A DNA stretch of 64,000 bases. Source: Epilithonimonas xixisoli (lineage in GTDB: Bacteria > Bacteroidota > Bacteroidia > Flavobacteriales > Weeksellaceae). A program made the translations under genes and the position numbers. Below are positions 1-64,000 of this stretch, piece after piece. The notes beneath the pieces were generated by a model that made no database searches, was not told the DNA's origin, and was given only the letters and a program-made list of their open reading frames with translations. The stretch's first letter is position 1. The number at the start of each line of letters is the position of its first letter. The stretch spans positions 372,001 to 436,000 of the forward strand of contig NZ_SOEO01000002.1 in assembly GCF_004365655.1 (NCBI RefSeq), given 5' to 3'.

Positions 1-1
1 A

Positions 2-67
2 TTTTCAAAAAATAACATTCAAATTGTTTCTTTTTTTGACAACAGAAGAAATCCAAAAGCATTATAA
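2..67 (+). CDS. 3' end of an unrecognised gene (partial)
   Basis: A frame open from the left edge ends with TAA at 65-67 and gives 21 residues ending SFFDNRRNPKAL. The composition looks like a real protein C-terminus, and a strong terminator follows six bases after the stop, which supports a plus-strand gene entering from the left. The fragment is too short to assign a family. Confidence 0.5.
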   Translation, partial: FSKNNIQIVSFFDNRRNPKAL

Positions 68-72
68 AAATC

Positions 73-100
73 AAGGAAGCAAAATTTTGCTTCCTTTTTC
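73..100 (+). terminator. Intrinsic terminator of the left-edge gene
   Basis: Positions 73-96 form a perfect 24-base palindrome (half-site AAGGAAGCAAAA), followed by a short T run on the plus strand. It sits between two convergent genes (stops at 67 plus and 108 minus) and may work in both directions. Confidence 0.7.
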
Positions 101-107
101 ATTTCAA

Positions 108-674
108 TTAAATCGCTTCCTTATAATAAGCCACAAACTCCCGAAAGATTGAGTAAAAATCTCTCAACTCAAAGTAATCCGGACTTGCGCTTTCGATATT
201 CTCAAAACCTTTCTTTCTGAATAATTTCTTAGTCCTGGTCTGATGAAAATATTGAGAAACCGAAATCGCACTTTTGAAATTCAAACTGTCCATCATTCTT
301 ATCGAATTCTCAACCGTTTTCTCGGTATCATTTCCGAAGTTATCAACTAATATTTTTTCGGTCGGAATTTTATTATTAATTAAATACTCCTGCATTTCCT
401 TCCCTTCCCAAAAGCCTTCTTTCCCCAAACCACCGCTAACAATGATTAATTTAACTCTCTTTTGATTAAATAATTCGATACTTTTATCAAGACGGGCTTT
501 CAATCTTTCAGACAAAGTTCCGTCTTCATTCACTTTGTTTCCAAGAACGATTGCAACATCCGCATTGGCCTGTTTATCAGTTAATCCATCAATCGTAATG
601 TAAATCGAATGGATTAAAAACCAAACAATTAGAATGACAAAAATCCATTTTATAAAAGTGAAAGCTCTTTTCAT
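108..674 (-). CDS. SanA/YdcF-family membrane protein (DUF218)
   Basis: Encodes 188 residues. The N-terminus is one membrane segment (about residues 6-26), followed by a DUF218 domain that begins with the typical ADVAIVLGNK strand and continues with IIVSGG and a region rich in NT/EN motifs (FGNDTEKTVENS). Members such as SanA and ElyC are cell-envelope proteins linked to exclusion of vancomycin or to envelope polymer metabolism; the biochemical role is unclear. The open frame extends to a TTG at 707, but the ATG at 674 directly precedes the membrane anchor and is preferred. It lies just downstream of the MFS gene on the same strand and could be co-transcribed with it. Confidence 0.8.
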   Translation of the reverse strand: MKRAFTFIKWIFVILIVWFLIHSIYITIDGLTDKQANADVAIVLGNKVNEDGTLSERLKARLDKSIELFNQKRVKLIIVSGGLGKEGFWEGKEMQEYLINNKIPTEKILVDNFGNDTEKTVENSIRMMDSLNFKSAISVSQYFHQTRTKKLFRKKGFENIESASPDYFELRDFYSIFREFVAYYKEAI

Positions 675-729
675 AAAAGAAAAACATTTATTTAAAGCCA
701 AAAGCAATTAGCCAATCGCCAACAGCCAA

Positions 730-1965
730 TTAATACTCCATCTTCCTCAACTTCTTAGAAGTCGCTCCGATAAACAACGCCGTCAAAACAGTCATCGTCC
801 CACCAAAAACCACAGAACGGACAACGCCCATTAATTTCGCTGTCAATCCACTTTCAAATTGTCCCAATTCGTTACTTGACATTATAAAGATAGAATTAAC
901 GCTCAAAACACGCCCACGGATTTCTTCCGGCGTCTTCAACTGAACAATCGTTCCTCGAATCACAACACTGATTCCGTCCAACATTCCGCTTAAAACGAGA
1001 AACGCAAACGACAACCAATACATTTTTGACAATCCAAATCCAATGATACAAAGTCCAAAACCAGTCGCCACAAAAAGCAATATCTTCCCTTGATTTTTAC
1101 GAAGCGGAACCAAAGAAAGCGTAATGATAATAATCATCGAGCCAATATCTGACGCCGCGTTCAGCAATCCAAAACCTTCAGAACCAACCTTCAGGATATC
1201 ACTTGCAAAAACCGGAATCATTGCCACCGCGCCACCAAAAAGTACCGCAAACATATCCAACATTTGAGCACCCAAAATTTCCTTCGTTTTATAAATGTAC
1301 GCCAAACCTTCCTTCACACTTTCGAAGATTTTCACATCTTTATTCTTATTTTCAGAAAACTGTTTGTTGATGGTCCAGAAAAACAAAGAAGACAAAACCA
1401 TACAACTCACAATCACCACCAACGTCCATTTTATCGTAATCAAAGCAATCAGAAAACCTCCCAAAGCGTGACCCGAAACCGACGCCACCAAAAACGTCGC
1501 CTGATTCAATGTCACAGCATAAGGCAGATTTTCCGCCTTCACAATCCTAGGAATCATACTAGGAACCAGCGGCCCCAAAAACGACCGACAAATCCCAGTA
1601 AAGAAAATGACAGCGTAAATAAAATAGGTAATTTCGTGACCGTCAAAATGCATTTGATGTCCAAAAAACGCTGGAATCAAAAGCAAACTTATCAAAACCA
1701 CATACGCATAATTGCAAATCAACAGCAATCGCTTTTTCTCGTTCATATCAATCACGTGACCAGCATAAAGTGCGCAAGAAACCGCAGGAACAACCTCCGA
1801 AAGCCCGATTAATCCGATAGAAAATGGGTCTTTTGTCAATTGATAAACCCACCAGCCGAGCAAAGTCGCCAGCATCCGGAATGCGATAATCAGAAAAAAT
1901 CGACCTGTTAAAAGATGACGAAATTCTATATTTTTTAAAACTCGGAGTGGCGTTATCGAAATCAT
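730..1965 (-). CDS. MFS transporter, enterobactin-exporter-like (MFS_3)
   Basis: Encodes about 411 residues with some twelve hydrophobic segments. After a short N-terminal tail (PLRVLKNIEFRHLLTGRF) comes the usual arrangement of the MFS_3 branch, with a basic loop after TM2 (AGHVIDMNEKKR). Proteins of this branch export small molecules such as siderophores or drugs across the inner membrane; the substrate cannot be told here. An in-frame ATG lies further upstream at 1989, but a -7-like box TACATTTG (1970-1977, minus) lies between the two, which favours the start at 1965. If that box is real, the leader is only a few bases. Confidence 0.82.
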   Translation of the reverse strand: MISITPLRVLKNIEFRHLLTGRFFLIIAFRMLATLLGWWVYQLTKDPFSIGLIGLSEVVPAVSCALYAGHVIDMNEKKRLLLICNYAYVVLISLLLIPAFFGHQMHFDGHEITYFIYAVIFFTGICRSFLGPLVPSMIPRIVKAENLPYAVTLNQATFLVASVSGHALGGFLIALITIKWTLVVIVSCMVLSSLFFWTINKQFSENKNKDVKIFESVKEGLAYIYKTKEILGAQMLDMFAVLFGGAVAMIPVFASDILKVGSEGFGLLNAASDIGSMIIIITLSLVPLRKNQGKILLFVATGFGLCIIGFGLSKMYWLSFAFLVLSGMLDGISVVIRGTIVQLKTPEEIRGRVLSVNSIFIMSSNELGQFESGLTAKLMGVVRSVVFGGTMTVLTALFIGATSKKLRKMEY

Positions 1966-2021
1966 CCTGCAAATGTAAGAGATAGCCATTAATTGCCTTT
2001 AATTTCGGGCAAATATTTTTT

Positions 2022-2125
2022 GGAGCTTAATCCCGCTATCCGCTGTATTTTTTTTGTTTACGACGATTATTCATCAGTAGAAATTAAGTAGAAAAACAAA
2101 AAAGGATGTCGCTTCTATCGGGGCT
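2022..2125 (-). repeat. Divergent copy of the dispersed hairpin element
   Basis: Read on the minus strand, this carries AGCCCCGATAGAAG and ATCCTTTTTTG in its left half and ACAGCGGATAGCGGG with AGCTCC in its right half. The order matches the clearer copies at 4000, 9674, 19231 and 56527: outer arm, CCCCGA box, ATCC plus T run, loop, A run, GCGGA box, outer arm. Outer pairing is AGC/GCT (2024-2026 with 2123-2125), and CCCG (2032-2035) pairs with CGGG (2119-2122). It lies between the GH3 gene and the MFS gene. Confidence 0.5.
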
Positions 2126-2231
2126 ATGGGTTCCTCATCCAAACAACAGTTTCTATCAAAATATCCACTTTAACTTTACTATCATTAGCTTTGTCAAAGT
2201 TCCAAATCTTTGACAAAGTTTTAAAATTCGA

Positions 2232-3731
2232 TTACGATTTAAAATCAGAAAGAAAATCGCCAATCTTTCTATCATTCGCCAATCTCGGAATTTTATTTTG
2301 TCCGCCCAATTTTCCTTCAGATTTAGCATAATCCTGAAACGCATTCTTCTTAAGTTTTGCAATTACCAAAGGTTGCAGAATATTCCCTGAAATCAAATCG
2401 TCGTAATAAGTATTTCGTTTTCTGAGTTGCAAATCCAATTCAGATTTGAAAGTTTCGAAACTTTCTGGTTCTTTTTCAAACTCGATGAACCATTCGTGGT
2501 AAGGCAAACCTTCCGCAGGATTCACTTGTGGCGCGAGATGGAATTCTGTGATTTGTGCTGGGAATTTTTCAACCGTTGCCTTCAACGCTTCTTCTACCTC
2601 AAATGCAATCACGTGTTCACCAAAAGCGGAAGTGAAATGTTTTGTTCTTCCTGAAACTAAAATTCGGTAAGGATTTTTATCGATAAACCTAACAACATCT
2701 CCAATAGAATAAGCCCAAAGCCCAGAATTGGTCGTCAGAATCAAAGCGTAATCTTTATTGAGTTCGATGTCTTTCAGAGTTAATCGTTCTGCATTAGGTT
2801 TTCCATATTGCTCTAAAGGAATGAATTCATAGAAAATTCCGTGATTGGTCAAAAGCAACAATCCTTCTTTTGTATAATCATCTTGAAACGCAAAGAAACC
2901 TTCCGACGCTGGAAAAGTCTGAACAATATCGACGGGTTTTCCTAGCAACTCATTCATCTTATCTCGATAAGGTTCGTAATTGACACCTCCAGTTATTATT
3001 AATTGAAGATTTGGGAAAATCTCTGTGATTTTTTTTCCGTTCCGGTCAATCAGTTTTTCAAAATACATTATGAGCCAAGGCGGAATTCCGGAAATCAAGG
3101 TCATATTTTCTTTCTCGGTTTCCTCTACTATTTTATCGATTTTGGTTTCCCAATCTTCGATGCAGTTGGTTTCCAAGCTTGGCAATCTGTTTTTTTGAAG
3201 ATAATTTGGAATATGATGTGCAACAATTCCGGACAATCTACCATTTTTGATGCCGTTGACTTCTTCCAGCTCTGGGGAACCTTGTAGGAAAATCATTTTT
3301 CCTACAACGAAATCTGCATTGTTTTTCTTTTCGATATAATGAAACAAAGCGCTTTGAGCTCCTGCAATCTGAAAAGGCATTGCTTCTTTGGAAATCGGAA
3401 TATATTTGGCGCCGGAAGTTGTTCCCGAGGTTTTCGCAAAATATTCTGGCAAGTCTGGCCAAAGAATTTTGGATTGTCCCTTTTTTACTTTCTCGATGTA
3501 AGGTTTTAAATCCTCATAATCGGCAATCGGAACATTCTTTTGAAAATCTTCAATCGACTTTATCGTTTCGAATTGATGTTCTCTTCCGAATAATGTTTTG
3601 CCCGCTGTTTTTACCAAATCTAAAAGCAAATCCTGCTGATTCTGAATCGCGTTGGTTTTGAAACTCTTGGATTTTTCGATATGTTTTTTTGCCCAAATGA
3701 GTGCAATATTTTTCTTGATGAAATTTAGCAT
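2232..3731 (-). CDS. GH3 family acyl-adenylate-forming protein
   Basis: Encodes about 499 residues, close to the usual bacterial length. It has the features of the GH3 family (plant auxin-responsive amido synthetases and bacterial homologs), including YFAKTSGTTSGAKYIP, an ATP-binding motif near residue 105, and the later YSIGDVVRF and SGRTKHF segments of the adenylating core. Plant members join amino acids to acyl hormones; the bacterial substrate is unknown. The frame also has an ATG at 3746, but a -7 box TAAATTTG at 3751-3758 would place the transcription start at about that position, so the second ATG (3731, MLNFIKKN) is preferred. Confidence 0.85.
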   Translation of the reverse strand: MLNFIKKNIALIWAKKHIEKSKSFKTNAIQNQQDLLLDLVKTAGKTLFGREHQFETIKSIEDFQKNVPIADYEDLKPYIEKVKKGQSKILWPDLPEYFAKTSGTTSGAKYIPISKEAMPFQIAGAQSALFHYIEKKNNADFVVGKMIFLQGSPELEEVNGIKNGRLSGIVAHHIPNYLQKNRLPSLETNCIEDWETKIDKIVEETEKENMTLISGIPPWLIMYFEKLIDRNGKKITEIFPNLQLIITGGVNYEPYRDKMNELLGKPVDIVQTFPASEGFFAFQDDYTKEGLLLLTNHGIFYEFIPLEQYGKPNAERLTLKDIELNKDYALILTTNSGLWAYSIGDVVRFIDKNPYRILVSGRTKHFTSAFGEHVIAFEVEEALKATVEKFPAQITEFHLAPQVNPAEGLPYHEWFIEFEKEPESFETFKSELDLQLRKRNTYYDDLISGNILQPLVIAKLKKNAFQDYAKSEGKLGGQNKIPRLANDRKIGDFLSDFKS

Positions 3732-3750
3732 TGATGAAATTTTCAATTGT

Positions 3751-3758
3751 CAAATTTA
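3751..3758 (-). promoter_or_regulatory. -7 box upstream of the GH3 gene
   Basis: On the minus strand this reads TAAATTTG, an exact match to the Bacteroidota -7 consensus TAnnTTTG. No clear TTTG is seen at -33. The distance to the ATG at 3731 is about 20 bases. Confidence 0.5.
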
Positions 3759-3817
3759 TAAGTATTCTTTTACATATTAGAGGTTAGAAGTTAGATTTTT
3801 TGATATTGAAAATTGGA

Positions 3818-3844
3818 ACACAAAGTGCACTAAGTTTTTTTGAA
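3818..3844 (-). repeat. Decayed fragment of the CACAAAG inverted repeat
   Basis: The stretch CACAAAGTGCACTAAG plus a T run closely matches the reverse complement of the right arm of the inverted repeat at 18309-18396 (CACTAAG preceded there by CACAAGGTT). The partner arm here is eroded beyond recognition. Confidence 0.45.
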
Positions 3845-3999
3845 ATACTAATTGCTTTAAGGTCACAAAAGCTCTTCGCTTAAAAGATATTAGCAACTCA
3901 AGGTTTCTCGCAGATTTTGCAAATATTGCAGATTAAGTTGAAATTCGAACTAAAAGACAAACGTCGATTTTATTTTAATGGTGAACTTTTGTACAACCT

Positions 4000-4085
4000 G
4001 CAGCCCGACTTGAGTGGAAATCCTTTTTTGTAGCAGGTAAAGCTTAGGCAAAAAGATTGGGAACGGAAGGCGGATAAAGCTGCCC
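4000..4085 (+). repeat. Dispersed hairpin element, copy A
   Basis: The outer arms GCAGC (4000-4004) and GCTGC (4079-4083) are complementary. Inside, CCGACTTGAGTGGAAATCC faces GATTGGGAACGGAAGGCGG, and TTTTTG pairs with CAAAAA around a loop of about 20 bases. It is nearly identical to copies at 19231 and 56527 and similar to a longer reversed copy at 9674. Arm differences between copies are compensatory (see findings). It lies just upstream of the rplU promoter. Confidence 0.8.
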
Positions 4086-4118
4086 AAATTATAATTATTA
4101 AAAAGTTTGTGATAAGTG

Positions 4119-4150
4119 TTTGTGTTTTAGAAAGAATAATTGTACTTTTG
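4119..4150 (+). promoter_or_regulatory. rplU-rpmA promoter
   Basis: TTTG at 4119-4122 and TACTTTTG at 4143-4150 are separated by 20 bases and match the Bacteroidota -33/-7 consensus (TTTG and TAnnTTTG). The rplU ATG follows 29 bases after the -7 box. Confidence 0.75.
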
Positions 4151-4179
4151 CACCTCGAATAATATAAAATTTATAAACA

Positions 4180-4575
4180 ATGTTTGCAATTGTAGAAATA
4201 GCAGGGCTTCAATACAAAGTTGAGCAAAACCAAAAGTTGTTTGTGAACCGTTTGAAAGGAGACAAAGGAGCGAAAGTTTCTTTTGATAAAGTTCTTCTTA
4301 CTGTAAACGGCGCAGTAACTGTAGGTGCCCCGGCTGTAAACGGTATCGCCGTAGAAGTAGAAATTCTTGACCACGTTCAAGCTGACAAAGTAATCGTTTT
4401 CAAAAAGAAAAGAAGAAAAGGTTATGCTAAGAAAAATGGTCACAGACAACAATTAACTCAAATCCAGGTTGTTTCTATCACTGGTTTTGACGGTGCGAAA
4501 AAAGAGGCTAAAAAAGCTGCTCCTAAGAAAGCTGCTAAAGCTGAAGTAACAGAAACCAGCGAAACTGCTGAATAA
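4180..4575 (+). CDS. rplU: 50S ribosomal protein L21
   Basis: Encodes 131 residues. The first ~100 match L21, a protein that binds 23S rRNA in the large subunit: start MFAIVEIAGLQYKVEQNQ, central DKVIVFKKKRRKGYAKKNGH and the end HRQQLTQIQV. The remainder is a lysine/alanine/glutamate-rich tail (KKAAPKKAAKAEVTETSE), a lineage-typical extension absent from E. coli L21. rpmA follows after 28 bases, so the two form the usual L21-L27 operon, driven by the promoter at 4119-4150. Confidence 0.97.
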   Translation: MFAIVEIAGLQYKVEQNQKLFVNRLKGDKGAKVSFDKVLLTVNGAVTVGAPAVNGIAVEVEILDHVQADKVIVFKKKRRKGYAKKNGHRQQLTQIQVVSITGFDGAKKEAKKAAPKKAAKAEVTETSETAE

Positions 4576-4603
4576 TTATTAACCCAAAAAAGCTTAAAAC
4601 AAA

Positions 4604-4861
4604 ATGGCACATAAGAAAGGAGTTGGTAGTTCCAAGAACGGTAGAGAATCTCATTCTAAAAGATTGGGTGTGAAGATTTTCGGAGGACAGTCTGCAATTG
4701 CAGGGAACATCATCATCAGACAGAGAGGTACGCAACACCACCCAGGTGAAAACGTAGGAATGGGTAAAGATCACACTTTGCACGCTCTTGTTGACGGTAC
4801 TGTAGTTTTCAGAAAGAAAGCAAACAATAGATCTTTTGTATCTGTTGAGCCAAACGCATAA
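4604..4861 (+). CDS. rpmA: 50S ribosomal protein L27
   Basis: Encodes 85 residues, the normal length. The N-terminus [20 protein letters not shown] is the conserved L27 tail that reaches the peptidyl-transferase centre; there is no N-terminal leader of the kind cleaved in Firmicutes. The motif [17 protein letters not shown] follows. It is second in the operon with rplU and is followed by a strong terminator. Confidence 0.98.
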
Positions 4862-4884
4862 TTTAAAAAGCGTTTTATAAAATA

Positions 4885-4916
4885 AAAAAATCCCGACTTT
4901 TCAGTTGGGATTTTTT
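4885..4916. terminator. Bidirectional terminator between rpmA and yebC
   Basis: The stem AAAAAATCCCGACT pairs with AGTTGGGATTTTTT (one G-T pair) around a TTTC loop. The A and T flanks give a T run on either strand. It separates the convergent rpmA (stop 4861) and YebC gene (stop 4928). Confidence 0.85.
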
Positions 4917-4927
4917 ATGTTTAAGAA

Positions 4928-5668
4928 TTAAAGTGATTCTAATTGTTCATCTGTAAATTCCATATTATGGAAAACGTTTTGAACATCATCGTCTTCTTCA
5001 AAACGTTCCAGCATCTTCATATTAGCTTTGAATTGATCTTCGGTCATTTCCTTTGTGTTGTTTGGGATTCTTTGTAATTCAGCACTTTTAGCCTCGATTC
5101 CTAACTCTTCTAATTTGTGAGATAATGAACCGAAGTCTTCGAAAGCAGTCGTGATCATTACTTCTTCTTCATCTTTCTCTACATCTTCTGCTCCACCGTC
5201 GATCATTTCCATTTCGAAGTCATCCCAATCCATCTTGATCTGAGCTAAATCGATTGTGAAAATCCCTTTTCTATCAAAGATAAAAGCAAGCTCTCCATTC
5301 TTTCCAAGATTACCATCAAACTTGTTGAAAATAGCCCTTACGTTCGCTACTGTTCTCGTAGGATTGTTTGTTGTACATTCTACAAAGAAAGCAACTCCGC
5401 CTTGTCCATAACCTTCATAAGTGATTTCCTCATAGTTTTCCGCATCTGCGCCACTTGCTTTTTTAATTGCTCTTTCGACATTGTCTTTAGGCATATTAGC
5501 ACCTTTCGCATTTTGGATGCATCTTTTAAGAGCTGGATTAGAATCTGGATCAGGACCACCAGCTTTTACTGCCAAAGCTATATCTTTTCCAATTTTTGAA
5601 AATGTTTTTGCCATCTTATCCCATCTGGCCATTTTTGAAGCTTTTCTATATTCGAATGCTCTTCCCAT
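4928..5668 (-). CDS. yebC: YebC/PmpR family transcriptional regulator
   Basis: Encodes 246 residues, the usual length. The N-terminus MGRAFEYRKASKMARWDKMAKTF is a variant of the family start, followed by GGPDPDSNPALKRCIQNAK, MPKDNVERAIKK and YEGYGQGGVAFFVEC, all typical of YebC. The family comprises cytoplasmic DNA-binding regulators, and recent work links some members to ribosome function at proline stretches. It is a single gene, convergent with rpmA, with its own terminator shared at 4885-4916. Confidence 0.95.
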   Translation of the reverse strand: MGRAFEYRKASKMARWDKMAKTFSKIGKDIALAVKAGGPDPDSNPALKRCIQNAKGANMPKDNVERAIKKASGADAENYEEITYEGYGQGGVAFFVECTTNNPTRTVANVRAIFNKFDGNLGKNGELAFIFDRKGIFTIDLAQIKMDWDDFEMEMIDGGAEDVEKDEEEVMITTAFEDFGSLSHKLEELGIEAKSAELQRIPNNTKEMTEDQFKANMKMLERFEEDDDVQNVFHNMEFTDEQLESL

Positions 5669-5712
5669 TACAGTTTTTATTTTATACTACAAAAGTACAG
5701 AAATATGGAAAC

Positions 5713-5746
5713 AAAAAAAATACCTCCAATAAAATTGGAGGTATTT
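5713..5746 (-). terminator. Terminator of the OmpA gene
   Basis: A perfect 13-base stem (5718-5730 with 5734-5746, arm AAATACCTCCAAT) has a three-base loop. On the minus strand it is followed by a run of eight T. It lies 22 bases past the OmpA stop at 5768. Confidence 0.9.
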
Positions 5747-5767
5747 ATATTTAGAAATAATGATTAA

Positions 5768-7435
5768 TTATTTTCTTTTTTTAGTAGCTTTTTTCTTAGC
5801 CGGAGCTTTTTTAACTACTTTCTTCTCAACTACTGGAAGGTCAGATTTTTGAAGAGCTTCCCAAGCAGCGCCGTTTACAGCTTCTACTACTACTCTTCTA
5901 TCAGCTTGTCTTTCAGCATCAGTAGCCTTCTCAGAAACTTTAGCATCTCTTTCTCCAACTCCAATAGATTTCAATTGGCTTGGATTAACACCTTTAGCTT
6001 CTAACGCAGCAACTACAGAAGCAGCTCTTTGTCTAGAAAGTTTCAAGTTATAAGCTTCAGCACCTTTAGCATCTGTGTGACCAGTCACTAAGAATGTTGC
6101 ATCTTTAGCACCATTAAGGATACTTGCAGCTTGTTCAATTTTTCCAGCAGACTCAGGTCTCAAAGTAGCTTTGTTGAAGTCAAACAATAGATTTGTAAGA
6201 GCTCCTGTTGCTTCTTCACCATAAACTGAAGCTGGTTTAGGACAACCTTGGTATTGAGCAAGACCTGGAACTGTAGGACAAGCATCATCTTTGTCTAATA
6301 CTCCGTCTCCGTCAGTATCTGGCCAAGGACAACCTTTGTTTTCAGCTGGACCAGCAACATCTGGACAAGCATCATCTTTATCTAATACACCATCTCCGTC
6401 AGTATCTGGCCAAGGACAACCTTTGTTTTCAGCTGGACCAGCAACATCTGGACAAGCATCATCTTTATCTAATACACCATCTCCGTCAGTATCTGGCCAA
6501 GGACAACCTTTGTTTTCAGCTGGACCAGCAACATCTGGACAAGCATCATCTTTATCTAATACACCATCTCCGTCAGTATCTGGCCAAGGACAACCGTTGT
6601 TTTCTTTTGGACCTGCTACATCTGGACATTGATCGTCTTTGTCTGGGATACCATCTCCATCAGTGTCAGGACATCCTTGGAATTCTGGTAAACCTGGTAC
6701 ATCTGGACAAGCATCTTCCTTATCTGGAATTCCGTCTTTATCTCTATCTGTGTTACCAAATCTGAACAACAATGAAGCAGAAGCTTGCCAGAAGTTAGCA
6801 ATTCCTGATTTATCGATTGGAGTTGATACATAATCTCCTTGAACACCCAAACCGAAGTTTTTAGTTACCCAGAAGTTAATACCTGCACCTGTACTTACTG
6901 TGAAGTGGTTAGCTTTTCCTGCATCTCCATCTTCGTTGAAAGCATTATAAGTTCCTCCACCTACTGTAGCTTTAGTATCTGTAACTGGGAAAGACATTCC
7001 TGAATAATCATGTCTTAAATAGTTAGCACCTACTCTCAAATATGGGTCAAACCAAGACTCTTCGTCCCAAAGAAGACCTGCACCTTTGAATTGCAAACCA
7101 AGACCTGTCATTAGGAAAAATTCTTTTTCCATAGCAAATCTTTTGTTATCAACATTTCCTACAGTCGTTTGCCAGTCAAGTACGATACCTTTACTAAGGC
7201 TTCTTGCAACCGTCAATTTAGATAATGGTGGAGTAATAGAATACTTAGATACTCCGAATAGGTTTTGTTCAAAATTTCTTAAAGAGAATGTATTGCTGAA
7301 ATTATTTCTTTGAGCAACGTGATTCACTCCATGAGCACCTACACCTATCACCCAAGGGTTGGTAGTAGTTTGCGCAAAAACAGTAGAAGCAACAGTAAGT
7401 GCCAATGCTGTAATTCCTAATTTTAGATTTTTCAT
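5768..7435 (-). CDS. OmpA-family outer membrane protein with thrombospondin-3 repeats
   Basis: Encodes 555 residues. It has a Sec signal peptide (cleavage near TVFAQ), then a beta-barrel-like domain of about 210 residues, six calcium-binding TSP3-type units (DTDGDG...D..D.CP) at about 235-400, and a C-terminal OmpA peptidoglycan-binding domain (LLFDFNKATLRPES, TGHTDAKGAEAYN, LSRQRAASVV, ADRRVVVE). It ends in a lysine-rich tail (KKAPAKKKATKKRK). The likely role is tethering the outer membrane to peptidoglycan, as an abundant porin-like protein. Four units are 29 residues long, and three consecutive copies are identical at DNA level (6321-6581). A good promoter and a strong terminator bracket it as a single-gene unit. 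Confidence 0.93.
   Translation of the reverse strand: MKNLKLGITALALTVASTVFAQTTTNPWVIGVGAHGVNHVAQRNNFSNTFSLRNFEQNLFGVSKYSITPPLSKLTVARSLSKGIVLDWQTTVGNVDNKRFAMEKEFFLMTGLGLQFKGAGLLWDEESWFDPYLRVGANYLRHDYSGMSFPVTDTKATVGGGTYNAFNEDGDAGKANHFTVSTGAGINFWVTKNFGLGVQGDYVSTPIDKSGIANFWQASASLLFRFGNTDRDKDGIPDKEDACPDVPGLPEFQGCPDTDGDGIPDKDDQCPDVAGPKENNGCPWPDTDGDGVLDKDDACPDVAGPAENKGCPWPDTDGDGVLDKDDACPDVAGPAENKGCPWPDTDGDGVLDKDDACPDVAGPAENKGCPWPDTDGDGVLDKDDACPTVPGLAQYQGCPKPASVYGEEATGALTNLLFDFNKATLRPESAGKIEQAASILNGAKDATFLVTGHTDAKGAEAYNLKLSRQRAASVVAALEAKGVNPSQLKSIGVGERDAKVSEKATDAERQADRRVVVEAVNGAAWEALQKSDLPVVEKKVVKKAPAKKKATKKRK
6321..6581 (-). repeat. Three perfect 87-bp tandem repeats inside the OmpA gene
   Basis: The blocks 6321-6407, 6408-6494 and 6495-6581 are identical base for base. 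Each encodes one 29-residue TSP3 unit (C-x-WPDTDGDGVLDKDDACP...). The next block from 6582 has diverged. Copy number can change by slippage without breaking the frame, since 87 is a multiple of three. Confidence 0.97.
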
Positions 7436-7464
7436 AGAATTAAATGATTAAATAATTGATAATG

Positions 7465-7496
7465 CAAAATAAATATAATTTTTCTTTATAAACAAA
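7465..7496 (-). promoter_or_regulatory. OmpA gene promoter
   Basis: On the minus strand TTTG (7493-7496) and TTATTTTG (7465-7472) are 20 bases apart. The -7 box matches TAnnTTTG at seven of eight positions. The ATG is 29 bases further. Confidence 0.65.
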
Positions 7497-7502
7497 GTTT
7501 TT

Positions 7503-7961
7503 TTAACTTTTCTTTAATAACCGCTGAATGTTAACCTTGTTCTCTCTATCTTTTATAGCTTCTCTTTTATCAAACAACTTTTTGCCTCGAGCTAGTGATA
7601 TAAGCAATTTTGCCTTGCCGTTTTGGTTGATATAGAGTTTCAATGGAATTACTGTATTGCCAACATCCTTTAACTTTTTTTTAAGTTTTTGTAATTCGTA
7701 ATTATGCAGTAGCAACTTTCGTTCCCTTTTTGTTTTATGGTTGTAAAAAGTTCCTAATTTGTACTCATCTATCATCATATTAATGACATAGAGTTCATCG
7801 TCAATGAACTGGCAGAAGCTTTCCGTGATGGATGACTTAGAAGATCTGAGTGATTTTATTTCGGTTCCGGTCAATACAATTCCTGCTTCATACTCATCCA
7901 GAATCTCATATTCGAAGCGGGCACGTTTGTTAAATATATTAACAGTTTTTTCTATTTTCAT
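7503..7961 (-). CDS. smpB: SsrA-binding protein SmpB
   Basis: Encodes 152 residues, the normal size. The family signatures are clear: NIFNKRARFEYEILDEYEAG at the start, GTEIKSLR, and the C-terminal LARGKKLFDKREAIKDRE tail that enters the decoding centre. SmpB binds tmRNA and brings it to stalled ribosomes for trans-translation. It is transcribed divergently from the ABC-F gene, so both face a short shared promoter region. Confidence 0.96.
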   Translation of the reverse strand: MKIEKTVNIFNKRARFEYEILDEYEAGIVLTGTEIKSLRSSKSSITESFCQFIDDELYVINMMIDEYKLGTFYNHKTKRERKLLLHNYELQKLKKKLKDVGNTVIPLKLYINQNGKAKLLISLARGKKLFDKREAIKDRENKVNIQRLLKKS

Positions 7962-8012
7962 TGTGTTACATTAATATAAGGATTGGCTTTTCATCATCCC
8001 AACTTATTTTCG

Positions 8013-8020
8013 TATTTTTG
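8013..8020 (+). promoter_or_regulatory. -7 box of the ABC-F gene
   Basis: TATTTTTG matches TAnnTTTG exactly. It sits 19 bases before the ATG at 8040, and it shows that the in-frame ATG at 7983 is upstream of transcription and not used. Confidence 0.65.
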
Positions 8021-8039
8021 CACAAATTTACAAAACTAT

Positions 8040-9662
8040 ATGTTAACAGTATCTAATATATCTCTACAGTTCGGCAAAAGAGTACTCTTTGACGAAGTTA
8101 ATATAAAATTCACAAAAGGAAATTGCTACGGTATCATCGGTGCAAATGGTGCCGGAAAATCGACTTTCCTTAAAATATTAAGTGGAAAACAAGACCCAAC
8201 GTCCGGACACGTTTCTTTGGAAAATGGAAAAAGAATGTCTGTCCTAGAGCAGGATCACTTTGCTTATGATAACTTCACTGTTCTTGAAACGATTCTTAGA
8301 GGAAACAAAAGGCTTTTCGAAATCAAAGAAGAGATGGACTCGCTTTATGCAAAAGAAGATTTCTCAGACGAAGATGGAATCAAAGCTGGTGAATTGGGCG
8401 TAATCTACGATGAAATGGGCGGATGGAATTCTGAAGCTGATGCACAAACATTGCTTTCAAATGTTGGTATATCGGAAGATATGCATTATCAATTGATGAG
8501 CGAATTGGAAAATAAAGACAAGGTAAGAGTTCTATTAGCTCAGGCTTTGTTTGGTAATCCAGACGTATTGATTTTGGATGAGCCTACCAATGATTTGGAC
8601 ATCGCTACAATCGCTTGGTTGGAAGATTTCTTGGCAGATTATGAAAATACGGTAATCGTAGTTTCTCACGACCGTCACTTCTTAGATACGGTTTGTACGC
8701 ATATCGGAGATTTGGATTATGCTAAATTGAATCTTTACACAGGTAACTACTCTTTCTGGTATCAGGCTTCTCAGTTAGCAACAAGACAAAGAGCTCAAGC
8801 TAACAAAAAAGCAGAAGACAAGAAGAAAGAATTACAGGATTTCATCGCGAGATTTAGCTCAAACGTAGCGAAAGCTAAACAAGCAACGGCTCGTAAGAAG
8901 ATGATTGACAAGTTGAATATCGATGACATTAAACCTTCTTCTCGTCGTTATCCTGCGATTATTTTCGATACAGAAAGAGAAGTTGGAGATCAAATCCTAG
9001 ATGTAAAAGGTCTTGAAAAAACAAAAGACGGCGAATTGCTATTCACAAACGTTGACCTTAATCTTAAAAAAGGCGACAAAGTAGCTGTTCTTTCTAGAAA
9101 CTCTTTGGCAATTACAGAATTTTTTGAAATTCTTGCTGGGAATATTGAAGCTGACAAAGGTAATGTAGCTTGGGGAGTTACAACCAATCAATCTTATATG
9201 CCGTTGGATAATACGACTTTCTTCCAAAGTGACTACAATTTGGTAGATTGGTTGAGACAATTCACGAAGAATGATGAAGAGCGTCACGAAGAATTTATGA
9301 GAGGTTTCTTGGGAAGAATGCTTTTCTCAGGAGACGAAGCGCTTAAGTCTTGTAAAGTTCTTTCTGGAGGTGAGAAAATGCGTTGTATGTTCAGTAGAAT
9401 GATGCTTCAGAAAGCGAATGTTCTTTTGCTTGATGAGCCTACGAATCACTTAGATTTGGAAAGTATCACCACATTGAATAACTCATTGAACAACTTCAAA
9501 GGTAATCTTCTATTATCTTCTCATGACCACGAATTGTTGGGAACAGTTTGTAACAGAATCATCGAGTTGACGCCGAAAGGAATCATCGACAGAGATATGA
9601 CTTACGACGAATATCTATCAGACAAAAAAATCAAGGAATTGCAGGAGCAAATGTATTCTTAG
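8040..9662 (+). CDS. ABC-F family ATPase (YbiT-like)
   Basis: Encodes 540 residues with two ATP-binding cassettes on one chain joined by a charged linker (about 240-300), and no membrane segment. Cassette 1 has Walker A GANGAGKST (34-42) and Walker B ILDEPTND, but its signature is MSELENKDKVRV (153-164) instead of LSGG. Cassette 2 has LSGGE (441-445) and Walker B LLDEPTNH, but its Walker A is LSRNSLAITEFF (351-362), lacking the glycines and lysine. ABC-F proteins act on the ribosome, in translation regulation or antibiotic protection; the layout resembles E. coli YbiT. The start at 8040 is set by the -7 box at 8013-8020. Confidence 0.93.
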   Translation: MLTVSNISLQFGKRVLFDEVNIKFTKGNCYGIIGANGAGKSTFLKILSGKQDPTSGHVSLENGKRMSVLEQDHFAYDNFTVLETILRGNKRLFEIKEEMDSLYAKEDFSDEDGIKAGELGVIYDEMGGWNSEADAQTLLSNVGISEDMHYQLMSELENKDKVRVLLAQALFGNPDVLILDEPTNDLDIATIAWLEDFLADYENTVIVVSHDRHFLDTVCTHIGDLDYAKLNLYTGNYSFWYQASQLATRQRAQANKKAEDKKKELQDFIARFSSNVAKAKQATARKKMIDKLNIDDIKPSSRRYPAIIFDTEREVGDQILDVKGLEKTKDGELLFTNVDLNLKKGDKVAVLSRNSLAITEFFEILAGNIEADKGNVAWGVTTNQSYMPLDNTTFFQSDYNLVDWLRQFTKNDEERHEEFMRGFLGRMLFSGDEALKSCKVLSGGEKMRCMFSRMMLQKANVLLLDEPTNHLDLESITTLNNSLNNFKGNLLLSSHDHELLGTVCNRIIELTPKGIIDRDMTYDEYLSDKKIKELQEQMYS

Positions 9663-9673
9663 AATAGAATTTT

Positions 9674-9802
9674 GGGCGCCTTTATCCGCCTGTAGTTTAT
9701 CCAGAGCTTGTCGAAGGGCTCCCAATCTTTTTTGCAGACGATTTCAATCTAAATAGGAACTTGAGTACAAGCAAAAAAGGATTTCCGCTCAAGTCGGGGC
9801 GC
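9674..9802 (-). repeat. Dispersed hairpin element, copy B (reversed, longer)
   Basis: Read on the minus strand it begins GCGCCCCGACTTGAGCGG, continues AAATCC and a T run, and ends GGCGGATAAAGGCGCCC. The outer arms GCGCC and GGCGC pair (9798-9802 with 9676-9680). It differs from the other copies by a longer loop and by a segment CCCTTCGACAAGCTC in its right half. It begins 11 bases past the ABC-F stop. Confidence 0.75.
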
Positions 9803-9854
9803 GGGTTTAAACAATAAAAGAGAGCTTTGTCATCAAAACAAAGTTTCACTATAC

Positions 9855-9890
9855 AACCCTTTCAGAGTTTTGAACTCTGAAAGGGTTTTT
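9855..9890. terminator. Perfect 15-bp hairpin, terminator-like
   Basis: AACCCTTTCAGAGTT (9855-9869) pairs perfectly with AACTCTGAAAGGGTT (9873-9887) around a TTG loop, followed by T bases on the plus strand. It lies about 190 bases past the ABC-F stop, so it may be a distal terminator or a mobile hairpin rather than the primary terminator. Confidence 0.55.
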
Positions 9891-9968
9891 ACTTTGTCAA
9901 ACAAGACAAATATTACTTTGAAACCTTGGGAATATTTGGTTTTGGTAAAGAATTAAATTTAAAATATT

Positions 9969-10051
9969 GAACCCATTCTGGGTTCTGGGAAATGATTGCT
10001 AATGCACATCGGGTTTCACCCGACGCTATTAACAGTCAGCCACTACGTGGC
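9969..10051. repeat. Three short hairpins, possible eroded palindromic element
   Basis: GAACCC/GGGTTC (9969-9974, 9980-9985), TCGGGT/ACCCGA (10009-10014, 10018-10023) and GCCAC/GTGGC (10039-10043, 10047-10051) each form a perfect small stem with a loop of three to five bases. Such strings of short hairpins resemble palindromic intergenic repeats; no second copy is seen in the window. Confidence 0.35.
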
Positions 10052-10093
10052 ATATTGGTAAGATTGCATTGATAAAAAATTCAGCTTCGTTTT

Positions 10094-11341
10094 TTACACG
10101 AGGCTGTTTTTGTCAGCGTAATTCAGTTTAAAGAAAATAAAAGTCATTATCGAGAATGCCAAAAGCGAACTTCCACCATAACTAAAAAACGGCAACGGAA
10201 TCCCAACCGTAGGGAAAAGTCCCATTACCATCCCAAGATTGATGGCAAAGTGAATCAATAAAACCGAGGCGAAACTATATCCAAAAACCCGATTAAAAGT
10301 AGATTTCTGATTCTCCGCCAAATAGTAAATCCTCCCTATAAATAAGGTATAACAAATAATTAGAATAGTACTTCCCAAAAATCCCCATTCTTCCCCAACG
10401 GTACAAAAAATATAATCGGTTTCCTGCTCAGGAACGAATTTCCCTTGCGTCACGGATCCTTGTTTATAACCTTTCCCCGTCATTCCGCCAGAGCCAATTG
10501 CAGTTTTGGAATATAATAAGTTGTAACCAGAAGTATCTCGGAACTCTCTTTCGCCTTTGTAAAGTACTTCTACCCTTTCCTGCTGGTGTTTTGGAAGCTT
10601 TTCGAATATCACAGGAGAAATCATCGACAATGCCACCAAGCCAATGATAATTCCTACCGATGGCAAAAGCGAATAAATATTCCGACGCAAAGCAAATGCA
10701 TTAAAGGCAAACCAAATCGCACCCACAGCTAATATGAATACAGCAAAATACCACAAACTCCAGCCTAATGGATCATTCAGATAATTGGCTATTAGAAAAA
10801 CGCCAGCAAACAATGTTCCGACAATAAAAAGTTTACCAGAAAGTCCTTCTCTGTACAATGCAATCGCAAATGCAATGAAAACCAAAAGCGACCCAACATC
10901 GGGAATCATCAAAACGACAACGCCGGGAATTGCTACAATAGCAAGAGAGATGTAAAGGTCTTTGTTATGATTAATATTAAAATCCGGATTGGAAACGTAG
11001 TTGGCTAACATTAGAGCGGTTCCTATCTTGGCAAACTCCACAGGTTGCATTGTAAATCCACCGAATTTGTACCAGTTTTTTTGACCTAAAATCTCTGTTC
11101 CAAAAGGAAATAATCCAATTAAAAGCAAAACGCCACCAACATAAATAATCGGCGACATATTCTCAAAAAACTTAGTTCGCATTAAGAAAATAATGAATCC
11201 TACAAACAAAGAAATTCCGAAAAATATCAATTGTTTTTGCCCTAAATCTTCCTTTACACTGTAGATGTTTAAGATTGCGAAAACGCACAGTAATATATAA
11301 AGTGTAATACCTAGTTTATCTATCCCTTCTGCCCACTTCAT
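10094..11341 (-). CDS. rodA: Rod-shape-determining peptidoglycan polymerase RodA
   Basis: Encodes 415 residues with about ten membrane segments. SEDS family signatures are present: TMQPVEFAKIG near residue 100, DVGSLLVF near 150, GSGGMTGKGYKQG in the large outer loop, and FFSYGGSSLLAF near the C-terminus. RodA polymerises lipid II glycan strands in the elongasome together with PBP2. Its ATG overlaps the stop of mrdA by one base (TAATG), so translation is probably coupled. It is the last gene of the mreB-mreC-mreD-mrdA-rodA operon. Confidence 0.96.
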   Translation of the reverse strand: MKWAEGIDKLGITLYILLCVFAILNIYSVKEDLGQKQLIFFGISLFVGFIIFLMRTKFFENMSPIIYVGGVLLLIGLFPFGTEILGQKNWYKFGGFTMQPVEFAKIGTALMLANYVSNPDFNINHNKDLYISLAIVAIPGVVVLMIPDVGSLLVFIAFAIALYREGLSGKLFIVGTLFAGVFLIANYLNDPLGWSLWYFAVFILAVGAIWFAFNAFALRRNIYSLLPSVGIIIGLVALSMISPVIFEKLPKHQQERVEVLYKGEREFRDTSGYNLLYSKTAIGSGGMTGKGYKQGSVTQGKFVPEQETDYIFCTVGEEWGFLGSTILIICYTLFIGRIYYLAENQKSTFNRVFGYSFASVLLIHFAINLGMVMGLFPTVGIPLPFFSYGGSSLLAFSIMTFIFFKLNYADKNSLV

Positions 11342-13365
11342 TATGTTTTGGATTTTATAGGTTTAACTTTGGAACTGTCTTTTTTGAGTTTTTTGTTTTC
11401 GATGGCTTGCAGGCTGTCTTTGATTCTTTTTAGTTTCGCTGTATCCTTTGGAGGTTCTTTGTACCAGCCTTTTCTCTTCATTTCAGAAATGTATTGTCTT
11501 TTATATTCTGGCATAAAGCTAGAAGTGACCATTTTTTTGTAGAGATTTTCTCGCTTAAGTTCTCCCGTGATATATTTTTCTGCAATCACGGTACAGGCAG
11601 GACCAGCCCAAGTTGCTCCAAAACCAGCGTGTTCCATCACGGCCACAACTACAATTTTCGGTTTATCTGCTGGCGCAATCAATACAAAAATCGAATTATC
11701 TTTACCTTGTGGAACCTGCGCCGTTCCAGTTTTTGCTAGTTGTGTAAAATCATTAGACTTCAAACTCCTTCCGGTTCCTCGCAACATTACAGCCTCCATC
11801 CCTTGTAGAACTGCATTATAGAATTGAGGATTTTGAACCAACGTCTTGTGTTTCTTTTTGAATCTAGGATCTGGATTTGGTTTTCCATCTATAGATTTGA
11901 CGATATGAGGTGTGTAATACCAGCCTTTGTTGGCAATTGCTCCTACGAAGTTTGCCATTTGAAGAGGCGTGAGAAGAACATCTCCTTGCCCCATACCATT
12001 ATAAATAGCTCCCGTCGGCATCTCGTCCCAGTTTTTGAAATCTGTTCTTTTTGAGCCACTTGCTTTATAGATGGATTTCATTCTTTTTTCATAGAATTCT
12101 CCTGAAGGGATTCTACCTTTTGCACCAACAGCCAAGTCATTGTTAAGAAATTCTCCAACGCCAAAACTGTTCATAATCTTTTTCCATTCATCTACACCTT
12201 TTGATGGATTCCCTGGATATTTTTTAATAATCGAAATATAAGCGTAAGTAAAATAGCAGTTGCTAGAAACCTGTATCGATGGAATCAAAGGATCTGCTCC
12301 ACCGTGACCTTTTATACTTTTACCGCGGTAGAAAAATCCTCTTCCACAAGGGTAAATTGTTTTATCTGTCATTACTCCCATTTCCATTGCTGCAAGCGCC
12401 GTCAATAATTTGAAAGTTGATCCTGGAGGATAAGCTGCCTGGATCGATCTGTCAAAAGTTGGTTTATTTTCAAAGATGGTATCGTTGGCTAATCTGTAAA
12501 GATTTCGAGATTTGTTTGGACCCGTGAATAGATTCGGATCGATGTCTGGACCAGTTGCCATCGTTAGGATTTCGCCATTATTTGGGTCGAGTGCTACAAC
12601 CGCACCGTGCTTGTTCACGAGCATTTCCTGAGCCATTCTTTGCAAATCGTAGTCGATGGTTAAAGTTAAATCTTTTCCGGTAACAACTTCTTTGTCCAAT
12701 TCTCCATTTTTATAGGAACCAATGCTTCTTTGGCGGATGTCTTTTTGGATATACTTCATTCCTTTTTCGCCTCGAAGTTGTTTTTCATAAGATTTTTCAA
12801 CACCACTTTTCCCTACAAAATCTCCCGGCAGATAATATGTCGAATCTTTTTTAATATCAGCATCATTCACCTGATTGGTGTAACCCAAAAGATTTCCGGA
12901 CGTGTTGACCTCATATTGTCTTTGTGGACGTGGAACAATACTAAAAGCTGGATATTTGAAAATCAATTCCTGAATTCTTGCCATTTCTTCCCGACTTAGA
13001 TTTTTCATAAAAGTCATCGGCGTTAGCTTGGAGTAGTATTTTTCCTTTTCGATATTTTTTATGGTCTTCGCAAATTCCGCTTCAGTAATTCCCAATAATT
13101 TACAAAAGCCAATTGTATCGAAATCCGGTTTCAAAAGAGCTGCAGTGTAAGAAATCTCAAAAGCAGGCTGATTCCCAACCAATATTTTTCCATTTCGGTC
13201 AAAAATAACACCTCTTGGTGGGATGATATATTCAATTTTAATAGATGTATTAGCTGCGTTCAGTGCATAACGATCTGTGAATAGTTGTAAATATGAAAGT
13301 CTTGCAATAAAAATAACTGCAAGTATAGAAAGGATGAGCGTGATTTTGAGATATTGTGGTTTCAT
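11341..13365 (-). CDS. mrdA: Penicillin-binding protein 2 (class B transpeptidase)
   Basis: Encodes 674 residues. It has one N-terminal membrane anchor (about 8-24), a PBP dimerisation domain (about 45-215) and a transpeptidase domain. Active-site motifs are complete: S316-x-x-K319 (STFK), S367-S-N369 and K545-T-G. PBP2 cross-links glycan strands during cell elongation, acting with RodA, whose gene overlaps its stop. The C-terminal tail of about 60 residues is basic (KLKKDSSKVKPIKSKT), as common in Flavobacteriia. It follows mreD after a gap of 87 bases on the same strand. Confidence 0.96.
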   Translation of the reverse strand: MKPQYLKITLILSILAVIFIARLSYLQLFTDRYALNAANTSIKIEYIIPPRGVIFDRNGKILVGNQPAFEISYTAALLKPDFDTIGFCKLLGITEAEFAKTIKNIEKEKYYSKLTPMTFMKNLSREEMARIQELIFKYPAFSIVPRPQRQYEVNTSGNLLGYTNQVNDADIKKDSTYYLPGDFVGKSGVEKSYEKQLRGEKGMKYIQKDIRQRSIGSYKNGELDKEVVTGKDLTLTIDYDLQRMAQEMLVNKHGAVVALDPNNGEILTMATGPDIDPNLFTGPNKSRNLYRLANDTIFENKPTFDRSIQAAYPPGSTFKLLTALAAMEMGVMTDKTIYPCGRGFFYRGKSIKGHGGADPLIPSIQVSSNCYFTYAYISIIKKYPGNPSKGVDEWKKIMNSFGVGEFLNNDLAVGAKGRIPSGEFYEKRMKSIYKASGSKRTDFKNWDEMPTGAIYNGMGQGDVLLTPLQMANFVGAIANKGWYYTPHIVKSIDGKPNPDPRFKKKHKTLVQNPQFYNAVLQGMEAVMLRGTGRSLKSNDFTQLAKTGTAQVPQGKDNSIFVLIAPADKPKIVVVAVMEHAGFGATWAGPACTVIAEKYITGELKRENLYKKMVTSSFMPEYKRQYISEMKRKGWYKEPPKDTAKLKRIKDSLQAIENKKLKKDSSKVKPIKSKT

Positions 13366-13452
13366 TGGTGTTTTTAAATCTTTTCAAAGAACACACGCAA
13401 CTCGGATATCAGAGAAAGTATTTTTTGTTTTTTGACAGACATTCTTTCGGGT

Positions 13453-13959
13453 TCAGACTTTTTGTTTGATTTTAAATGCTAATGTATAGGCTAATATAAA
13501 TACAAACGAAATTATACTGGTAACTATTACATTAAATAAAATTTCAAAAAACCTGTCGAACTTAAAGAATTCGATGTATTGTACCAAAAGTTGATGAATG
13601 AAAATACTGGTGACAATAAAAAATATAAACTGCGTCCATTGGATACTTTGGAAAGAGAAAAAATCCGTAGTCGTATCTGTGGAAGTTCTGAATATAATGG
13701 TCCTAAAATAAGCGACAACTGTTGTTGCAAAAGCATTGATTCCCCAAGTTCCAAGAAAAGCATCAACACATAATCCTAAAATAAAACTTAAAGCCAAAAA
13801 ATGAAATCTGTTTCTGAAGAACGGATAAAACATCACAAAAACAGGATAAAGCACAGGAATATATTGCCCAAATAGCGCAATTCTATTCAGAATGAAGATT
13901 TGAAAAGCCGTTAAAATTGCGATCAATGCAAGATCTGAGACAACGTTTCTACTGACCAT
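13453..13959 (-). CDS. mreD: Rod-shape-determining protein MreD
   Basis: Encodes 168 residues, mostly hydrophobic, with about five membrane segments. Sequence conservation in MreD is low, but FFRNRFHFLALSFILGLCVD and the position directly after mreC are diagnostic. MreD is an inner-membrane part of the elongasome. The start overlaps the end of mreC by 11 bases, which indicates translational coupling. Confidence 0.9.
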   Translation of the reverse strand: MVSRNVVSDLALIAILTAFQIFILNRIALFGQYIPVLYPVFVMFYPFFRNRFHFLALSFILGLCVDAFLGTWGINAFATTVVAYFRTIIFRTSTDTTTDFFSFQSIQWTQFIFFIVTSIFIHQLLVQYIEFFKFDRFFEILFNVIVTSIISFVFILAYTLAFKIKQKV

Positions 13960-14803
13960 CTTTCGTAATTTGAACTTTTAAAGAATCATCGATTTTCTGA
14001 ACTTCTGACTTTTTCAGATTCCGAACAACATACACTTTGCTAAGTTTCCCAATTTTTTCGCTGAGTTCTACAGAAATGTCCCAGAATCCAGTTTTGCTAT
14101 CCACTTCAAAACCTGCAATCGTCCCCACTTGGATTCCCGCTGGGAAAATAGAAGATTTGCCATCTGTAACCACAGTATCACCAACTTTTAGCGGAACATA
14201 TTTTGGAATATCAGAAAGTGTCATCGTTCTCGTATCATCGCCTTTCCAAGACAAAGTCCCGAAATAACCAGATTTTTTAAGCGACGCACTGATTTTAATC
14301 TTATTAACACTCAAAATCGATTTTACTAATGCGTAATTATCGGTTGTATTGATGACAATTCCGGCAATTCCGTTTGGCGCAATAACACCCATATTAGAAC
14401 CCACACCGTGCACACGACCTCGATTGATAGTATAATAATTATCTCTTCTGTTGATGCTATTGAAAACAACTTCTCCATCTACAAAAGTATAGATTTGTCC
14501 GCCTCCAATCGTGTCGTAAACTCTTCGGAAATTCGGTTTTTCAACCTTATCTTTTCCGTAAAGTTGAATCATCAAAGCTTTATTTTGAGAAACAAGGTCT
14601 TCGTTGATTTGTTTTAATTTCAGGTAAGAAGTTCCTTCGTCGATATAACCGGAAACCCACGAATTGAAAGCCGCCGTTTTTGCCGCCAAAAAACTTTGCT
14701 GCATAGAGTTCTTGCTGAATATCAATACAATTGAAACCAATTGCAAGAATATGAAGAATACAAATAGTGCATTCTTGGAAAAAAATCTCAGCAAATTACC
14801 CAT
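13949..14803 (-). CDS. mreC: Rod-shape-determining protein MreC
   Basis: Encodes 284 residues with one N-terminal membrane segment (about 11-30), a short coiled coil (about 55-80, LKLKQINEDLVSQNKALM) and the two beta-domains of the MreC core (VVFNSINRRDNYYTINRG, GIAGIVINTTDNYALVKSIL). MreC is periplasmic, forms filaments and activates PBP2/RodA. It lies 27 bases after mreB and overlaps mreD, inside the elongation operon. Confidence 0.95.
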   Translation of the reverse strand: MGNLLRFFSKNALFVFFIFLQLVSIVLIFSKNSMQQSFLAAKTAAFNSWVSGYIDEGTSYLKLKQINEDLVSQNKALMIQLYGKDKVEKPNFRRVYDTIGGGQIYTFVDGEVVFNSINRRDNYYTINRGRVHGVGSNMGVIAPNGIAGIVINTTDNYALVKSILSVNKIKISASLKKSGYFGTLSWKGDDTRTMTLSDIPKYVPLKVGDTVVTDGKSSIFPAGIQVGTIAGFEVDSKTGFWDISVELSEKIGKLSKVYVVRNLKKSEVQKIDDSLKVQITKDGQ

Positions 14804-14830
14804 CTAAAAAAAGACCTCGAAAAAAATTAA

Positions 14831-15856
14831 TTACTTAATAAGGAAATTGAATTTATCCATATTCTTAAGAGCAATCCCAGTTCCTCTTACAACCGCTCTC
14901 AACGGATCTTCTGCCACGAAAACAGGAAGTCCCGTTTTTCTGTGAAGTCTATCTGCCAAACCTCTCAAAAGAGCACCACCACCAGCAAGATAGATTCCGG
15001 TTTTGTAGATATCCGCAGCCAATTCTGGAGGAGTCAAAGAAAGAGTTTCCATTACCGCATCCTCTATTCTGATAATCGATTTATCAAGAGCTTTGGCAAT
15101 TTCTTTATAATTGACCATAATTTCTTTCGGCTTCCCAGTAATCAAATCACGACCTTGTACAGGAATATCATCAATCGGAACATCCAATTCTTCAACAGCA
15201 GAACCAACTTCAAGTTTAATTCTCTCAGCCGTTCTTTCTCCGATATATAAATTATGATGTGTTCTTAAGTAATAAGCAATATCATTGGTAAAAACATCAC
15301 CTGCAATTTTCACAGATTTATCACAAACGATTCCACCAAGTGCAACCACAGCAATTTCCGTAGTTCCTCCACCTATATCGATAATCATATTACCTTCCGG
15401 TTTCTGAACATCAATCCCAACTCCTATTGCAGCGGCCATTGGCTCATAAATCAAACGAACTTCTTTTGCATTCACTTTTTGAGCAGAATCTCTTACCGCT
15501 CTTTTCTCCACCTCCGTAATTCCTGAAGGAATACAAATCACGATTCTAAGTGCAGGCTGAAAAAACTTTCCTTTGATACCCGGAATTTGTTTGATGAATT
15601 CCTTGATCATGTGTTCCGAAGCGTGGAAATCCGCAATCACACCATCTTTCAATGGGCGAACGGTTTTGATGTCCTCGTGAGTCTTCCCTTGCATATGTTT
15701 TGCTTGCTCACCAACCGCAATTGGCTTACCAGAAGAGCGCTCTATCGCAACGATAGAAGGCTGATCCACAACTATTTTGTTATTGTGAATTATAAGCGTG
15801 TTCGCAGTTCCTAAGTCAATCGCAATCTCTTGCGTAAACATATCCAATATACCCAT
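14831..15856 (-). CDS. mreB: Rod-shape-determining actin-like protein MreB
   Basis: Encodes 341 residues, the normal length. Actin-fold signatures are intact: phosphate-1 IAIDLGTANTLI near the N-terminus, phosphate-2 MIIDIGGGTTEIAV near 160, and the adenosine motif YLAGGGALLRGLADRL near 290. The N-terminal MGILDMFTQE is the membrane-associating helix seen in this group. MreB filaments guide the elongation machinery. As first gene of the operon it sets transcription of mreC, mreD, mrdA and rodA. Confidence 0.98.
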   Translation of the reverse strand: MGILDMFTQEIAIDLGTANTLIIHNNKIVVDQPSIVAIERSSGKPIAVGEQAKHMQGKTHEDIKTVRPLKDGVIADFHASEHMIKEFIKQIPGIKGKFFQPALRIVICIPSGITEVEKRAVRDSAQKVNAKEVRLIYEPMAAAIGVGIDVQKPEGNMIIDIGGGTTEIAVVALGGIVCDKSVKIAGDVFTNDIAYYLRTHHNLYIGERTAERIKLEVGSAVEELDVPIDDIPVQGRDLITGKPKEIMVNYKEIAKALDKSIIRIEDAVMETLSLTPPELAADIYKTGIYLAGGGALLRGLADRLHRKTGLPVFVAEDPLRAVVRGTGIALKNMDKFNFLIK

Positions 15857-15881
15857 TTTCTTTCAGTAATAATTAAGTTTA

Positions 15882-15889
15882 CAAAGATA
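15882..15889 (-). promoter_or_regulatory. -7 box of the mre-rod operon
   Basis: The minus strand reads TATCTTTG, an exact TAnnTTTG match, 25 bases before the mreB ATG. No TTTG is seen near -33. Confidence 0.6.
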
Positions 15890-16112
15890 TAAATTTAGAC
15901 TTATTCTCTATCTTCATTTAAAAATATTTTGGTTAAAATTTCCTTAAAATTTCTCTCTCGAAAAATCTGAATTTCAATTAGAAATCAAAAATTATTACTC
16001 TAACAATAAATCCCCTAAAACATTATTATCTTAATATGATTTTGACTTGAGTTTATAGATTTTATCAATTTTCAAAAATGAAATTCAGAAAGAGTCTTTG
16101 TTTTAAAAATCG

Positions 16113-16120
16113 TAATTTTG
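16113..16120 (+). promoter_or_regulatory. -7 box of hemA
   Basis: TAATTTTG matches the consensus exactly. Only ten bases separate it from the hemA ATG at 16131, so the message would have a leader of about five bases. The nearest TTTG (16097-16100) is only 12 bases upstream, too close for a standard -33 element. Confidence 0.55.
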
Positions 16121-16130
16121 CAAACTGAAA

Positions 16131-17384
16131 ATGAGTCCAAAACATAAATTTCATCAAACATCAGATTTTGCAGTCTTGAGCATCAGTTATGAAAAAGCCG
16201 ATGCCGAAATCCGTGGAAAATTTGCTTTTTTTGATGACCACATAAAATCTTTTGCCAACCAGATTCACGAGCAAGACCTTGGTGATGCATTTGTGGTTTC
16301 CACTTGCAACAGAACCGAAATCTACTCTACGACCAAGAATTATCTTCATATTGCAGAATTGTACTGTAACACAGTTGGCGTTCAGCTTTCAGATTTTTTG
16401 AAATATGTCAATGTGATTCAACGTGAGGATGCTTTATTTCATCTTTTTCGTGTCGCGGCAGGTTTGGAAAGTCAGATTATTGGTGATTTTGAGATTGTTT
16501 CTCAAATCAAGAACGCTTATCATCGATTCAAAAAATATAAAGATTTTTCTAATCCTTATTTGGAACGCGCGATTAATTCATCAATTCAAATTTCGAAAAG
16601 AATCAAAAATGAAACTGGAATCAGCACCGGTTCGGCTTCAGTTTCCTACGCGGCGGTTCATTATATTTTGAATCATACAAATCAACTTCACGAGAAAAAT
16701 ATTTTGCTTCTTGGCGTTGGCGACATTGGACAAAACACGATTGAAAATCTCGTTAAGCACATTTATCAGCCTAAAATAAAAATTGCGAACCGTTCTTTTG
16801 AAAAAGCTGAGAAAATTGCTGACAAATACAACATTCCACAAATCGATTTCAATAGTTTCCCAGATGAACTGAAACAAACCGATGTGCTGATTGTAGCAAC
16901 TGGCGCTCAGAAATATATTATTGATGAAAGTAATTTTCCTAAGAATAAGGAAATGCTTGTCATTGACCTTTCAATTCCAAATAATGTTCAGAAAGAAATC
17001 GGGAAATTGGAAAACGTAACTTTGATAGATGTGGACCAACTTTCGCAAACCATCCAAGAAACGATGGAACAACGCAAGAAAGAAATCCCGAAAGCGGAAG
17101 GTATCATCAAAGAAATGGCAAAGGAATTTGCAGATTGGGAAAAGAAAAGAAAACTCGCACCTCAAATCAATCATTTCAAAAATTCTTTGAAGAAAATAGA
17201 GGAAAATGAAATGCACAATATTCATAAGAAATTTCATTACGCCAAAATCGAGGATATGGAACTGTCCAACAATCTGGTTCAGAAAATCACGAATCGATTT
17301 GCGAAATATATTATGGAAAATCCTTCCCGCGCCGACGAAATCACAAAATTGATGGAGGAAATCCTCGACATCCACAAACAGTAA
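16131..17384 (+). CDS. hemA: Glutamyl-tRNA reductase
   Basis: Encodes 417 residues. It catalyses the NADPH-dependent reduction of Glu-tRNA(Glu) to glutamate-1-semialdehyde, the first committed step of C5-pathway heme synthesis. The catalytic cysteine is C59 in VVSTCNRTEIYS. Then come LESQIIGDFEIVSQIK, SVSYAAVHYIL, the Rossmann segment NILLLGVGDIGQNT, and a C-terminal helical dimerisation domain. The N-terminus is diverged from enterobacterial HemA but typical of Flavobacteriia. It heads the hemA-hemC-hemD-hemE group; hemC begins seven bases after its stop. Confidence 0.96.
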   Translation: MSPKHKFHQTSDFAVLSISYEKADAEIRGKFAFFDDHIKSFANQIHEQDLGDAFVVSTCNRTEIYSTTKNYLHIAELYCNTVGVQLSDFLKYVNVIQREDALFHLFRVAAGLESQIIGDFEIVSQIKNAYHRFKKYKDFSNPYLERAINSSIQISKRIKNETGISTGSASVSYAAVHYILNHTNQLHEKNILLLGVGDIGQNTIENLVKHIYQPKIKIANRSFEKAEKIADKYNIPQIDFNSFPDELKQTDVLIVATGAQKYIIDESNFPKNKEMLVIDLSIPNNVQKEIGKLENVTLIDVDQLSQTIQETMEQRKKEIPKAEGIIKEMAKEFADWEKKRKLAPQINHFKNSLKKIEENEMHNIHKKFHYAKIEDMELSNNLVQKITNRFAKYIMENPSRADEITKLMEEILDIHKQ

Positions 17385-17391
17385 AATACTA

Positions 17392-18300
17392 ATGAAAATC
17401 ATAAGAATCGGAACCAGAAATAGTCCGCTTGCCCTTTGGCAGGCTCACGAAGTTGAAGCTAAACTTCAGAATCTTGGACTCCAAACTGAAATCGTTCCAA
17501 TCATCAGTTCTGGTGACAAAAACCTAAACCAACCGCTTTACGCATTGGGAATCACAGGAATTTTCACGAAAGATTTGGATATTGCTTTGCTTAATGATGA
17601 AATCGATATTGCGGTTCATTCCTTAAAAGATGTTCCAACGCTTTTACCAGAAAATGTTCAGATTTCTGCAGTTTTGGAAAGAGATTTTCCGGAAGATGTC
17701 TTGGTGAGAAATAAAGATGCGGAAGCTTTAGATTTAAATACTTTAAAAATTGCGACCAGCAGTTTGAGAAGACGCGCTTTTTGGTTGAAGGAATTTCCAG
17801 AAACTGAATTCACGGATATCCGAGGAAATGTTCAAACGCGATTGAAAAAACTGGATGACGGCGTTGCTAATGCGACACTTTTCTCTTTAGCAGGAATCAA
17901 AAGAATGAATCTGGATGTTGAATATGAACAAATTCCGTTTTTGTTGCAAGCGCCATCGCAAGGTGTGGTTGCAATTGCCAGTAAAATTGACAATCCAGAA
18001 TTGAGCGATATTTTAAAATCAATTTCTCATAAGGAAACTGAGATTTGCATTACGATAGAAAGAGAATTTCTGAAAACTTTGGAAGGCGGTTGTACGGCTC
18101 CAATTGGTGCAAAAGCTGAATTGATTGGAAATCAAATCCGCTTTGTTGGAAGACTTTGTTCGCTGGATGGAAAAGATTGCATTGAAACAGATGAGATTTT
18201 TGACTGGAACGAATCTGAGAATTTTGGAGCGAAATTAGCTTTGAAGGTTTTGGAAAACGGCGGGAAAGAATTGATGGACGAGATTAGAAAAAGTTTGTAA
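17392..18300 (+). CDS. hemC: Hydroxymethylbilane synthase (porphobilinogen deaminase)
   Basis: Encodes 302 residues, the normal size. It condenses four porphobilinogens into hydroxymethylbilane. The start IRIGTRNSPLALWQAHEV, DIAVHSLKDVPT, TSSLRRRAF and RGNVQTRL are family signatures. The dipyrromethane cofactor is attached to C234 in LEGGCTAPIGA. The gene lies seven bases after hemA and is presumably in one transcript with it. Confidence 0.97.
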   Translation: MKIIRIGTRNSPLALWQAHEVEAKLQNLGLQTEIVPIISSGDKNLNQPLYALGITGIFTKDLDIALLNDEIDIAVHSLKDVPTLLPENVQISAVLERDFPEDVLVRNKDAEALDLNTLKIATSSLRRRAFWLKEFPETEFTDIRGNVQTRLKKLDDGVANATLFSLAGIKRMNLDVEYEQIPFLLQAPSQGVVAIASKIDNPELSDILKSISHKETEICITIEREFLKTLEGGCTAPIGAKAELIGNQIRFVGRLCSLDGKDCIETDEIFDWNESENFGAKLALKVLENGGKELMDEIRKSL

Positions 18301-18308
18301 AACACTTA

Positions 18309-18396
18309 ACCACAATAGACACAAAGGCTTTCACAAAGTACACAAATTAATGCAAACCTTGTGTTCTTCGTGAAAAAACTTAGTGAACCTTGTGGT
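18309..18396. repeat. CACAAAG-type imperfect inverted repeat
   Basis: The left arm ACCACAA...CACAAAGGCTTTCACAAAG and the right arm CTTCGTGAAAAAACTTAGTG...TTGTGGT are imperfect reverse complements (termini 18309-18315 and 18390-18396). A decayed piece occurs at 3818-3844. This is a common kind of interspersed repeat in Flavobacteriia. It separates hemC from hemD. Confidence 0.6.
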
Positions 18397-18476
18397 AAAA
18401 ATTCACAAAGAATACAAAGATTAGAAATCAAGTGCTGTTGAGATTTCTCTGGAATGACAAAATAATGTTTTAGCAA

Positions 18477-18497
18477 TGTCAGTCTGAGGTTTTCGAA
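18477..18497 (+). repeat. Short interspersed repeat TGTCAGTCTGAGG
   Basis: The 21 bases here match 42705-42725 with one mismatch. Both copies sit a short distance upstream of a start codon (hemD at 18510; GNAT at 42781). Similar TGTCA...TCGAA strings are familiar as eroded intergenic repeats in Bacteroidota. Confidence 0.45.
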
Positions 18498-18509
18498 GAC
18501 TTTATAAAT

Positions 18510-19211
18510 ATGAAAATCCTTTTTACAAAATCATTGGACAAAAAAGAAGTTGCTGAGAAATTGGGAACGGAAATGTCGGTTGATTTTGTGGAGGTCATCA
18601 AAACGGAATTCATTAAAACGAAAACTTTCGGTTTGAAGAATTATTCCTTGATTTTCACGAGTGTGAATGGCGTGAAAGCGTTCTTCGAAAACGGTTTTGA
18701 TGCGAATGAGAATTTTGCTGAGAAGAATTACAATAAAATTTACGCCGTTGGTTCGCAGACGAAAAAGGAATTGAGGAAACAAAATTTTGGGACTTTTAAA
18801 CTTTGTAAGAATGCGAGCGAATTGTCTCAGTTTATCACGGAGAATTCTGTGAACGAGAAGTTTTTGCATTTTTGTGGCGATTTGGCGTTGGATGTTTTGG
18901 ATGAGAAATTGCCCTTGCAAAATATTTCTTATAAGAAAATCCCTGTTTACAGAACCGAATTGCTGTTTCCAAAAATCAATGAGAAATATCAGGCTGTGGT
19001 TTTCTTCAGTCCGAGTGGAGTTCGTAGTTTTGCGAAGTTCAACGGTTTGGAGGATTTGAAGATTTTTTCGATTGGAAAAACGACGACTGCGGAATTGAAG
19101 AAACTCACAGAAAATAAAATAATTACAAGTCATAAAAATACGTTAGCCGATTTGTTGAATTTGATTTCTAAGGAAAGTTCAACTTTTGGGAAAACTGATT
19201 TGGAAGACTAA
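18510..19211 (+). CDS. hemD: Uroporphyrinogen-III synthase
   Basis: Encodes 233 residues. HemD sequences are poorly conserved; the call rests on family-like segments (LIFTSVNGVKAFFE, KIYAVGSQTKKELR, VVFFSPSGVRSFAKF, IFSIGKTTTAELKK) and on the position between hemC and hemE. The enzyme closes hydroxymethylbilane with inversion of ring D. Unlike the tight hemA-hemC pair, it is set off by 209 bases of repeat DNA, so it may depend on read-through or its own weak promoter. A fully overlapping antisense frame of 200 codons is considered a shadow. Confidence 0.9.
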   Translation: MKILFTKSLDKKEVAEKLGTEMSVDFVEVIKTEFIKTKTFGLKNYSLIFTSVNGVKAFFENGFDANENFAEKNYNKIYAVGSQTKKELRKQNFGTFKLCKNASELSQFITENSVNEKFLHFCGDLALDVLDEKLPLQNISYKKIPVYRTELLFPKINEKYQAVVFFSPSGVRSFAKFNGLEDLKIFSIGKTTTAELKKLTENKIITSHKNTLADLLNLISKESSTFGKTDLED

Positions 19212-19230
19212 AGTTGAAACTTTGCGAAGC

Positions 19231-19316
19231 GCGCCCCGACTTGAGTGGAAATCCTTTTTTGTGGCTGGAAAAGCTGAGGCAAAAAGATTGGGAACGGAAG
19301 GCGGAAAAAGGCGCCC
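19231..19316 (+). repeat. Dispersed hairpin element, copy C
   Basis: The outer arms GCGCC (19231-19235) and GGCGC (19310-19314) pair. The interior is almost identical to copy A, with CCGACTTGAGTGG facing GGGAACGGAAGGCGG. It fills the hemD-hemE gap, starting 20 bases after the hemD stop and ending 16 bases before the hemE ATG, so if the operon is transcribed through, it is part of the hem message. Confidence 0.8.
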
Positions 19317-19332
19317 AAAATAATTTAAGAAA

Positions 19333-20358
19333 ATGATAAAAAACGACCTATACTTGAAGGCCTTGCGAGGCGAAACCGTGGACAGACCGCCTGTGTGGAT
19401 GATGAGACAAGCCGGAAGATACTTGCCGGAATTCATTGCGTTGCGCGACAAATACGACTTTTTCACCAGATGCCAGACGCCGGAATTGGCCTCGGAAATT
19501 ACGGTTCAGCCGATTAGAAGATTTCCTTTGGACGCGGCGATTTTGTTCTCGGATATTTTGGTGGTTCCGCAAGCGATGGGCATCGATTTCAAAATGAAAG
19601 AATCTGTTGGACCTTGGTTGGATGAACCTATCAGAACGGCTCAACAAGTTGATGATGTGATTGTTCCGGACGTAAACGACACGTTGGGCTACGTTTTCGA
19701 TGCGATAGAAATGACTTTGGAAAAGCTGGACAATGAGATTCCGTTGATTGGATTTGCGGGTTCGCCTTGGACGATTTTCTGTTATTGCATTGAGGGAAGA
19801 GGTTCTAAGGATTTCAATATTGCGAAGTCATTTTGCTTCTTACAAACGGAAGCGGCGCACAAATTATTACAAAAAATCACGGACACGACGATTGCTTATC
19901 TGAAACGAAAAGTGGAGAAAGGTGTTTCTGCTGTTCAGGTTTTCGATTCTTGGGGCGGAATGCTTTCGCCTGCCGATTATCAGGAGTTTTCTTGGCAATA
20001 CATCAATCAAATCGTGGAAGCTCTCGCACCATTAACGCACGTTGTGGTTTTTGGGAAAGGCTGTTGGTTTGCGTTGGAAGACATGACGAAATCTAAAGCT
20101 TCGGCTTTGGGCGTTGACTGGACGATTACGCCGGAATTGGCGAGACAATTCACGAATAATTCTGTGACGCTTCAGGGGAATTTTGACCCTTCGAGATTAC
20201 ACTCAACTCCGGCAACTATTAGAAAAATGGTTCACGAGATGATTGACCGTTTTGGAAAAGATAAATACATTGTGAATCTCGGACACGGGATTTTACCAAA
20301 TATTCCGGTTGAAAATGCGGAAGCTTTTATAAAGGCTGTTGTAGATTGGAAAGCATAA
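19333..20358 (+). CDS. hemE: Uroporphyrinogen decarboxylase
   Basis: Encodes 341 residues, the normal length. It removes four acetate carboxyls from uroporphyrinogen III to give coproporphyrinogen III. The signature [16 protein letters not shown] is near residue 18, followed by [26 protein letters not shown] and the C-terminal NLGHGILPN. It closes the heme cluster and is followed by a clear terminator. Later genes of the pathway (hemN/hemF, hemG, hemH) and hemB are not in the window. Confidence 0.97.
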
Positions 20359-20360
20359 AC

Positions 20361-20390
20361 AAAAACCAGAGCGATTTGCTCTGGTTTTTT
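20361..20390. terminator. Bidirectional terminator after hemE
   Basis: AAAAACCAGAGC (20361-20372) pairs with GCTCTGGTTTTT (20378-20389) around GATTT. It serves hemE on the plus strand and the convergent small gene whose stop is at 20390. Confidence 0.88.
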
Positions 20391-20683
20391 TATTCTGTTT
20401 GTCCTGGTCGTGGATGTATTTGTGATGGTTTTGTAGCCTCATCTGTCAAGCCATCTCCGTGTGGTCCATCTGGACTGATTATTTTTCCATCTGCCTCTTT
20501 TTGTCTTTGCTCAATATTAGCAGTATCAACCATTTTTGATGAATTGCTTTGCTTACTAAGGTTTGCCGATTTGAGTGCGGTTTTCTTTGTCGATGATTTT
20601 GTTTGTACTTCTTTTGTCGTCTGAGCAGTCATTAAAACTGTTCCGAAAGCGAGAAAAGTAGCTGTCATTAATATCTTTTTCAT
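20390..20683 (-). CDS. Small secreted protein, function unknown
   Basis: Encodes 97 residues: a signal peptide MKKILMTATFLAFGTVLMTAQ, then a polar, lysine/serine/threonine-rich chain ending SQIHPRPGQTE. There is no recognisable domain. The open frame extends upstream to 20755, but the added residues would place an internal signal peptide, so the ATG at 20683 is chosen. The signal peptide and the following TT(K/Q) region resemble those of the next gene upstream (20829-21221), and both genes end in CCAGAG/CTCTGG terminators, so they look like a diverged tandem duplication. Confidence 0.6.
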   Translation of the reverse strand: MKKILMTATFLAFGTVLMTAQTTKEVQTKSSTKKTALKSANLSKQSNSSKMVDTANIEQRQKEADGKIISPDGPHGDGLTDEATKPSQIHPRPGQTE

Positions 20684-20777
20684 AATATTCATTTTTAATG
20701 TTGAGAAAACTAAGCCAAATATCAAACCAATTTTATAAGATTGAACATTTTGCAATCATAAAGTAATTTTCTTAAAC

Positions 20778-20804
20778 AAAAAAACCAGAGTAATTACACT
20801 CTGG
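20778..20804 (-). terminator. Terminator of the 130-residue secreted protein gene
   Basis: On the minus strand CCAGAGT (20798-20804 side) pairs with ACTCTGG (20785-20791 side) around a six-base loop, followed by seven T. It lies 24 bases past the stop at 20829. Confidence 0.75.
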
Positions 20805-20828
20805 CTGTTCTTAAATTCACCAATTAAT

Positions 20829-21221
20829 CTATCTTTTTGGATTTGGATTGGTAGGACTATTTGGTCCCAAAGGTTGTTGCGGAATTGTCGAATTGTTTGG
20901 GTTCGTTGTGTTCGGATTTTGCAATATTCCATTATTCGGCAAGGTTGTATTTGGATTTTGCAAAGTTCCATTGTTTGGCATCGTTTGATTTTGTTGCAAT
21001 CTGTTTGGATTGGTTTGCATTTTCGACCTGTTGTTCATAGTCGCTGTGTCCACCGTTCTGTTCATTCCATTGGGTTGAACTTGGGTTTCCAATTTCATTT
21101 CTGTACTGCTGGCTGGTTTTTCTGCCATTCTTACTTTCTTATCGCTTTTCTGAGTGGTTTGAGCGGAGATAAACATTGTCCCAAACATTATAAATGCTGT
21201 TGCTGTGATTAACTTTTTCAT
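20829..21221 (-). CDS. Asn/Pro/Gln-rich secreted protein, function unknown
   Basis: Encodes 130 residues: a signal peptide MKKLITATAFIMFGTMFISAQ, then a charged stretch, then a low-complexity tail with repeated PNNGTLQNPNT-like units (from about residue 80) ending in proline- and asparagine-rich sequence. There is no known domain. It is probably periplasmic or surface-exposed and unstructured. It appears paralogous to the neighbour at 20390-20683. Confidence 0.6.
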   Translation of the reverse strand: MKKLITATAFIMFGTMFISAQTTQKSDKKVRMAEKPASSTEMKLETQVQPNGMNRTVDTATMNNRSKMQTNPNRLQQNQTMPNNGTLQNPNTTLPNNGILQNPNTTNPNNSTIPQQPLGPNSPTNPNPKR

Positions 21222-21319
21222 AATACTTTATTTTTAATGATTTGATAATCAACGCCAAATATCAAACCAAAATTTAAGAAAATGAAAATTATAGCAAACT
21301 TTAACTTATTTAAGAAATT

Positions 21320-21811
21320 TTAATTCTTTTCCAAAACCTTCTTTAATTTCTCCACAAACACGTATGTCGCTGGACAAATTAAAGTGTTTTGAATCGTTAG
21401 ATTATTGATTTGGTAGATTTTTTTTCGGTCTGTGTGAGGATATTCGCGACAGGCTTTTGGACGAACGTCGTAGATAGAACAAGTATTGTCATCATTCAAA
21501 AAGAAACAAGGCAAATTTTGTAAAACTTTATCTTGGTCTTCATCCACTCTCAAAAATTTGGCTTCGAAATCTGCAGGTTTCATTCGCAGATGTTTGGATA
21601 TCCGCTCGATGTCTTTTTCTACGTAAAGTGGACCAGTCGTTTTGCAACAATTGGCGCAACCGAGGCAATCGATTTCCTGAAAAGTTTCATCGTGCTTTTC
21701 CACCACCAAATAATCCAGATTTTTTGGCGGTTTCTTTTTGAGTCCGTCCAGAAATTTTCTGTGGTCTTTTTGTTTCAGTTGGGCTTGCTTTTTATAGAAT
21801 TCGAGATCCAT
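21320..21811 (-). CDS. YkgJ-family zinc/iron-chelating cysteine-cluster protein
   Basis: Encodes 163 residues. The conserved cluster CLGCANCCKTTGP (about residues 49-61) and a second group (PCFFLNDDNTCSIYDVRPKAC) give the CxxCxxCC...C...C pattern of the CxxCxxCC/YkgJ family, thought to bind a metal or iron-sulfur cluster. The function is not established. It is cytoplasmic, with no signal peptide. The 55-residue membrane protein gene lies 21 bases upstream on the same strand, so they may be co-transcribed. Confidence 0.85.
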   Translation of the reverse strand: MDLEFYKKQAQLKQKDHRKFLDGLKKKPPKNLDYLVVEKHDETFQEIDCLGCANCCKTTGPLYVEKDIERISKHLRMKPADFEAKFLRVDEDQDKVLQNLPCFFLNDDNTCSIYDVRPKACREYPHTDRKKIYQINNLTIQNTLICPATYVFVEKLKKVLEKN

Positions 21812-21832
21812 TTTGCAAAACTAATGGTTTTA

Positions 21833-22000
21833 TTAAGAAAAAACCAAGTAATATAATCCGCACCAAACAACAGAAAATCCTAATACTACAAGAAACGAAG
21901 CCTTGAGATCTTGCTTATTTTTCTTCACAAAATGCTTATAAAGCGTGAACGTCAAAAAACCAAGGATCACCAAAGCCGGTAAAAATGTGAATACGTACAT
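21833..22000 (-). CDS. Small two-helix membrane protein, function unknown
   Basis: Encodes 55 residues, MYVFTFLPALVIL... to the end GLYYLVFS, with two hydrophobic segments (about 3-20 and 36-54) joined by a basic loop (YKHFVKKNKQDLK). An exact -7 box TATATTTG lies 14 bases before the ATG (22015-22022, minus), which supports expression. It is easily missed because of its length. No family is recognised; it could be a subunit-like or regulatory membrane peptide. Confidence 0.65.
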   Translation of the reverse strand: MYVFTFLPALVILGFLTFTLYKHFVKKNKQDLKASFLVVLGFSVVWCGLYYLVFS

Positions 22001-22014
22001 AATCTTGTTTTTAC

Positions 22015-22022
22015 CAAATATA
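22015..22022 (-). promoter_or_regulatory. -7 box upstream of the 55-residue membrane protein
   Basis: The minus strand reads TATATTTG, an exact TAnnTTTG match, 14 bases upstream of the ATG at 22000. No -33 TTTG is seen. Confidence 0.55.
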
Positions 22023-22065
22023 CAAAAACTGATATTAATCCTATTTTTCGTCTTTTAAAAAGGCA

Positions 22066-22073
22066 TAACTTTG
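22066..22073 (+). promoter_or_regulatory. -7 box of the globin gene
   Basis: TAACTTTG is an exact match to the consensus, 61 bases before the globin ATG at 22135. Confidence 0.5.
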
Positions 22074-22134
22074 TGATAATGAAATTGCTAATCTCGAATT
22101 ACACGTCGATTTCATTAACCTAAAAAAGTCAAAT

Positions 22135-22515
22135 ATGAAAGATATTACCACAAGAGAAGACGTAGAAATTTTGGTCAATAAGTTCTACGACAAAGTGATA
22201 AAAGATGATTTGATTGGATTTTTCTTTACAGATATTGCGAAAATCGACCTGAGTAAACATCTGCCGAAAATGTACAATTTCTGGGAAAGCATTCTTCTGG
22301 GAAATCCAGTTTATGAAGGCAATCCGATGCGTGTTCATTTTCCAATTAATGAAGTTTCTGCTTTGGAAGAGAGACATTTCAACCGTTGGTTACAGATTTG
22401 GGAAGAAACGATTCACGAGAATTTCGAAGGCGAAAATACGGAAACGGCAATTGCCCGAGCCTTGAACATTGCCAGAATTATGAATCACAAAATGGCGAAC
22501 GCAAGAGGAAATTAA
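22135..22515 (+). CDS. Group III truncated hemoglobin
   Basis: Encodes 126 residues, the size of a 2-on-2 globin. The N-terminal helices (REDVEILVNKFYDKV) and KMYNFWESILLG are typical of group III. The proximal heme ligand is H81 in ERHFNRWLQIW. Members bind oxygen or nitric oxide in the cytoplasm; the physiological role in Bacteroidota is not settled. A -7 box is at 22066-22073. It converges on the DUF6122 gene, only three bases from its stop. Confidence 0.9.
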   Translation: MKDITTREDVEILVNKFYDKVIKDDLIGFFFTDIAKIDLSKHLPKMYNFWESILLGNPVYEGNPMRVHFPINEVSALEERHFNRWLQIWEETIHENFEGENTETAIARALNIARIMNHKMANARGN

Positions 22516-22518
22516 TTA

Positions 22519-22845
22519 TCACATTATCAGCTGATAATCAATCCAATCCGTCAACATATGGAATAACAATCCAACGCCGATAATCCGTGGAGCGCCTTTG
22601 AAAAACAAGAGCAAAACATAAATTCCCATCGCCCAATAAGTATGCAGAAGGTGGAAATTGATACTAAGGCGGTCTGGCGCAAAAATAGGTGTGCTGAAAA
22701 GATGATCTGCATCTACAATCATAGTTCCCAACATAATAAGATAAGCCTTTCTCCAATCTTTCCTGAAAAAAACGTAGGCAATCACGATAGGAAAAATCAA
22801 GTGTAAAAAGTAATGCAGAAGTGGTCTCAGCCAAAAATAATCCAT
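22519..22845 (-). CDS. DUF6122 family membrane protein
   Basis: Encodes 108 residues with three to four membrane segments. The histidine/aspartate motifs LLHYFLHLIFP, DADHLFSTP and FHMLTDWIDY resemble those of the YdjM/metal-dependent membrane hydrolase group, but no activity is known. Its ATG overlaps the stop of the AlkD-like gene by one base (TAATG). Confidence 0.75.
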   Translation of the reverse strand: MDYFWLRPLLHYFLHLIFPIVIAYVFFRKDWRKAYLIMLGTMIVDADHLFSTPIFAPDRLSINFHLLHTYWAMGIYVLLLFFKGAPRIIGVGLLFHMLTDWIDYQLIM

Positions 22846-23561
22846 TAGATTTTTCCTTTTAAATAATCTTGTCGTAAGTTTTCGTCCAGTTTCTCAATCG
22901 CATACCGGAGGCAAGTTCTGGGCATATTTCTGTAATGAAGATTAAGAAAATCCAGCAATTCGGATTCGTTTTTCTTTCCCATTTCGCGGAGAAGCCAGCC
23001 GTTGGCTTTGTGCATCAAATCGTGTGGATGATGGAGATTTTTAAGCGCAAAAGCTTTTGTTAATTCAAATTCTCCTTTTTTGATGTGATGCATCGTTCCG
23101 ACAATTGCCATTCGCATTTCCCACATATTTTTGGAATTAGAAAGGTTTTCAAGAAGTTTAGATTCTTGATTTTCAAAACAATATCGACCTAAAATCTTGT
23201 AACAAGACGTATCTACCAAATCCCAATTGTTAATGTGTTTGGTATGTTTCAAATAAAAAGCGACTATTTCTTTTTGCTGATTTTTATCTTTTGTCTTTTC
23301 ATATTTGTAAACCAACATTAGCAAAGCCGTCAAGCGATGTTCGTGGATTTTTGATGATAATAATTCGCAAAGTTCTTCCAGAGAAATCTTATTGTAAAAT
23401 TCTTTCGCAACAATTCTTTGGTCTGGAACTTTCACACCAATGAACAAATCACCTTCAGCATATTCGCCTTTTCCAGTTTTGAAGAATTTTTGCAAAATTT
23501 CTACATTTTCAGAAATTGATAAATCTGATAACGCGTTGGAAATTGTTTGAGCTAAAGACAT
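22845..23561 (-). CDS. DNA alkylation repair protein (AlkD-like HEAT repeats)
   Basis: Encodes 238 residues, all helical. Features are FFKTGKGEYAEGDLFIGVKVP near residue 30, INNWDLVDTSCYKILG near 135 and HHPHDLMHKANGWLLREMG near 190, which carries the tryptophan and acidic residues of the AlkD family. These glycosylases excise N3- and N7-alkylpurines using a HEAT-repeat solenoid. The start and the end both overlap neighbouring genes through TAATG junctions, so it is translated as part of a coupled series. Confidence 0.9.
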   Translation of the reverse strand: MSLAQTISNALSDLSISENVEILQKFFKTGKGEYAEGDLFIGVKVPDQRIVAKEFYNKISLEELCELLSSKIHEHRLTALLMLVYKYEKTKDKNQQKEIVAFYLKHTKHINNWDLVDTSCYKILGRYCFENQESKLLENLSNSKNMWEMRMAIVGTMHHIKKGEFELTKAFALKNLHHPHDLMHKANGWLLREMGKKNESELLDFLNLHYRNMPRTCLRYAIEKLDENLRQDYLKGKI

Positions 23562-24190
23562 TATTCTAAATTTAATTCCTTCTGAAACGCTTCCAAATAT
23601 TTCGCCAAATGAAAGCCATCCATCAAGCCGTGATGTCCTTCAACAGAAATTGGTAACATTTTTCGGCCGTTTTTTTCAGAGAATTTTCCAAAGACAATTT
23701 TCGGAATCGATTCTTTCGGGTCGAAATCTGTTGGATGCAGCAACCCCGTAAAATTAGTCCAAGGCATTGTAGAATGTCTGATGTGATTAGGCGGAAGGGA
23801 TTCGTTTTTAATCCTTAAACCATTTGAATTTTGAACCTCATCAATTTCTTTTTGTAAATTCTGCTTAAAGATTTGAAAATCATCAGAATATTCAAAATAT
23901 GAGAAGCCAAACGTTCCATCATTCCGTCCAATCGTTGAACCAACGTGAACTATGTCATAAGCTATAACTTCTTCATTTACAATTCTATATCCAAATTCTT
24001 CTACCGCATTGATTGCTTTCATAGATTTATGAAGATAATTTGCGAAGAAAGATTCGTTTCTGTCTTTGGACAATTGATAGGTTTCTGTGCAATCTACTTC
24101 GGTTACAATTCCGAAATAAGGACTTTTCATTCCGGAAAAAAATTGATAATGTTCTTTTCTCTTCCAGTTTTCTACATCAATGATTTTCAT
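23561..24190 (-). CDS. CatA-like chloramphenicol acetyltransferase family protein
   Basis: Encodes 209 residues, slightly shorter than type A CATs. The catalytic motif appears as HHGLMDGFH near the C-terminus (His as base, then the structural Asp), and FGFSYFEYSDDF and LHPTDFDPKESIPKIVFGKF follow the family pattern. The fold is trimeric acetyl-CoA-dependent. Whether the substrate is chloramphenicol is not shown: the gene sits in a chromosomal operon with an antiporter and alkD and has no mobile-element context, so it may be a housekeeping O-acetyltransferase. Confidence 0.82.
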   Translation of the reverse strand: MKIIDVENWKRKEHYQFFSGMKSPYFGIVTEVDCTETYQLSKDRNESFFANYLHKSMKAINAVEEFGYRIVNEEVIAYDIVHVGSTIGRNDGTFGFSYFEYSDDFQIFKQNLQKEIDEVQNSNGLRIKNESLPPNHIRHSTMPWTNFTGLLHPTDFDPKESIPKIVFGKFSEKNGRKMLPISVEGHHGLMDGFHLAKYLEAFQKELNLE

Positions 24191-24202
24191 TTTCTAATTT
24201 TA

Positions 24203-25477
24203 TTAATGAATTTCTTTCTCCATTATTTGTTCTTCTGTTGCAATCTTCTTCGGATTTGCCACTTTTGCAATCGTAAGTCCCTGAACAATAATTGAAAACA
24301 CCACTACACAATAGGTAATACTGATGATAATCTGACTGTACTCATTAATAGGAATCGATAAAGCCAATGCGATGGAAACACCACCTCGGATTCCACCCCA
24401 AACCAAGACTTTGACAGTTTGCGGACTAAATCTGTACCTTAAAGACATAAACTTGGTCGGAACATAGATGGCAACCCAACGCGCAATCAATACAATCATA
24501 ATACAAATTCCGCCTGCAATCAAATATTCATTTAAGTCTTTGATTAAGAGCAATTCAAAACCGATAAACAGGAACAGAACAGCATTCATAATCTCATCTA
24601 TCAACTCCCAGAATTTAATCAAATAGTCTTGCGTTTCGGATTTCATTTTGAAACTCTCGCTGAAATTCCCCATAAACAATCCGGCCGCAACCATTGCCAA
24701 AGGTGCAGAAATATGCATTTCGCGGGCAATCAAATAACCACCCATCACGACTGCTAATGTGATGAGTACAGAAATAATATAATCATCTACCATACGCAAT
24801 GCTCTGGACGCCGAAAAACCCAAGAGCACACCCAAAAGCAATCCACCACCCGCTTCTCGCAATAAAAGAAGTCCGATGTTTTCGACATTCAAATCAATAT
24901 CTTTCCCGATTGCGATTTGCAAAACAACGGTAAAAACAACTACCGCCATCCCGTCATTAAACAAAGATTCTCCCGCAACTTTTGTCTCAAGAGATTTGGA
25001 AACTTTTGCCTGCTTCAGAACACTCAAAACCGCAACAGGATCCGTAGGGGAAATCAATGCTCCGAAAACAATACAGTAAATCAAAGGCATCTGAACACCA
25101 ACCAAAGGCAAGAGATAATAAACGCCAAAACCGACAGCAAAGGTGGAAATGATAACGCCAACGGTAGAAAAAATCAAGACGGGACCAAACTGCTCCTTCA
25201 AATCTTTGATGTTGATATGGATTCCTCCCGCAAAAAGCAGGAAGTTAAGCATCGCTCCCATCAGAACCTCGGTAAAATCAAAACTGTGAACAAGCTGGGT
25301 AAGATGACTGGTGGTTTTGGGCAAAAAGTTTTCGCCAGATGCTACCAAAGTTACAGAAACGATAATCGCGATCACCATAATCCCAATTGTACTTGGCAAT
25401 TTGAGAACTCTGTAATTGATATAGGCGAAAAATGCCGCTAAGACGATAAGAACTGAGAATGAGTAATATAACTCCAT
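24203..25477 (-). CDS. CPA1-type Na+/H+ antiporter
   Basis: Encodes 424 residues with about twelve membrane segments. Family features are GALISPTDPVAVLSVL near residue 140, GESLFNDGMAVVVFTVVLQ near 170 (the ion-binding Asp region) and VLVWGGIRGGVSIALALSIP near 355. It exports Na+ (or K+) in exchange for H+ across the inner membrane. It belongs to the minus-strand run downstream of hflX, with short gaps to DUF4919 (34 bases) and the CAT-like gene (12 bases). Confidence 0.93.
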   Translation of the reverse strand: MELYYSFSVLIVLAAFFAYINYRVLKLPSTIGIMVIAIIVSVTLVASGENFLPKTTSHLTQLVHSFDFTEVLMGAMLNFLLFAGGIHINIKDLKEQFGPVLIFSTVGVIISTFAVGFGVYYLLPLVGVQMPLIYCIVFGALISPTDPVAVLSVLKQAKVSKSLETKVAGESLFNDGMAVVVFTVVLQIAIGKDIDLNVENIGLLLLREAGGGLLLGVLLGFSASRALRMVDDYIISVLITLAVVMGGYLIAREMHISAPLAMVAAGLFMGNFSESFKMKSETQDYLIKFWELIDEIMNAVLFLFIGFELLLIKDLNEYLIAGGICIMIVLIARWVAIYVPTKFMSLRYRFSPQTVKVLVWGGIRGGVSIALALSIPINEYSQIIISITYCVVVFSIIVQGLTIAKVANPKKIATEEQIMEKEIH

Positions 25478-25511
25478 TAATTGTATTTTTTAATATAAAT
25501 TTTGGACCTCG

Positions 25512-26141
25512 CTAGAAGTCATTATAGATTACTTTGATGTAGGTTTTTTTGTTATTGTTTTCCCAAATGTCGAACATTCCACCTTTCGCAGGTTTTGAAG
25601 ATCGTGTGGCTTCTCTTGGGATTTGGATGACATTGATGAGAATATATTCATCACCAACGGAATTGACAAGGTAAGCAGACTTCTCGCTCTTCCCATCGCC
25701 AGAATCTAACATTGCTCTTGTAAGAATCTGAAATTGACCGTAGTAATGAGAAAAATTCTTAATATCTTTTTGACGGTCATAGCATTGCAACATTACCATC
25801 AGCAAATCCAAATTGGTTGGGTCTGTGAAAAGTAAATCCTTAGCTTTTGCAGCAGTTTCATCGTACTTTTCTAGTTTGAAAGCTTCCAATAGGTCTTTGA
25901 ACGCTTTATCATTTGTAGAGATGGTTTTGTTGATGAAATTTCTGCCGTAATAAAGATGAATTGCTTCCAGACTGTCTATAGATTTGGGAAGTCCTTGGAA
26001 TTTATAGACCATCTTTTCATAGAAATAAATCGATTCTTGATTTTGGATTTCCTTCTTAATTTTATCAAGATTGATATTCGATTTTTGAGAAAACCCAAAA
26101 ACCGAAATCATCAAAAAGAAAAAGACAATGTTTTTTTTCAT
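25512..26141 (-). CDS. DUF4919 secreted protein
   Basis: Encodes 209 residues with a signal peptide (MKKNIVFFFLMISVFGFSQ). The rest is a helical tetratricopeptide-like chain and a C-terminal beta segment (GDEYILINVIQIP, GGMFDIWENNNKKTY), typical of the Bacteroidota DUF4919 family. The function is unknown. The ATG overlaps the hflX stop by one base (TAATG). Confidence 0.8.
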   Translation of the reverse strand: MKKNIVFFFLMISVFGFSQKSNINLDKIKKEIQNQESIYFYEKMVYKFQGLPKSIDSLEAIHLYYGRNFINKTISTNDKAFKDLLEAFKLEKYDETAAKAKDLLFTDPTNLDLLMVMLQCYDRQKDIKNFSHYYGQFQILTRAMLDSGDGKSEKSAYLVNSVGDEYILINVIQIPREATRSSKPAKGGMFDIWENNNKKTYIKVIYNDF

Positions 26142-27355
26142 TAATTTTCCTCTTCGTTTTCAAAATATTCGAACAGCAAATCGTTGTATGGGAAACGGGA
26201 AATGTGAATCCTGTGAACCTCATCGTAAATCATTTTTTTCATCTCGGGGAAGTTTTCCTTCGTCAAAGCTGAAATGAAAACCGTTGGGAATTTTGATTTT
26301 GCCATCCACGTTTTTTGCCATTCTTCCAAAGAAATATTTTTGTTGGAACCAGGCGTCAAATCGTCCTCATCCTTTTTTTCGTAAGTGAAATCATCGATTT
26401 TGTTGAAAACCATAATCATCGGTTTGCGATGTGCATCGATTTCCTGTAGAATTTCATTGACAGAATTGATGTGGTCTTCGAAACTTTCGTGAGAAATATC
26501 CACCACGTGAATCAGCAAATCCGCCTCACGAACCTCATCCAAAGTGGATTTGAAACTTTCTACCAATTGAGTCGGTAGTTTTCTGATGAATCCAACTGTG
26601 TCCGTCAAAAGGAAAGGCAAATTCCCAATCACGACTTTACGAACCGTTGTATCCAGCGTTGCAAACAACTTATTTTCAGCGAAAACATCGGATTTTGACA
26701 AAGCGTTCATCAAGGTAGATTTTCCAACATTGGTGTAACCAACCAAAGCCGTTCGCACCGTTTTGCCACGGTTTTGTCTTTGCGTTCCCATCTGTTTATC
26801 GATGATTTTCAGTTTTTCTTTTAGCAACGTGATTCTGTCTCGGATAATCCTTCTATCAGTTTCGATTTCCGTTTCCCCAGGACCACGCATCCCGATTCCC
26901 CCTTTTTGTCTCTCAAGGTGCGTCCACATTCTGGTCAATCGAGGAAGAAGATATTGATATTGAGCCAATTCCACTTGAGTTCTTGCGTAAGAAGTTTGCG
27001 CTCTTTGCGCAAAAATATCGAGAATCAAATTGGTTCTGTCTAGGATTTTGACTTCCATTTCACGCTCCAAATTTTTCAATTGGGAAGGTGACAATTCGTC
27101 ATCGAAAATGACTGTTCCTATTTTATGTTCCTTTGCGTAATCACGGATTTCTTCCATTTTTCCTTTTCCTACGAAAGTTTTGGAATCTGGCTGAGTCAAT
27201 CTTTGGGTAAAACGTTTTTCCACTGTAGCGCCAGCTGTGAAAGCCAAAAACTCCAGTTCGTCCATATATTCTATCAGTTTATCCTCGCTTTGGTTTTGGG
27301 TAATTAATCCTACCAAAACCGCTTTTTCGTACTGATGTTCTTTTTTTTCTAGCAT
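26141..27355 (-). CDS. hflX: GTPase HflX
   Basis: Encodes 404 residues. The N-terminal HflX domain (about 1-195) has SPSQLKNLE and RGPGETEIETDRR, with a coiled-coil linker. The G domain has G1 GYTNVGKSTLMNALS (near 207), G3 DTVGF and G4 NKID. HflX binds the large ribosomal subunit and splits stalled or heat-damaged 70S ribosomes. It is the first gene of a coupled minus-strand series, with a TAATG overlap to DUF4919. Confidence 0.96.
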   Translation of the reverse strand: MLEKKEHQYEKAVLVGLITQNQSEDKLIEYMDELEFLAFTAGATVEKRFTQRLTQPDSKTFVGKGKMEEIRDYAKEHKIGTVIFDDELSPSQLKNLEREMEVKILDRTNLILDIFAQRAQTSYARTQVELAQYQYLLPRLTRMWTHLERQKGGIGMRGPGETEIETDRRIIRDRITLLKEKLKIIDKQMGTQRQNRGKTVRTALVGYTNVGKSTLMNALSKSDVFAENKLFATLDTTVRKVVIGNLPFLLTDTVGFIRKLPTQLVESFKSTLDEVREADLLIHVVDISHESFEDHINSVNEILQEIDAHRKPMIMVFNKIDDFTYEKKDEDDLTPGSNKNISLEEWQKTWMAKSKFPTVFISALTKENFPEMKKMIYDEVHRIHISRFPYNDLLFEYFENEEEN

Positions 27356-27398
27356 TAAAATTTTAATTTCTGATTTTCACAAGATACTATTTTTCAAC

Positions 27399-27428
27399 AA
27401 AAAAACCAAAGACAATCTTTGGTTTTTT
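27399..27428 (-). terminator. Terminator of the ppk2-CPBP-rmuC operon
   Basis: AAAAACCAAAGA (27401-27412) pairs with TCTTTGGTTTTT (27416-27427) around a CAA loop, with T runs on both strands. It lies about 90 bases past the rmuC stop at 27517. Confidence 0.82.
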
Positions 27429-27516
27429 ATTTTGTTTCAATAAAATTGCACTCGTAATTTTGATTTAAACAATTGATTTTTAGGATTTATTTTGATAACG
27501 AAAAAGCTTCATTCAT

Positions 27517-28869
27517 TTAAAATTCATCTTCATTTTCCAGATTTTGGGGTAGTGATTTTTTATTTTTAATTCCCAGATTTTTCAATTTCTGAGTTTGAAT
27601 CATCAGGTTATCATTTCCCGAACTCAGTTGTTTGAAAGCATCGTTGTAAGCGTTTTTAGCTTGATCGATATTTTTCCCTATTCGTTCCAAATTTTCGACA
27701 AATCCAACAAATTTGTCATACAATTTCGCGCCTCTGTCCGCAATCTCCATCGCATTTCGGTTTTGATGTTCGCGCTTCCAAAGATCCTGAATTAGTTTCA
27801 AAGATGTTATCAAATTGGTGGGACTTAATAATAAAATTCTTTTGTCATAAGCAAAATTCCAAAGATTGGGCTCGGCTTGCAAAGCAGCAATATAAGCCGC
27901 TTCGCTTGGTATAAACATCATCACAAAATCCAAGGATTTGTCAAAATCATCATACGCTTTCTGGCTGAGTTGTGAGATGTGATTCTTTACAGACTGTAGA
28001 TGCAGATTTTGCTTTTGAATGAAAATTTCAGAATTGGTTTCATCCGTCATTTCTACAAAAGCCGTGAGAGAAACTTTGCTGTCGATGATGACGTTTCTGT
28101 TGTCAGGATATTTCACAACCGCATCAGGGCGCATTTTTTTGCCAGAAAATTCAGAGAAAATGGCTTTGTTGTTTTCATCCCGGAGTTCGTGCTCCATAAA
28201 GTATTCCTGATTTTTCCTTAATCCAGATTTCTCCAAAATACTTTCCAAAATCATTTCGCCCCAATTTCCCTGCGTTTTGCTTTCGCCTTTCAGAGCTCTG
28301 GTTAGCTGCTTTGCGTCTTCGGAAATCTGTTGATTAAGGTCTTTCAGCTCACGCACTTTTTCGCCGAGAGAAAAACGTTCTTTGGATTCTTTATCATACG
28401 TTTCGCTCACGGTATTTTTCAGTTCATTGATTTTTTCCTGAAAAGGTTCAAGAATCAATTTTAACTGATTTTGATTGAGTTGCGTAAACTTTTCGGATTT
28501 TTGCTCTAAAATCTGATTCGCCGTTTTTTCAAACTGAAGTCGAGTCGTTTCCTGTAGTTTTCCGAAATCCTCTTTCTGATTTTCAAGCTTGTCTTGCAGA
28601 TTTTTGTAATGTGCATTGAGTTCCGCATTAGTGAAAAGCAATTCCTCCTTACTTTTTTGGATTGATGAATTTTCTTTGATTAATTCAAGGTTTGAAAGTT
28701 TTAGCTCGTCAATTTTTTGTTGATAATTGCTTTCATTCTCCTGCGCACGAATCAGTTTTTCATTGGCTTCATTAAAATTTCGCTTGCTGACAGAATTTGA
28801 TTTCATAAAAACGAAAACCAAAATTCCACCAATTAAAATCCCAAGAAATAAATATAGTTCAGACAACAT
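27517..28869 (-). CDS. rmuC: DNA recombination protein RmuC
   Basis: Encodes 450 residues: an N-terminal membrane helix (about 4-22), a coiled coil to about residue 200, then the RmuC nuclease-like domain with KTQGNWGEMILESILEKSGL, RPDAVVKYPD and VIIDSKVSL. RmuC limits recombination at inverted repeats in E. coli. It ends with an acidic tail. It follows the CPBP gene after 23 bases. Confidence 0.93.
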   Translation of the reverse strand: MLSELYLFLGILIGGILVFVFMKSNSVSKRNFNEANEKLIRAQENESNYQQKIDELKLSNLELIKENSSIQKSKEELLFTNAELNAHYKNLQDKLENQKEDFGKLQETTRLQFEKTANQILEQKSEKFTQLNQNQLKLILEPFQEKINELKNTVSETYDKESKERFSLGEKVRELKDLNQQISEDAKQLTRALKGESKTQGNWGEMILESILEKSGLRKNQEYFMEHELRDENNKAIFSEFSGKKMRPDAVVKYPDNRNVIIDSKVSLTAFVEMTDETNSEIFIQKQNLHLQSVKNHISQLSQKAYDDFDKSLDFVMMFIPSEAAYIAALQAEPNLWNFAYDKRILLLSPTNLITSLKLIQDLWKREHQNRNAMEIADRGAKLYDKFVGFVENLERIGKNIDQAKNAYNDAFKQLSSGNDNLMIQTQKLKNLGIKNKKSLPQNLENEDEF

Positions 28870-28892
28870 ATAGCTTTTAATTTAAATTAGGC

Positions 28893-29687
28893 TCAAACTG
28901 TTCTATTAAGCTTCTGTTTTAGCAAACTCTTCAAACCTAACCAGATAAAGACAATTCCTAACAAACACAATAGCCAATAGATCTTATTATAATTAAAATT
29001 GTGCAAATTTTCATAAAGATGCTTACCATATAATTTTAGTAGTGTTACAATCAAATTAAATGTAAAATGAAATAGAACGCAAAGAGATGTATTCTTAGTC
29101 TTTGTCATTATACAACCCAAAATTAATCCCATCAAAAAAGTTGGAATTAGGTTAAGATAATTTGGGAGGTGAAGTAATGAAAAACAAATACTTGAAATTA
29201 CGATGGAATTTCTTACAGTATTCTTTAGCAAAAGATGATTCAACAAATATTTTCTAAAAAATAGTTCTTCAAATATTGGAGCTATTATTAATGCTGATAT
29301 TGCATTGAAGACAAAAGTAAAAGTGAGCTCTCTATTTCGAAATTGTGTATTTTGAATCACGTTTTTGAATTCGTCAGAGACAATTAGCGGTCGCAGAAGA
29401 TCATAAATCGGTTGCTCAAATAGTTTTAGCCCTATAGCGGTTATAATTATTGGAAAAATATGTAAATGATTAATTTTCAAAAAAGATATATCGTTGAATT
29501 CTGGCTTTCTTCTTAAAATGATTTTGTAGAATAACCAGTAACTAAGCATAAAAAATATTGCTGAAAGTAACGGCATGCTATATTCTTGATATTTTAAAAA
29601 TAGTCCTATGGCACTACCTAAAATACCTGCGATGGTAATAAACAGAGCCAAAATAAATGTTTGCAGAAACGCTTTAGAAATCGTCAT
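28893..29687 (-). CDS. CPBP family intramembrane metalloprotease
   Basis: Encodes 264 residues with about seven membrane segments. Catalytic motifs of the CAAX/Abi family are present: FEELFFRKYLLNHLL near 140 (EExxxR), SLLHLPN near 180 and VLFHFTFN near 220. Members cleave inside the membrane; the eukaryotic relative Rce1 processes CAAX proteins and some bacterial members confer self-immunity. The substrate is unknown. It lies 12 bases after the ppk2 gene. Confidence 0.87.
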   Translation of the reverse strand: MTISKAFLQTFILALFITIAGILGSAIGLFLKYQEYSMPLLSAIFFMLSYWLFYKIILRRKPEFNDISFLKINHLHIFPIIITAIGLKLFEQPIYDLLRPLIVSDEFKNVIQNTQFRNRELTFTFVFNAISALIIAPIFEELFFRKYLLNHLLLKNTVRNSIVISSICFSLLHLPNYLNLIPTFLMGLILGCIMTKTKNTSLCVLFHFTFNLIVTLLKLYGKHLYENLHNFNYNKIYWLLCLLGIVFIWLGLKSLLKQKLNRTV

Positions 29688-29699
29688 TTGAAAAAATTA

Positions 29700-30578
29700 T
29701 CACTTCTCGTTTTCCAACCTTGCCTTCGACTCGGCCAAACCTTTATTCTGCTTATCAGAAAGTTCAGGAAATTTCAAATCCATCTCTTCCAACTTATCAA
29801 TAATTATTTGGATCGCCGCAACTCTGGAAAACCATTTTTGATCTGCCGGAATCACATACCAAGGCGCAGAATCCGTAGAAGTCTCCTTGATGGCTTGCTC
29901 ATAAGCTTTTTGATAATCGTCCCAAAAACCTCGTTCGGTAATATCACCTTCTGCAAATTTCCAGTTTTTATCTTCTTCATTGATTCTGTCCAGAAATCTC
30001 TCTTTTTGTTCTTCTTTGGAAACATTCAGGAATATTTTGATGATTTTTGTTCCGTTGTTCGCAAGATGTTTTTCAAAATTACGGATGCTTTCAAATCTGT
30101 TTTCCCAGAATTTTTTGTCGAATTGTTTCACATCGGTCCAAGTTTTTTCGCTGAGATTATATTCCGGATGCACTTTGCAAACCAACACACTTTCGTAATG
30201 GGAACGGTTGAAAATTCCGATTTTACCTTTTGCGGGCAAAGACAGATAATGTCGCCAGATGAAATCGTGAGAATATTCCTTGCTACTTGGACTTTTGAAA
30301 CTTGTGACTTCGCAACCTTGTGGATTCACGCCACCGAAAACATGCTCTATCAAACTATCTTTTCCTGCAGCATCCATCGCCTGGAGAATTATTAGAAGAG
30401 ATTGGCTTCCATCTGCATACAATTTTTCCTGCAGCAGTCTCAGCTTTTCTTTTTCTGTTTCCAGAAGTTGCTTGGCTTCCTCTTTATTGATTTTTCCTTT
30501 GTAACTGGTTTTATGTTTTTTGATTCCGAATTTTGATTTTTCTTTTATTAGAAAATCGTCGGAAAAGTTGTATTTCAT
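29700..30578 (-). CDS. PPK2 family polyphosphate kinase
   Basis: Encodes 292 residues. The Walker A-like AMDAAGKDSLIEHVF (about 70) and Walker B-like IGIFNRSHYESVLV are intact, followed by the lid module with KERFLDRINEEDKNWKFAEGD. PPK2 enzymes transfer phosphate between polyphosphate and nucleotides; the subclass (GDP, ADP or AMP acceptor) cannot be decided from sequence alone. The frame extends upstream to 30629, but the ATG at 30578 gives the family-like start MKYNFSDDFLIKEKSKF. It is first gene of ppk2-CPBP-rmuC. Confidence 0.93.
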   Translation of the reverse strand: MKYNFSDDFLIKEKSKFGIKKHKTSYKGKINKEEAKQLLETEKEKLRLLQEKLYADGSQSLLIILQAMDAAGKDSLIEHVFGGVNPQGCEVTSFKSPSSKEYSHDFIWRHYLSLPAKGKIGIFNRSHYESVLVCKVHPEYNLSEKTWTDVKQFDKKFWENRFESIRNFEKHLANNGTKIIKIFLNVSKEEQKERFLDRINEEDKNWKFAEGDITERGFWDDYQKAYEQAIKETSTDSAPWYVIPADQKWFSRVAAIQIIIDKLEEMDLKFPELSDKQNKGLAESKARLENEK

Positions 30579-30601
30579 AATAATTGGTTTTTTGTAAATA
30601 T

Positions 30602-30635
30602 AAAAAAACCGTCTTGTTATCAAAAACAAGACGGT
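30602..30635 (-). terminator. Terminator of the DUF1573 gene
   Basis: ACCGTCTTGTT (30608-30618) pairs with AACAAGACGGT (30625-30635) around a six-base loop, with seven T on the minus strand. It lies 20 bases past the stop at 30656. Confidence 0.88.
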
Positions 30636-30655
30636 CTTTATTTTTTTAAGAACCT

Positions 30656-31171
30656 TTATTTAGTTTCTTCTACTTTTTGAAATGATGCTTTTTTCATAGG
30701 CTTTTTTCCCTTAGAAGAAGTTTTCACATTTTCTGCAGTGGAAACTTGTGCAGGATTTGCAACTACCGCTTTAGAATCAGTTGCAAGTGCTTTTGTAGCT
30801 CCAGCCAAATCTTCTACATTACCTTTGATGTAGATTACAGATCTGTTGTTTGCAGGATCATTAGAATAAACTTCAATTAACTTATTGAAAGGCCCTTTGA
30901 TTCCCGTGTTATATCCAACTTTAATTTTGGTTTCTTTTCCTGGCAAGATTGGATCTTTGCTCCATTCCGGAGTTGTACATCCGCAAGAAGGTTTTACTTC
31001 TGTAAGAATAAGTGGCTTGTCACCTGTATTTTTAACAGTGAAAAATCTGTGTCCGTCTGATCCAGCTTTCACATTTCCATAATCGAAAGTTGTTTTATCA
31101 AATGAGATTGTTTGTGCAGATGCAAAAGCGATAGCTCCTGTCATAAATAATCCTGCAAGAATCTTTTTCAT
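30656..31171 (-). CDS. DUF1573 periplasmic protein
   Basis: Encodes 171 residues. A signal peptide (MKKILAGLFMTGAIAFASAQ) is followed by one DUF1573 immunoglobulin-like domain with FDYGNVKAGSDGHRFF and the hallmark KPSCGCTTPEWSK. The rest is a threonine/lysine-rich tail. The family is abundant in Bacteroidota and has no firm function. A good promoter lies upstream (31208-31241) and a strong terminator downstream, so it is a single-gene unit. Confidence 0.87.
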   Translation of the reverse strand: MKKILAGLFMTGAIAFASAQTISFDKTTFDYGNVKAGSDGHRFFTVKNTGDKPLILTEVKPSCGCTTPEWSKDPILPGKETKIKVGYNTGIKGPFNKLIEVYSNDPANNRSVIYIKGNVEDLAGATKALATDSKAVVANPAQVSTAENVKTSSKGKKPMKKASFQKVEETK

Positions 31172-31207
31172 ATTTTTTTTGTTTTAGATAATTAAATTTT
31201 TGAATAA

Positions 31208-31241
31208 CAAAGTTATAAATAATTTAAATAAGTGCTTCAAA
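31208..31241 (-). promoter_or_regulatory. DUF1573 gene promoter
   Basis: The minus strand has TTTG (31238-31241) and TAACTTTG (31208-31215), 22 bases apart, matching -33 and -7. The ATG is 36 bases further. Confidence 0.65.
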
Positions 31242-31257
31242 TTTTTTTACATTGTCT

Positions 31258-31265
31258 TATTTTTG
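31258..31265 (+). promoter_or_regulatory. -7 box of valS
   Basis: TATTTTTG matches the consensus exactly, 29 bases before the valS ATG. It stands back-to-back with the DUF1573 promoter. Confidence 0.6.
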
Positions 31266-31294
31266 CAGATTACTAAGATAAAACAAACTTCAAA

Positions 31295-33913
31295 ATGCAG
31301 ATCGCAGATAAATATAATCCACAAGAAACTGAGCAAAAATGGTATGACTTCTGGTTGGAAAACAAATATTTCCACTCAACGCCGGATGACAGACCGCCTT
31401 ATACAATTGTAATTCCACCACCAAACGTGACGGGAATTCTTCATATGGGGCATATGTTGAACAATACGATTCAGGATGTTTTGGTCAGAAGAGCGAGAAT
31501 GCAAGGCTTCAACGCTTGTTGGGTTCCGGGGACGGATCACGCATCTATCGCAACAGAGGCGAAAGTTGTAGCAAAATTGAAAGCGGAAGGCATCAATAAA
31601 AAAGATATTACCAGAGAAGAATTCCTTAAGCATGCTTGGGAATGGAAAGAAAAATACGGCGGAACTATCCTTGAACAATTAAAAAAATTGGGTTGTTCTT
31701 GCGATTGGGACAGAACGAGATTCACGATGGAGGAAAATCTTTCCAAATCCGTGATCAAGGTTTTTGTTGATCTTTATAACAAAGGATTGATATACAGAGG
31801 TTACAAAGTTGTAAACTGGGATCCGGAAGCTCAAACCAATATTTCTGACGAAGAGGTGATTTTCAAAGAGCAAAACGGAAAGCTTTATTATTTAAAATAT
31901 AAAATTGAAGGAACTGAGGATTTCTTAACTGTTGCTACAACGCGTCCTGAAACCATTTTTGGTGATGTTGCCGTTTGCGTCAATCCAAATGATGAGAGAT
32001 ATGCTCATTTGAAAGGTAAAAACGTGATTGTTCCAATTGTTGGTAGAGTAGTTCCTATCATCGAGGACGATTATGTTGATATTGAATTCGGGACTGGAGC
32101 GTTGAAAATCACGCCGGCTCACGACATCAATGACTACGAAATTGGACAAAGACACGGCTTGCCAATCATCGATTCCATGGACAATGATGCGGTTCTGAAC
32201 GAACACGGAATGCATTACCAAGGTCAGGGAAGATTTACCGTAAGAAAAGAAATTGCTAAAGAATTAGAGAAAAATGACCTTCTTCTGAAAGCGGAAGATT
32301 ACGTGAATAAAGTTGGAACTTCTGAAAGAACTGGCGCCGTGATTGAGCCAAAAATTTCTGTTCAATGGTTCCTTAAAATGTCAGAAATGGCAAAACCAGC
32401 ATTGGATGTGGTGATGGATGACAAGATCAAATTCCATCCGGAAAAATTCAAAAACACCTACCGCCATTGGATGGAGAATGTTCACGACTGGAACATTTCC
32501 CGTCAGCTTTGGTGGGGACAACAGATTCCGGCATTCTACTATGGAACGGGCGAAAATGAATTTGTTGTAGCTGAAAATATTGACGATGCTGTAAAATTAG
32601 CACAAGAAAAAACTTCCAACTTCCAACTTCAAGCTTCTGATTTGAAACAGGATGAAGATGCGTTAGATACTTGGTTCTCCTCTTGGTTGTGGCCAATGTC
32701 GGTTTTTGAAGGGATTTTGGATCCGGAAAATAAGGACATCAATTATTATTATCCAACAGCAGATTTGGTAACTGGTCCGGATATTATTTTCTTCTGGGTT
32801 GCCAGGATGATCATGGCTGGATTGGAATATCGACAAGAAGTGCCTTTCAAAAATGTTTATTTTACAGGAATTGTTCGTGATAAGCAGAGACGAAAAATGT
32901 CCAAACAACTTGGAAACTCACCAGATCCAATTGATTTGATTGAAAAATATGGAGCAGACGGCGTTCGTGTAGGAAGTTTGCTGAGTTCAGCGGCAGGAAA
33001 TGATCTTTTGTTTGATGAAGATTTGATGTTGCAAGGAAGAAATTTTGCCACTAAGATCTGGAATGCTTACAAATTGATTCAAGGTTGGAAACGCGACGAA
33101 TCTATCAAAGCGCAAAACCACGACCTTCAAACTATCGAATGGTTCGGTGAACAATTGAATAAAACAATCGGTGAAATTGAAGATCAATTCTCAAAATTCA
33201 GAATTTCTGACGGATTGCATTTGGTTTACAAATTAATCTGGGACGATTTCTGTTCTTGGTATTTGGAAGCGGTGAAACCGAATTTTGGCGAAGCAATCAG
33301 TGAAGATGTTTATCAAAAAACAATTGCTTATTTTGAGGAATTGATGAAATTGTTGCATCCATTTATGCCGTTCTTGTCAGAAGAACTTTGGCAATCGATT
33401 TCTGATAGAAAGATCGATGAAGCTTTGATCATCACGCAACAGAAAAAATCTGAAACTTATAACGAGCAGACCATCAAAGATTTTGATTTTGCTAAAGAAG
33501 TAATCTCCGGCGTTAGAAATTACCGCCAGTCAAAAGGAATTTCGCCAAGAGAATCGGTGGAAGTTTTCACCAATGCAACGGAACTGAAAGATGCTGAGGT
33601 GATCCAGAAATTATCCAATATTTCAGAAATCAATTTTGCTCAAAAAACCGATAAACCTAGTTTCACATTTTTAGTTGGTTCCAATGAATTCTCCATTCCA
33701 TTAAGTGAAAATCTCGATCTGGGAGAAGAAAAAATCAAAACCGAAGAAGAAATCAAATATCTGAAAGGTTTCTTAATTTCTGTTGATAAGAAATTATCAA
33801 ATGAAAAATTTGTTGCCAACGCAAAACCAGAAATTGTAGAGGTTGAGCGCAAAAAACAAAAAGACGCTCAGGATAAAATTGTTCTTTTGGAAGAGAAATT
33901 GAAAACTTTGTAA
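31295..33913 (+). CDS. valS: Valyl-tRNA synthetase
   Basis: Encodes 872 residues. It is a class I synthetase with the HIGH motif as H50-M-G-H53 (VTGILHMGHMLN) and the KMSKS loop as K534-M-S-K-Q538. The editing (CP1) domain occupies about 190-350 (TTRPETIFGDVAV, LPIIDSMDNDAVLN), and a C-terminal coiled-coil arm follows (from about 800, EEIKYLKGFL...KQKDAQDKIVLLEEKL). The final serine of KMSKS is Gln, a variation also met in related species and not expected to abolish activity. The GNAT gene follows 26 bases downstream. Confidence 0.97.
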   Translation: MQIADKYNPQETEQKWYDFWLENKYFHSTPDDRPPYTIVIPPPNVTGILHMGHMLNNTIQDVLVRRARMQGFNACWVPGTDHASIATEAKVVAKLKAEGINKKDITREEFLKHAWEWKEKYGGTILEQLKKLGCSCDWDRTRFTMEENLSKSVIKVFVDLYNKGLIYRGYKVVNWDPEAQTNISDEEVIFKEQNGKLYYLKYKIEGTEDFLTVATTRPETIFGDVAVCVNPNDERYAHLKGKNVIVPIVGRVVPIIEDDYVDIEFGTGALKITPAHDINDYEIGQRHGLPIIDSMDNDAVLNEHGMHYQGQGRFTVRKEIAKELEKNDLLLKAEDYVNKVGTSERTGAVIEPKISVQWFLKMSEMAKPALDVVMDDKIKFHPEKFKNTYRHWMENVHDWNISRQLWWGQQIPAFYYGTGENEFVVAENIDDAVKLAQEKTSNFQLQASDLKQDEDALDTWFSSWLWPMSVFEGILDPENKDINYYYPTADLVTGPDIIFFWVARMIMAGLEYRQEVPFKNVYFTGIVRDKQRRKMSKQLGNSPDPIDLIEKYGADGVRVGSLLSSAAGNDLLFDEDLMLQGRNFATKIWNAYKLIQGWKRDESIKAQNHDLQTIEWFGEQLNKTIGEIEDQFSKFRISDGLHLVYKLIWDDFCSWYLEAVKPNFGEAISEDVYQKTIAYFEELMKLLHPFMPFLSEELWQSISDRKIDEALIITQQKKSETYNEQTIKDFDFAKEVISGVRNYRQSKGISPRESVEVFTNATELKDAEVIQKLSNISEINFAQKTDKPSFTFLVGSNEFSIPLSENLDLGEEKIKTEEEIKYLKGFLISVDKKLSNEKFVANAKPEIVEVERKKQKDAQDKIVLLEEKLKTL

Positions 33914-33939
33914 GATTTTCAAAGTGTAAAACATCAAAA

Positions 33940-34359
33940 ATGAACATCGTCTTTTCAAAAAAAAGAGAAGAAATGGATGTGAAATACATTCATGCCTATC
34001 TTACCGAAAGCTATTGGAATAAAGGAATTTCATTAGAAAAAGTTCAAAAATGTGTTGATAATAGTTTGAATTTTGGACTATTCGATGATCGAAAACAAAT
34101 TGGTTACGCCAGAGTTTTGACAGATTTTGTGCGGTTTTCTTATTTGATGGATGTTTTTATTGAGCCAAAATTACAAGGAAAAGGTTACGGAAAATTGTTG
34201 ATACAACACGTTTTCGAAGATGAAGACATCAAGCAACTTCCAGGAATGCTTTTGGCAACAAAAGATGCGCACACTTTATATGAAAAATTTGGTTTCAAAA
34301 GATTTTCCGAGGAAAATAAAAATCGGTTTATGATTTTTAAACGAAATGAAACAGAATAA
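33940..34359 (+). CDS. GNAT family N-acetyltransferase
   Basis: Encodes 139 residues. It has the GNAT core with the acetyl-CoA loop LQGKGYGKLLIQHV near residue 85 and the C-terminal HTLYEKFGFKRF. The N-terminus (YLTESYWNKGISLEKVQ) places it with small uncharacterised acyltransferases. The substrate is unknown. It is probably transcribed with valS upstream and DUF4241 downstream (14-base gap). Confidence 0.85.
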   Translation: MNIVFSKKREEMDVKYIHAYLTESYWNKGISLEKVQKCVDNSLNFGLFDDRKQIGYARVLTDFVRFSYLMDVFIEPKLQGKGYGKLLIQHVFEDEDIKQLPGMLLATKDAHTLYEKFGFKRFSEENKNRFMIFKRNETE

Positions 34360-34373
34360 TCCAACTCACAACA

Positions 34374-35018
34374 ATGAACCACATCGATAATATCAAAAAA
34401 CTATTCTCCAAAAATTTTGTAGAAAACCCACTTTTGGAAACTTATGAAGTTGGAAACATTCATATTTCATCAGGTTTCATCGTAGCTAGCGATCCGTTGA
34501 TTTCGCCAGACCATTCGGCTTTCACGCAAGAGTTTCCAAAAGGTGATTTTCCTGTTCTGCTTCATAAGGAAAGAGAGTCCAATTGCATTGCTTACGCAGA
34601 AATTGTTTTTGATAAGAATCAAATTGCCGAAAACTGGAGCTTGGCTTTGTGTGATAATCAAAATTTGAAGGATCTAAAAGACGAAGAAATCTACGGCTAT
34701 TTGGTAGAATCCGGAATGGGAAGTTTGATGGACAAAGATTCTCAAACAGCCTTGAACAAATTGGAACAAGAACTTTTTCATAAAAAAGGTGCCGATTTTA
34801 TGGGAATCTACGAGGAGTTTTTCCATCCACATTTTTTTGATGAAAAAGGTGCAATCGATCAATTTGCGATCCTGAAACCATATGATAAGGAGACCGAAAA
34901 CCTGGTTGCTTTTGAGACAGGTTATGGTGAAGGTTTTTATGCCTCATACATAGGTTATTCTAAAGACAATCAAGTAGTTAAATTAATTACAGAATTTATA
35001 GAAATCGGTACAGATTAA
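34374..35018 (+). CDS. DUF4241 domain protein
   Basis: Encodes 214 residues, nearly all DUF4241 (VGNIHISSGFIVASDPL at the start, GYLVESGMGSLMDKDSQ in the middle, VAFETGYGEGFYASYIGY at the end). It is cytoplasmic and has no known activity. It follows the GNAT gene after 14 bases. Confidence 0.8.
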   Translation: MNHIDNIKKLFSKNFVENPLLETYEVGNIHISSGFIVASDPLISPDHSAFTQEFPKGDFPVLLHKERESNCIAYAEIVFDKNQIAENWSLALCDNQNLKDLKDEEIYGYLVESGMGSLMDKDSQTALNKLEQELFHKKGADFMGIYEEFFHPHFFDEKGAIDQFAILKPYDKETENLVAFETGYGEGFYASYIGYSKDNQVVKLITEFIEIGTD

Positions 35019-35091
35019 ATGATTACTTTAGCTAAAATGAAATGGCGATTTGCTTTTTCCATTTGATCTTTGAAATCTATCCATAATACAA

Positions 35092-36000
35092 ATGAAACTT
35101 AGTAACACAAAACCACAAATAGTAGTTGTAGGAAGTTCTTCCATAGATTTGATTCTGAAAACTTCCAAAATCCCAACTGCAAACAACACCGTTCTTGCCC
35201 AAAATCTCACCAGCTTTTTGGGAGGAAAAGGAGCCAATCAAGCTATCGCAACGTCCCGTTTGGGAGCGCACACCTCATTTGTGAGTCGCGTTGGGATGGA
35301 TCCGTACGGACAACAGGTTTTGAGAAACTTGGATGATGAGGAAGTGAATGTCGCCTACGTTTTCGAAGATGAAGACGAAGCCACAGGAACAGCCTACGTG
35401 ACAGCTTCCGAAGAAGGAAATGCAATCACCGTAGTTCCTGCAGCCAATTATAGTTTATCCTCCGAAAATATAGACGAAGCCGAGAAATATCTGGCAACTG
35501 CAGACTTGATTCTCACACAAATGGAAATCCCTTCCAAAACGGTAGAATATCTTTTCAAAAAAGCTAAAAAACTGAATAAAAAAATCGGGATTTACGCTGC
35601 TCCAGCCAGCAGACTTTCAGATGAAGTAATCAATTACGCATCCTTTGTCGTTGCAAAAAGTACAGATTTGGAGACCATCTTTGGAAAGGGCAACCACGAA
35701 GATATTATGAAGCATCTTCCGAATAAATTATTTGTACGAGACGGCGCCAACAGCACCAGCTATTTTGACGGTTCCGAGATGAAGTATTTCCGAAAAAACC
35801 CCAGCACAGAAGCGCACAGTATGGGATTGGGAGACGCCTTTACATCCGGATTTTCTATCGCACTGCTTCACGGGAATTCTATTGAAGATTGTGTGAAATT
35901 TGGAAATGAAGTGGCTTTGAAAGCGGCTGACTACCGAGGTTCTCAAAAAGGTTTGCCTTACCTGAAAGAGATGAAAGAATTAATATCTAAAGCATATTAA
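35092..36000 (+). CDS. PfkB-family sugar kinase, ribokinase-like
   Basis: Encodes 302 residues. The N-terminal ribokinase pattern VVGSSSIDLILKT and LGGKGANQAIATSRLGA is followed by the C-terminal anion-hole motif GLGDAFTSGFS, with the catalytic Asp. Substrate residues are ribokinase-like, but nothing nearby encodes ribose uptake, so ribose specificity is inferred only. It is a likely independent unit; the hydrolase gene starts 56 bases later. Confidence 0.88.
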   Translation: MKLSNTKPQIVVVGSSSIDLILKTSKIPTANNTVLAQNLTSFLGGKGANQAIATSRLGAHTSFVSRVGMDPYGQQVLRNLDDEEVNVAYVFEDEDEATGTAYVTASEEGNAITVVPAANYSLSSENIDEAEKYLATADLILTQMEIPSKTVEYLFKKAKKLNKKIGIYAAPASRLSDEVINYASFVVAKSTDLETIFGKGNHEDIMKHLPNKLFVRDGANSTSYFDGSEMKYFRKNPSTEAHSMGLGDAFTSGFSIALLHGNSIEDCVKFGNEVALKAADYRGSQKGLPYLKEMKELISKAY

Positions 36001-36056
36001 AATCCCATAATCCATCCACATTTTTTTCTACTTTTACTGAAGTCTAATCGATTTTA

Positions 36057-36896
36057 ATGAAAAGTATTGATCTAATGACAGACGTTAATTACACATTGTC
36101 TGCCCATCTTTTCGAGCCAGAAAAATCAAGAAACAAATTGTTGCTCATCAACTCAGCGACGGGTGTAAAGCAGCATATTTACTTTTCTTTTGCGCAATAT
36201 TTTTCGGAGCAAGGGTTTACGGTAATCACCTATGATTATCGTGGGATTGGACTTTCCAAGCCTAAAAAGATGAAAGGCTTTAATGCTTCAATGCGAATTT
36301 GGGGAACTAAAGATTATAAAGCCGTAACAGATTTTATTAAGACCAATTTTCCCAATCATCAGAAATTCTGTCTCGGACATTCCGTTGGTGCATTGATTTT
36401 GGGAATGAATCCAGATTCGGAAATGTTTGAAGAATTTATATTTGTAGGAACTCAGAATGCTTTTGTGGGAAATCTGAAATTTAAAACTAAAATCGAAGCG
36501 TATCTAGGTTTTGGAATCATCCAACCCATATCAACTAAATTTTTAGGTTATTTTCCTGCTAATTGGTTTGGACTTGGAGAAAGTTTGCCATCGGGAAGTG
36601 CTTTTGATTGGCGCACTTTGATTCTTAATAAAAAATCTACCAACAAATTATTAGAGAAAACAAAAGATTTTTCCCGAAATTTGGCTCAGAAAGTTTTTGT
36701 AATTCGGGCGGAAGACGATGTTTGGCTAACAGAAAAAGGCGTGAAATCTCTCTTAGAAAACACTTATCCTAATCTGAGACCAACTTATAGAATTATCAAA
36801 ACTTCAGAATCTGAAAAGAACGAAATTGGACATATCAACTTTTTTCGAAGTTACAACAGGAAGCTTTGGCATATCATTTTAAAAGAATTGAATTAA
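36057..36896 (+). CDS. Alpha/beta hydrolase
   Basis: Encodes 279 residues. The nucleophile elbow is GHSVG (KFCLGHSVGALI, near 125). Upstream is YDYRGIGLSKP, and the late GHINFF supplies the catalytic His. It resembles the serine aminopeptidase-like (Hydrolase_4) lineage of predicted alpha/beta hydrolases. The substrate is not evident. Its stop overlaps the next ATG (TAATG). Confidence 0.82.
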   Translation: MKSIDLMTDVNYTLSAHLFEPEKSRNKLLLINSATGVKQHIYFSFAQYFSEQGFTVITYDYRGIGLSKPKKMKGFNASMRIWGTKDYKAVTDFIKTNFPNHQKFCLGHSVGALILGMNPDSEMFEEFIFVGTQNAFVGNLKFKTKIEAYLGFGIIQPISTKFLGYFPANWFGLGESLPSGSAFDWRTLILNKKSTNKLLEKTKDFSRNLAQKVFVIRAEDDVWLTEKGVKSLLENTYPNLRPTYRIIKTSESEKNEIGHINFFRSYNRKLWHIILKELN

Positions 36897-37540
36897 TGGA
36901 ATTGATTAATAAAACTATAGAATTAGTAAAAGAAAAATTAAAAGGCACAGAATCTGGACACGACTGGTTTCACATAGAACGGGTTTGGAATTTGAGTTTG
37001 AAAATTCATGAAAAAGAAGGTGGCGACAAATTGGTAATAGAACTGGCTGCACTACTGCACGATATTGCCGATCCAAAGTTCCACAATGGCGACGAAACTA
37101 TTGCTACAAAAATAGTTACGGAATTTCTGAATCATGAAAAAGTTGATTCTGGAACCATCGAAAAGGTTATTTTCATTATAGAAAATATGTCATTTAAAAA
37201 TAGAAATGACGCGCCGGAAAATCTTCCTTTAGAATTGAAAATCGTTCAAGATGCAGATAGAATAGACGCCATCGGCGCTATCGGAATTGCCAGAACGTTC
37301 AACTTCGGTGGGTACAAAAACAATTTGATGTACCACCCGGACATCCATCCAAAACTGAATCAAACAAAGGAAGAATACAAAAAATCAAACGGAACTACAA
37401 TCAATCATTTTTACGAAAAATTGTTGCTTCTGAAAGATCTTTTGAACACAGAAACGGCTAAAGAAATTGCTGAACAGAGACACCAATTTATGCTTCAGTT
37501 TTTGGATCAGTTTTACAAAGAATGGAATGTGACTTTTTAA
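36896..37540 (+). CDS. HD domain phosphohydrolase
   Basis: Encodes 214 residues. The HD metal-binding pattern is complete: GHDWFHIERVW near residue 20, LLHDIAD near 56, and DADRIDAIGAIGIART near 120. It resembles YedJ/YpgQ-type nucleotide or phosphodiester hydrolases. The open frame extends upstream to 36866 inside the hydrolase gene, but the ATG at 36896 shares its A with the hydrolase stop and is preferred. Confidence 0.85.
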   Translation: MELINKTIELVKEKLKGTESGHDWFHIERVWNLSLKIHEKEGGDKLVIELAALLHDIADPKFHNGDETIATKIVTEFLNHEKVDSGTIEKVIFIIENMSFKNRNDAPENLPLELKIVQDADRIDAIGAIGIARTFNFGGYKNNLMYHPDIHPKLNQTKEEYKKSNGTTINHFYEKLLLLKDLLNTETAKEIAEQRHQFMLQFLDQFYKEWNVTF

Positions 37541-37568
37541 TTGGCGATAAACCATTATCTTTGCTTTA

Positions 37569-38156
37569 ATGATTATCATTTTAATCCTGATTTTCCTCAT
37601 AATAGCTCTGTTTCTTTCCGGTTTCCGGTCAGAAAAATGGAATCTTTGGAACAAACTCGCCCGGACAATTATTACCATTTCTGCGGCGGCATATTTTACA
37701 TTTTGGTTTGTAGAGCGTAGTCTATCACAGTTTTTGGAAAACTCTTTGGCAGTTCAAGTGATAAATTATTTACCTCAGCCTGTGGATTTTTATATCATCA
37801 GAATTCAGGATGAAAATGACGTTAGAAAATTCAGCTCCAAGCATGTTGGGCAAATCAGGACAGAGCATTTCCGCATAGAATATATCAATATGCAAAAATC
37901 CAACGAGTTTTGGGTTGTGGGTTTCATTGGAAAAGGAAACTTGGTTTATTTTTCGCAAGTGGCTGTTCCAAACATCAATGAAGACAAAATAATCGAGGTC
38001 AAAAACTACATCAACCACAGCCAAAAACTTTCTGCCATAGCCTCGGAAAAAGTGGAAGATTTGAAATACGAAAACATCAAACTCAGCATTTGGGTGACTC
38101 TCGATATGCTTTTGATTTTCCTTAATTCTGTTTTACTTTTCAGAAGACGAGCTTAA
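37569..38156 (+). CDS. Membrane protein of unknown function
   Basis: Encodes 195 residues with N-terminal hydrophobic segments (about 2-17 and 31-46) and one at the C-terminus (about 172-190). The middle (about 60-170) is soluble and probably extracytoplasmic. No family is recognised. It follows the HD gene after 28 bases and could be its partner in a small operon. Confidence 0.6.
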   Translation: MIIILILIFLIIALFLSGFRSEKWNLWNKLARTIITISAAAYFTFWFVERSLSQFLENSLAVQVINYLPQPVDFYIIRIQDENDVRKFSSKHVGQIRTEHFRIEYINMQKSNEFWVVGFIGKGNLVYFSQVAVPNINEDKIIEVKNYINHSQKLSAIASEKVEDLKYENIKLSIWVTLDMLLIFLNSVLLFRRRA

Positions 38157-38218
38157 TTAAATAAAAAACGCTCAAGAAAATTCCTAAGCGTTGTGATTAC
38201 TTTTTTGGAGGTAAAATT

Positions 38219-38635
38219 TTATTTTGATAACAAATTAGCTGTCAAAGTTTTATCAAAGCTAAAAGCCACACTTATTGGGCAAGTTTCTTTAGCTTCTGTT
38301 GCTATTTTCTGGAAATCTTCTTCTGAGATTCCTGGCACTTTTGCATTGAGTGTCAATTCTGATAAAGTCACTTTTCCGTCTATAAAACTAATTTTGCAAT
38401 CCGTTTCCAAACTTTCTGGTGTAAATCCTGCTTCCGACAACAATGCCGAAGTTTTCATCGTAAAACAACCAGCGTGCGCTGCTGCCAACAATTCTTCCGG
38501 ATTGGTTCCAACGCCTTCTTCGAATCTGCTTTTGAAGGAATATTGAGTTTCATTAAGCGTTGTACTTTGAGTGGTTAATACGCCACTTCCCTCTTTCACT
38601 GTGCCTTTCCAGACAGCTTTTGCACTTCTTTTCAT
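38219..38635 (-). CDS. OsmC-family peroxiredoxin (canonical cysteines)
   Basis: Encodes 138 residues. The two redox cysteines of OsmC/Ohr are present: C57 in AAAHAGCFTMKT and C119 in AKETCPISVAF. The family reduces organic hydroperoxides in the cytoplasm. It has no close partner; the convergent membrane protein gene ends 62 bases away. Compare the paralog at 57599, which has Ser at both positions. Confidence 0.93.
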   Translation of the reverse strand: MKRSAKAVWKGTVKEGSGVLTTQSTTLNETQYSFKSRFEEGVGTNPEELLAAAHAGCFTMKTSALLSEAGFTPESLETDCKISFIDGKVTLSELTLNAKVPGISEEDFQKIATEAKETCPISVAFSFDKTLTANLLSK

Positions 38636-38707
38636 ATGTAATTATTTTATTGGTTAAATTTATTATTGATATTCCTAAATTTTTTGCCTTTTTCCTTGAA
38701 TCTTATT

Positions 38708-39145
38708 TTAATCCCAATCTGCGGCAACAAATTTCATTATCGATTTTCCATCGGATAAAGTTAAGAAATGTCCTTCGATTTTATATTGATTCATATTTGG
38801 CAATTGTTTCCCAAAGGAATCTTCCAATTTCATTCTACCATCGCAATACATCATCGTAGAACCAACTCCAGAGAATTTTGCTTTCCCCTTGCTCAATTCT
38901 GCTGTGAAAAACATCCCATTGCAACCCATTTTGGCAGTGTAACGGTTCTCAGAATCCGGATTTTTTGTAAGATCCATATAAGCTTCCAACTTTGTAAGTT
39001 CTGCTTTGGTGAAATCCTGATATTCAACCAACATCCATTTTCGGTTGATATTTTCCATCGTTCCAGATATTTTATTTGTTGATTTACAAGAAACTATTAA
39101 CATCATTATTAATGATGAAAGCGTAATAATCCTAAAGATTTTCAT
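38708..39145 (-). CDS. META domain lipoprotein
   Basis: Encodes 145 residues from the ATG at 39145. The start MKIFRIITLSSLIMMLIVSC gives a lipobox with C20. A META domain follows (NRKWMLVEYQDF, YTAKMGCNGMFF, KFSGVGSTMMYCDG), including the two conserved cysteines. The HslJ/META family is envelope-associated and of unclear function. The open frame goes 12 codons further upstream, but those would precede the signal peptide. Confidence 0.82.
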   Translation of the reverse strand: MKIFRIITLSSLIMMLIVSCKSTNKISGTMENINRKWMLVEYQDFTKAELTKLEAYMDLTKNPDSENRYTAKMGCNGMFFTAELSKGKAKFSGVGSTMMYCDGRMKLEDSFGKQLPNMNQYKIEGHFLTLSDGKSIMKFVAADWD

Positions 39146-39310
39146 TCTAAAAATTTTACTGAATCTCTTAACCAAATTCATACCAATAGATTTAAAATAA
39201 TCATTAAATTAGCCCTTTAAAATAATTCATTATGACGTCTGACAACTTGAACTAGGAATCAAGCTTTTGATGATTGCATAAGAGCTTTAAAAACAAATAA
39301 ATTTTTACTT

Positions 39311-41443
39311 ATGAAAAAAATATTACTAGCACTTACCTTGATTTTAGGTTATGCGCAGGTGAAAGCAGATGAAGGAATGTGGCTTCTAATGCTTGTAAAA
39401 CGTCTGAACGGTGTTGATATGCAGAAAGATGGTCTGCGACTGACGCCAGAAGAAATCTACTCTGTAAACAATTCCAGTTTGAAAGATGCGATTGTAAGTT
39501 TCGGTGGTTTCTGTACAGGTGAGATTGTTTCTAACCAAGGTTTGATTTTTACCAATCACCACTGTGGTTACGATGCAGTTGCCTCCGCTTCTACACCAGA
39601 AAAAGATTATCTAAAGAACGGATTCTGGGCAATGAAACAAAACGAGGAGTTCAACGCAAAAGGACTTTACGTAAGATTCCTTGTAAGAATGGATGACGTT
39701 TCTGAAAGAATCAACGCAAAATTGAACAACAATATGTCTGCAGCTGAGAGAAAAGCGGCAATCGATGCAGAATACAAAGCCATCCAAACAGAAAATTCTG
39801 AAAACGGAAAATACACCGTGGTTGTAAGAGATTTCTTCAACGGAAATGAGTTCTATTATTTTGTTTATCAAGACTATAAAGACATCAGATTGGTTGGCGC
39901 ACCACCTTCATCTCTAGGGAAATTTGGTGGTGATACAGACAACTGGGAATGGCCAAGACACACGGCAGATTTTGCAGTTTTCCGTGCTTATGGTGATGCT
40001 AATGGAAATCCAGCAGAATATTCTGAAGCCAACGTTCCATTGAAACCAAAACACCATTTACCAGTTTCTCTTAAAGGTTTCAAACCTGGAGACTTCACAA
40101 TGATTCTTGGATATCCAGGAAGAACAAACCGTTATTTGACGTCTTTTGGAATCGAGCAAATGGTGGACAAAGATTATCCGGCTTGGGTAGAAGCATCTAA
40201 AGTAACGATGGATGTTCTGAAAAAATATATGGATAAAGACAAAGCGACTCAATTGGATTATGCTTCTCAATACGCAAGTGTTGCCAACTACTGGAAAAAC
40301 AGAGCTGGAACTATTGACGCTGTGAAGAAAAACGGAACTGTGGCTGAAAAACAAAAACTGGAAGAAGTTTACAACCAATGGGCAGCACAATCGCCAAACG
40401 AACAAACTTACTATGGTGTGTTGCCAGAAATTAAAGCTTATTACAGTCAAATTTCGGGAAGAAATGTAGAAAGAAATTACGCTTCTCTTCTTCAAAGAAA
40501 TGCGCATTACATTGCAACAGCTTATCAATTGGGAAGTCTTTTCAAAACTTATGCTGACCAAGATGACGCTGGAAAAACAGCGATGAAACAAAAAGTTCTT
40601 GATGCTGTAGAAAAAGCTTACGATGGTTTCCACGACAACGTGGAAGGCGATATGCTAGTTGCCCTATCTTCTCTTTACAAAGCGAAAGTGAACAAAGAAT
40701 TTGCATCGCCAACCATTTTGGCAGCAGATGTGAATAGTCTTTCAACTTTGGCATATGCTTCTATTTTTGCTAATAAAAAATCTGCTTTGGCTTTCGTTGA
40801 AAATCCGGACAGATTGAAAATTGATGGGGATAAATTGAGACAATTCGCAAACGGAATTGTTGAAGATCAAAAACTGGGTGCAGAAAAATATGCTAAAGTG
40901 GATGAAAATTTCGCTAAAAACAGCAGACTTTTCTTAGACGGACTTAGAAAATCTCAACCAGAGAAAAAATTCTATCCGGATGCTAACTCTACAATGAGAT
41001 TGACTTACGGAAACATTGAAACCCTTCCTGTAAGAGAGGACAGAAACTATAAAGGAATAAAAGAAAATTTCTACACAGATATCAACGGAATGGTTGCCAA
41101 ATACAAAAAAGGCGACGAGGAATTTGACCTGCCTAAGAAAGTTCTAGACCTTGCTAAGAAAAAAGATTATGGACAATACGCGGACAAAAACGGATACATG
41201 CCAATCAACTTCCTTTCTAATAATGACATCACTGGAGGTAACTCGGGATCTCCAATCATAGATGGAAACGGACATTTGATAGGAATTGCATTCGACGGTA
41301 ACAGTGAAGCTTTGAGCGGTGATATTGTTTTCGAACCAAAACTACAGAGAACCATCAACGTAGATATCAGATATGTACTTTGGGTTATCGACAAATATGC
41401 TGGTGCAACTAGACTCATCAGCGAGTTGACCTTGGTAAAATAA
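39311..41443 (+). CDS. S46-family dipeptidyl peptidase (DPP7/DPP11 type)
   Basis: Encodes 710 residues, the normal length. A signal peptide (MKKILLALTLILGYAQVKA) is followed by a chymotrypsin-like fold with an inserted helical domain. The catalytic His is H84 in TNHHCGYD and the Ser is S645 in GGNSGSPII; the Asp lies near 220. The position 18 residues after the Ser is Gly (G663); in the known family, Gly there goes with DPP7 (hydrophobic P1) and Arg with DPP11 (acidic P1), so DPP7 specificity is inferred. It is periplasmic, releasing dipeptides for nutrition. A terminator follows. Confidence 0.93.
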   Translation: MKKILLALTLILGYAQVKADEGMWLLMLVKRLNGVDMQKDGLRLTPEEIYSVNNSSLKDAIVSFGGFCTGEIVSNQGLIFTNHHCGYDAVASASTPEKDYLKNGFWAMKQNEEFNAKGLYVRFLVRMDDVSERINAKLNNNMSAAERKAAIDAEYKAIQTENSENGKYTVVVRDFFNGNEFYYFVYQDYKDIRLVGAPPSSLGKFGGDTDNWEWPRHTADFAVFRAYGDANGNPAEYSEANVPLKPKHHLPVSLKGFKPGDFTMILGYPGRTNRYLTSFGIEQMVDKDYPAWVEASKVTMDVLKKYMDKDKATQLDYASQYASVANYWKNRAGTIDAVKKNGTVAEKQKLEEVYNQWAAQSPNEQTYYGVLPEIKAYYSQISGRNVERNYASLLQRNAHYIATAYQLGSLFKTYADQDDAGKTAMKQKVLDAVEKAYDGFHDNVEGDMLVALSSLYKAKVNKEFASPTILAADVNSLSTLAYASIFANKKSALAFVENPDRLKIDGDKLRQFANGIVEDQKLGAEKYAKVDENFAKNSRLFLDGLRKSQPEKKFYPDANSTMRLTYGNIETLPVREDRNYKGIKENFYTDINGMVAKYKKGDEEFDLPKKVLDLAKKKDYGQYADKNGYMPINFLSNNDITGGNSGSPIIDGNGHLIGIAFDGNSEALSGDIVFEPKLQRTINVDIRYVLWVIDKYAGATRLISELTLVK

Positions 41444-41460
41444 TTTTTTATCAAATTTTC

Positions 41461-41488
41461 AAAAGCCACCATTTTTGGTGGCTTTTTT
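41461..41488 (+). terminator. Terminator of the S46 peptidase gene
   Basis: AAAAGCCACCA (41461-41471) pairs with TGGTGGCTTTT (41476-41486) around four T, followed by more T. Confidence 0.88.
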
Positions 41489-41565
41489 GTTGTTCAAAAT
41501 TTAGGAATGTCGCTTATTGACTTTCTTTTTAATATTTTTTTTGTAAATTAGAGAAATCGTTATTT

Positions 41566-42636
41566 ATGAATTTGAAATCGCTGCTTCATTGGTCGTATAT
41601 TTTTCCAATCTTATCCTTAGTTTATTATTTATTTGGAATTGTGGATGACAATTCTTGGCTTGCAGGCTTGGGTAGTTTATTATTAATCTCATCTGTTTTA
41701 GCTGCGGTGCATCACGCAGAAGTTGTGGCACACAAAGTCGGCGAACCTTTCGGAACCATTATCTTGGCAATCGCCATTACAGTCCTGGAAGTTGGATTGA
41801 TTGTTTCATTGATGGTAGCCGGCGGGAAAGAAACCAACACACTAGCAAGAGACACAGTTTTCGCCGCAGTAATGTTGATTCTAAACGGAATTCTAGGTGC
41901 TTGTCTTCTAGTTGGTGGAATCAAATTTAAGGAACAATTCTTCGCCAGAACCTCTGGAAATATGGCTCTCATAAGTCTTGTCGCCATTGTTGTAATGACA
42001 TTAATTTTACCAAACTACACCACCACAGAACTTTCCGCTACATTCAGCAAAGCGCAATTGATATTTTTCTCCATTGCATCTCTCGTTATTTACAGTACAT
42101 TTCTAATGGTTCAAACCGTGCGTCACAGAAATTACTTCCTCCCGGAAAGTGATGATGAACCACACGCCGATCCACCCAGTAATTTCATCAGTACGATGAG
42201 TCTTATTTTTCTGATTGTTTGTCTTGCGGTAGTGGTCGTGATGGCAAAAGCATTGTCACCAACTATTGAAAGCGTGGTTCACAATTTGGGGGCGCCACAG
42301 GCTTTGGTAGGTGTCATCATTGCGGCAGTAGTACTTTTACCCGAAGGAATGGCGGCGATAAAAGCGGCCAGAAGAAACCAATTCCAGACCAGTCTCAATT
42401 TGGCTTTAGGCTCGGCGATTGCGAGTATTGGATTGACGATTCCATGTGTTGCAGTTGTTTCTATTATTTATGAAATGCCTTTGGTTTTGGGACTTGACAT
42501 CAAATCTATGATTCTCCTTGCCTTATCTCTTTACACAGTAATGCTCTCTCTGAATCGGGGTAAGACGAATGTTCTCTACGGCGTAGTTTTGTTGGTAAAT
42601 CTTTTCGCCTATATTTTCACCGTTATTGTTCCATAA
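41566..42636 (+). CDS. Cation/proton antiporter of the ChaA (CaCA) family
   Basis: Encodes 356 residues with about eleven membrane segments. The two inverted acidic motifs are GEPFGTIILAIAITVLEVG near residue 62 and LLPEGMAAIKAARRN near 260, the family's ion-binding regions. Homologs exchange Ca2+, Na+ or K+ for H+ in the inner membrane. The cation preference here cannot be decided. Confidence 0.9.
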   Translation: MNLKSLLHWSYIFPILSLVYYLFGIVDDNSWLAGLGSLLLISSVLAAVHHAEVVAHKVGEPFGTIILAIAITVLEVGLIVSLMVAGGKETNTLARDTVFAAVMLILNGILGACLLVGGIKFKEQFFARTSGNMALISLVAIVVMTLILPNYTTTELSATFSKAQLIFFSIASLVIYSTFLMVQTVRHRNYFLPESDDEPHADPPSNFISTMSLIFLIVCLAVVVVMAKALSPTIESVVHNLGAPQALVGVIIAAVVLLPEGMAAIKAARRNQFQTSLNLALGSAIASIGLTIPCVAVVSIIYEMPLVLGLDIKSMILLALSLYTVMLSLNRGKTNVLYGVVLLVNLFAYIFTVIVP

Positions 42637-42704
42637 AATTTTTATTTTTGATTAATAAAATCTTGAATCTAAGACAAAAACTGTGGCATTTTAATATGTC
42701 GCAT

Positions 42705-42725
42705 TGTCAGTCTGAGGTTCTCGAA
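42705..42725 (+). repeat. Short interspersed repeat, second copy
   Basis: It matches 18477-18497 at 20 of 21 bases (TGTCAGTCTGAGG core) and lies 55 bases upstream of the GNAT start at 42781. Confidence 0.45.
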
Positions 42726-42780
42726 AACATATAAAAATTCAAAAATCTTCAGATTTTTACCCTTGTAAATTAAAACCGAT

Positions 42781-43284
42781 ATGAAGACCTTCGAAACCGA
42801 AAGATTGACAATGAAACTTGCAGATTTGGAAGATGCAGATTTCTTCTTGGAATTATACAATATGCCGTCATTTATCAAACATATTGGGGACAGAAATATT
42901 CGCACAAAAGAAGATGCGGAACAATACATCAAAACCAAATTCCGACCTCACATTGAAAAATTAGGCTATGGAAATTATGTTGTGATTCACAAAGAACTCA
43001 ATAAAAAAATTGGTGCAGTTGGCGTATTTGTTCGAGACGGGATTGAAGTTCCAGATATTGGATTTTCTTTCTTTCCAGATTTTGAAGGAAAAGGTTTTGC
43101 TTATGAATCAGCTTCGAAACTGAAAGAATTAGTAGCTGAGAATTTTGGATTGACAAAAATCTCTGCAATGACTACCAATGAAAATACTTCTTCTCAGAAA
43201 TTGATTGAAAGATTGGGATTAAAGTTCCAAAAATATGTGATTTTCCCTGATGACAATGAGGAATTGAGATATTATGAAAATTAA
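42781..43284 (+). CDS. GNAT acetyltransferase, RimJ/RimL-like
   Basis: Encodes 167 residues. The start MKTFETERLTMKLADLEDADF is the Acetyltransf_3 opening, the acetyl-CoA loop is FEGKGFAYESASKLK near 100, and ENTSSQKLIERLGLKF is the usual C-terminal part. Relatives acetylate protein N-termini or small amines. Its last codons overlap the following gene by 11 bases. Confidence 0.87.
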   Translation: MKTFETERLTMKLADLEDADFFLELYNMPSFIKHIGDRNIRTKEDAEQYIKTKFRPHIEKLGYGNYVVIHKELNKKIGAVGVFVRDGIEVPDIGFSFFPDFEGKGFAYESASKLKELVAENFGLTKISAMTTNENTSSQKLIERLGLKFQKYVIFPDDNEELRYYEN

Positions 43285-43747
43285 TTTACCTCATCGAATC
43301 GAAATCATCGAATCAAAAAAATTGATTGGATTTAGTATTATAACTTCTTTCCAAGACGACAAAACACCAATTGTCTGGCGAAAATTTATGATGAGAAAAA
43401 ATGAAATTACCAATCGAATTTCTGACCAACTAATTTCCCTTCAAATTTATCCTAAGAATTTTACGCCTAATCAATCTTTCAAAAAATATGCTTTGGCTGA
43501 AGTTTCTGATTTCGATAATCTTTCCGAAGAATTTGAAACACTTGAATTAAAGAGTGGAAAATATTTAGTTTTTAATTACACAGGAAAAGCGGAAAATGGA
43601 CCAGAAATTTTCGGATATATTTTTCAAAATTTCATTCCAGAAAATCAATTTGAGGTTGATGACAGACCACATTTTGAGATTTTCGATGATGATTATAATC
43701 CACAAAGCGATTCTGCTGAAGAAGAGATTTGGATTCCGATAAAGTAA
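43274..43747 (+). CDS. GyrI-like small-molecule-binding protein
   Basis: Encodes 157 residues with the effector-binding (GyrI/SHS2-type) fold: IEIIESKKLIGFSI at the start, LELKSGKYLVFNYTG in the middle, and the typical end RPHFEIFDDDY...EEIWIPI. The DNA-binding half of AraC/MerR relatives is absent, so it is a stand-alone ligand-binding domain. It overlaps the end of the GNAT gene by 11 bases, so the pair is co-translated. Confidence 0.8.
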   Translation: MKINLPHRIEIIESKKLIGFSIITSFQDDKTPIVWRKFMMRKNEITNRISDQLISLQIYPKNFTPNQSFKKYALAEVSDFDNLSEEFETLELKSGKYLVFNYTGKAENGPEIFGYIFQNFIPENQFEVDDRPHFEIFDDDYNPQSDSAEEEIWIPIK

Positions 43748-43750
43748 TTA

Positions 43751-44197
43751 TTAGTCCAAAATCTGCGAAGCGTGGTCTTTCGTCTTCACTTTATCGATAA
43801 CCTGAATACAAATTCCGTTTTCATCAAAAACAAAAGTTGTTCTTACGATTCCCATAAATTCTCTTCCCATAAATTTTTTCAACTGCCAAACTCCGAATTT
43901 GTTAATCACATCGTGGTTTTCATCGGCAATCATATCAAAAGGCAATTCATTTTTCACGGCGAAATTCTTTTGACGTTTTACAGAATCTGCACTTATCCCA
44001 AGTAACTGAAAACCTTTCTTTTTCAACACCGAATAATTATCTCTCAAATTACAAGCCTCCGCCGTACAACCTGGCGTCCTCGCTTTTGGATAAAAGAAAA
44101 CAACGAGTTTTTTGCCTCTCAAATTTTGAGAATCGACTGGTTCTCCGTTTTGATTTGTTCCGATAAATTCCGGTAAAGAATCGCCAAGCTTCAACAT
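43751..44197 (-). CDS. bcp: Thioredoxin-dependent thiol peroxidase (Bcp)
   Basis: Encodes 148 residues of the PrxQ/Bcp peroxiredoxin class. The peroxidatic cysteine is C44 and the resolving cysteine C49 in RTPGCTAEACNLRD, the five-residue spacing of the E. coli type. The GLY-rich FFYPKA strand precedes it. It reduces hydroperoxides in the cytoplasm with thioredoxin. It is divergent from nth, sharing a short promoter region. Confidence 0.95.
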   Translation of the reverse strand: MLKLGDSLPEFIGTNQNGEPVDSQNLRGKKLVVFFYPKARTPGCTAEACNLRDNYSVLKKKGFQLLGISADSVKRQKNFAVKNELPFDMIADENHDVINKFGVWQLKKFMGREFMGIVRTTFVFDENGICIQVIDKVKTKDHASQILD

Positions 44198-44203
44198 AAT
44201 TTC

Positions 44204-44211
44204 TATTTTTG
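44204..44211 (+). promoter_or_regulatory. -7 box of nth
   Basis: TATTTTTG matches the consensus exactly and lies 21 bases before the ATG at 44233. This rules out the longer frame that begins with TTG at 44209. Confidence 0.6.
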
Positions 44212-44232
44212 TACGACAAAGTTACCATCAAA

Positions 44233-44859
44233 ATGACGAAAAAGCAAAGAGCCCAGATTGTTCAGGAAGAATTAGAAAAATTATACCCCGAAGTTCCGAT
44301 TCCGCTGGAGCACAAAGACGTTTATACTTTGATGGTTGCGGTGGCGCTTTCTGCCCAAACGACAGACAAAAAAGTGAATCAAATCACGCCAAAACTTTTT
44401 GCAGTCGCTGACACGCCTGAAAAAATGGCAAAGTTGAGCTTTGAAGAAATCCGAGAATTGATTAAAGAAATAGGATTAACCAATTCTAAAGCGAAAAATC
44501 TGAAAAAAATGGCGGAAGTGCTGGTCGAAAAATATAATTCGGTTGTTCCTCAGACTTATGAAGAATTGGAAGGTTTGGCTGGTGTTGGTCACAAAACGGC
44601 TTCTGTTGTGATGAGTCAGGGATTTGGTTTTCCCGCTTTTCCGGTTGACACGCATATCCATAGATTGATGACACAATGGAAATTGACATCAGGGAAAAAT
44701 GTTGCCGAAACCGAACGCGATGCAAAAAATCTTTGGGACGAAAGTGTGTGGAACAAATTGCATCTTCAAATCATCTTTTACGGACGAGAATATTCACCAG
44801 CACGAGGAAATAAGGAAAGAGATTTCATTCCTAAATTATTGTTTCCAGAGAAAGTTTAA
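44233..44859 (+). CDS. nth: Endonuclease III homolog without an iron-sulfur cluster
   Basis: Encodes 208 residues. The helix-hairpin-helix LAGVGHKT (115-122) includes the catalytic Lys at 121, and the catalytic Asp is D139 in PVDTHIHR. E. coli Nth ends in a four-cysteine [4Fe-4S] loop; here the matching region (IIFYGREYSPARGNKERDF) has no cysteine, and the protein has none at all. It is otherwise a full bifunctional DNA glycosylase/AP lyase for oxidised pyrimidines. The stop codon overlaps that of the convergent HPP gene within TTAA. Confidence 0.92.
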   Translation: MTKKQRAQIVQEELEKLYPEVPIPLEHKDVYTLMVAVALSAQTTDKKVNQITPKLFAVADTPEKMAKLSFEEIRELIKEIGLTNSKAKNLKKMAEVLVEKYNSVVPQTYEELEGLAGVGHKTASVVMSQGFGFPAFPVDTHIHRLMTQWKLTSGKNVAETERDAKNLWDESVWNKLHLQIIFYGREYSPARGNKERDFIPKLLFPEKV

Positions 44860-45452
44860 TCTTTCTTTTTCAACATCCGTCTCATATGAACATATTTGGA
44901 TTGACGAATTTGATGCGGATATTTTCTCCCTTTTGGAATGTTATTGAAAATCAAAGCCACAATTAATAAAATCAATGCGCCACTCAAAACCGGCGACAAC
45001 GCATACCAATATCCCAATTCCTGAATTTTCTGTGCTGGAAGAACCGCAATCAAAGCTGTTGCACCGCCTGGTGGATGCATTGTTTTTGTGATTTGCATTA
45101 CAACTATCGATGAAGCAACTGCAATAGAAGCGCTTAACCAAAGAATATCTGGTAAAAATTTATACGCTGTAACGCCGACCAAAGCTGAAAAAACGTGTCC
45201 GCCAATCAGATTTCGTGGTTGGGCTAAAGGACTGTTCACCGCGCCATAAATCAAAACACTGGATGCTCCGAATGAACCAATTAGAAAAACATTTTCAATC
45301 TCTGAAAAATGTTGAGACTGTAAAAAAGCAATCAATCCAATTCCGAAAAAAGCCCCAAGAAATGACCAAAGATGGTCTTTGAAATCAACAAGAGTTTCTT
45401 GATAAAAAATATACTGAGTTCGCTTGAGTCTTCTTTTTAATTGCTTCTTCAT
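44856..45452 (-). CDS. HPP family membrane protein
   Basis: Encodes 198 residues with four membrane segments. The family signature HPPGGATALIAVL is clear near residue 115, and GAVNSPLAQPRNLIGGHV precedes it. The N-terminus is basic (KKQLKRRLKRT). HPP proteins have been linked to nitrite transport in plants and cyanobacteria; the bacterial role is not known. It converges on nth with a four-base overlap. Confidence 0.87.
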   Translation of the reverse strand: MKKQLKRRLKRTQYIFYQETLVDFKDHLWSFLGAFFGIGLIAFLQSQHFSEIENVFLIGSFGASSVLIYGAVNSPLAQPRNLIGGHVFSALVGVTAYKFLPDILWLSASIAVASSIVVMQITKTMHPPGGATALIAVLPAQKIQELGYWYALSPVLSGALILLIVALIFNNIPKGRKYPHQIRQSKYVHMRRMLKKKD

Positions 45453-45456
45453 TAGA

Positions 45457-47256
45457 TTATTTCACATTTTTTGCCCAAAGATCCATTTTTCTTTCCAAAA
45501 CTTCCAAAGGCAGACAACCTTGGCTCAAAACTTCGTCGTGGAAAGATGCGAGATTGAATTTTTTACCTTGTTCTTTTTGATACTTGTTTCTTAATTCTCT
45601 GATTTTCATCGCACCAGTTTTGTAACTCAACGCTTGTCCAGGCATTGCCATATAGCGCTCCACTTCTGCCGTTGCTCCGGCTTCGTCATAAGCGACATTG
45701 CTCAGGAAATATTTGATGGCTTCCTCGCGAGACATTTGACCAGTGTGAATTCCTGTATCGATGACTAAACGAACAGCACGCAACATCTCATCACTCAAAG
45801 AACCCATTTTTTGATACGGATCGGTGTAAAGTCCGAACTCTTGCCCGAGCGATTCGCAGTACAAAGCCCAGCCTTCACCATAAGCGCCAATCCAACTGAA
45901 TCTCATAAACTTAGGCAATTTCAAATTTTCCTGTTGAAGCGAGATTTGATAATGATGACCGGGAATCGCTTCGTGAAGAAACAGAGATTCCATCCCAGAA
46001 GTGACATTGAATTTTGATGGGTCTGGAATTGGCATATAGAAAATCCCGGGACGTTTCCCATCTGGACTTCCTTGCACGTATTCTGCGCTGGCACTTGCTT
46101 CGCGGTACTTTTCGGTTTGTCGGATTTCGAAAGGACTTTTAGGCGTCACGTTGAACATTGTTTTCAACTTCGGCGTGATTTTATCTAATATGGATTGAAA
46201 ACCAGCCAACACTTCTTTCGAGGTTTTGTAGGGCATAGCTTTGGAATCGGTTTTTACGAAGTTTAAAAATTCTTCCAAAGAACCTTTGAAACCAACTTGA
46301 TTCTTCACTTTTTCCATATCACTTCTCAGTCTTTCCACTTCGGCAAGTCCTGTTTTGTGGATTTCGTCTGGCGTTTTGCTTGTAGTTGTCCAGCTTTTTA
46401 CATAATAATTGTAAATATTACTGCCATTTGGTAAAGCATTGTAACCATTTGTCATTCTGGATTTTGGCAAATATTCCTTTTCTAAAAATTCTGCCATCTT
46501 GAGATAAGCTGGAATCAATTTATTTTTAATAGCGTCTTGATATAACTTAGAATATTTGTTGGCTGTTACAGGATTGAAAGTTTTGGGAAGCGTTTTTATC
46601 GGACCATAAAAAATATTTTTCTCGATTTCGAAAGTCGTTATTTCTTCCGCTTTCATTTGGGGAATCATTTTTATCACTAATGATTTTGGCAGAACGACAT
46701 TATTTTTGATTCCTAATTTGAAATTCTCGATTGCAGAATCCATCCAAACAGGAAATTCATCTACCCTTTTCAACCAATTGTCATAATCTTTTTCGGTTTT
46801 GAATGGTTGAATCCCTGTTCCGCTTCCCAACATCGGAAAAGTCAATGGCAAACCTTCGAACTGTGTAAAAGGAATGTATTCCGGATGATAGGCGTAGCGT
46901 TCCTGCTTATCTATCAATGTATATTCTAAAACATCGAAAATCACTTTTTGATTATCATCCAAAGCATCATAATCGATTGATTTTAATTGAGTTTGTACCG
47001 AATTGTAAAACGCAATTTCCTTTTGAATAAAATCTTGACTTAGATTATTTGGCAAAAGGTCATTGTATCTTTCATCGCCTTGTGAAGTAGCTTCCAGAGG
47101 ATATAATTTCAAATATTCTTCATAATATTTTGAAGCAATGGTGTCCAGATTTGCAGTGGATGATTCTGTCACTTTCATCATTGGAGAATCGCCTTTTTTG
47201 CAAGAACTCGTGAGAAGAAGGGCAACAAAAGCTATAATGGTGTAAAAAGATTTCAT
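45457..47256 (-). CDS. DUF885 lipoprotein, putative metallopeptidase
   Basis: Encodes 599 residues with a lipobox (LLLTSSCKK, C19) and an otherwise helical DUF885 chain. The motif FLHEAIPGHHYQ near 420 provides a histidine/glutamate metal site, and ESLFLHEAI and EAIKYFL are family-typical. Members are predicted metal-dependent carboxypeptidases of the M32-like clan. It is anchored to the membrane by the lipid. It lies four bases past the HPP ATG on the same strand, so it is upstream in a possible two-gene unit. Confidence 0.87.
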   Translation of the reverse strand: MKSFYTIIAFVALLLTSSCKKGDSPMMKVTESSTANLDTIASKYYEEYLKLYPLEATSQGDERYNDLLPNNLSQDFIQKEIAFYNSVQTQLKSIDYDALDDNQKVIFDVLEYTLIDKQERYAYHPEYIPFTQFEGLPLTFPMLGSGTGIQPFKTEKDYDNWLKRVDEFPVWMDSAIENFKLGIKNNVVLPKSLVIKMIPQMKAEEITTFEIEKNIFYGPIKTLPKTFNPVTANKYSKLYQDAIKNKLIPAYLKMAEFLEKEYLPKSRMTNGYNALPNGSNIYNYYVKSWTTTSKTPDEIHKTGLAEVERLRSDMEKVKNQVGFKGSLEEFLNFVKTDSKAMPYKTSKEVLAGFQSILDKITPKLKTMFNVTPKSPFEIRQTEKYREASASAEYVQGSPDGKRPGIFYMPIPDPSKFNVTSGMESLFLHEAIPGHHYQISLQQENLKLPKFMRFSWIGAYGEGWALYCESLGQEFGLYTDPYQKMGSLSDEMLRAVRLVIDTGIHTGQMSREEAIKYFLSNVAYDEAGATAEVERYMAMPGQALSYKTGAMKIRELRNKYQKEQGKKFNLASFHDEVLSQGCLPLEVLERKMDLWAKNVK

Positions 47257-47427
47257 TGTGAAAATTTTAAGCAGTGTAAAGATAATATTTTAATGTTTAT
47301 AAATGATTGACCCCAATTTTTAAGAGGAGTCATTATTTTAGATTAACACAATATCAACAATTGTATCAAAATCTGTGATAATAATTAAAAATAATGTACA
47401 AATATTTCTGTACTTCATTCTATTTTT

Positions 47428-47435
47428 TATCTTTG
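47428..47435 (+). promoter_or_regulatory. -7 box of the acidic protein gene
   Basis: TATCTTTG is an exact TAnnTTTG match, 44 bases before the ATG at 47480. No -33 box is seen. Confidence 0.5.
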
Positions 47436-47479
47436 TTAATCAATTTAAAATTATCACTTCATAATTTATTATCCTTATA

Positions 47480-47938
47480 ATGAAAGGAATATTAAAGATT
47501 TACCATCCAGAGGAAACTCTGAAGTATTTTATCAAGAGCACATACTGCAAATCTGTTTACATCAATTCGCAGAACTTTTTGGAAGTAGAAATCATCACAG
47601 ATGACGCTTTGGATCACGTGGACGATGATTCTTTACAATACAACTTCCCCCAATTATCATTGGATGTTATCGAGTTTCCTGTAACGACTTCTGAGTTGGA
47701 AGGGCAAACTTTTCTTGTAGAAGACACAGACGATGAGGTTTTTACAGAAGTTGACCTTTTTGATGACGAGGATGCTTTCTTGTTTGAAAACGAATTGACC
47801 TTCGATAAAAATGAATCGGGCGACCTCCAGCTATGTTGGAAAGGAAACATCACAGATTTCTACACCGGATCCGAAAATCCAATCCCTTTCAAATTAAAAT
47901 GCCACTTCCGTCCGGACGAGATAGAAGTTGACGACTAA
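47480..47938 (+). CDS. Acidic cytoplasmic protein, function unknown
   Basis: Encodes 152 residues, strongly acidic (stretches such as HVDDDSLQY, VEDTDDEVFTEVDLFDDED). It has no signal peptide or membrane segment, and no recognisable domain. The beta-rich C-terminal half (DLQLCWKGNITDFYTGSE) suggests a small folded domain. It precedes the TonB gene by 72 bases, but a palindrome and probably a promoter separate them. Confidence 0.6.
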   Translation: MKGILKIYHPEETLKYFIKSTYCKSVYINSQNFLEVEIITDDALDHVDDDSLQYNFPQLSLDVIEFPVTTSELEGQTFLVEDTDDEVFTEVDLFDDEDAFLFENELTFDKNESGDLQLCWKGNITDFYTGSENPIPFKLKCHFRPDEIEVDD

Positions 47939-47971
47939 TTTTTTCAGGAAATAATATTTATATTTACGAAT

Positions 47972-47994
47972 CGTTATAAAATTAATTTATAACG
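47972..47994. promoter_or_regulatory. Palindrome upstream of the TonB gene
   Basis: CGTTATAAA and TTTATAACG form a perfect nine-base inverted repeat around ATTAA, 16 bases before the TonB ATG. There is no T run, so an operator or leader hairpin is more likely than a terminator. No regulator gene is adjacent. Confidence 0.4.
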
Positions 47995-48010
47995 CAAACA
48001 AGTTTTTCCT

Positions 48011-48940
48011 ATGTATCAGGATCTGGATGATATTATTTTCGAAGACCGACATAAGGCTTATGGTGCTTATGAATTCCGCAAGCATTATGAGTTCACGCTT
48101 ACCAAAGCTTTGGTGGTGGGAATTTTTATTTTCTCGGTTCTATTTTTTCTTCCAACGTCCTTCATCAAACCAACAAAACAAACCGCAGTCAATAGCGAAA
48201 AAATCATCCCGATTGATATGACAGAAATGCGTATCAACTATGGTGACAACACAAACGGCAAAGGCTTGGAAGAACCAAAAGAGGAAGAAGGTAGTCCTGC
48301 GCCAATCGTAGAAAAGAAAGAGGAAAAAGAAGTGGTGGCAGAAGTTGCAAAAGCGTCTAAAGAAAAAGCAGAAAAAGACATTCCTGAAAATACAGTTCCT
48401 ATCCCAACCCGAACAAAAAATCCGCCAGTAGCCACAAAAAAATCTACTGAAAAATCTAATTCAACTGCCGTTGCAAATTCTACAAAAACAACCACTGCAA
48501 AAACCACTGCAAAAGGTGACATCAAAAAAGAAAATGCAACAGGCGACGGACGAGGAAACGCAGCGATTGGAAATCTACTGAAAGGACGAGGAACTAAATC
48601 CGGTTCTCAAGGCAACGGAACTGGACCTGGAAATTATGGCGATCCACTTGGTGGCGATGGCGACGGAAACAGCTTAATTGGAATCGATAGAAAGTTAACT
48701 GGCTTTATCCCCGGAACAATGGGAAGAGGTGGCGCACAACCCAACCACGACTGCCAAGCCAGCGGAAGCATCACCATTTCTTACACAGTCGACAAATCCG
48801 GAAAAGTAACATCTGCCAGACGACAAAGCGGAAACTCCGACCCTTGCCTCAGCAGCACAGCCGTAAGCTGGGTAAAGCAATATGTAAAAGCGGAAGCTGC
48901 GAATGTGGCATCCAAAGGAACTTATAAAATAACTTTTTAA
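48011..48940 (+). CDS. TonB-like energy transducer 1
   Basis: Encodes 309 residues: a cytoplasmic N-terminus (MYQDLDDIIFEDRHKAYGAY), one membrane helix (about 34-52), a long Glu/Lys/Thr/Pro-rich periplasmic stretch (about 75-190), and a C-terminal domain with LTGFIPGTMG, ISYTVDKSGKVTSA and GTYKITF. The C-terminal domain is homologous to that of the protein at 49685. Two cysteines (in NHDCQ and DPCLS) are conserved between them. TonB proteins couple inner-membrane proton flow to outer-membrane receptors. Confidence 0.8.
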   Translation: MYQDLDDIIFEDRHKAYGAYEFRKHYEFTLTKALVVGIFIFSVLFFLPTSFIKPTKQTAVNSEKIIPIDMTEMRINYGDNTNGKGLEEPKEEEGSPAPIVEKKEEKEVVAEVAKASKEKAEKDIPENTVPIPTRTKNPPVATKKSTEKSNSTAVANSTKTTTAKTTAKGDIKKENATGDGRGNAAIGNLLKGRGTKSGSQGNGTGPGNYGDPLGGDGDGNSLIGIDRKLTGFIPGTMGRGGAQPNHDCQASGSITISYTVDKSGKVTSARRQSGNSDPCLSSTAVSWVKQYVKAEAANVASKGTYKITF

Positions 48941-48994
48941 AACTCCTTTTAATAATAATTTTCAGGATTTTTTTTCGAAATCTGTCCTGATAAA

Positions 48995-49002
48995 TACTTT
49001 TG
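48995..49002 (+). promoter_or_regulatory. -7 box of the ExbB-like gene
   Basis: TACTTTTG matches the consensus exactly, 39 bases before the ATG at 49042, so the exbB-like gene may be transcribed apart from the upstream TonB gene. Confidence 0.55.
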
Positions 49003-49041
49003 TAATTCATAAATTTGAACCTGTAAATAATTAATAAAACT

Positions 49042-49683
49042 ATGGCAAATCAAAATATTTCTGTTTGGGAATTCCTTTTTGGTGGAGGCTTACTAAGCGT
49101 TTCTCTTATCATCATCTTAATATTCTCAGGAATTGCGGCCATCGTTTTCTTTGCTCAGAAATTACTTGCCCTCAACAAAGAAAATAGAGTTGATCCTTAT
49201 TTACTTAAAAATGTGAATGACTTGCTGAATGACGGTAGAATACAATCTGCCGTAGATTTTTGCAGAAGAGATAACTCTCCAGAATCCAGAAGCGTAGAAA
49301 AAGGGCTTTCACGACTGGGAAGACCAGTGAGCGAAATCTCCAACGCCATGGAAACCCACGCACAGATAGAACTCAACAAAGCTGAAAAAAACATTAGCTA
49401 TCTCGCCACACTTTCTGGAGCAGCGCCAATGCTAGGACTTCTGGGTGGTATTTTGATTTTGGCTTCGACGTTTGGAACCTTGTCAAAAACGGATGTTGCA
49501 ACTTCTCAAAATCTTTTGGCTGGAGACTTCTACAAAGCTTTGGCGCCGTCTGCAGTTGGATTGATTGTGGGGTTTTTATCTTATGTTTTTCATAATATTT
49601 TGGTCGCAAAAGTAGATTATCTTTTAATGAAAATTCAGTACCACACCAATGAATTTTTAGACATTATCAACAAACCTTCTTAA
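49042..49683 (+). CDS. MotA/TolQ/ExbB proton channel
   Basis: Encodes 213 residues with three membrane segments (about 15-36, 118-142 and 168-190). ATLSGAAPMLGLLGGILIL and ALAPSAVGLIVGFLSYVFHN carry the pore-lining pattern of the family. It supplies proton-motive-force energy to TonB-type transducers. The next gene starts one base after its stop, in the place usually taken by exbD. Confidence 0.9.
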   Translation: MANQNISVWEFLFGGGLLSVSLIIILIFSGIAAIVFFAQKLLALNKENRVDPYLLKNVNDLLNDGRIQSAVDFCRRDNSPESRSVEKGLSRLGRPVSEISNAMETHAQIELNKAEKNISYLATLSGAAPMLGLLGGILILASTFGTLSKTDVATSQNLLAGDFYKALAPSAVGLIVGFLSYVFHNILVAKVDYLLMKIQYHTNEFLDIINKPS

Positions 49684-49684
49684 G

Positions 49685-50314
49685 ATGGAATTCCGAAGAA
49701 GAACGAAAAAATTGTCTGGGTTGCCAATTGCGTTTTATGCCGTTGTGCTGTTGTTTTTTGTGCTTTTATTTTCGTTTAATTCGGCTTACTTCAAAGTTCC
49801 AGAACAACCGAAGCCTGTTATTGCAGAAGTTCCAGAAATAAAAGTTGAACCTAAAACAGACTCCGTTGTAAAACCAGAAATATACGTTCCTGATGTTGAA
49901 GTTTTACCAGCAGACACGGCTTCAATTGCCAAGGAATCAACACCTCTGAAAGAAGAAAAAAAGGAAACAGCTGAAGATAAAAAAATCGCCAAAAAAGACG
50001 AGAAAAAAGAAGCTGCAACCACAGATTCCAAGGACGACAAAATTACCAAAATAGGCAAAGACAGAATCTTAACGGGATTCATTCCTGGAACGATGGGAAA
50101 AGCTGGAAAATTGCCTACTCACAATTGCAAAGCCAAAGGCCAGCTCGTAATGTTCATAACGGTTGACAAAGCTGGAAACGTAACTTCCGCAGGAAGAAGC
50201 AGCGGCATCAAAGATGCTTGTAATGTGACTGCAGCTGTGATCTGGACAAAGAAATATGTGAAGGCAAAAAAATCTCAGAACATTTCTCAGGGAACTTACA
50301 CGATTGTTTTTTAA
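49685..50314 (+). CDS. TonB-like energy transducer 2 in the exbD position
   Basis: Encodes 209 residues. After MEFRRRTKKLS comes one membrane helix (about 14-36) with no acidic residue, then a Glu/Lys-rich stretch, then the same C-terminal domain as the 48011 protein (LTGFIPGTMGKAG, MFITVDKAGNVTSAG, GTYTIVF), including both cysteines (NCKAK, DACNV). ExbD proteins need a membrane Asp, which is missing here. It is tightly coupled to the channel gene and is the most likely direct partner of it. Confidence 0.8.
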   Translation: MEFRRRTKKLSGLPIAFYAVVLLFFVLLFSFNSAYFKVPEQPKPVIAEVPEIKVEPKTDSVVKPEIYVPDVEVLPADTASIAKESTPLKEEKKETAEDKKIAKKDEKKEAATTDSKDDKITKIGKDRILTGFIPGTMGKAGKLPTHNCKAKGQLVMFITVDKAGNVTSAGRSSGIKDACNVTAAVIWTKKYVKAKKSQNISQGTYTIVF

Positions 50315-50334
50315 TGATTCAGACTTAATTATTG

Positions 50335-50577
50335 ATGAAAAAATTCAAGAAAATTTTCATTTTAATTATCCTTTCTTTAATAGGAGCCATACTGATTGGT
50401 AGTCTTGTAATTATTATTTTATTGACAATAATTCCATCAAGGGACAGCGAGGGGCATCCAATAATGCCAATATTTCAAATGTTAGCAGGTTGGTTTTGTG
50501 GAATCATTAGCATTCCTTTGTTAATTTGGTTAGGATATAAAAAATTATTGAATTTCAAAACCAAGCATGATTCTTAA
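50335..50577 (+). CDS. Small membrane protein, function unknown
   Basis: Encodes 80 residues, two hydrophobic segments (about 7-30 and 43-63) with a short charged loop and a basic tail. The open frame starts at a TTG at 50332, but the adjacent ATG at 50335 is the natural start. It follows TonB-like protein 2 after 20 bases and may be part of that operon. No family is recognised. Confidence 0.5.
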   Translation: MKKFKKIFILIILSLIGAILIGSLVIIILLTIIPSRDSEGHPIMPIFQMLAGWFCGIISIPLLIWLGYKKLLNFKTKHDS

Positions 50578-50627
50578 TTTTGATGATAATGAAAATTCTA
50601 TTTCCAGAATATTTGTAATAATTGCCT

Positions 50628-51866
50628 ATGACTTCACAAGATTATAACGAAGCCGTAGAATGGCTTTTCGCCCAGGCGCCTAATTACCAAAGAGACGGAT
50701 CTTCGGCATATAAACCCGGACTTGAAAACATTAAAAAGCTCTGTGCTTTATTCGGGAATCCGCAGGACAAAATCAAAACAATCCATATTGGCGGAACCAA
50801 CGGAAAAGGTTCTACGAGCAATATGTTGGCTTCGGTTCTTCAAGAATCGGGTTACAAAATCGGGCTTTATAATTCGCCGCATTTGGTTGATTTCACGGAA
50901 CGAATCAAAGTGAATGGTGAGAATTGTGACAAAGAATTTGTTTACAATTTCATCCAGAAATTAAAAGAATTACCGAGCGAAATCCAGCCTTCTTTTTTTG
51001 AATTCACAACCATAATGGCTTTTGAATATTTTTATCAAAAAAATGTTGATTATGCAATCATCGAAGTTGGTCTGGGAGGAAGATTGGATTCTACCAATAT
51101 CATCAAACCGTTAGTTTCAGCGATTACGAATGTTCAGCTTGACCATCAAGACCTTTTGGGAGAAACGATTGAAGAAATTGCATTTGAAAAAGCTGGAATC
51201 ATTAAGGAAAACATTCCTATAATTTCTGGAGATGAAAAAGATGCGGTAAAGGAAATCATCATCAATAAAGCAAAACAACAGAATGCTAATTTCATTGATG
51301 CAACAACAATTGAAAGTTTTTTAGAATCTGATCTTAAGGGAAAATATCAAAAGAAAAACATCCGAGTGGTTTTGGCTTTGGTAGATGAATTGAAAAAGCA
51401 AGGTTTAAAAATAACGGAGGAAAATATAAAATCAGGACTTTTGAATGTCTATAAAAACACAAACTTCATCGGACGTTGGTTTGAGTTTTCACAGAATCCT
51501 TTGACGATTTGTGATACTGGCCACAACAAAGCTGGTTTGGAAGAGGTTTTCAATCAATTAAAAGATTATTCTCAACATAAACATATCGTTCTTGGTTTTG
51601 TAAATGAGAAAAAAATTGATGAAGTTTTGGAAATTTTGTCCAAAAATGAAAACTATTATTTTGTGAAACCAAACGTCAACCGAGGTCGAAATCCGGAAAC
51701 TTACGAGGAACAGTTGAAAAAAAGTGAAATTAATTACAAAATTTTTCAAAACGTCCAGGATGGTTATCTTTCTGCAAGACAGAATTGTAAAGTGGGCGAA
51801 ATGATTTTTATTGGCGGAAGTAACTTTGTGGTTGGAGATTTTTTAGAAAAAAATTTGTTGATTTAG
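50628..51866 (+). CDS. folC: Folylpolyglutamate/dihydrofolate synthase
   Basis: Encodes 412 residues from the ATG at 50628; the open frame begins two codons earlier at a TTG. The ATP loop is IHIGGTNGKGSTSNML (about 50-65), then LYNSPHLVDFTERI, VGLGGRLDSTN and TNVQLDHQDLLG, and a later CDTGHNKAGL. It adds glutamate to dihydropteroate and to folates. The end of the gene contains the -33 element of the tRNA promoter. Confidence 0.94.
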   Translation: MTSQDYNEAVEWLFAQAPNYQRDGSSAYKPGLENIKKLCALFGNPQDKIKTIHIGGTNGKGSTSNMLASVLQESGYKIGLYNSPHLVDFTERIKVNGENCDKEFVYNFIQKLKELPSEIQPSFFEFTTIMAFEYFYQKNVDYAIIEVGLGGRLDSTNIIKPLVSAITNVQLDHQDLLGETIEEIAFEKAGIIKENIPIISGDEKDAVKEIIINKAKQQNANFIDATTIESFLESDLKGKYQKKNIRVVLALVDELKKQGLKITEENIKSGLLNVYKNTNFIGRWFEFSQNPLTICDTGHNKAGLEEVFNQLKDYSQHKHIVLGFVNEKKIDEVLEILSKNENYYFVKPNVNRGRNPETYEEQLKKSEINYKIFQNVQDGYLSARQNCKVGEMIFIGGSNFVVGDFLEKNLLI

Positions 51867-51884
51867 TAATAAGTTGTATATTTG
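51854..51884 (+). promoter_or_regulatory. Promoter of the tRNA-Val pair
   Basis: TTTG at 51854-51857 (inside the end of folC) and TATATTTG at 51877-51884 are 19 bases apart and match both Bacteroidota elements. The first tRNA starts 26 bases further. Confidence 0.75.
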
Positions 51885-51910
51885 CACCACTCAAAACGGT
51901 AACACGTTGC

Positions 51911-51985
51911 GGGCTCTTAGCTCAGTTGGTTCAGAGCATCTGGTTTACACCCAGAGGGTCGGGGGTTCGAATCCCTCAGGGCCCA
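51911..51985 (+). tRNA. tRNA-Val (anticodon UAC), copy 1
   Basis: A 75-base cloverleaf: acceptor GGGCTCT with AGGGCCC, D arm GCTC/GAGC, anticodon stem TCTGG/CCAGA with loop TTTACAC giving anticodon UAC (Val), and T loop TTCGAAT. The 3' CCA is not encoded. It reads GTN codons, chiefly GTA and GTG. It is followed by a second identical copy after 34 bases. Confidence 0.97.
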
Positions 51986-52019
51986 CAAAAAGGATACTGA
52001 AGCCTTTAAAAAAATTTCA

Positions 52020-52094
52020 GGGCTCTTAGCTCAGTTGGTTCAGAGCATCTGGTTTACACCCAGAGGGTCGGGGGTTCGAATCCCTCAGGGCCCA
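52020..52094 (+). tRNA. tRNA-Val (anticodon UAC), copy 2
   Basis: Identical to the copy at 51911-51985 over all 75 bases, transcribed from the same promoter and ended by the terminator at 52096-52127. Two copies in tandem raise the dose of this tRNA. The spacer between copies does not match the flanks, so the duplication is not a recent simple repeat of a larger block. Confidence 0.97.
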
Positions 52095-52095
52095 C

Positions 52096-52127
52096 AAAAA
52101 TCTCTCAGGAAACTGGGAGATTTTTTT
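52096..52127 (+). terminator. Terminator of the tRNA-Val pair
   Basis: AAAAATCTCTCAG (52096-52108) pairs with CTGGGAGATTTTT (52113-52125; one T-G pair) around GAAA, followed by T. Confidence 0.85.
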
Positions 52128-52390
52128 GTTTAAAAACACTATTCAGTTTTCTTAAACTGTTACTCCTTTGAGAATTTTGTACATTTTCAAACATATAACT
52201 CTTAAAATTTTCTTAATTAATTAACTCCTATTTAACATAATAGTTAAAGTTTTTATAATAAAGTTAATCACTTGTTTAATTATTCAATTAAGGAAAGGTT
52301 TTTGATGTGAGTTCGTGATAAAAAAATTTTTAATCATACTCTATGGCTTGGAAAACTCTTTTTTATTACTAATCCTCAAAAAGGAAACCT
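52128..52390 (+). other. AT-rich gap between tRNA-Val and the VanZ-like gene
   Basis: This roughly 260-base stretch is very AT-rich and shows no convincing coding frame. A 60-codon frame at 52315-52497 overlaps the VanZ-like gene and is not supported. No clear TAnnTTTG box is seen. Confidence 0.5.
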
Positions 52391-52855
52391 ATGAAAAGAT
52401 ATTATGCGGTGTTGATTGCTTTTTACACTTTTTTCTTACTTTACATGATGTTCTATGGCTGTGGAAGGCACCCGGAATATGGTTTTTTGCAACTTAATCC
52501 ATTTCAAAGCATCAAATATTTTTTAAATTATCATCAGTTTTTTTCTCATAAATTTCTGGTAAATATTGTTGGAAATATTTTGGTATTTATTCCATTTGGT
52601 TGGCTGGGAATTCTGGACAAGCGTCTTGGCAATTTGCCAGTGCTTTGCTTTCTGTTTATCTCGTGGATTTCTGCGATAGAACTTACACAATATTACACAG
52701 CTCGTGGAACTGCCGATGTAGATGATGTTTTTCTTAACACGTTTGGGATGCTGATTGGATATTCTCTACTGAAAATTGCAACTTGGCTGAATGTCGCCAA
52801 TATCCGATTGGAACTGAATTATGAGCCTTTTAAGACTTATTCATATAATAGATAA
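52391..52855 (+). CDS. VanZ-like membrane protein
   Basis: Encodes 154 residues with four membrane segments. It shows the VanZ pattern: VNIVGNILVFIPFGWLG in the middle, then IELTQYYTARGTADVDDVFLNTFGMLIGY, the acidic DVDD motif. VanZ relatives alter susceptibility to teicoplanin or are of unknown function. The 3' end overlaps the convergent glycosyltransferase gene by 26 bases. Confidence 0.85.
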   Translation: MKRYYAVLIAFYTFFLLYMMFYGCGRHPEYGFLQLNPFQSIKYFLNYHQFFSHKFLVNIVGNILVFIPFGWLGILDKRLGNLPVLCFLFISWISAIELTQYYTARGTADVDDVFLNTFGMLIGYSLLKIATWLNVANIRLELNYEPFKTYSYNR

Positions 52856-53732
52856 GTTGCCCCAATTTATAAAAATCAAGAGCTTTTAGAGAGGCATTTC
52901 CTCCTAAAAGCTTTTTCGTTATATAAGATTTTGACCATTTATAAATCAAATTATAAATGAAAATTCCACCGGTTTTTTTTAGAATTAAATAAGCTTTTGC
53001 CAATCTGATCTGAGAAACTCTCTGGAAATTATTATCATTTTTAATGAGTTGGGCTAAGCTTTTTGCCGATTGATCAGCCTTGGAAAGAAAAACTACATTT
53101 GTTTCTACATCATTATTGAAAATCGGATTGTCAATATGGTCGATTTTGATTTGACAGTCTTGTAAATCTTTTGAGAAAACCAAATCTTCGTAGCCGTACT
53201 GCGTAATTCCCTCATTGAAAGGAACTTTTTCAAGAATAGATTTCTTAACAACGAAATTATTGGTCTGAAAATCCAAGTAAGGCGCTTTCAAACGCTGACT
53301 GACTGGCAAATTTTCTCTCTCAGTGGCAAACTTCCATCTAAGTCCGTATTCAGAATCTGGCTTCTCTTCACTCACTTTTCTTCCGCCAAATATGACATCG
53401 GGATTTTTAGTTTTAATAAAATCTATGTAATTTTTGAGAAAAATTTTGCTAATGATTTTCCCATCGCAATCTAGGAAAAGTAAATATTCGGATTGAGCAT
53501 ATTTTAAAAATAGGTTTCTGATTTTGGATCGTCCGATATTTTTATCAAGGAAAATAAATCGGCTGACTTTTGCCTGTAGATTTTCATTAATACTAATAAA
53601 CTCCCGATTAGAAGCATCATCGATTAAAATGATTTCCGCATCTAAATTTTCGGAACTAATTTGACTTTGAAGGTCATTTACCAATTCATTGACATCAAAA
53701 TTAAAAACAGGAATACAAATACTCAGCTTCAT
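52830..53732 (-). CDS. Glycosyltransferase family 2
   Basis: Encodes 300 residues. The GT-A fold starts KLSICIPVFNFD (UDP-sugar Rossmann strand), followed by ILIDDASN and LLFLDCDGK, the DxD-like site. The later EDLVFSKDL is the family's acidic EDx motif. It is cytoplasmic or membrane-associated and probably adds a sugar to a surface polysaccharide. The long frame to 53795 runs into the GT9 gene; the ATG at 53732 overlaps the GT9 stop by four bases (ATGA). Confidence 0.88.
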   Translation of the reverse strand: MKLSICIPVFNFDVNELVNDLQSQISSENLDAEIILIDDASNREFISINENLQAKVSRFIFLDKNIGRSKIRNLFLKYAQSEYLLFLDCDGKIISKIFLKNYIDFIKTKNPDVIFGGRKVSEEKPDSEYGLRWKFATERENLPVSQRLKAPYLDFQTNNFVVKKSILEKVPFNEGITQYGYEDLVFSKDLQDCQIKIDHIDNPIFNNDVETNVVFLSKADQSAKSLAQLIKNDNNFQRVSQIRLAKAYLILKKTGGIFIYNLIYKWSKSYITKKLLGGNASLKALDFYKLGQLIYYMNKS

Positions 53733-54694
53733 ATTCTGTCGATAATTTTCTGGATGTTCAATTCTTCCAAACAAGCATAATCGCCTCGAAAACATTCCTT
53801 ATCGCCGAAAACAGAGCAAGGTCTGCAAGACAGATCTTTGACGTGGACAATGTCATCTTCACTTTGTCCATAACCTAAAAAGCCCGCAAAATGATGCGTG
53901 GAACCCCAAACCGAAACGCATCGAGTTCCCATCAAACTTGCCAAATGCATATTCGCGGAATCCATAGAAATCATCAGTTCAAGTTCTGATATTTTAGTAA
54001 GTTCTTCTTTCAAGGACAATTTTCCTGACAAACTTTGTGTGTTTGGGATTTGTTTTTCCCAATTGTTTAGAATTTCATTCTCTTCTTTTCCGCCTCCAAA
54101 GAAATAAACTTTATGAGTTCTGGCGAGAATGCGAGCCAATTCAAATGACTTTTCTAAGGGCATCATTTTACCTTTGTGCTGGGCAAAAGGCGCAAATCCA
54201 ATATCTTTCTTATTGTTGTATTGAGTTCTTAATTGATGTGACAATTCCAGCCTAAATCCCATTCTCCGGAAAACATCGGCATATCTTTCTACGGTTCTTT
54301 TGAGAGGAAATTTGTCGAGATTCCAGACGTTGGTAAGTTTCTCCTTCTCCTCTTTTCCTTTATCAATCTGAAAAACTTTGAAACCGTGGCGGAAAAAGAT
54401 TGAATTCACCATTTTCGTTCGGATAACATCATGAAGATCAGCAACATAATCCGGATTGAAATTTCTGATGAGCTGTCTCGTTAGTTTTCTAATTCCAAAA
54501 ACGCCTTTGTAATCATCAAAATTAATTCCGTGGAACTTCAAACGGGGATGTTTGTCAAAAAGATCTTTGAAATTATCACGACTTATGAAAATAATTTGCA
54601 CATCCGGATTCTGCTCCAGAAACTCGACACAGACAGGAACAGTCATTGCAACGTCGCCAAATGCGGAAAAACGATATGCTAAAATAGTCTTCAC
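53729..54694 (-). CDS. Glycosyltransferase family 9 (heptosyltransferase-like)
   Basis: Encodes 321 residues. It has the GT-B fold with ILAYRFSAFGDVAMTVPV at the start, then GFAPFAQHKGKMMP and LMISMDSANMHLASLMG and VSVWGSTHHFAGF as the nucleotide-sugar site. Relatives move heptose onto lipopolysaccharide core. The start codon is GTG at 54694, directly after the sufE stop with no gap. It contains several cysteines near the C-terminus (SCRPCSVFGDKEC). It is the middle gene of sufE-GT9-GT2. Confidence 0.9.
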   Translation of the reverse strand: MKTILAYRFSAFGDVAMTVPVCVEFLEQNPDVQIIFISRDNFKDLFDKHPRLKFHGINFDDYKGVFGIRKLTRQLIRNFNPDYVADLHDVIRTKMVNSIFFRHGFKVFQIDKGKEEKEKLTNVWNLDKFPLKRTVERYADVFRRMGFRLELSHQLRTQYNNKKDIGFAPFAQHKGKMMPLEKSFELARILARTHKVYFFGGGKEENEILNNWEKQIPNTQSLSGKLSLKEELTKISELELMISMDSANMHLASLMGTRCVSVWGSTHHFAGFLGYGQSEDDIVHVKDLSCRPCSVFGDKECFRGDYACLEELNIQKIIDRI

Positions 54695-55114
54695 CTACTT
54701 CTTTAGTTGAAATGCGACTGCGTAAAATTTGATTTGCTTGGTCATCGCCATCAAACCGTTTGCTCGTGAAGGCGAAAGGAATTCCTGCAAACCGATCTTT
54801 GAAATGAAATCAAAATCAGAATCCAAAATCTCCTGCGTCGAATGTCCACTGTAAATTCTCACCAACAGTGAAGCAATTCCTTTGGGCAGAATCCCGTCAG
54901 AATCTGCATTGAAGAACAATTTCCCATCCTTGTGCTCAGCATCAATCCAAACTTTTGATTGACAACCACGTATGAGATTTTCGTCCGTTTTTTTATCATC
55001 GGGAAGTCCTTCCAACTCTTTTCCGAGATCGATGATGTACTCGTACTTCTGTTCCCAATCTTCCAGGAAGGCAAATTCTTCGATTAATTCTTGTTGATTT
55101 TCTTTGATTGTCAT
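54695..55114 (-). CDS. sufE: Sulfur acceptor SufE
   Basis: Encodes 139 residues, the normal size. The acceptor cysteine is C51 in NLIRGCQSKVWID, and GILPKGIASLLVRIYSG and SRANGLMAMTKQI are family features. SufE takes persulfide from SufS and passes it to the SufBCD scaffold. The partners are not in the window; the gene is placed between pepT and a glycosyltransferase, and the sufT-like gene is 3 kb away. Confidence 0.94.
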   Translation of the reverse strand: MTIKENQQELIEEFAFLEDWEQKYEYIIDLGKELEGLPDDKKTDENLIRGCQSKVWIDAEHKDGKLFFNADSDGILPKGIASLLVRIYSGHSTQEILDSDFDFISKIGLQEFLSPSRANGLMAMTKQIKFYAVAFQLKK

Positions 55115-55144
55115 TCAGAGATTTTATTTGATTTAATGAATCAA

Positions 55145-56395
55145 TTACTTTACCAATTGTGAAATATGAACAATTACGCTCACGGCAGCGATCATACTTT
55201 CCAAAGGTACAAATTCGTACGGACCGTGGAAATTGTGTCCGCCAGCGAAGATATTCGGGCAAGGCAATCCCATATAAGATAGCTGTGCGCCGTCTGTTCC
55301 GCCACGGATGGCTTTTATTTTCGGAGCTATTCCTGCGTTTTTCATTGCTTGTTCAGCAATATCAACGATGTGCATTTTGCCTTCAAATTGTTTTTTCATA
55401 TTGAGATATTGCGGTTTGATTTCTATCTCAGCCGTATTCTCTCCATATTTTTGGTTGATTGCTTCTACTTTTTCAGCAATCAGTTTTTTTCTATCTTCAA
55501 ATTTCTGGTCGTCGTGGTCACGGATGATGTACTGCAGTTTAGCTTCGGAAACATCACCTTCAAAATCTGTTAGATGGAAGAAACCTTCGAAACCTTTTGT
55601 GGTTGCTGGCGTTTCATTTTCCGGAAGTGAATTGATGAACTCTGAAGCCACCAATCCTGCATTTAGCATTTTACCGAATGAATAACCTGGATGAACAGAC
55701 AATCCGTGAATTTTAATTACTGCTCCAGCAGCGTTAAAGTTTTCATATTCTAACTCGCCAATTTCGCCACCGTCCATTGTGTAAGCCCATTCTGCACCGA
55801 ATTTTTCTACATCGAAATGATGAGCGCCTCTTCCAATTTCCTCATCTGGATTGAAACCGATAGAAATTCGTCCGTGTTTGATTTGAGGATTTGCTAAAAG
55901 AAATTCTGCTGCGGTTACAATTTCTGCAACGCCAGCTTTGTCGTCAGCACTCAATAATGTTGTCCCATCTGTTGTGATGATGGTTTGTCCTATGTATTTT
56001 TTTAAAGCTTCGAATTTGGTTGAAGATAAAGTAAATCCTGTTTCTTTGTTCAATAACAAATCTTCGCCGTCATAATTTTCCCAAATCTGAGGATTTACGT
56101 TCTCGCCGTTGAAATCTGGTGAAGAATCGTAATGCGCAATGAATCCAACTTGTGGAACTGTTTCCTCAATATTGGAAGGAATGAATCCAAAAACATAGCC
56201 CTTTTCATCAATACTAACATCTTCCAAACCGAGTTCCTGCAATTCTTTGTGAAGGTAATTCGCAATGTCCCACTGTCTTTCTGTTGAAGGCGTAGTCTCA
56301 CTTTCTGCGTCGCTGGTTGAAAATATCTTGATGTACGTGATGAATCTGCTTAGGAGTTTTTCTTTCCAAACTCCGTCCAATTGGATGTTTTCCAT
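55145..56395 (-). CDS. pepT: Peptidase T (tripeptide aminopeptidase)
   Basis: Encodes 416 residues, the usual M20 length. Metal and catalytic residues lie in VGFIAHYDSSPDF, TTLLSADDKAG, GFNPDEEIGRGAHHFD and RGGTDGAQLSYMG, with the lid domain between about 210 and 320. The two-zinc enzyme removes the N-terminal residue of tripeptides in the cytoplasm. Its stop is 30 bases from the sufE ATG. Confidence 0.95.
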   Translation of the reverse strand: MENIQLDGVWKEKLLSRFITYIKIFSTSDAESETTPSTERQWDIANYLHKELQELGLEDVSIDEKGYVFGFIPSNIEETVPQVGFIAHYDSSPDFNGENVNPQIWENYDGEDLLLNKETGFTLSSTKFEALKKYIGQTIITTDGTTLLSADDKAGVAEIVTAAEFLLANPQIKHGRISIGFNPDEEIGRGAHHFDVEKFGAEWAYTMDGGEIGELEYENFNAAGAVIKIHGLSVHPGYSFGKMLNAGLVASEFINSLPENETPATTKGFEGFFHLTDFEGDVSEAKLQYIIRDHDDQKFEDRKKLIAEKVEAINQKYGENTAEIEIKPQYLNMKKQFEGKMHIVDIAEQAMKNAGIAPKIKAIRGGTDGAQLSYMGLPCPNIFAGGHNFHGPYEFVPLESMIAAVSVIVHISQLVK

Positions 56396-56526
56396 ATAAT
56401 TTGCTATATCTGCGCAAAGTTATATATTTATGGAGTGAACAACAAACAATTCGGGGTTAGAGTTAATCTATGATTGATAACTGATAAATGATGATTGATT
56501 GTTGAAAGATGTAGCAAATCGTCACC

Positions 56527-56610
56527 GCAGCCCGACTTGAACGGAAATCCTTTTTTGTGGCTGGAAAAGCTAGGCAAAAAGATTGGGAGTGGAAGGCGGA
56601 AAAGCTGCCC
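56527..56610 (+). repeat. Dispersed hairpin element, copy D
   Basis: The outer arms GCAGC (56527-56531) and GCTGC (56604-56608) pair. The interior has CCGACTTGAACGGAAATCC facing GATTGGGAGTGGAAGGCGG: relative to copies A and C, the GT and AC of the two strands are exchanged, and the pairing is kept. It lies between the divergent pepT and HMG-CoA lyase genes, ending 24 bases before the latter's ATG. Confidence 0.8.
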
Positions 56611-56633
56611 AAATTAAATTTAAAAATACATAA

Positions 56634-57482
56634 ATGTTCTTAACCGAATGTCCTAGAGACGCGATGCAAGGCTGGGGAGAAATGATTCCTACGCAAACGA
56701 AAATAGATTACATCAACAGGCTGATGGAAGTCGGTTTTGATGTGCTGGATTGCGGAAGCTTTGTGAACCCGAAAACGATGCCTCAAATGGCGGATTCTGG
56801 AACTGTGCTGGACGAGATTGACAAATCGCTTTCCAACACAAAACTGTCTGTGGTGGTTGCGAATCTGCGTGGTGCCGAAAAAGCTTTGAGCCACGAACAA
56901 GTGGATATTGTAGGTTTTCCATTTTCTATTTCGGAAACTTTTCAGCATCGGAATACCAATAAAAGTCGTGAAGAAGCTTTCTCAGAAGTGGTGAAAATCT
57001 ACGAATTGGCAAAGTCTGAAAGCCGACAACTGAATCTTTATTTCTCTATGGCGTTTGGGAATCCTTATGGTGAAAGCTGGAAATGGGAAGATGTGGATTT
57101 TTGGGCGAAACGTTTTGAAGAGGTTGGAATCAAGGATATTTTACTTTCTGATACAACTGGGGTTGGAAATGTGGAGAAGATTTCGCTTTTGTTCAACAAA
57201 ATTCCTTCAAAATATCCCGAAATCAATTTTGGGGCGCATTTTCATAACCGATACGAGGATTCTTACATCAAACTGAAAGCGGCTTATGATGAAGGTTGCA
57301 GAAGATTTGATAGCGCGATAAAAGGAATTGGCGGTTGTCCGATGGCGAAGGATGATTTGGTTGGAAATATGCCGACGGAGAAGGTTTTTACTTTTATGTC
57401 ATCGGAAAAGATTGATATTCATCAGAATCTGCTTCATTTTGAAAGTGCTTACAATATGGCGAAGGATATTTTTCATTTTTAA
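56634..57482 (+). CDS. Hydroxymethylglutaryl-CoA lyase
   Basis: Encodes 282 residues. The TIM-barrel metal site has E5-x-x-R8-D9 at the start (LTECPRDAMQGW), the histidine pair in GAHFHNRYED near 205, and the catalytic GIGGCPMAKDDLVGNMP near 230. The enzyme splits HMG-CoA into acetyl-CoA and acetoacetate in leucine breakdown. No other leucine-degradation gene is near. Confidence 0.9.
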   Translation: MFLTECPRDAMQGWGEMIPTQTKIDYINRLMEVGFDVLDCGSFVNPKTMPQMADSGTVLDEIDKSLSNTKLSVVVANLRGAEKALSHEQVDIVGFPFSISETFQHRNTNKSREEAFSEVVKIYELAKSESRQLNLYFSMAFGNPYGESWKWEDVDFWAKRFEEVGIKDILLSDTTGVGNVEKISLLFNKIPSKYPEINFGAHFHNRYEDSYIKLKAAYDEGCRRFDSAIKGIGGCPMAKDDLVGNMPTEKVFTFMSSEKIDIHQNLLHFESAYNMAKDIFHF

Positions 57483-57598
57483 ATTCCTTTATTACGCCTA
57501 TTTTTTATCATATTTTAATAATTATTAATGTAAGAAATTTAAAAATCAAAAAAATGATGTAAATTTATTACAGAAAAAACAAATAAAAACTATCGGTT

Positions 57599-58003
57599 AT
57601 GACTTCAAAAACGACTTATGTAGGAGAAAATAGGATTGATTCTTTGCACGAAAGCTCTGGTGATATTTTCACATCATATATTCCTACCAATGATTTCAGT
57701 GTGCGCGAACACTTTTCTCCAACGGACATTTTTGCTACAGCTTTAGCACAAAGTATTTTTGCTCATTTGTTTGTATTGGCGAAAGATAGAAATATTGACA
57801 TCACGGGTGCGACTTGCGATTTGAAAAAAACAATGTACTTCGAACCAAGAAGAATTGGTGAGCTTTTCTGTATTTTCAAATTTCCACATTCTTATACTCA
57901 AGAGGAAACTGCTTTCATAGAAGAAACGGCTAAAAATTCTCCGGTTTACCTCAGTTTACATCCAGACATCAAGAAAATATTTATTTTCGAATATCAAAAC
58001 TAA
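57599..58003 (+). CDS. OsmC-like protein with both redox cysteines replaced by serine
   Basis: Encodes 134 residues. Aligned with the canonical paralog at 38219, FSPTDIFATALAQSIFAHL matches TNPEELLAAAHAGCFTMKT, and ETAKNSPVYLSL matches EAKETCPISVAF. The catalytic cysteines become S52 and S114, with the same 62-residue spacing as C57 and C119. It still has the OsmC fold signature, but peroxide reduction by the known mechanism is not possible. Cysteines at 73 and 91 are in other positions. The role may be ligand binding or structural. Confidence 0.8.
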   Translation: MTSKTTYVGENRIDSLHESSGDIFTSYIPTNDFSVREHFSPTDIFATALAQSIFAHLFVLAKDRNIDITGATCDLKKTMYFEPRRIGELFCIFKFPHSYTQEETAFIEETAKNSPVYLSLHPDIKKIFIFEYQN

Positions 58004-58006
58004 AAC

Positions 58007-58033
58007 AAAAATCCTGCGAGTTGCAGGATTTTT
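58007..58033. terminator. Bidirectional terminator between the OsmC-like and sufT-like genes
   Basis: AAAAATCCTGC (58007-58017) pairs with GCAGGATTTTT (58023-58033) around GAGTT. It sits between stops at 58003 (plus) and 58034 (minus). Confidence 0.85.
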
Positions 58034-58360
58034 TTATAACATACCAAGCTCGAACTTGGCTTCTTCGCTCATCATTTCTTTGGTCCAGGTTGGCTCAAAG
58101 GTGAGGTCTATCTTCGCAGATTTCACACCTTCTACGCTTCGTACCTTCTCCTCCACTTCCATTGGCAAGGATTCTGCAACTGGGCAGTTTGGAGACGTCA
58201 AAGTCATTATCACTAATACTTCTCCTTCTTCGGAGATTTGAACATCGTAAATCAACCCTAATTCGTAGATGTCAACGGGAATCTCCGGGTCAAAAATTGT
58301 TTTTAATTCTTTGATAATTTCTTCACCAATATCTGCAATTTGGTCGTCTGTATATTTCAT
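58034..58360 (-). CDS. SufT/MIP18-type Fe-S assembly protein (DUF59)
   Basis: Encodes 108 residues. The DUF59 core FDPEIPVDIYELGLIYDV and LTSPNCPVAESLP (conserved Cys) is followed by VKSAKIDLTFEPTWTKEMM. Relatives help mature iron-sulfur proteins. It follows the VWA gene after eight bases. The stand-alone version without a suf operon is common in Bacteroidota. Confidence 0.9.
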   Translation of the reverse strand: MKYTDDQIADIGEEIIKELKTIFDPEIPVDIYELGLIYDVQISEEGEVLVIMTLTSPNCPVAESLPMEVEEKVRSVEGVKSAKIDLTFEPTWTKEMMSEEAKFELGML

Positions 58361-58368
58361 TTTAATTT

Positions 58369-59091
58369 TTAAGATTTATTATTGTTGTAAAAAGACACTA
58401 TATTAAATTCATTTAACTCATTATTGTTATATATTCTTTTAAATGCACCCTTTGTTTTTTGTGCTAATTGTGAGAAAATAGTATCAACTTTTGGAGATTT
58501 CAATTCAACAAACAATAAGTTTCCATTTTTGTCTTTATTAACCGGTGGATTGTACAAATCATCCTTCGCAAGGATTAACACATTGGTCTTAAGGCTCTTC
58601 TCTTGTAGAGTTTCAATAGGTACTCTGTTCTCTTTTTTTGAATCAACCTCATTATAAGTTCCATCTGTAAACAAGAAAATAGATTTACTTTTTACTTTTC
58701 CCAGAACTTCAATTCCCTTTTGAAAGGCACCATTGAAGCTCGTTCCATCGCCAAGTTTTTCATAGGTCTTTTCATTTACATTTTTAAGGCCTGCAAGTAA
58801 TTTATTTCTATCATTTGTAAGTGGCGAAACCACCATTGAGTTTTTGGAATAAACGATTATTGAGATATAATCATTCTCTTTTTTAGAATTAATGATTGCA
58901 TCTACCATTTTCTTTATTCGCTCAAGTCTATTTGGTTTGAATTCTATTGATAACATTGAGGCCGAAGCATCAATTATAAAAACAGAATTTGATGCGGGTT
59001 CTATTTTTCGCTGCACTTCCTTTGCAAGTGTCAGCTTTTCTTTACAACCTAAAGTTAAAATCAACAAAATTAAAAAGATAAATTTATTCAT
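58369..59091 (-). CDS. VWA domain lipoprotein
   Basis: Encodes 240 residues from the ATG at 59091; the upstream TTG at 59103 is less likely. The lipobox is LILTLGCKEK (C16). The von Willebrand A domain has a complete metal-ion site: FIIDASASM (DxSxS), GDGTSFNGAF (Thr) and FLFTDGTYNE (Asp). It is probably attached to the periplasmic face and binds another envelope protein. It is the middle gene of exonuclease-VWA-sufT. Confidence 0.85.
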   Translation of the reverse strand: MNKFIFLILLILTLGCKEKLTLAKEVQRKIEPASNSVFIIDASASMLSIEFKPNRLERIKKMVDAIINSKKENDYISIIVYSKNSMVVSPLTNDRNKLLAGLKNVNEKTYEKLGDGTSFNGAFQKGIEVLGKVKSKSIFLFTDGTYNEVDSKKENRVPIETLQEKSLKTNVLILAKDDLYNPPVNKDKNGNLLFVELKSPKVDTIFSQLAQKTKGAFKRIYNNNELNEFNIVSFYNNNKS

Positions 59092-59119
59092 TTTTATGTT
59101 CAAATCTCGAAAGTAAAAA

Positions 59120-59812
59120 TCAATATCTCTGTAATAAATCTTCCTGACGCATCCGCCTGAAAATATTTGCCAAAGTTAAGACATCTTTTTCACAATAATG
59201 AATGATTCTGTCTATATCGCCGTCTTTGTAGTATATATCGGCAACCATACTTCCATCGATATCGTCTTTCGGTGTTGGGATTCCGAAAATGTGAGCCAGT
59301 AATTCAAGCGAGACATAACTTTTCCAATCGCCAAATTTCCAAAGTTCCATCGTATCGATATGCGGAATTTCCCAAGGTTTCTTACCGAACATTTGAAATG
59401 GAATCGGTGGTTGAATCCCGTGAACCAAAAGTCGCCTTGCGATGTAAGGGAAATCGAATTCTTTTCCGTTGTGCGCGCAAAGAATTACATTGTTCATTCT
59501 AGGCGCATTGAACAATTCACAAAATTCTATTAACAAGCTCTTTTCTTCTCCTGAAAATGTTTTGATTTTAAGCTTTCCAGAATTGCTATCAATCATTCCG
59601 ATGGAAATGCAAATAATCATTCCGAATTCTGCCATTATGCCAGCTCGTTGTTCGTAAAACTCGGAAGCTTCAATTTCATCTTTTCTTTGAGATTTGGTTT
59701 TCTTATCCCAAAGATATTGGGTGGTTGGATCAAGATTGTTCCAAGTGTCAATTTGTGGAACCGTTTCTATATCGAGGAAAAGAATATTTTCAATTGGAAG
59801 TTTGTGGATCAT
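59120..59812 (-). CDS. 3'-5' exonuclease of the DNA polymerase B-like (DEDDy) group
   Basis: Encodes 230 residues. Exo I is LFLDIETVPQ near the start, Exo II is LCAHNGKEFDFPYIARRL near 110, and Exo III is YCEKDVLTLANIF near 205. It carries only the exonuclease domain without a polymerase. The family (PF10108 type) is common in Bacteroidota and has no set role. It begins a three-gene unit with the VWA lipoprotein and sufT. Confidence 0.85.
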   Translation of the reverse strand: MIHKLPIENILFLDIETVPQIDTWNNLDPTTQYLWDKKTKSQRKDEIEASEFYEQRAGIMAEFGMIICISIGMIDSNSGKLKIKTFSGEEKSLLIEFCELFNAPRMNNVILCAHNGKEFDFPYIARRLLVHGIQPPIPFQMFGKKPWEIPHIDTMELWKFGDWKSYVSLELLAHIFGIPTPKDDIDGSMVADIYYKDGDIDRIIHYCEKDVLTLANIFRRMRQEDLLQRY

Positions 59813-59834
59813 TTGTTTTTTTTCTTTAAAATTA

Positions 59835-59864
59835 ATAAAAAACCCAACATTGCTGCTGGGTTTT
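59835..59864 (-). terminator. Terminator of the alternative complex III operon
   Basis: AAAACCCA (59839-59846) and TGGGTTTT (59857-59864) pair around a ten-base loop, with A bases before it giving T on the minus strand. It lies 24 bases past the actF stop. Confidence 0.65.
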
Positions 59865-59887
59865 ATATTTATTGATTCTAATATTAA

Positions 59888-61222
59888 TTAGAATGGATAT
59901 TCGTAAATCTCTGACTCGTGGTAGAATGGATTTCCAGTTGGCATCAATTTCAGTTTTGACAAAGTTGTCATAACAACTAAAACAAATGCACCTACAATGA
60001 AGATAAAAGATCCTGTTACGAGCAAAGCCATTGGTAGATTGTTCCAGTAAGGACCAACTGTTCCAGGCATTACCATATTGAAGTAATCTAGAGCGTGACC
60101 CAAAATTACAAGACAAGCCATAAATGTAACGACTTTGTAATTTCTCTTGATGCTACTACTTACCAATACCAACAATGGTACAAGGAAGTTGATAATCAAC
60201 ATTGGTAAAAATACCGGTCCATAATACTCAAATCTACCAAAGAAGTAGTTAACTTCCTCTGGAACGTTTGCATACCAATATAGCATAAACTGAGAGAACC
60301 AAAGGTAACTCCATAATAAGCTGGTGGCAAACAAGAACTTACCAAGATCGTGTAGGTGGTTATTATTAAACTGAGGATAAACGCCTTTTTTCTTAATATA
60401 AACACTTACTAAAATGATACAAGCCACAGCAGATGACAAACAACTAACCATTGAATACCAAATGTAAAGTGTAGAATACCAGTGTGGATCAATAGACATC
60501 AACCAATCCCAAGCCCAAGCTGCAGATGCAAACCCAAAGAATGCGATGTAACCAATATTCCAGCTGTAAAGGCTAGCGTAGATCTTTCTGTTTCCTTTGT
60601 TCTCATCTACTTTTCTAGATAGACTTTTCAATTTCCAAACAAAGAAAGAAGCTCCAATAACATAGATAAGCGTTCTAACAGCATAGAAAGGAATATTCAA
60701 GAATTTTTTCTTCTCGTACAAAATCACATCGAATTCCGGAGAATTTGGATCTGTCAATTCTGGATCCATCCAATGGAAAAGATGTCCTGCGTGAGTAATA
60801 TTAAGAATCATAATGATTACCAACAATCCTCCTGCATAAGGTATGAATGAAGCTACAGCCTCCATCACTCTTGTTACAATTATAGACCAACCTGCGTGAG
60901 CCGCATGCTGAATACTGTAGAAAAACAAAGCACAACAGCTGATTCCAAAAAAGAATACTGCAAATGTGTGAATGGATGCTAATGGCGCATTGTGAATTTG
61001 ATGTTTTGCGTGCTCCAAATGAGCATTGTGATCCTGAGGTCCTACTAACTCGCTGGAGTGAGAAGGCGTTTCGTGACCGTTGGAATGAACAGACTCCATC
61101 CAATGATTAATTGTAGCATCATCTAACCCGTGGTTAAGAGCATAACCAATCCCGAATAAAACAACTCCTACAACAATCAGTATGATAGAATACAATTTTA
61201 ATTTAGGTGAAAAACTATACAT
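59888..61222 (-). CDS. actF: Alternative complex III, quinone-binding subunit ActF
   Basis: Encodes 444 residues with about ten membrane segments, of the same NrfD-like kind as ActC but shorter at the end. Features are SIDPHWYSTLYIWYSMVSC near 240, FATSLLWSYLWFSQFMLYW near 300 and MPGTVGPYWN near 395. ACIII oxidises quinol and reduces cytochrome c. The N-terminal half has an inserted histidine-rich loop (NGHETPSHSSE). It is the last gene in actB-actC-actD-actE-actF and precedes a terminator. Confidence 0.9.
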   Translation of the reverse strand: MYSFSPKLKLYSIILIVVGVVLFGIGYALNHGLDDATINHWMESVHSNGHETPSHSSELVGPQDHNAHLEHAKHQIHNAPLASIHTFAVFFFGISCCALFFYSIQHAAHAGWSIIVTRVMEAVASFIPYAGGLLVIIMILNITHAGHLFHWMDPELTDPNSPEFDVILYEKKKFLNIPFYAVRTLIYVIGASFFVWKLKSLSRKVDENKGNRKIYASLYSWNIGYIAFFGFASAAWAWDWLMSIDPHWYSTLYIWYSMVSCLSSAVACIILVSVYIKKKGVYPQFNNNHLHDLGKFLFATSLLWSYLWFSQFMLYWYANVPEEVNYFFGRFEYYGPVFLPMLIINFLVPLLVLVSSSIKRNYKVVTFMACLVILGHALDYFNMVMPGTVGPYWNNLPMALLVTGSFIFIVGAFVLVVMTTLSKLKLMPTGNPFYHESEIYEYPF

Positions 61223-61234
61223 TTTTTTCTTTTT

Positions 61235-61960
61235 TTATTTAGCATTGGTTTTAGCTTCCGTTGCAGAGGCATTAGAAGTTTTCTCTGTCGTCGCTGTAGC
61301 ATCAGTAGCTGGAGTTGCCGCTGCTGCCGTAGCTGCACTTGGCGCTTTGAAAGTATTATAAACATACAAAGCCACTCTCCATCTGTCTCCTACAGTCAAT
61401 TGTCCTGCATACGATCCCATCGCATTTCTACCATTTGTTAAAACATAGTGGATAGAACCAATTGTGATTTCTCTGTCTGCATATTTAGGAACTCCAGAAT
61501 AAGCACCGCTCAGCACGATAGGACCTTGCCCGTCTCCGCCAGTACCGTGACAAGCTGAACAAGTTTTATCATACAAAGACTTACCTCTAGCTAAATCTTT
61601 CTCAAGGTTCTCAGCTTTCAAAGGTGAAGCAGTCATCGCTTTTGAAGCTTCATAACCAGCATTGTACTCATCTATATTTTTTGGTAAAGACTCCTCACTT
61701 ACGATTCCATCATAATTTTGAGGTACAGTTCCTTGTACAGGAGAAAGTCCAGTTGCACCATTGTGAGCAACGAATGCAGGAATTTCATTTTCATGATCGG
61801 AATAAGCATCCTTAGCTTTCATCAAAGGATCATAAGCTACAGGAAAATACATATCCGGAAAATATACCAAAGGTGGATTGTCTTTTGGACCACCGCAAGA
61901 ATTCAGTAAAACAGTAGTTAAACCAAAGATTGCCGTAATTTTTAATATACTATTCTTCAT
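61235..61960 (-). CDS. actE: Alternative complex III, monoheme cytochrome c subunit ActE
   Basis: Encodes 241 residues from the ATG at 61960 (another in-frame ATG is at 61969). The lipobox is TTVLLNSCGG (C22). The heme-binding motif is CSACH (in DKTCSACHGTGGDGQG), with the axial Met probably in RNAMGSYAG. It is anchored on the periplasmic side and passes electrons from the other subunits to the terminal oxidase. It ends in an Ala/Thr-rich tail. Confidence 0.92.
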   Translation of the reverse strand: MKNSILKITAIFGLTTVLLNSCGGPKDNPPLVYFPDMYFPVAYDPLMKAKDAYSDHENEIPAFVAHNGATGLSPVQGTVPQNYDGIVSEESLPKNIDEYNAGYEASKAMTASPLKAENLEKDLARGKSLYDKTCSACHGTGGDGQGPIVLSGAYSGVPKYADREITIGSIHYVLTNGRNAMGSYAGQLTVGDRWRVALYVYNTFKAPSAATAAAATPATDATATTEKTSNASATEAKTNAK

Positions 61961-61961
61961 C

Positions 61962-62483
61962 TTAAGCATCTTTAACTGTTATTTCTTCAACACCTGTATC
62001 AATCAACAGTTGTTTAATAGTTTCAACATCGTCAGAAACAAACTCCATCATAAACTTGTCATCCGTAGTTCTAGGATCTGGATTCTGAGGTTTTGCTCCC
62101 GGATACATTTTGTTTCTTACAAGAAAAGTAAGAGACATCAAATGCGCAGAACAGAAAACCATCAATTCAAACATTGGATCGATGAAAGCCGGGAAGTTAT
62201 TAATCCAACTGAATGAAGGTTTACCTCCGATGTTCTGAGGCCAGTCGTGATTCATAATATAAGCTGTCAAAGTAATTCCAATAGTAACTCCGTAGCAAGC
62301 ATAGATGAATGCTGCATCCGAAATTCTGGTTTTTTTCAAGCCAAGTGCTTTATCTAATCCGTGAACAGGGAAAGGCGTATACACTTCGTTTATACTGATT
62401 CCTTTATCCGTAAAGGCTTTCACGCCGTGCATCAAATCATCGTCGTCGCCGTAAAGTCCATATATAATTTTAGTGGTGCTCAT
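61962..62483 (-). CDS. actD: Alternative complex III subunit ActD (DUF3341)
   Basis: Encodes 173 residues from the ATG at 62483 (MSTTKIIYGLYGDDDD); an upstream GTG in the same frame is less likely. There are two membrane segments (about 55-80 and 100-125) and the family features VYTPFPVHGLDKALG and GGKPSFSWINNFPAFIDP. It has no cofactor and stabilises the complex. It overlaps the end of actC by 14 bases. Confidence 0.93.
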   Translation of the reverse strand: MSTTKIIYGLYGDDDDLMHGVKAFTDKGISINEVYTPFPVHGLDKALGLKKTRISDAAFIYACYGVTIGITLTAYIMNHDWPQNIGGKPSFSWINNFPAFIDPMFELMVFCSAHLMSLTFLVRNKMYPGAKPQNPDPRTTDDKFMMEFVSDDVETIKQLLIDTGVEEITVKDA

Positions 62484-63867
62484 CTCCTTCTTTTGCTTTA
62501 TAAGTTTCACCTGAGATTTTCAAAATACTCTTCAATTCCGCCTGTGCAATTACAGGGAAAGTTCTTGCATATAAAAGGAATAATACTCCGAAGAATCCAA
62601 TTGTTCCAAGATATACTCCCACATCAATAATTGTCGGTTTAAACATCGTCCAAGAAGATGGTAAATAATCTCTTGACAAGTTGATTACGATAATGTCAAA
62701 ACGCTCAAACCACATCCCGATGTTGATAATCAATGCAATAATGAATGTCCAGAAGATATTAGTTCTCACTTTCTTGAACCAGAATGCTGCTGGCACAACT
62801 AAGTTACAAATAATCAATGCCCAGAATGCCCACCAGTAAGGACCAGTTGCTGCTCCTGGAGATAGATAGGTAAAATCTTCATATCTTGATCCGGAATACC
62901 ATCCGATAAAATATTCTGTTGCGTAAGCTACCGTTACCATCCCTCCAGTTACAACGATTACGATGTTCATAATTTCGATATGATACATTGTGATGTAATC
63001 TTCCAAGTGACAAACTTTTCTAGCAACCAACAATAGCGTTTGTACCATTGCAAATCCTGAGAAAATAGCTCCTGCTACGAAGTAAGGTGGATAAATGGTT
63101 GAGTGCCATCCTTTAATTACCGACGTCGCAAAGTCAAATGATACCGTGGTGTGAACCGAGAATACAAGTGGCGTTGCCAAACCTGCAAGAACCAAAGATA
63201 GCTCTTCGAATCTCTGCCAGTGTTTAGCTTTTCCTCCCCATCCGAATGCAAGAAGCGTGTAAATCTTTTTATTAAATGGCGTCTTTGCTCTATCTCTGAT
63301 CATTGCAAAGTCAGGAATCAATCCCATAAACCAGAATACAACTGATACTGAGAAATAAGTCGAGATTGCAAATACGTCCCAAAGCAATGGTGAGTTGAAG
63401 TTTACCCAAAGTGTTCCGAATTGGTTTGGCAAAGGGAAAACCCAATATCCAACCCAAACTCTACCCATGTGAATCACAGGGAAGATAGCTGCCTGACAAA
63501 CCGCGAAGATCGTCATCGCTTCTGCAGAACGGTTAACGGACATTCTCCATCTTTGTCTAAATAATAATAGTACGGCAGAAATCAATGTTCCGGCGTGACC
63601 AATACCTACCCACCAAACGAAATTGGTAATATCCCAACCCCAGTTGATCGTTCTGTTTAGACCCCATGCACCGATTCCGGTTCCGATGGTGTATGCAATA
63701 CAACCAAATCCATAAACAAACAGAATCAATGATGCATACAATGATGCCCACCATAACTTTCCTGCGCGTTCTTCGATAGGTCTTGCGATATCCTCTGTGA
63801 TATCGTGATAAGTCTTGTGACCAATAATTAAAGGTTCCCTTATCGGAGCTTCGTAATGTCCTGACAT
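62470..63867 (-). CDS. actC: Alternative complex III, NrfD-like quinol-binding subunit ActC
   Basis: Encodes 465 residues with about ten membrane segments. NrfD/PsrC features are VWWVGIGHAGTLISAVL near 85, HMGRVWVGYWVFPLPNQ near 132, FSVHTTVSFDFATSVIKGWH near 235, and FERFDIIVINLSRDYLPSSW near 405. It holds the quinol-binding site of the complex. It is followed by actD with an overlap and preceded by actB after only a few bases. Confidence 0.95.
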   Translation of the reverse strand: MSGHYEAPIREPLIIGHKTYHDITEDIARPIEERAGKLWWASLYASLILFVYGFGCIAYTIGTGIGAWGLNRTINWGWDITNFVWWVGIGHAGTLISAVLLLFRQRWRMSVNRSAEAMTIFAVCQAAIFPVIHMGRVWVGYWVFPLPNQFGTLWVNFNSPLLWDVFAISTYFSVSVVFWFMGLIPDFAMIRDRAKTPFNKKIYTLLAFGWGGKAKHWQRFEELSLVLAGLATPLVFSVHTTVSFDFATSVIKGWHSTIYPPYFVAGAIFSGFAMVQTLLLVARKVCHLEDYITMYHIEIMNIVIVVTGGMVTVAYATEYFIGWYSGSRYEDFTYLSPGAATGPYWWAFWALIICNLVVPAAFWFKKVRTNIFWTFIIALIINIGMWFERFDIIVINLSRDYLPSSWTMFKPTIIDVGVYLGTIGFFGVLFLLYARTFPVIAQAELKSILKISGETYKAKEGDEHH

Positions 63868-63874
63868 TTTTTAC

Positions 63875-64000
63875 CTATTTATTATTTAAACTTTCTTTTC
63901 TGTTTCTAATTTTTGTATGATAGAACACATTTGGTTTTGTACCAATTTCTTCTAACAATACGTACTTTCTGTCGCTGTTGAACAAGCTACGAACTTCTGA
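63875..64000 (-). CDS. actB: Alternative complex III iron-sulfur subunit ActB, C-terminal end (partial)
   Basis: From the right edge, an open minus-strand frame gives 41 residues, RSLFNSDRKYVLLEEIG... to KESLNNK, then TAG at 63875-63877. The DRKYVLLEEIGTKPNVFYHT motif is the typical end of the molybdopterin-like/4Fe-4S subunit of ACIII. It stands seven bases upstream of the actC start. Its main part lies outside the window. Confidence 0.85.
   Translation of the reverse strand, partial: SEVRSLFNSDRKYVLLEEIGTKPNVFYHTKIRNRKESLNNK

Follow-up and report, generated by a model that had tools for sequence, protein, structure and literature searches.

MITE-like elements such as Correia, NEMIS and RUP are short, non-coding, foldable sequences which lie close to genes. 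Flavo-1 (RF01705) carries the Rfam type label 'Gene; sRNA'. Weinberg et al. (PMC2864571) named it among candidate RNAs in 2010. A transcriptome of F. psychrophilum has Flavo-1 matches that coincide with several 5' transcribed regions; the matches occur in the sense or antisense orientation of transcribed regions alike, and many lie outside them (PMC9723704). No function is given to Flavo-1 in the available portions of PMC9723704 and PMC9029176; a further background source is PMC12306157. Among the papers listed, three name Flavo-1 and a few more give its accession; those listed for repeats of Flavobacteriia include nothing about the element.

The DNA analysed here, hereafter the window, is a stretch of 64 kb from a genome of 3.39 Mb (G000:C2:372001-436000). 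The HemE encoded in it shares 99% identity with the Epilithonimonas lactis protein, which places the source in Epilithonimonas or very near it. It contains five copies of a dispersed hairpin, four of which, judged by their sequences, form a subfamily, 'B', of Flavo-1. The features are as follows.

2025..2129, minus strand: Flavo-1 copy of the canonical A type, which precedes an MFS gene; 67.1 bits by cmscan, above the gathering score.
4000..4085, plus strand: subfamily-B copy between a divergent GH3 gene and rplU (ribosomal L21); outer arm GCAGC/GCTGC, dinucleotide GT/AC; 35.3 bits with RF01705, 92.8 bits with model R1.
9676..9802, minus strand: the 9674 copy, of subfamily B, with an ABC-ATPase gene and an FtsW/RodA-type gene converging on it; outer arm GCGCC/GGCGC, dinucleotide GC/GC, interrupted by a second repeat; 52.3 bits with R1.
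9691..9717, minus strand: 27-nt CTTCGACAAGCTCTGG-type insert within the 3' arm of the 9674 copy; present in G003 and G013, absent from G015 and G020.
19231..19316, plus strand: subfamily-B Flavo-1 hairpin between hemD (18510-19211) and hemE (19333-20358); outer arm GCGCC/GGCGC, dinucleotide GT/AC; 40.1 bits with RF01705, 91.9 bits with R1.
44198..44230, no strand assigned: site of a B copy in four of six compared genomes, with none in this genome or G013.
56527..56610, plus strand: subfamily-B copy, 23 nt upstream of the start of an HMGL-like gene; outer arm GCAGC/GCTGC, dinucleotide AC/GT; 32.4 bits with RF01705, 87.5 bits with R1.

The core CCCGACTTGANNGGAAATCC has four matches in the window, all exact although up to three mismatches were allowed, against 0.06 expected from 100 shuffles. 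The initial annotation had reported four clear copies of an intergenic hairpin with compensatory base changes. All four are found where it placed them, and the outer arms and dinucleotides it gave are correct as written. Its description of the copy at 9674-9802 holds for the position and not for a continuous 3' arm, since another short repeat interrupts that arm at 9691-9717; this copy scores 21.0 bits in the genome search with RF01705 and is absent from the cmscan list for the window at E 1. It had also overlooked the fifth, canonical copy on the minus strand at 2025-2129. ORFs of at least 120 aa overlap none of the five copies. The suggestion of a structured RNA family fits in so far as the element is Flavo-1, which Rfam already contains.

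Other repeats and genes accompany these features. A palindrome, AACCCTTTCAGAGTTCAAAACTCTGAAAGGGTT, at 9855-9887 on the minus strand adjoins the 9674 copy and is perhaps a RAYT-associated REP. It resembles the palindromes at 4071-4103 and 4714-4746 of another locus (L124), which flank a weak Y1_Tnp match. A layout like that of RAYT and REP is seen at L123:3608-4361, where GCACGAGC..GCGCCAGCG-type palindrome pairs stand on both sides of a Y1_Tnp-family gene (183 aa ORF). Two tandem tRNA-Val(tac) genes with equal scores occupy 51911-52095 of the window.

Flavo-1 and subfamily B are built on a common plan: CCG/CGG, an A.G mismatch, a short helix, a purine loop, the dinucleotide pair, a further purine loop, ATC/GAT and a T-run/A-run stem. 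The RF01705 alignments of the B copies at 19231, 4000 and 56527 are full-length (1-76), with mostly standard pairs. For the copies at 19231, 4000 and 56527 the scores listed above correspond to E 4e-5 to 6e-3, the gathering score of the family being 42; six other B copies in the genome exceed it (42.3-46.3 bits). The dinucleotide states GT/AC, AC/GT and GC/GC are found in B and also in the A and C subfamilies, and two of the three in D and E. Subfamily B differs from the family description in its 5-bp outer arm and 3' A-rich bulge, in having CTTGA in place of a TTGCA-type segment, in the extra G of its GGGA loop, in the A.G/G.A swap and in scores which mostly fall below the cut-off.

The element is present at high copy number. 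The pattern CGACTTGANNGGAAATCC, with up to two mismatches, has 56 matches in the genome against one for a reversed-pattern control, and RF01705 gives at least 114 matches at E <=1, 64 of them above the gathering score, among the best 150 of 968 candidates scored. One match (L119) and one pattern match (L121) which do not parse as the element were dropped and two interrupted copies missed by the model were added, leaving about 115 copies, which we sorted into 52 B, 31 A, 13 C, 9 D and 10 E (L102 was assigned to B and L117 to A by eye). Each of the 22 other genomes of the genus has at least 46-66 RF01705 matches among the best 66 candidates scored per genome, and at least 32-68 with the B model among the best 68. 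The genome-wide search which the initial annotation had proposed thus yields further copies at home and dozens in all 22 same-genus genomes. Outside the genus the B model finds 65, 21, 19 and 27 matches in four of 13 same-family genomes and 0-3 in the other nine; of 23 same-order genomes, two have 11 and 7 and the others none. Subfamily B is a lineage-specific expansion. RF01705 itself matches 38 of 59 genomes at E 0.001, this one included (37 above the cut-off), and none of 14 controls, consistent with the Bacteroidota range of the family; at E 1 five of the 14 controls match, none above the cut-off. Plasmids and phages searched with one B copy, and plasmids searched with one A copy, gave no match.

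The copies follow a fixed plan of short helices parted by nearly invariant purine-rich loops, and the helices vary in complementary pairs. An alignment of 55 B copies (A1; 49 from this genome and 6 from relatives) was collected by a regular expression which fixes some loop letters and permits only A or G at the mismatch; it took 49 of the 52 B copies of the genome, the other three being interrupted by inserts. Of 1201 cells, 99.1% are paired. Double changes occur in 8 of 22 pairs against 5.5 in shuffles (11 of 500 shuffles reach 8), and double-changed cells number 79 against 17.3 (sd 3.2) in shuffles and 0-3 when partners are slid by 1-3 columns; these shuffles ignore relatedness, and copies within one genome are related. 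A measure of further pair types does not exceed the shuffles, of which 172 in 500 reach the observed value. The dinucleotides in A1 are GC/GC 22, AC/GT 16, GT/AC 13, AT/AT 1, GC/GT 2 and GG/AC 1. C-type copies are looser, with a dinucleotide wobble in 7 of 13. RNAalifold recovers nearly the same fold as the proposed structure, and three single B copies fold as proposed, the A copy at 2025 less clearly so. The RNA folding energy of B copies in the sense orientation is not exceptional against shuffles (z -0.25 to -1.09).

The unpaired positions are held more tightly. Of 83 unique B rows, 68 have A.G and 15 have G.A at the 1x1 mismatch adjoining CCG/CGG, and none has any other combination; these rows are 93 less ten set aside beforehand (five A-type, five disrupted or deviant). 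All 62 copies of types A, C, D and E have A.G at this mismatch. The loops of the B rows read GA/GG in 83 of 83 and GGA/GGGA in 78 of 83, and at the equivalent loop 61 of the 62 A, C, D and E copies have GNA with GGA or GAA. The 28 rows found by the model alone agree, with the mismatch A.G in 28, GA/GG in 28 and GGA/GGGA in 26. That helix positions change in pairs while unpaired purines stay is a sign that something reads the fold.

Some observations bear on the strand which would be read. Three B copies fold more stably as the sense strand than as the complement; for the copy at 19231 the values are -25.3 versus -19.5 kcal/mol as RNA and -14.9 versus -9.5 kcal/mol as DNA. An excess of G.T over A.C would mark one functional strand. 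The raw counts in the B rows are 12 G.T and 23 A.C, of which 16 A.C come from one pair misaligned in AGCTC-core copies and four from A-type rows read by the B model; with that pair and the ten rows set aside they become 11 and 2. The 62 other copies give 11 G.T and no A.C, five of the eleven being one shared C-type state, as counted by a parser which accepts wobbles as pairs and A.C not. Because of the filtering in B and the parser favouring wobbles elsewhere, the strand test is suggestive only.

The compared places are mostly kept across species, and the inner layers are replaced. Twenty loci (L205-L224, this genome included) were examined for the hemD-hemE gap; three of the 23 genomes of the genus gave no locus. 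Fifteen (L205-L219) hold the element in nearly the same basal frame, and five (L220-L224) have no element there, nor any match to the B model. Across the fifteen the dinucleotides are GT/AC in five, AC/GT in six, GC/GC in three and the wobble GC/GT in one, complementary in 14 of 15. The inner part is an AATCC-type hairpin in five, an AGCTC-type hairpin in six, CTCTTCGAGARCCTCAGAGTG in two, TCCCGATATTAAATCGGGA in one and a CATTGCGAGG..CCTCGCAATG hairpin in one. Six sites were compared by synteny in this genome and G015, G021, G020, G003 and G013. The element is present in all six genomes at 2025 (in G021 seen by eye, where the end of the fetched stretch cuts it), at 4000 (disrupted in G013) and at 19231, in five of six at 9674, in all five genomes fetched at 56527, and in four of six at 44210 (disrupted in G020). 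The states vary among orthologs at 19231, 44210, 56527 and 2025; at 4000 there is a wobble, GT/GC, in G015 and a C.A mismatch in the disrupted copy of G013. Inner layers change wholesale between species, being T-run hairpins or other palindromes. Since sites are mostly retained and their states differ, the addresses in the window region are old and their contents young. No clean junction or target-site duplication was seen at 44210, the sole presence/absence site. The earlier inference of selection on a folded structure is supported by covariation above shuffles and slid partners, by the matched double changes at orthologous sites and by the exceptionless mismatch in the 83 B rows. That related species mostly keep a copy at the compared sites and swap its inner layers in matched pairs suggests that the folded shape is preserved.

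Within the genome the layers behave as a mosaic. The 49 intact B copies combine outer arm, mismatch, dinucleotide and apex length in 24 ways, and all six layer pairs pass the four-gamete test on the commonest states. Random conversion tracts would often be expected to leave unmatched arms, yet 3 of the 49 have imperfect dinucleotides; either selection purges mismatched copies or exchange respects the fold. A search of G013 for the donor of the replaced inner block in its hemE copy returned the block itself and one partial stretch of 79% identity, and because no close donor is present there, conversion from a sister copy is something we infer. CTTCGANNNNCTCAG, an apex module, is a dispersed repeat in its own right, with 51 exact matches in the genome against none for the control, and GTCATTGCGA has 15 matches against four.

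Further nesting of repeats is evident. CTTCGANNNNCTCAG occurs on the minus strand of the window at 18484-18498 and, with one mismatch, at 9702-9716, and is also nested in Flavo-1 hairpins. In two B copies (L027 and L120) nearly identical inserts, ACTTCRTCGAACCACTTCGTTAGGTT, interrupt the 3' arm at the same position. On the 3' side of C-type copies (L067, L072, L077, L083 and others) a second module follows, CCCGAGCGGTGG..GGCGAGGGAYACGC, which is like the E-type apex module; Flavo-1 may belong to a larger element of several hairpins.

On balance, we lean towards an old, non-autonomous dispersed hairpin element, a Flavo-1 subfamily, which is read through its purine loops and whose inner layers are exchanged. 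A single strand in the Rfam sense would fold, and a putative factor would read the basal stem through its purine loops, on single-stranded DNA or on RNA. The copies may have been dispersed over a long time scale through a REP/MITE-like, non-autonomous process, and most of them would now persist. The inner layers would be replaced through exchange among copies and through other palindromes inserting at the apex, the survivors being mostly those which keep both arms matched. No partner gene or transposase was found for the element, and no clean gain with a target duplication was found at 44210.

We somewhat favour this hairpin-element reading over that of a structured RNA acting in cis or in trans, in which copies transcribed in UTRs bind a protein or regulate the mRNA; the latter is possible, if rather unlikely. 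Rfam curates Flavo-1 as an RNA family, its compensatory changes with invariant loops resemble protein-binding RNA, G.T exceeds A.C in the Rfam sense (11:2 in the filtered B rows, 11:0 in the other copies), and several 5' transcribed regions of F. psychrophilum coincide with Flavo-1 matches (PMC9723704). Four of the five window copies end 16-94 nt upstream of a start codon in the same orientation, a sense-facing position which is atypical of the genome-wide set. By a crude ORF caller, 75 of the 115 copies lie in co-directional gaps (54 antisense, 21 sense), 21 in divergent and 18 in convergent gaps, with one unclassed; ORF calls of at least 60 aa overlap 32 of the copies, and in five cases the call is at least 100 aa long. 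A set of 146 gaps of at least 130 nt, taken from the window and related loci, predicts 63/13/37 where 75/18/21 are observed for co-directional, convergent and divergent gaps (p 0.004). Between co-directional genes the antisense bias is significant (54 of 75, p 0.0002). Most mRNAs would thus hold the complement, and in F. psychrophilum too Flavo-1 lies in either sense and often outside transcribed regions (PMC9723704). The mixed contexts and the antisense bias speak against the element being uniformly a leader, a terminator or an sRNA. In G022, 106 matches were compared with 20 sampled 12-kb windows for a replication-strand bias; the sampled GC skew flips sign several times, so no replichore effect is claimed.

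The hairpin-element reading can be taken further, into a form which we consider decidedly unlikely as a whole. The hairpins would be fixed genomic addresses at which a structure-guided process swaps concentric stem layers as matched pairs, a protein reading the purine loops of the folded single strand. In a single event, homologous or foreign hairpins would take the place of the inner part in both arms, giving each genome a shuffled deck of shape-equivalent hairpins.

It is very improbable that the element is a neutral repeat whose arms are held complementary by template-switch (quasi-palindrome) repair without selection. One such step would yield matched double changes, and the inner layers do turn over rapidly at hemD-hemE and the syntenic sites. 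Repair of this kind yields perfect palindromes, however, whereas the non-complementary loops are nearly invariant. The proposal is weakened already by the mismatch, where A.G is replaced by G.A alone: an exchange without exception in 83 B rows is something Watson–Crick repair cannot explain.

The initial annotation had raised the possibility of a REP moved by a resident RAYT or IS200-type Y1 transposase, a reading to which we leave only a slim chance. The element is short, foldable and intergenic, with about 115 copies, in a genome which has three Y1_Tnp genes above the cut-off and one weak match. Within 3-8 kb around these four genes there is no paired Flavo-1 core, only five single half-motifs with one mismatch; all four are flanked by other inverted repeats, palindromes of their own. 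In a search of this genome and 58 relatives for Y1_Tnp at E 0.001, G005, G017 and G035 have no match, yet contain at least 66, 66 and 4 RF01705 matches and at least 67, 68 and 27 B matches among the best 66-68 candidates scored. The flank consensus of 49 B copies, gAAtC / CCAAAT, has no GTAG or CGTC tag. With Y1 genes lacking a paired core and copies in Y1-less genomes, mobilisation by RAYT is not supported. A transcription terminator or boundary element is the least likely reading: co-directional gaps are in excess and divergent gaps depleted (p 0.004), but the consensus of 49 B copies has no T-run after the hairpin on either strand and 21 of the 115 copies lie between divergent genes.

The hairpin-element reading recasts Flavo-1 as a high-copy dispersed hairpin with sites mostly common to species and inner layers exchanged, and its non-canonical covariation, A.G to G.A, would mark bases required by a binding factor or by the fold. 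A number of parallels with known systems can be drawn. As a single sRNA gene Flavo-1 does not fit the copy number and syntenic stability seen here. REP/BIME sequences with RAYT are, like the element, dispersed short intergenic palindromes in many copies (PMC6006769, PMC3733652). The element differs from them in having no flanking RAYT in its own genome and no GTAG/CGTC tag in the B flanks, in its asymmetrical invariant purine loops and in its presence in genomes without Y1 matches. With the MITE-like elements, finally, Flavo-1 shares its short, non-coding, foldable nature and its closeness to genes; no terminal repeats of a known transposase were detected in it and no clean target-site duplication at the one polymorphic site, and in contrast to the MITE-like elements its compared sites are mostly common to several species.
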